Positions 1 through 8,648 of a stretch of DNA of 8,648 nt are shown here, in pieces (within the stretch, counting starts at the first letter, position 1; each line of letters begins with the position of its first letter). The DNA comes from Polaromonas sp. YR568 (GTDB lineage Bacteria > Pseudomonadota > Gammaproteobacteria > Burkholderiales > Burkholderiaceae). The notes below the pieces were generated by a model. It was not told the origin of the DNA. It ran no database searches and saw nothing but the letters and a program-made list of their open reading frames with translations. Where the stretch lies: the NCBI GenBank assembly GCA_945871335.1, contig CAMBWM010000091.1:1-8648 (forward strand), written 5' to 3'. The position numbers and the translations under genes are program-made.

Positions 1-605
1 ACGGCGCCTTCGGTGGTGGCGACGTTTTTGCCAACCTCAAAGACGCTTTCGTCGGTCATGGAGACATGGCCCTGGCGCATGTCGTGCATCAGGTTTTGCA
101 GGCCCTGGGCAATGCTCTGGCCCTGGGTGTCCAGCGCTTTTTTCTGGGCCTCAGCATTCAAAGCCAAAAAGTTGCTTGGGGCGCTGGCCGCCAGCCATTG
201 CTCTACGGCAAAGCGTACCCGTGCGCGGGTTTTCTCATCGCCTTCAACGGCTTCTGCCAGGCCCATCAGTGCCTGTGCGTTGATCAAGTAGCTGGCAGCG
301 CAAAAGTGCGAGACCGGGTTGCTGTTCCAAGCCTCTCCGGCGAAGCGGCGGTCGGCCACCGGCTTGAGCTGGGCCGCATCCGGCGACAGGCCGGTGTTCC
401 ACAAGTCGCCGGCCTGCTGGAGGTAGGATTGTTGGATTTCCAGCAGTTTGGCCGGGTCTAATTGCAAGCCGGCAAAAGGGTCTTTGGCCGCCGGCACACC
501 TTGCATCAGCGCGCTGGGCACGGTGTCCATTGCCTTTTGCATGCCTTGACTCAGGCTTTCTTGAAATTGCCGGGCCAGTTGAGCCCAGTTTGCGTCAGAA
601 TTCAT
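1..605 (-). CDS. phaC: Class I poly(3-hydroxyalkanoate) synthase, N-terminal part (cut by window edge)
   Basis: The gene runs off the left edge; 201 N-terminal residues are visible. PhaC polymerises (R)-3-hydroxyacyl-CoA, usually 3-hydroxybutyryl-CoA, into storage polyester at the surface of cytoplasmic granules. The visible part has a variable, Gln/Ala-rich N-terminus (residues 1-80), then the start of the PhaC N-terminal domain: DRRFAGEAW (85-93), an alpha-helical SYLINAQALMGLAEAVEGD stretch (105-123), SAPSNFLALN (141-150) and TDESVFEVGKNVATTEGA (184-201). These are typical of class I synthases, normally about 570-600 residues long. The catalytic Cys-Asp-His residues and lipase-like box lie outside the window. 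The ATG at 603-605 follows GAGGAG with good spacing (minus strand, about 611-616). A 124-bp divergent spacer separates it from the plus-strand membrane gene. Identity is near certain; polymer type cannot be read from this part. Confidence 0.95.
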   Translation of the reverse strand, partial: MNSDANWAQLARQFQESLSQGMQKAMDTVPSALMQGVPAAKDPFAGLQLDPAKLLEIQQSYLQQAGDLWNTGLSPDAAQLKPVADRRFAGEAWNSNPVSHFCAASYLINAQALMGLAEAVEGDEKTRARVRFAVEQWLAASAPSNFLALNAEAQKKALDTQGQSIAQGLQNLMHDMRQGHVSMTDESVFEVGKNVATTEGA

Positions 606-635
606 GTTGTCTCCTCAATCTGCGTGACAGCGATG

Positions 636-649
636 GTCTTTAAAAAGAC
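636..649. repeat. Short inverted repeat in the phaC 5' region
   Basis: GTCTTT-AA-AAAGAC is a perfect 6-bp inverted repeat with a 2-bp centre, 31-44 bp upstream of the phaC start codon. It could be part of a promoter or protein site, or simply AT-rich chance symmetry. The loop is too short for a stable RNA hairpin using all pairs. I could not place a convincing -35/-10 pair for phaC around it. Confidence 0.3.
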
Positions 650-675
650 TCTATTGCAGACTTAGCTTTTGCTGC

Positions 676-692
676 CATGCAGACTATGCATG
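676..692. promoter_or_regulatory. Operator-like inverted repeat between phaC and the divergent membrane gene
   Basis: CATGCA-GACTA-TGCATG is a perfect 6-bp inverted repeat with a 5-bp spacer, a geometry common for dimeric regulators. It lies about 71 bp upstream of phaC and 38 bp upstream of the plus-strand gene, so one bound protein could affect both. The octamer GACTATGC occurs inside it (682-689) and again 30 bp away (712-719). I do not match it to a named operator, so regulatory function is inferred from symmetry and position only. Confidence 0.35.
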
Positions 693-729
693 CGTTTTGT
701 TTCTCTAACCTGACTATGCCCTAACTTTT

Positions 730-1041
730 ATGTACCTTACCGCAATTGCATGGATTTATGTCGTGCTGATGATGAGCGTCGCTGAAGCAACCAGCAGCGC
801 CGGCACGGTTTTAGGTGCCTTGATGACTTTTTTGCTGTACGGCGCTTTGCCGCTGGCGCTGGTGATGTATGTGATGAACACGCCGGCCCGCCGTCGTAAG
901 CTCAAGGCGAAGGCGCTGGCCGAAGAGAGCCTCACAGAGCCTGCCCAGCCCCCCGAGCAATCAAACCTGCCAAATACAAGCGGCCATGCGGCCGGTGCTG
1001 TGGCCGAGGGCAGTGTCGCGGCGGTGCGAAAAGAAGCTTGA
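730..1041 (+). CDS. Small two-helix inner-membrane protein of unknown function
   Basis: This 103-residue protein has two hydrophobic segments: about residues 2-20 (YLTAIAWIYVVLMMSVAEA) and 26-48 (VLGALMTFLLYGALPLALVMYVM). A basic stretch follows (ARRRKLKAKA, 53-62), then a polar Ala/Pro/Glu-rich tail. By the positive-inside rule, the tail after the second helix should be cytoplasmic, giving a hairpin with both ends inside. I recall similar small proteins in Comamonadaceae but know no function. It is the only plus-strand gene here. It diverges from phaC, and its last 27 codons overlap the 3' end of pgeF on the other strand. The ATG at 730 has no clear Shine-Dalgarno sequence in front; two internal Met codons (769, 772) would remove most of the first helix, so 730 is preferred. 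The C-terminal tail may be a lineage-specific extension. Confidence 0.7.
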   Translation: MYLTAIAWIYVVLMMSVAEATSSAGTVLGALMTFLLYGALPLALVMYVMNTPARRRKLKAKALAEESLTEPAQPPEQSNLPNTSGHAAGAVAEGSVAAVRKEA

Positions 1042-1854
1042 AGGCTGGCCTACCGTGCACCAGCCTGGGCTGCCGTCGTTACCGTACACCCCGGCAATGC
1101 CCAGGGCATGCAGCTTCAGGCGGGCCAGCCCCGCCAAGTCAGCCAGGTATTTTGCTGGCATGCCGGCTGGCCGCAGGCCGGGCAGCACTGCAAAATAAGC
1201 GCCAGAGCCCGGGTGCCAGGCTTCAAAAGCCGCTTTGACCTCGGCCCCCACTTCAAAGGCGCTGGGCCCGATGCACGGCCCCAGCCAGGCAATGGTTCTT
1301 TGGGCAGCCTGCGTCTGGCTTTGCCCTGACAAGTCGGCAAAACGACTAAAAACAGTGCCCAACACCCCCGTCGAAGAACCTGGCAGCCCACCTGCCCCCA
1401 GACCGGCCAGGCCGCGCCAGCCGGCATGGGCTGCAGCCACCACAGGCAGGTCAAGGTGCGCCAACAAAACCGGCAGACAGTCAGCCACCATGATGGTGCA
1501 GCCCAGACCGCGCTGACGGGTGACGGCCGCATCAGCCTGCGGCTCGTTGAGGGCCAGGTTTTGGGTTTCCAGCAAGGCCACCTGCTCACCATGCACCTGA
1601 CGCAAAAAAACAGGCCGGCAAGCCGTGGCCAATGCCAAAGTTTGCCGGTTGGCCGCCACCAGAGAAGGCACATCATGCACATGCTCACCGAGGTTCAGGC
1701 TGTCCCATGACGCGGTCGATTGCCCGCCTGCCCTGCTTGTGAAAACAGCGCGAACCCAGCTGGGAGCAGGCCATTGAGGAATCAACCATTCGGGGTGCCA
1801 GTGCGCGTTCAAGGGGGAATCTTCTTGTTGACCGTGCAGGTCAGTACCTGCCAT
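961..1854 (-). CDS. pgeF: PgeF/YfiH-family purine nucleoside phosphorylase (multicopper polyphenol oxidase 'laccase' domain)
   Basis: This 297-residue protein belongs to the YfiH/DUF152 family. Members have purine nucleoside phosphorylase/adenosine deaminase activity, and in E. coli PgeF keeps peptidoglycan precursors correct. Conserved blocks are visible: SLNLGEHV (52-59), RQVHGE with His88 (85-90), ADCLPVL with Cys126 (124-130), AAHAGWRGL with His143 (141-149), AWLGPCIGPSAFEVG (189-203), KYLADL (235-240) and the C-terminal SFFSHRRD...TGRMAACIW. His88, Cys126 and His143 are the expected zinc ligands. The region between HAGWRG and AWLGP is about 20 residues longer than in E. coli YfiH, with Gly/Ser/Gln-rich inserts. 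The ATG at 1854 is chosen; an in-frame TTG at 1875 would add seven residues. Neither has a good ribosome site. The start overlaps the dnaB 3' end by 14 bp, suggesting translational coupling. The more usual neighbour, rluD, is not present here. Confidence 0.92.
   Translation of the reverse strand: MAGTDLHGQQEDSPLNAHWHPEWLIPQWPAPSWVRAVFTSRAGGQSTASWDSLNLGEHVHDVPSLVAANRQTLALATACRPVFLRQVHGEQVALLETQNLALNEPQADAAVTRQRGLGCTIMVADCLPVLLAHLDLPVVAAAHAGWRGLAGLGAGGLPGSSTGVLGTVFSRFADLSGQSQTQAAQRTIAWLGPCIGPSAFEVGAEVKAAFEAWHPGSGAYFAVLPGLRPAGMPAKYLADLAGLARLKLHALGIAGVYGNDGSPGWCTVGQPSSFFSHRRDTALGHSTGRMAACIWQV
1042..1066 (+). repeat. Inverted repeat just after the stop of the plus-strand membrane gene
   Basis: AGGCTGG (1042-1048) and CCAGCCT (1060-1066) form a perfect 7-bp stem with an 11-nt loop, starting one base after the plus-strand stop codon. 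No T-run follows on the plus strand, so it is not a classical intrinsic terminator. It could stabilise or pause that transcript, but it lies inside the pgeF coding sequence and may be coincidental. Confidence 0.3.
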
Positions 1855-3250
1855 GGTCGCGGGCCATGCTTTCAAACTTGGTGATGCGGTTGAGAAAGGT
1901 CAGCTTGACGGTGCCGGTCGGGCCGTTACGCTGTTTGCTGATGATCACCTCAGCAACACCAGGCTCTTTGCAGGCTTCTTTGGTGTAGTACTCGTCGCGG
2001 TAAATGAACATGATGACGTCGGCATCCTGCTCGATCGCGCCAGACTCGCGCAAGTCACTCATCATCGGCCGCTTGTCTGTGCGCGACTCAACGCCGCGGC
2101 TGAGCTGCGACAAAGCAAGAACCGGGCATTGCAACTCTTTGGCCAGCATTTTCAGGCCGCGTGAAATCTCACCCACGGCGGTGGCACGGTTTTCTTCGCT
2201 CATGCTGCTGGAGACACTCATGAGCTGCAGGTAGTCGACCACAATCAAGCCAAGTTGGCCGAACTGACGAGCCAGCCGGCGTGCATTGGCGCGCAACTCG
2301 CTGACTGTCAGGCCGGGAGTTTCATCAATGTGCAAAGAAATATTGCGTAATTTCTCGATCGATTCAATCAGGCGCGGCCATTCTTCGTCGGTCAGTTTGC
2401 CGGTGCGCAGATGGCTCTGGTCAATGCGTCCGATAGAGCCGACGATACGCACCGCCAACTGGGAAGCACCCATCTCCATAGAAAACACGGCCACCGGCAG
2501 TTCCTCGTTGAGCGCCACATGCTCGGCAATGTTGATGGCCAATGCGGTCTTGCCCATGGAAGGGCGGGCCGCCAGGATAATCAGGTCGCCAGGCTGAAAG
2601 CCCGAGGTCTCGCGGTCCAGGTCATAAAAGCCGGTGGGCACGCCTGTGATGTCGTTGGGGTTCTTCGACATTTCAGTGACACGGTCCAGCAAATTGACCA
2701 CCAGCGTGTCCATGCTGTGAAAACCCTGCTTCATGCGCGAGCCCTGCTCGCCAATCTTGAAAATCTTTTGTTCGGCCTCGTCCAGAATGGTGGCCACGGC
2801 CTTGCCCTGGGGATTGAAAGCCTGGGTTGCGATCTCGTCACTGGCCTTGACCAGCTTGCGCAGGATGGAGCGCTCGCGCACGATCTCCGCGTAGCGACGA
2901 ATATTGGCCGCGCTCGGCACGTACTGCGCCAGGGAATTGAGATAGCCCAAGCCGCCTACATCGTCGGCCTTGCCCTGTGTTTGCAAGTATTCATAGACCG
3001 TGATCACATCGGCAGGTTTGCTGGCGTTGATCAACGCGCCCACCGCGGCATAAACCAGCTTGTGCTCGTAGCGGTAAAAATCCTCGTCCACCAGCAGATC
3101 GCCCACCCTGTCCCAGGCGCTGTTGTCCAGCAGCAAGCCGCCCAGCACGCTGGACTCGCCTTCGATGGAATGTGGAGGTACGCGCAGCTGGGCTATTTGC
3201 CGATCTAGGCTGTAGCTGGCGTTGTCAAGAGCAGAAAGTACGGCGGACAT
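1841..3250 (-). CDS. dnaB: Replicative DNA helicase DnaB
   Basis: DnaB is the hexameric 5'-3' helicase that unwinds the replication fork and recruits primase. This protein has 469 residues, against 471 in E. coli. The N-terminal helical domain (about 22-125, starting [20 protein letters not shown]) is joined by a linker to the RecA-like ATPase (about 195-465). Visible motifs are Walker A ARPSMGKT (228-235), SMEM (257-260), Walker B with LIVVDYLQL (335-343), [10 protein letters not shown] (381-390), the conserved [15 protein letters not shown] (397-411), and SKQRNGPTG (438-446) with the Arg-finger region. No intein or frameshift is seen. ATG at 3250 is preceded by AGGA about 5 nt upstream. It is separated from the ribosomal operon by the rplI terminator and a 220-bp spacer that should contain its own promoter. 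pgeF overlaps its 3' end, so the two are probably co-transcribed. Confidence 0.98.
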
Positions 3251-3298
3251 GGATTTCCTGAGAAGACTGCCATGTTAATGCCACAGCACGCAATGACC

Positions 3299-3319
3299 TC
3301 GGGATAAGTCTGTGGATAA
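3299..3319 (-). promoter_or_regulatory. DnaA box pair upstream of dnaB
   Basis: On the minus strand, 3319-3311 reads TTATCCACA, a perfect match to the DnaA-box consensus TTATNCACA. Twelve bases further, 3307-3299 reads TTATCCCGA, with two mismatches. The pair sits about 50-70 bp before the dnaB ATG, in or near the expected promoter, suggesting that DnaA or a related replication signal controls dnaB. A perfect 9-mer alone could occur by chance; its position before a replication gene raises the odds. It is not proposed as the chromosomal origin: only one perfect box and no AT-rich unwinding region are seen. Confidence 0.5.
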
Positions 3320-3321
3320 GC

Positions 3322-3361
3322 GGTGCAACACAGGTGTAAAAGCGGTGTAATTCCGGTGTAA
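3322..3361. repeat. Four iteron-like GGTGYAA units at exact 11-bp spacing
   Basis: The heptamer GGTG(C/T)AA occurs at 3322-3328, 3333-3339, 3344-3350 and 3355-3361, each start exactly 11 bp after the last. The first unit has C and the other three T at position 5. On the minus (dnaB) strand the units read TTACACC, TTACACC, TTACACC and TTGCACC, each followed by four variable bases. Eleven base pairs is close to one helical turn, so proteins bound to the units would line up on one DNA face. The array directly abuts the DnaA box. The binding protein is unknown; cooperative control of dnaB is inferred. Confidence 0.6.
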
Positions 3362-3412
3362 ATGCTTTCAAAACGGAACTACCCGCTGCTGCACACACTC
3401 AAGAGCGTCATA

Positions 3413-3445
3413 TTGAAAAAGCCGCTCCAAAGAGCGGCTTTTCAA
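3413..3445 (-). terminator. Intrinsic terminator of the rpsF-priB-rpsR-rplI operon
   Basis: Read on the minus strand, GCCGCTC and GAGCGGC pair around a TTTG loop (plus-strand positions 3421-3427 and 3432-3438), immediately followed by five T residues. A-rich sequence before the stem also pairs with the T-run. The hairpin begins about 25 nt after the rplI stop codon. The near-symmetrical flanks mean it could also work on the plus strand, although no plus-strand gene ends here. It separates the ribosomal operon from dnaB. Confidence 0.9.
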
Positions 3446-3470
3446 GAAACGCAGATGCGCTTTGAGAAAC

Positions 3471-3923
3471 TTAAGCGGTTTCGCCGTAGACCGTGACGGT
3501 CACGTCAACGGTGACATCGGTGTGCAAAGCAACGCTCACCGGATGGTCGCCAACAATCTTCAAGGGGCCATTCGGCATGCGGATCTGGGATTTCAGCACA
3601 GCAAAGCCTTGCTTGCTCAGTTCCTGGGCGATGTCAGAGTTAGTGACAGAGCCAAACAAACGACCATCGACACCGGCTTTTTGGGTCAGCTTGACGACGG
3701 TGCCGCTCAGCTTTTCACCCTGCGCTTGCGATTCGGCGAATTTAGCCGCGGCGATTTTTTCAAGTTCAGCTCGCTTGACCTCAAATTCCTTGATGGCCAC
3801 TGCGGTGGCGCGGCGTGCGCGGCCCGAGGGGATCAGGAAATTACGAGCGTAACCGTCTTTGACTTTAACGACTTCACCCAGATTGCCCAGGTTCACGACT
3901 TTGTCGAGCAGAATGATTTGCAT
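3471..3923 (-). CDS. rplI: 50S ribosomal protein L9
   Basis: L9 binds 23S rRNA near the base of the L1 stalk and supports reading-frame maintenance. The protein has 150 residues, the usual length (E. coli 149). The N-terminal RNA-binding domain carries [34 protein letters not shown] sequence, here residues 1-30, including the GYARN signature at 24-28. A long charged connecting helix follows (about 40-75), then the C-terminal domain with [10 protein letters not shown] (85-94) and a Thr/Val-rich end. ATG at 3923 is preceded by TAAGGAG six bases upstream, the TAA being the rpsR stop codon. It is the last gene of its operon, followed by a strong terminator. Confidence 0.98.
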
Positions 3924-3933
3924 GCTGTGCTCC

Positions 3934-4218
3934 TTACAGGCTACGGTGCTGATCGCTGTAAGGCAGCATCGCGAGGAAGCGAGCGCGCTTGACGGCGGTG
4001 TTGATCTGGCGCTGAAAAATCGCGCGCGTGCCGGTCAGGCGGGCAGGAATGATTTTTCCGTTTTCGGCAACAAAGTCACGCAAGGTGTCGATGTCTTTGT
4101 AATCAATCTCTTCCACGCCTGCAGCGGTGAATCGGCAAAAGCGCTTGCGCTTGAACAGCAGCGATTGGGTATTGCGCTTGGGGCGCTTGTCTTTGTTAAA
4201 ACGTTTTGGTCCAGGCAT
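3934..4218 (-). CDS. rpsR: 30S ribosomal protein S18
   Basis: S18 sits on the 30S platform and binds as a heterodimer with S6. The protein has 94 residues, longer than E. coli S18 (75), through a basic N-terminal extension ([15 protein letters not shown], 2-16) as commonly seen in betaproteobacteria. The core carries KRKRFCRFT (23-31), [13 protein letters not shown] (38-50), [32 protein letters not shown] (56-87). The ATG at 4218 has TAAGGAG six bases upstream, with TAA being the priB stop codon. Spacing to rplI is 10 bp, indicating tight co-translation. Confidence 0.98.
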
Positions 4219-4228
4219 GAGGGACTCC

Positions 4229-4516
4229 TTAAATGGGGTTCAGTTCTTGAATATGAAAAATGACGCTCTTGTTGGTGCGCGCACTGATAAGAAAACCGCT
4301 GAACTTGAAGGTCTGCCCCAAAGGCAGCCGACCGGCCTGTTCGGCCAAAGCACCAAAAGCAACAGCCTTGATGCTCAGTTTGACTTGCCGGGTGGTTCCT
4401 GCTTCGGTGACTTCAGACTCGTGATCGAGAACAAAGTTAACAGCGGGAAGACCGGCTGGCGTGTAACGCAGAGGGCTTGCCTCCACAATACTCGCCTTCA
4501 GATCAACATGGTTCAC
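4229..4516 (-). CDS. priB: Primosomal replication protein N (PriB)
   Basis: PriB is a small single-strand DNA-binding protein of the OB-fold/SSB type. It stabilises PriA at stalled forks and helps reload DnaB. The protein has 95 residues, with [29 protein letters not shown] (6-34), [11 protein letters not shown] (45-55), [13 protein letters not shown] (64-76) and the C-terminal VIFHIQEL (85-92), matching betaproteobacterial PriB. The start is a GTG at 4514-4516: a TGA stop lies directly upstream in frame and no in-frame ATG follows nearby, so GTG is forced. No Shine-Dalgarno sequence precedes it, and the gap from rpsF is 50 bp, unlike the tight ribosomal gene junctions. The weak start probably lowers PriB output relative to S6, S18 and L9. 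Confidence 0.93.
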
Positions 4517-4566
4517 TCAAATTTCAGTTAGTACAAACAGCAAACGCGTTCGACAGATGCAGCTAA

Positions 4567-4935
4567 TTAAGAGCCGGCGTATTCAGCTTGCTGCGATTTA
4601 CGGGCTTCTTCCCGCTCGACGTTGCGCATCATGATGGAGGGGCCGGTTTCTGCCTTTTTCTTGGCCACCGTCATATGACGCAAAACGGCGTCATTGAACT
4701 TGAACGCGTGTTCAATTTCGTCCATCACGGCCTGGCTCGCTTCAATGTTGATGCACAGGTAATGGGCCTTGGCCAATTTCTGGATCAGGTAAACCAGTTG
4801 GCGGCGACCCCAGTCTTCCACGCGATGAACCTTGCCACCGCCTGCGGTGATCATGGCTTTGTAGCGCTCCAGCATGGCCGGAACCTGCTCGCTTTGATCC
4901 GGATGGATCATCAAAATGATTTCATAGTGACGCAT
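4567..4935 (-). CDS. rpsF: 30S ribosomal protein S6
   Basis: S6 binds S18 on the 30S platform. The protein has 122 residues, with the family start [22 protein letters not shown] (1-22), [20 protein letters not shown] (33-52), and [11 protein letters not shown] (57-67), then an [11 protein letters not shown] block (80-90). It lacks the long acidic C-terminal tail of E. coli S6. The ATG at 4935 is preceded by TAAGGAG with 5-nt spacing. It is the first gene of the operon, driven by the promoter at 5003-5031 with a leader of about 60 nt. In many bacteria the S6:S18 pair represses its own mRNA through a leader element; a hairpin exists here, but a match to the known motif was not confirmed. Confidence 0.98.
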
Positions 4936-4959
4936 AAACTCTCCTTATGGTTGGTAAAA

Positions 4960-4987
4960 GCTGCCCCAGCGTCGTTAAGGGTGCAGC
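4960..4987 (-). promoter_or_regulatory. Hairpin in the rpsF 5' leader, candidate S6:S18 autoregulatory site
   Basis: In the minus-strand leader, GCTGC pairs with GCAGC and, after a single bulged A, CCC pairs with GGG, enclosing a loop of about 11 nt. It lies between the predicted transcription start and the rpsF ribosome site. Leaders of rpsF in many bacteria bind the S6:S18 complex through a hairpin with a conserved bulge. Position fits, but I could not confirm the conserved CCG bulge, so the role is only suggested. Confidence 0.4.
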
Positions 4988-5002
4988 AAGGCGAAGCCTA
5001 TG

Positions 5003-5031
5003 ATTATAGCCCGCCTGCCCAAGGAGCTCAA
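5003..5031 (-). promoter_or_regulatory. Sigma-70-type promoter of rpsF-priB-rpsR-rplI
   Basis: On the minus strand, TTGAGC (5031-5026, four of six to TTGACA) is followed by exactly 17 bp and a perfect TATAAT (5008-5003). The start of transcription should fall near 4996-4999, giving a leader of about 60 nt to the rpsF ATG. The -35 hexamer contains the TGA stop of the upstream symporter gene. This is the best promoter in the window and suits a ribosomal protein operon. Confidence 0.85.
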
Positions 5032-7139
5032 ACTTGCCTTTTTTCAGGGCTACGGGGCAGTGCGCCGGGGTAGCGAACATGGTCTACCAGGTCCATGACT
5101 TGGGTGTCCGGGCGCCGGGTCAGGCAACTGACCACCAAAATGACGGCAAAACCCACCGGCACCCCAAATACCCCGGCAGAAATCGGCTGAATGCCCCACC
5201 AGAGCTCGACTGGCCGGGTTACGCCAAACAGGCTGCGCATCCAGGGCTGGGTCATGCTCATGTACACCAGCGTGGTGCCCAGGCCTGCGACCATGCCCAG
5301 CGACGCAGCAACGCCGGTTGCCCACTTCCAGAAAATGCCCAGGGTCAATGCCGGGAAAAAAGCAGCCGCAGCAAACGAAAAGGCCGCCGAAACCAGAAAC
5401 AAAATATCCGCCGGTTTGCGCGAAGCCACGTAGGCGGCCCCCAACGCCACCACCAACAGCAGCACCTTGGACAAGGTCACGCGGCGGGCGGTTGAGGCGT
5501 TCGGATCGATCATCTTGTAATAAACGTCGTGGCTGAGGGCGCTGGAAATCGTCAGCAACAAGCCGTCCGCGGTGGACAGCGCTGCAGCCAGCCCGCCGGC
5601 TGCCACCAGGCCCGAGACCACATAGGGCAAACCACCGATGGCCGGGGCCGCCAACATGATGATGTCACCACCTATCGACAGCTCATTGAGCTGCAGAATG
5701 CCGTCCCGGTTCACGTCCACAGCCGACAACAAGGAAGGATCTACTTTGTTCCAGGCAGTGATCCAGTCGGGCAGCTGGCTAAACGGGGTGCCGACCACCA
5801 GCGTAAAAACTTCATATTTCACCAGCACCGCCAGCGCCGGGGCCGTGATGTAGACCAGCACGATGAACAAAAGCGACCAAGTGACCGATTGCCTAGCCTC
5901 CCTCACGCTGGGAACGGTGTAGTAGCGGATCAAAATATGCGGCAATGCGGCCGTGCCCACCATCAGACAGAACACCAGTGCCAGGAAATTGCGTCGGGAA
6001 ATTTCAAACTCATGGCGCGCTTGCTCATCGCCCGCTGGGTCACCGGCAAATTGCTGTGCATGCGGCGGCATGCCATTGAGCGACCTGGACTTGGCATCGG
6101 CCTCCGCCTTAGCCTGCGCCCAAAAGGCGCGCGCCGCCTCTGGATTGCGGGGCAAATTGGACAAGGCCCGGTCAGCGGCATAAATGTCGAACACCGGCGC
6201 ATCGGAAGCCTTCAAGGCGGCAACCTCGCGGTTGGCACGCGCACGGTCAGCCGACAAAGCGGCCGCCGGATCCCGCAGCTTGGCCGCCAGCTCGGCAGAG
6301 CGTTGACTGAAAATTTGTTGGACCTGAAGCTCATTCGGGTCTTGGATCAGTTCGGCCTCGCGTGCGCTGACTTTTTGCAACTGGTAGCCGTAAATAGCTT
6401 GCGGCACTGGAATACCGGTTTGCTTGACTGACAACCACACCACCGGCAGCAAGTAAGCGACGATGATCACCAGGTACTGCGTCACTTGTGTCCAGGTCAC
6501 AGCCCGCATGCCCCCCAAAAATGAGCACAACAAAATACCGCCCAGGCCCAGAAAAATCCCCAGCTCAAAAGCCACACCGGTCAAGCGTGCCGTGATAATC
6601 CCAACTCCGTAAATTTGCGCGACTACGTAAGTGAAAGAGCACAGCAGCGCGGCCAGCACGCCCAGCATGCGCGGCAGATTGCCGCCATAGCGCTCGCCCA
6701 GGAAATCGGGAATCGTGAATTGACCGAACCTGCGCAGATATGGCGCCAGCAAAAAAGCCACCAGACAGTAACCGCCGGTCCAGCCCATGATGAAGGCCAG
6801 ACCGTTAAAGCCCGTCAGGTAAAGCGTACCGGCCAGGCTGATGAAGGAAGCGGCCGACATCCAATCAGCGCCCGTGGCCATGCCGTTGTAGACCGCCGGC
6901 ACGCGGCGCCCCGCCACGTAGTACTCGGAAGCATCGGTGGTCCGGCTCATGATGCCGATGCCGGCATACAGCCCGATGGTGGCCAGCAGAAAAATCAGGC
7001 CTATGCCTTGCCTTGACAAGCCCTGCTGCTCCAAAAATGCCAACACCAAGACAAAGGCAATGAATCCAGCGGCATACCAGCGGTAAACGCGGTTAAGGGC
7101 CAGCCTGAACTCGGCATCAGATTGCGTATCACCGGACAT
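5028..7139 (-). CDS. Sodium/solute symporter (SSS family, VC_2705/ActP-like), probable carboxylate transporter
   Basis: This 703-residue inner-membrane protein has about 13-14 hydrophobic segments. The SSS core begins with TTDASEYYVAGRRVPAVYNG (67-86) and ADWMSAASFISLAG (91-104), then MGWTGGYCLVAFLLAPYLRRFG (118-139), and the signature GGLAAALSTADGLLLTISSALSHDVYYK (515-542) with Ser522-Thr523 at the expected sodium site. These blocks resemble the VC_2705 subgroup and acetate permeases. Two features stand out: a long, charged, soluble loop of about 135 residues (245-380), and an EF-hand-like DVNRDGILQLNE loop (475-486). An extra N-terminal hydrophobic segment (20-38) precedes the core. The usual small DUF4212 partner is not next to it. 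The ATG at 7139 has only a G-rich run in front, not a standard ribosome site. Substrate is uncertain; acetate or another small carboxylate is an inference from the family. Confidence 0.9.
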   Translation of the reverse strand: MSGDTQSDAEFRLALNRVYRWYAAGFIAFVLVLAFLEQQGLSRQGIGLIFLLATIGLYAGIGIMSRTTDASEYYVAGRRVPAVYNGMATGADWMSAASFISLAGTLYLTGFNGLAFIMGWTGGYCLVAFLLAPYLRRFGQFTIPDFLGERYGGNLPRMLGVLAALLCSFTYVVAQIYGVGIITARLTGVAFELGIFLGLGGILLCSFLGGMRAVTWTQVTQYLVIIVAYLLPVVWLSVKQTGIPVPQAIYGYQLQKVSAREAELIQDPNELQVQQIFSQRSAELAAKLRDPAAALSADRARANREVAALKASDAPVFDIYAADRALSNLPRNPEAARAFWAQAKAEADAKSRSLNGMPPHAQQFAGDPAGDEQARHEFEISRRNFLALVFCLMVGTAALPHILIRYYTVPSVREARQSVTWSLLFIVLVYITAPALAVLVKYEVFTLVVGTPFSQLPDWITAWNKVDPSLLSAVDVNRDGILQLNELSIGGDIIMLAAPAIGGLPYVVSGLVAAGGLAAALSTADGLLLTISSALSHDVYYKMIDPNASTARRVTLSKVLLLVVALGAAYVASRKPADILFLVSAAFSFAAAAFFPALTLGIFWKWATGVAASLGMVAGLGTTLVYMSMTQPWMRSLFGVTRPVELWWGIQPISAGVFGVPVGFAVILVVSCLTRRPDTQVMDLVDHVRYPGALPRSPEKRQV
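5682..5717 (-). other. EF-hand-like calcium-binding loop within the symporter
   Basis: Residues 475-486 read DVNRDGILQLNE. Asp1, Asn3, Asp5, Gly6, a hydrophobic residue at 8 and Glu12 match the 12-residue EF-hand/dockerin-type calcium loop at every key position. It lies in a non-membrane segment (about 443-490) between two hydrophobic stretches. Calcium binding is inferred from the motif only; flanking helices typical of a full EF-hand are not certain. Confidence 0.6.
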
Positions 7140-7143
7140 GCCG

Positions 7144-7151
7144 CCCCCCCC
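7144..7151. repeat. Homopolymeric C8/G8 tract at the symporter ribosome-binding position
   Basis: Eight consecutive C residues on the plus strand (G8 on the coding strand) lie 5-12 bases upstream of the symporter ATG, where the ribosome binding site should be. The G-run may itself pair with the anti-Shine-Dalgarno sequence. Tracts of this kind can change length by slippage, but eight is short and variation is not shown here. Confidence 0.6.
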
Positions 7152-7170
7152 GGTTCAAAACTGTGATCAG

Positions 7171-7217
7171 GTCGCCAGGCCTGCGCCGCCAGAGCTGGCA
7201 GGGCAATAGCCGGCGAC
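7171..7217 (-). repeat. Large inverted-repeat structure between ppsA and the symporter gene
   Basis: GTCGCC (7171-7176) and GGCGAC (7212-7217) pair perfectly; after one bulged base the stem continues with GGC/GCC. Inside, GCC-AGAGCT-GGC (7188-7199) forms a second small hairpin. It begins about 10 bp after the ppsA stop. No T-run follows on the minus strand, so it is not a classical intrinsic terminator. It may protect the ppsA 3' end or attenuate read-through into the symporter gene. Confidence 0.45.
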
Positions 7218-7226
7218 GGGACGGGC

Positions 7227-8648
7227 TCATACAGTGCTTGAGCCTGACAGGTTTTTCCAAGTGGCGATTACCGTGTCCGGGTTCAGCGAGATGGAGCCAA
7301 TGCCCTGGTCCCGCAGCCAATGCGCAAAGTCCGGGTGGTCGCTGGGGCCCTGGCCGCAAATACCTACGTACTTGCCCTGGCGGCGGCAGGCCTGTATTGC
7401 CAGGCTCAGCAAGGCCTTGACGGCCGGATCGCGCTCATCAAAATCTTTGGCCAACACTTCCAATCCAGAGTCACGGTCCAGGCCCAGCGTCAGCTGGGTC
7501 AGGTCGTTGGAGCCGATCGAAAAACCATCAAAGTAGGCCAAAAACTCGTCGGCCAAAACGGCGTTGCTCGGCACCTCGCACATCATGATGAGGCGCAGTT
7601 CGTCCTCGCCGCGCTTGAGACCGTGTTTGGCGAGCAGCTCGGTCACCGCCTTGGCCTGGCCCAGCGTGCGGACAAAGGGCACCATCACCTCAACGTTGAC
7701 CAGCCCCATGTCGTTGCGCACGCGCCGCAGGGCTTCGCATTCCATGGCAAAGGCCTCGGCAAAGTCGGAGTTGAGATAACGGGCTGCACCGCGAAAACCG
7801 AGCATCGGATTTTCTTCTTCGGGCTCGTAACGCGAACCGCCTATGAGCTTGCGGTATTCGTTCGACTTGAAGTCCGACAAGCGCACGATCACCGGCTTGG
7901 GCCAGAAGGCCGCAGCGATGGTGGCCACGCCTTCTGCGACCTTGTCGACATAAAAGGCGCGCGGCGAAGCATGACCCCGGGCCACACTCTCGACGGCTTT
8001 TTTCAAGTCTGCATCCACATTCGGATAGTCGAGGATGGCCTTGGGATGCACGCCGATGTTGTTGTTGATAACGAACTCAAGCCGCGCCAGGCCGACGCCG
8101 TGGTTGGGTATCTGGCAAAAATCAAACGCCAGTTGCGGATTGCCGATGTTCATCGTGATCTTGATGTCAATGGGTGGCATGTCTCCGCGCTGCACCTCGG
8201 TGACTTCGGTTTCCAGCAGGCCGTCATAAATATTGCCGGTATCGCCTTCAGCGCAGCTCACCGTCACCAGCATGCCATCCTTGAGTTGCTCGGTGGCATC
8301 CCCGCAGCCGACCACCGCCGGAATGCCCAGCTCGCGTGCAATGATGGCGGCGTGGCAGGTACGCCCGCCACGGTTAGTGACGATGGCGCTGGCGCGCTTC
8401 ATAACCGGCTCCCAGTTCGGGTCGGTCATGTCGGTCACGAGCACGTCACCGGCCTGCACCTGGTCCATCTCGGAGATGTGGCGCACGATGCGAACCGGTC
8501 CGGTACCGATCTTCTGGCCGATCGCCCGGCCCTCGGTCAGCACGGTGCCCTTGCCCTTGAGCTTGTAGCGCTGCTCGGCCTTGCCCTTGGACTGGCTTTT
8601 CACGGTTTCCGGGCGGGCCTGCAAGATGTAGAGCTCGCCGTCGGTGCC
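7227..8648 (-). CDS. ppsA: Phosphoenolpyruvate synthase, C-terminal part (cut by window edge)
   Basis: PEP synthase converts pyruvate, ATP and water to PEP, AMP and phosphate, the entry step of gluconeogenesis from pyruvate-level carbon. The gene runs off the right edge; about 473 C-terminal residues are visible of a usual total near 790-800. The reading frame is open to the edge ([16 protein letters not shown]), so the TTG at 8624 is an internal Leu codon, not a start. The swivelling phosphohistidine domain carries [23 protein letters not shown], with the catalytic His encoded at 8352-8354. The C-terminal PEP/pyruvate-binding barrel carries [41 protein letters not shown] and the active-site Cys in [14 protein letters not shown]. 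It ends at TGA 7227-7229. The symporter gene follows 87 bp downstream on the same strand. Confidence 0.97.

Follow-up and report, generated by a model that had tools for sequence, protein, structure and literature searches.

Clusters of DnaA boxes serve as titration or reactivation sites in E. coli, and plasmid iterons are short, helically phased direct repeats that lie beside a DnaA box. The DnaA protein of E. coli is reported to favour pairs of boxes with 2 or 3 bp between them, the DARS2 site being described as a double box bound by DnaA (PMC11317965), and the low-affinity sites of oriC are described as lying 2 bp apart and as being occupied from strong sites next to them (PMC6070618, PMC4285127). 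DnaA has also been connected with dnaB, the gene of the replicative helicase: in M. tuberculosis it is reported to bind upstream of dnaB, and a mutant form binding less there under-expresses the gene (PMC7738170), while Caulobacter dnaB is assigned to the DnaA regulon, with predicted boxes (PMC8203912). Two further reports deal with DnaA boxes at other places, dnaB being unmentioned in their available parts (PMC2864759, on Cupriavidus, and PMC12914326), and among the titles and opening lines of abstracts listed from the open-licence literature, none concerned a DnaA array at the dnaB gene of Burkholderiales.

At the locus presented here, the DNA upstream of dnaB likely carries, judged from sequence comparison, a one-way, helically phased array of DnaA boxes that would bind DnaA cooperatively at the dnaB promoter, probably with an activating effect. 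The original prediction for this DNA had been an iteron-like element recognized by its own GGTGYAA-binding protein.

The dnaB locus and the register of its repeats

The window, by which we mean the whole stretch of 8,648 bases that was analysed, carries rpsF, priB, rpsR, rplI and dnaB, all on the minus strand. The best named match to its DnaB, at 90%, is from a MAG labelled Polaromonas sp. YR568, the window thus being a relative of Polaromonas and Rhodoferax. Upstream of dnaB the row includes another replication gene, priB (replication restart; 4229-4516, minus strand), flanked by rpsF and rpsR. The spacer between rplI and dnaB measures 220 bp and contains, in the order read on the dnaB strand, a hairpin near its start and the array (3299-3363), followed by the dnaB start at 3250. 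The features are the following.

3471..3923, minus strand: rplI, 50S ribosomal protein L9, upstream neighbour of dnaB on the same strand (TIGR00158)
3408..3452, minus strand: stretch with a terminator-like hairpin after rplI (fold -20.1 kcal/mol, z -5.1)
3355..3363, minus strand: DnaA-like box 1, ATTTACACC, 6/8 matches to TTWTNCACA; in register, outside the best chain
3344..3352, minus strand: DnaA-like box 2, AATTACACC, 5/8; in register, outside the best chain
3333..3341, minus strand: DnaA-like box 3, TTTTACACC, 7/8; member of the best chain
3322..3330, minus strand: DnaA-like box 4, TGTTGCACC, 6/8; member of the best chain
3311..3319, minus strand: DnaA box 5, perfect, TTATCCACA, 8/8, the likely anchor site; member of the best chain
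3299..3307, minus strand: DnaA-like box 6, TTATCCCGA, 6/8, with a 3-bp gap from box 5; member of the best chain
1841..3250, minus strand: dnaB, replicative DNA helicase, 469 aa (TIGR00665, 575.5 bits)

With a terminator-like hairpin after rplI, dnaB would depend on its own promoter; the hairpin is not among the matches of a pattern scan, and an Rfam search of the window matched no family. Among the genomes compared, DnaB matches start or stop near residues 232-235 in G275, G290, G293, G298, G336, G342, G343 and G346, the frames with such broken matches having 824-1250 codons, as expected of putative helicase-domain inteins.

The heptamer GGTGYAA, originally taken as the repeat unit, occurs in the window exactly four times and exactly where it had been placed, at 3322-3328 (GGTGCAA), 3333-3339, 3344-3350 and 3355-3361 (GGTGTAA). 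Four copies are unremarkable for the window as a whole, this count being reached by 57/200 shuffles; their clustering and 11-bp phasing within the spacer do exceed chance, as had been claimed, since four heptamers are found in 0/20,000 dinucleotide shuffles of the 220 bp, and the same result (0/20,000) is obtained for two heptamers at 11 bp and for five CAC sharing one period, whichever value between 7 and 30 is taken. When the search was widened, as a look-elsewhere check, to any exact 6-mer in three successive copies at one period, 2/5,000 shuffles qualified. The look of the repeats would in itself suit plasmid-type iterons or chance; we consider both extremely unlikely, chance in view of the 0/20,000 shuffles and iterons because none of the seven named window ORFs that were tested is a plasmid rep gene, the neighbours being rpsF, priB, rpsR, rplI and dnaB.

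The perfect DnaA box, TGTGGATAA (3311-3319), had been described as abutting the array. It is present, and it is more than adjacent: its GTG at 3312 falls in the same 11-bp register as the heptamers, forming with them a run of five GTG (3312, 3323, 3334, 3345 and 3356), so that the box constitutes the fifth in-register unit. The degenerate box TTATCCCGA (minus strand, 3299-3307) follows 12 bp beyond the perfect box, one base off register. On the minus strand, that is, in the sense of dnaB, each heptamer is the core of a DnaA-box-like 9-mer and the gaps are of 2 bp, which turns the presumed iteron of a new regulator into a DnaA-box array; the natural unit is best taken as a 9-mer plus 2 bp on this strand, rather than a heptamer plus 4 bp. 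Helical phasing and the position upstream of dnaB, both part of the original prediction, are borne out by this register and by the gene calls.

Besides the perfect box, the array has up to five weak ones, all boxes lying on one strand, in 11-bp steps with one 12-bp step (11, 11, 11, 11 and 12 bp from start to start). By matches to TTWTNCACA, which were counted by hand, boxes 1, 2, 4 and 6 are weak (5-6 of 8), and in boxes 1-4 the final base is C, not the A of DnaA boxes. The best chain of the window comprises boxes 3-6 and is equalled by 0/3,000 shuffles; boxes 1 and 2 contribute nothing to its score, though they are in register. The hallmarks of a DnaA-box cluster are present, namely consensus 9-mers including a perfect one, gaps of 2-3 bp and a single orientation.

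Response regulators of the OmpR/PhoB type use direct repeats of 7+4 bp, for example in the Pho box. The same 11-bp geometry would allow another protein, such as a regulator of this type, to bind GGTGYAA as 7+4-bp direct repeats, the DnaA box being a neighbour, and the four heptamers of the window are indeed more alike than DnaA boxes need be. We regard this as very improbable, because the perfect DnaA box is itself an in-register unit and because of the fate of heptamer and register in the relatives, which is considered below.

Conservation of the boxes and loss of the heptamer

In the two nearest relatives, with 84% identity along the 240 bp queried, all five CAC cores and the register are unchanged, with variation in the unit starts and linkers: TCGCACC or TTGCACC stands in place of the second heptamer and CTGCACC in place of the fourth, the position of box 5 reads TTGTCCACA in both and box 6 is identical in both. 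The exact tandem TTACACC-N4-TTACACC, for which a genome scan had been suggested, is found in 0/87 genus genomes (exact form only, the window's own assembly lying outside this set), and the loose form TT[AG]CACC-N4-TT[AG]CACC is limited, among 198 dnaB upstream sequences, to the window and one sister genome (entries L002 and L031). The heptamer is rejected on these counts as a conserved unit, and a near-identical unit kept in relatives, as iterons would have, is not seen. Conservation in relatives had been expected of both units and spacing, and it holds for the spacing while failing for the heptamer. Since the register is occupied in relatives by DnaA-box-like 9-mers, there is no support for an iteron-like element recognized by a GGTGYAA-binding protein of its own; this occupation, and the 0/87 for the exact tandem, also weigh against an OmpR/PhoB-type regulator. 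A DNA similarity search of 61 genomes with the whole spacer listed 33 places, and in 29 of these the match is confined to the part surrounding the rplI hairpin (query positions 15-74); among the matches listed, those of G001 and G031 are full length and those of G006 and G028 cover positions 39-240.

What the relatives keep, as far as predicted boxes go, is thus not the heptamer but same-strand DnaA-like boxes at 11- and 12-bp steps. In 74 non-redundant dnaB upstream regions, sites with at least 7/8 matches to TTWTNCACA number 112 in sense versus 8 in antisense orientation, with some dnaB anchors possibly misplaced because the start was located by protein motif. (These regions come from 98 usable of 141 sequences, the remaining usable ones being redundant or short; in 43/141 no dnaB start was found or the sequence was not a dnaB locus). 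Distances between 6/8 boxes in these regions peak at 11 bp (39 pairs), 12 bp (30), 22 bp (38) and 33-34 bp (19 and 22), the shuffled means for these peaks being below 2 (1.7 at 11 bp) and the antisense pairs at 11 bp numbering 2. A set of 99 family genera, one genome per genus (from 100 of 120 genomes with a dnaB match, L300 being dropped as short), gives 30 pairs at 11, 48 at 12, 36 at 22 and 20 at 33 bp, against shuffled means of about 1 or less and antisense counts of 4, 6, 4 and 0, respectively; some organisms are shared between the two sets, and the counts are not independent because the sequences are related. Gaps of 2 or 3 bp correspond to 11 and 12 bp from start to start, so the two peaks seen in the relatives are the same as those expected from the pairs that E. 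coli DnaA favours.

A chain test (p <= 0.02) built on TTRTNCACA, a pattern picked after the sequences had been inspected and used also for the chain scores and for the promoter alignment below, is passed in sense orientation by 81/99 family genera, 78 by two or more boxes and 3 by a single strong box, and failed by 18/99; antisense passes amount to 19/99, antisense counts being inflated by partly palindromic boxes such as TTGTGCACAA. Chain scores of at least 13 are reached by 76/99 genera in sense and 5 in antisense orientation, versus 5/2,122 background tiles of neighbouring DNA, which omit the dnaB upstream DNA by position, though loci short at a contig end may add some. By a plainer criterion, which asks for one or more pairs of 6/8 boxes at 11 or 12 bp, the textbook TTWTNCACA gives 50/99 sense and 2 antisense, and TTRTNCACA gives 63/99 sense and 10 antisense. 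Runs of at least three boxes at 6/8 each are present in only 9/99 genera (antisense 0), so that relatives commonly have a pair, or a chain that includes weak boxes, and in most of them it is strong boxes separated by weaker ones that carry the longer register. From 144 paired units one obtains the consensus TT[G/A]T[C/G]CACA followed by G, which is a description rather than proof, because the units were selected by similarity to the box.

The box motif also emerges from unbiased k-mer enrichment, though not at the top: the leading words belong to rplI coding sequence, the terminator and the dnaB start, and TTATCC, TCCACA and TCCACAG come next, nearly all of them in sense orientation (antisense 1-3 of 74). 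Among strict double boxes collected genome-wide (30 of 31 genomes) and compared with known rplI/dnaB places where comparison was possible, only those of G037 and G070 lie at dnaB, and the dnaB boxes are therefore mostly weaker than the strict pattern.

Outside the family the picture changes. The chain test is passed by 2/39 genomes from other families of the order (antisense 3; 37/39 fail) and by 1/20 from other orders of the class (antisense 1), these sets deriving from 40 of 89 genomes with a dnaB match (39 plus L201, which belongs to the window's family and is not counted) and from 20 of 75, respectively. The plain pair criterion is satisfied with TTRTNCACA in 3/39 (antisense 1) and 0/20 (antisense 1), and with TTWTNCACA in 3/39 (antisense 1) and 0/20 (antisense 0). 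Simple counts in the 39 genomes of other families give 3 pairs at 11 bp versus a shuffled mean of 0.4, and DnaA-like sites number 65 sense versus 84 antisense; with so few pairs and this strand ratio, there is no general excess. Few genomes of other families or orders have the array, which is therefore not a general feature of dnaB, and the predicted boxes identify it as a trait of this one family, with losses. A phased DnaA-like chain is carried at dnaB by L210 and L219 of other families and by L244 of another order.

Presumed promoter geometry and proposed role of DnaA

Because a consensus promoter scan of the window called no promoter, the placement of the dnaB promoter rests on the family alignment, from which the following elements are presumed.

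3295..3300, minus strand: presumed -35 hexamer of dnaB, GAGGTC, a poor match, placed by family alignment 17 bp from the -10
3272..3277, minus strand: presumed -10 hexamer of dnaB, TAACAT, 33 bp after box 5 and 21 bp after box 6

When 70 sequences are aligned at a -10 of the form TA[N][CG]AT (a pattern picked after the sequences had been inspected), boxes at 11 and 12 steps appear together with a TGACG-like -35 and a 17-bp spacing, the family consensus of the -35 being xTGACG. In 53/60 scorable sequences a -10-like motif follows the end of the last strong box at 20-21, 32-34 or 44-45 bp (41/101 sequences were unscorable, having no strong box or no matching -10 after the box, or being too short), and the distances found in the window, 33 bp from box 5 and 21 bp from box 6 to the -10, are the two commonest among relatives. 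The array would thus lie directly upstream of the presumed -35 of the dnaB promoter and slightly overlap it, box 6 sharing 2 bp with this hexamer, in the family consensus as in the window. A fixed box position, as expected of a promoter controlled by DnaA, is therefore found with respect to the presumed -10, whose own position comes from the alignment.

Clusters of DnaA boxes act as titration or reactivation sites in E. coli, and the array might likewise serve mainly in this way, as a datA- or DARS-like site, or be a cryptic origin, and take no part in the transcription of dnaB. This appears very unlikely, since neither the strong excess of one orientation nor the fixed distance to the presumed dnaB -10 is needed for titration; moreover, where oriC, datA and DARS would lead one to look for opposed arrays or for clusters outside a promoter, the boxes lie on one strand and in register with the presumed -10, and a better candidate, with facing arrays, exists at mucD-lepA (see below). 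The apparent locking of the boxes to the presumed -10 is more in keeping with an element of the promoter than with an independent titration site.

DnaA bound to the same array could also be a repressor that covers the -35 and shuts dnaB off when DnaA is abundant, as the 2-bp overlap of box 6 with the presumed -35, common to window and family consensus, would permit. We think this rather doubtful. DNA upstream of the -35 and in phase with it is the typical site of activator binding, and it is there that most of the boxes lie. The presumed -35 of the window is poor, which argues against a repressor and would fit an activator-dependent promoter. Moreover, the DnaA mutant of M. tuberculosis is reported to bind the dnaB promoter more weakly and to under-express dnaB (PMC7738170), the opposite of what repression would give.

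DnaA is, in our judgement, highly likely to be the binder of the array, and its action on dnaB is somewhat more probably activation; ATP-DnaA may be the form required at the array, and helicase supply may be coupled to initiation. Boxes of the sequence TTATCCACA are also present in 30 dnaA loci of the genus, in the flanks of which box pairs are commonest at 11 bp (40), with 36 at 18 and 35 at 30 bp, these being counts with no shuffle control.

For an activating array we propose that DnaA would anchor first at TTATCCACA (box 5), and that ATP-DnaA would then spread cooperatively, upstream over the weak boxes 4 to 1 and downstream to box 6, in the manner of the low-affinity arrays of oriC. The resulting complex on one face of the DNA would contact RNA polymerase at a promoter whose -35 is poor, so that dnaB transcription would track the level of active DnaA and helicase supply would be tied to initiation capacity. 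The suggestion of a replication-linked operator controlling helicase supply was, we infer, probably right.

Other DnaA-box sites were encountered in the genus. The N-terminus of LepA is encoded in 18/30 strict double-box loci (L171, L175, L176, L178, L179, L181, L184, L185, L188-L191, L193, L194, L196, L197, L199 and L200), with the site around position 1501; in the four that were viewed (L171, L175, L178 and L189), it has lepA on one side and on the other a mucD/degP-like gene, both identified by eye in the ORFs. Both strands score at least 18 in 17/18 of these sites, some chains partly rereading the facing boxes, as in the example TTATGCACA-NN-TTATTCACA facing TGATCCACA-NN-TCACCCACA-NNN-TTGTCCAGA. 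The mucD-lepA site, which is also present in the nearest genome (G001), is a candidate for titration or reactivation, or for control of lepA. A double DnaA box, TTATCCACA-NN-TCATCAACA, stands beside dnaK in 3/30 double-box loci (L173, L186 and L192, around position 1501), and directly upstream of it in L173 and L186.

A wider scheme may be put forward tentatively, and we would sooner doubt it than rely on it: the dnaB promoter of this one family of Burkholderiales would carry an oriC-like array on which an ATP-DnaA filament, formed only when ATP-DnaA is plentiful, switches the helicase gene on, and the conserved mucD-lepA site, marked by the same phasing, would be a second member of a small regulon sensing ATP-DnaA. 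In titles and opening lines of abstracts of the open-licence literature searched, such a regulon is not described for these bacteria. The proposed role of the dnaB array bears on how bacteria match helicase supply to initiation. If it is right, one family would have wired its helicase promoter to the initiator by the same code of 2-3-bp gaps that E. coli uses at oriC and at promoters, cooperative assembly of ATP-DnaA would become readable outside the origin through a simple promoter reporter, and several dozen genera would provide a natural set varying in box number and strength.

Comparison with known DnaA systems

Like the window, plasmid iterons combine a DnaA box with adjacent short direct repeats that are helically phased; the window differs from them in having no rep gene among its seven named ORFs, in a unit that is itself DnaA-box-like and in its location at a chromosomal dnaB promoter. 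The double DnaA boxes of E. coli, as described in the available part of the report (PMC11317965), are similar in that tandem 9-mers with gaps of 2 or 3 bp, one strong and one weaker, lie upstream of their targets. They are pairs, however, whereas the window has up to six one-way units (many relatives having only a clear pair), and no dnaB target is named in that part of the account of the E. coli DnaA regulon (PMC11317965). The low-affinity arrays of E. coli oriC, to judge from the accessible portions of PMC6070618 and PMC4285127, share with the window weak sites 2 bp apart and a strong anchor, but comprise two opposed arrays and an unwinding region, whereas the window has a single array directed toward a promoter.

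In C. crescentus and M. tuberculosis, dnaB has predicted boxes or bound DnaA upstream and an expression tied to DnaA (PMC8203912, PMC7738170), as is proposed for the dnaB of the window. No phased array is described in the portions of these papers available, and the two organisms belong to distant lineages, with 37/39 genomes of other families in the window's own order failing the chain test. The action of DnaA at dnaB (Caulobacter, Mycobacterium) and the 2-3-bp spacing of boxes (E. coli) are accordingly known already, as far as the accessible parts of these reports go; what seems new is the phased, promoter-locked, one-way layout of boxes that is kept across the family and extends to six boxes in the window.
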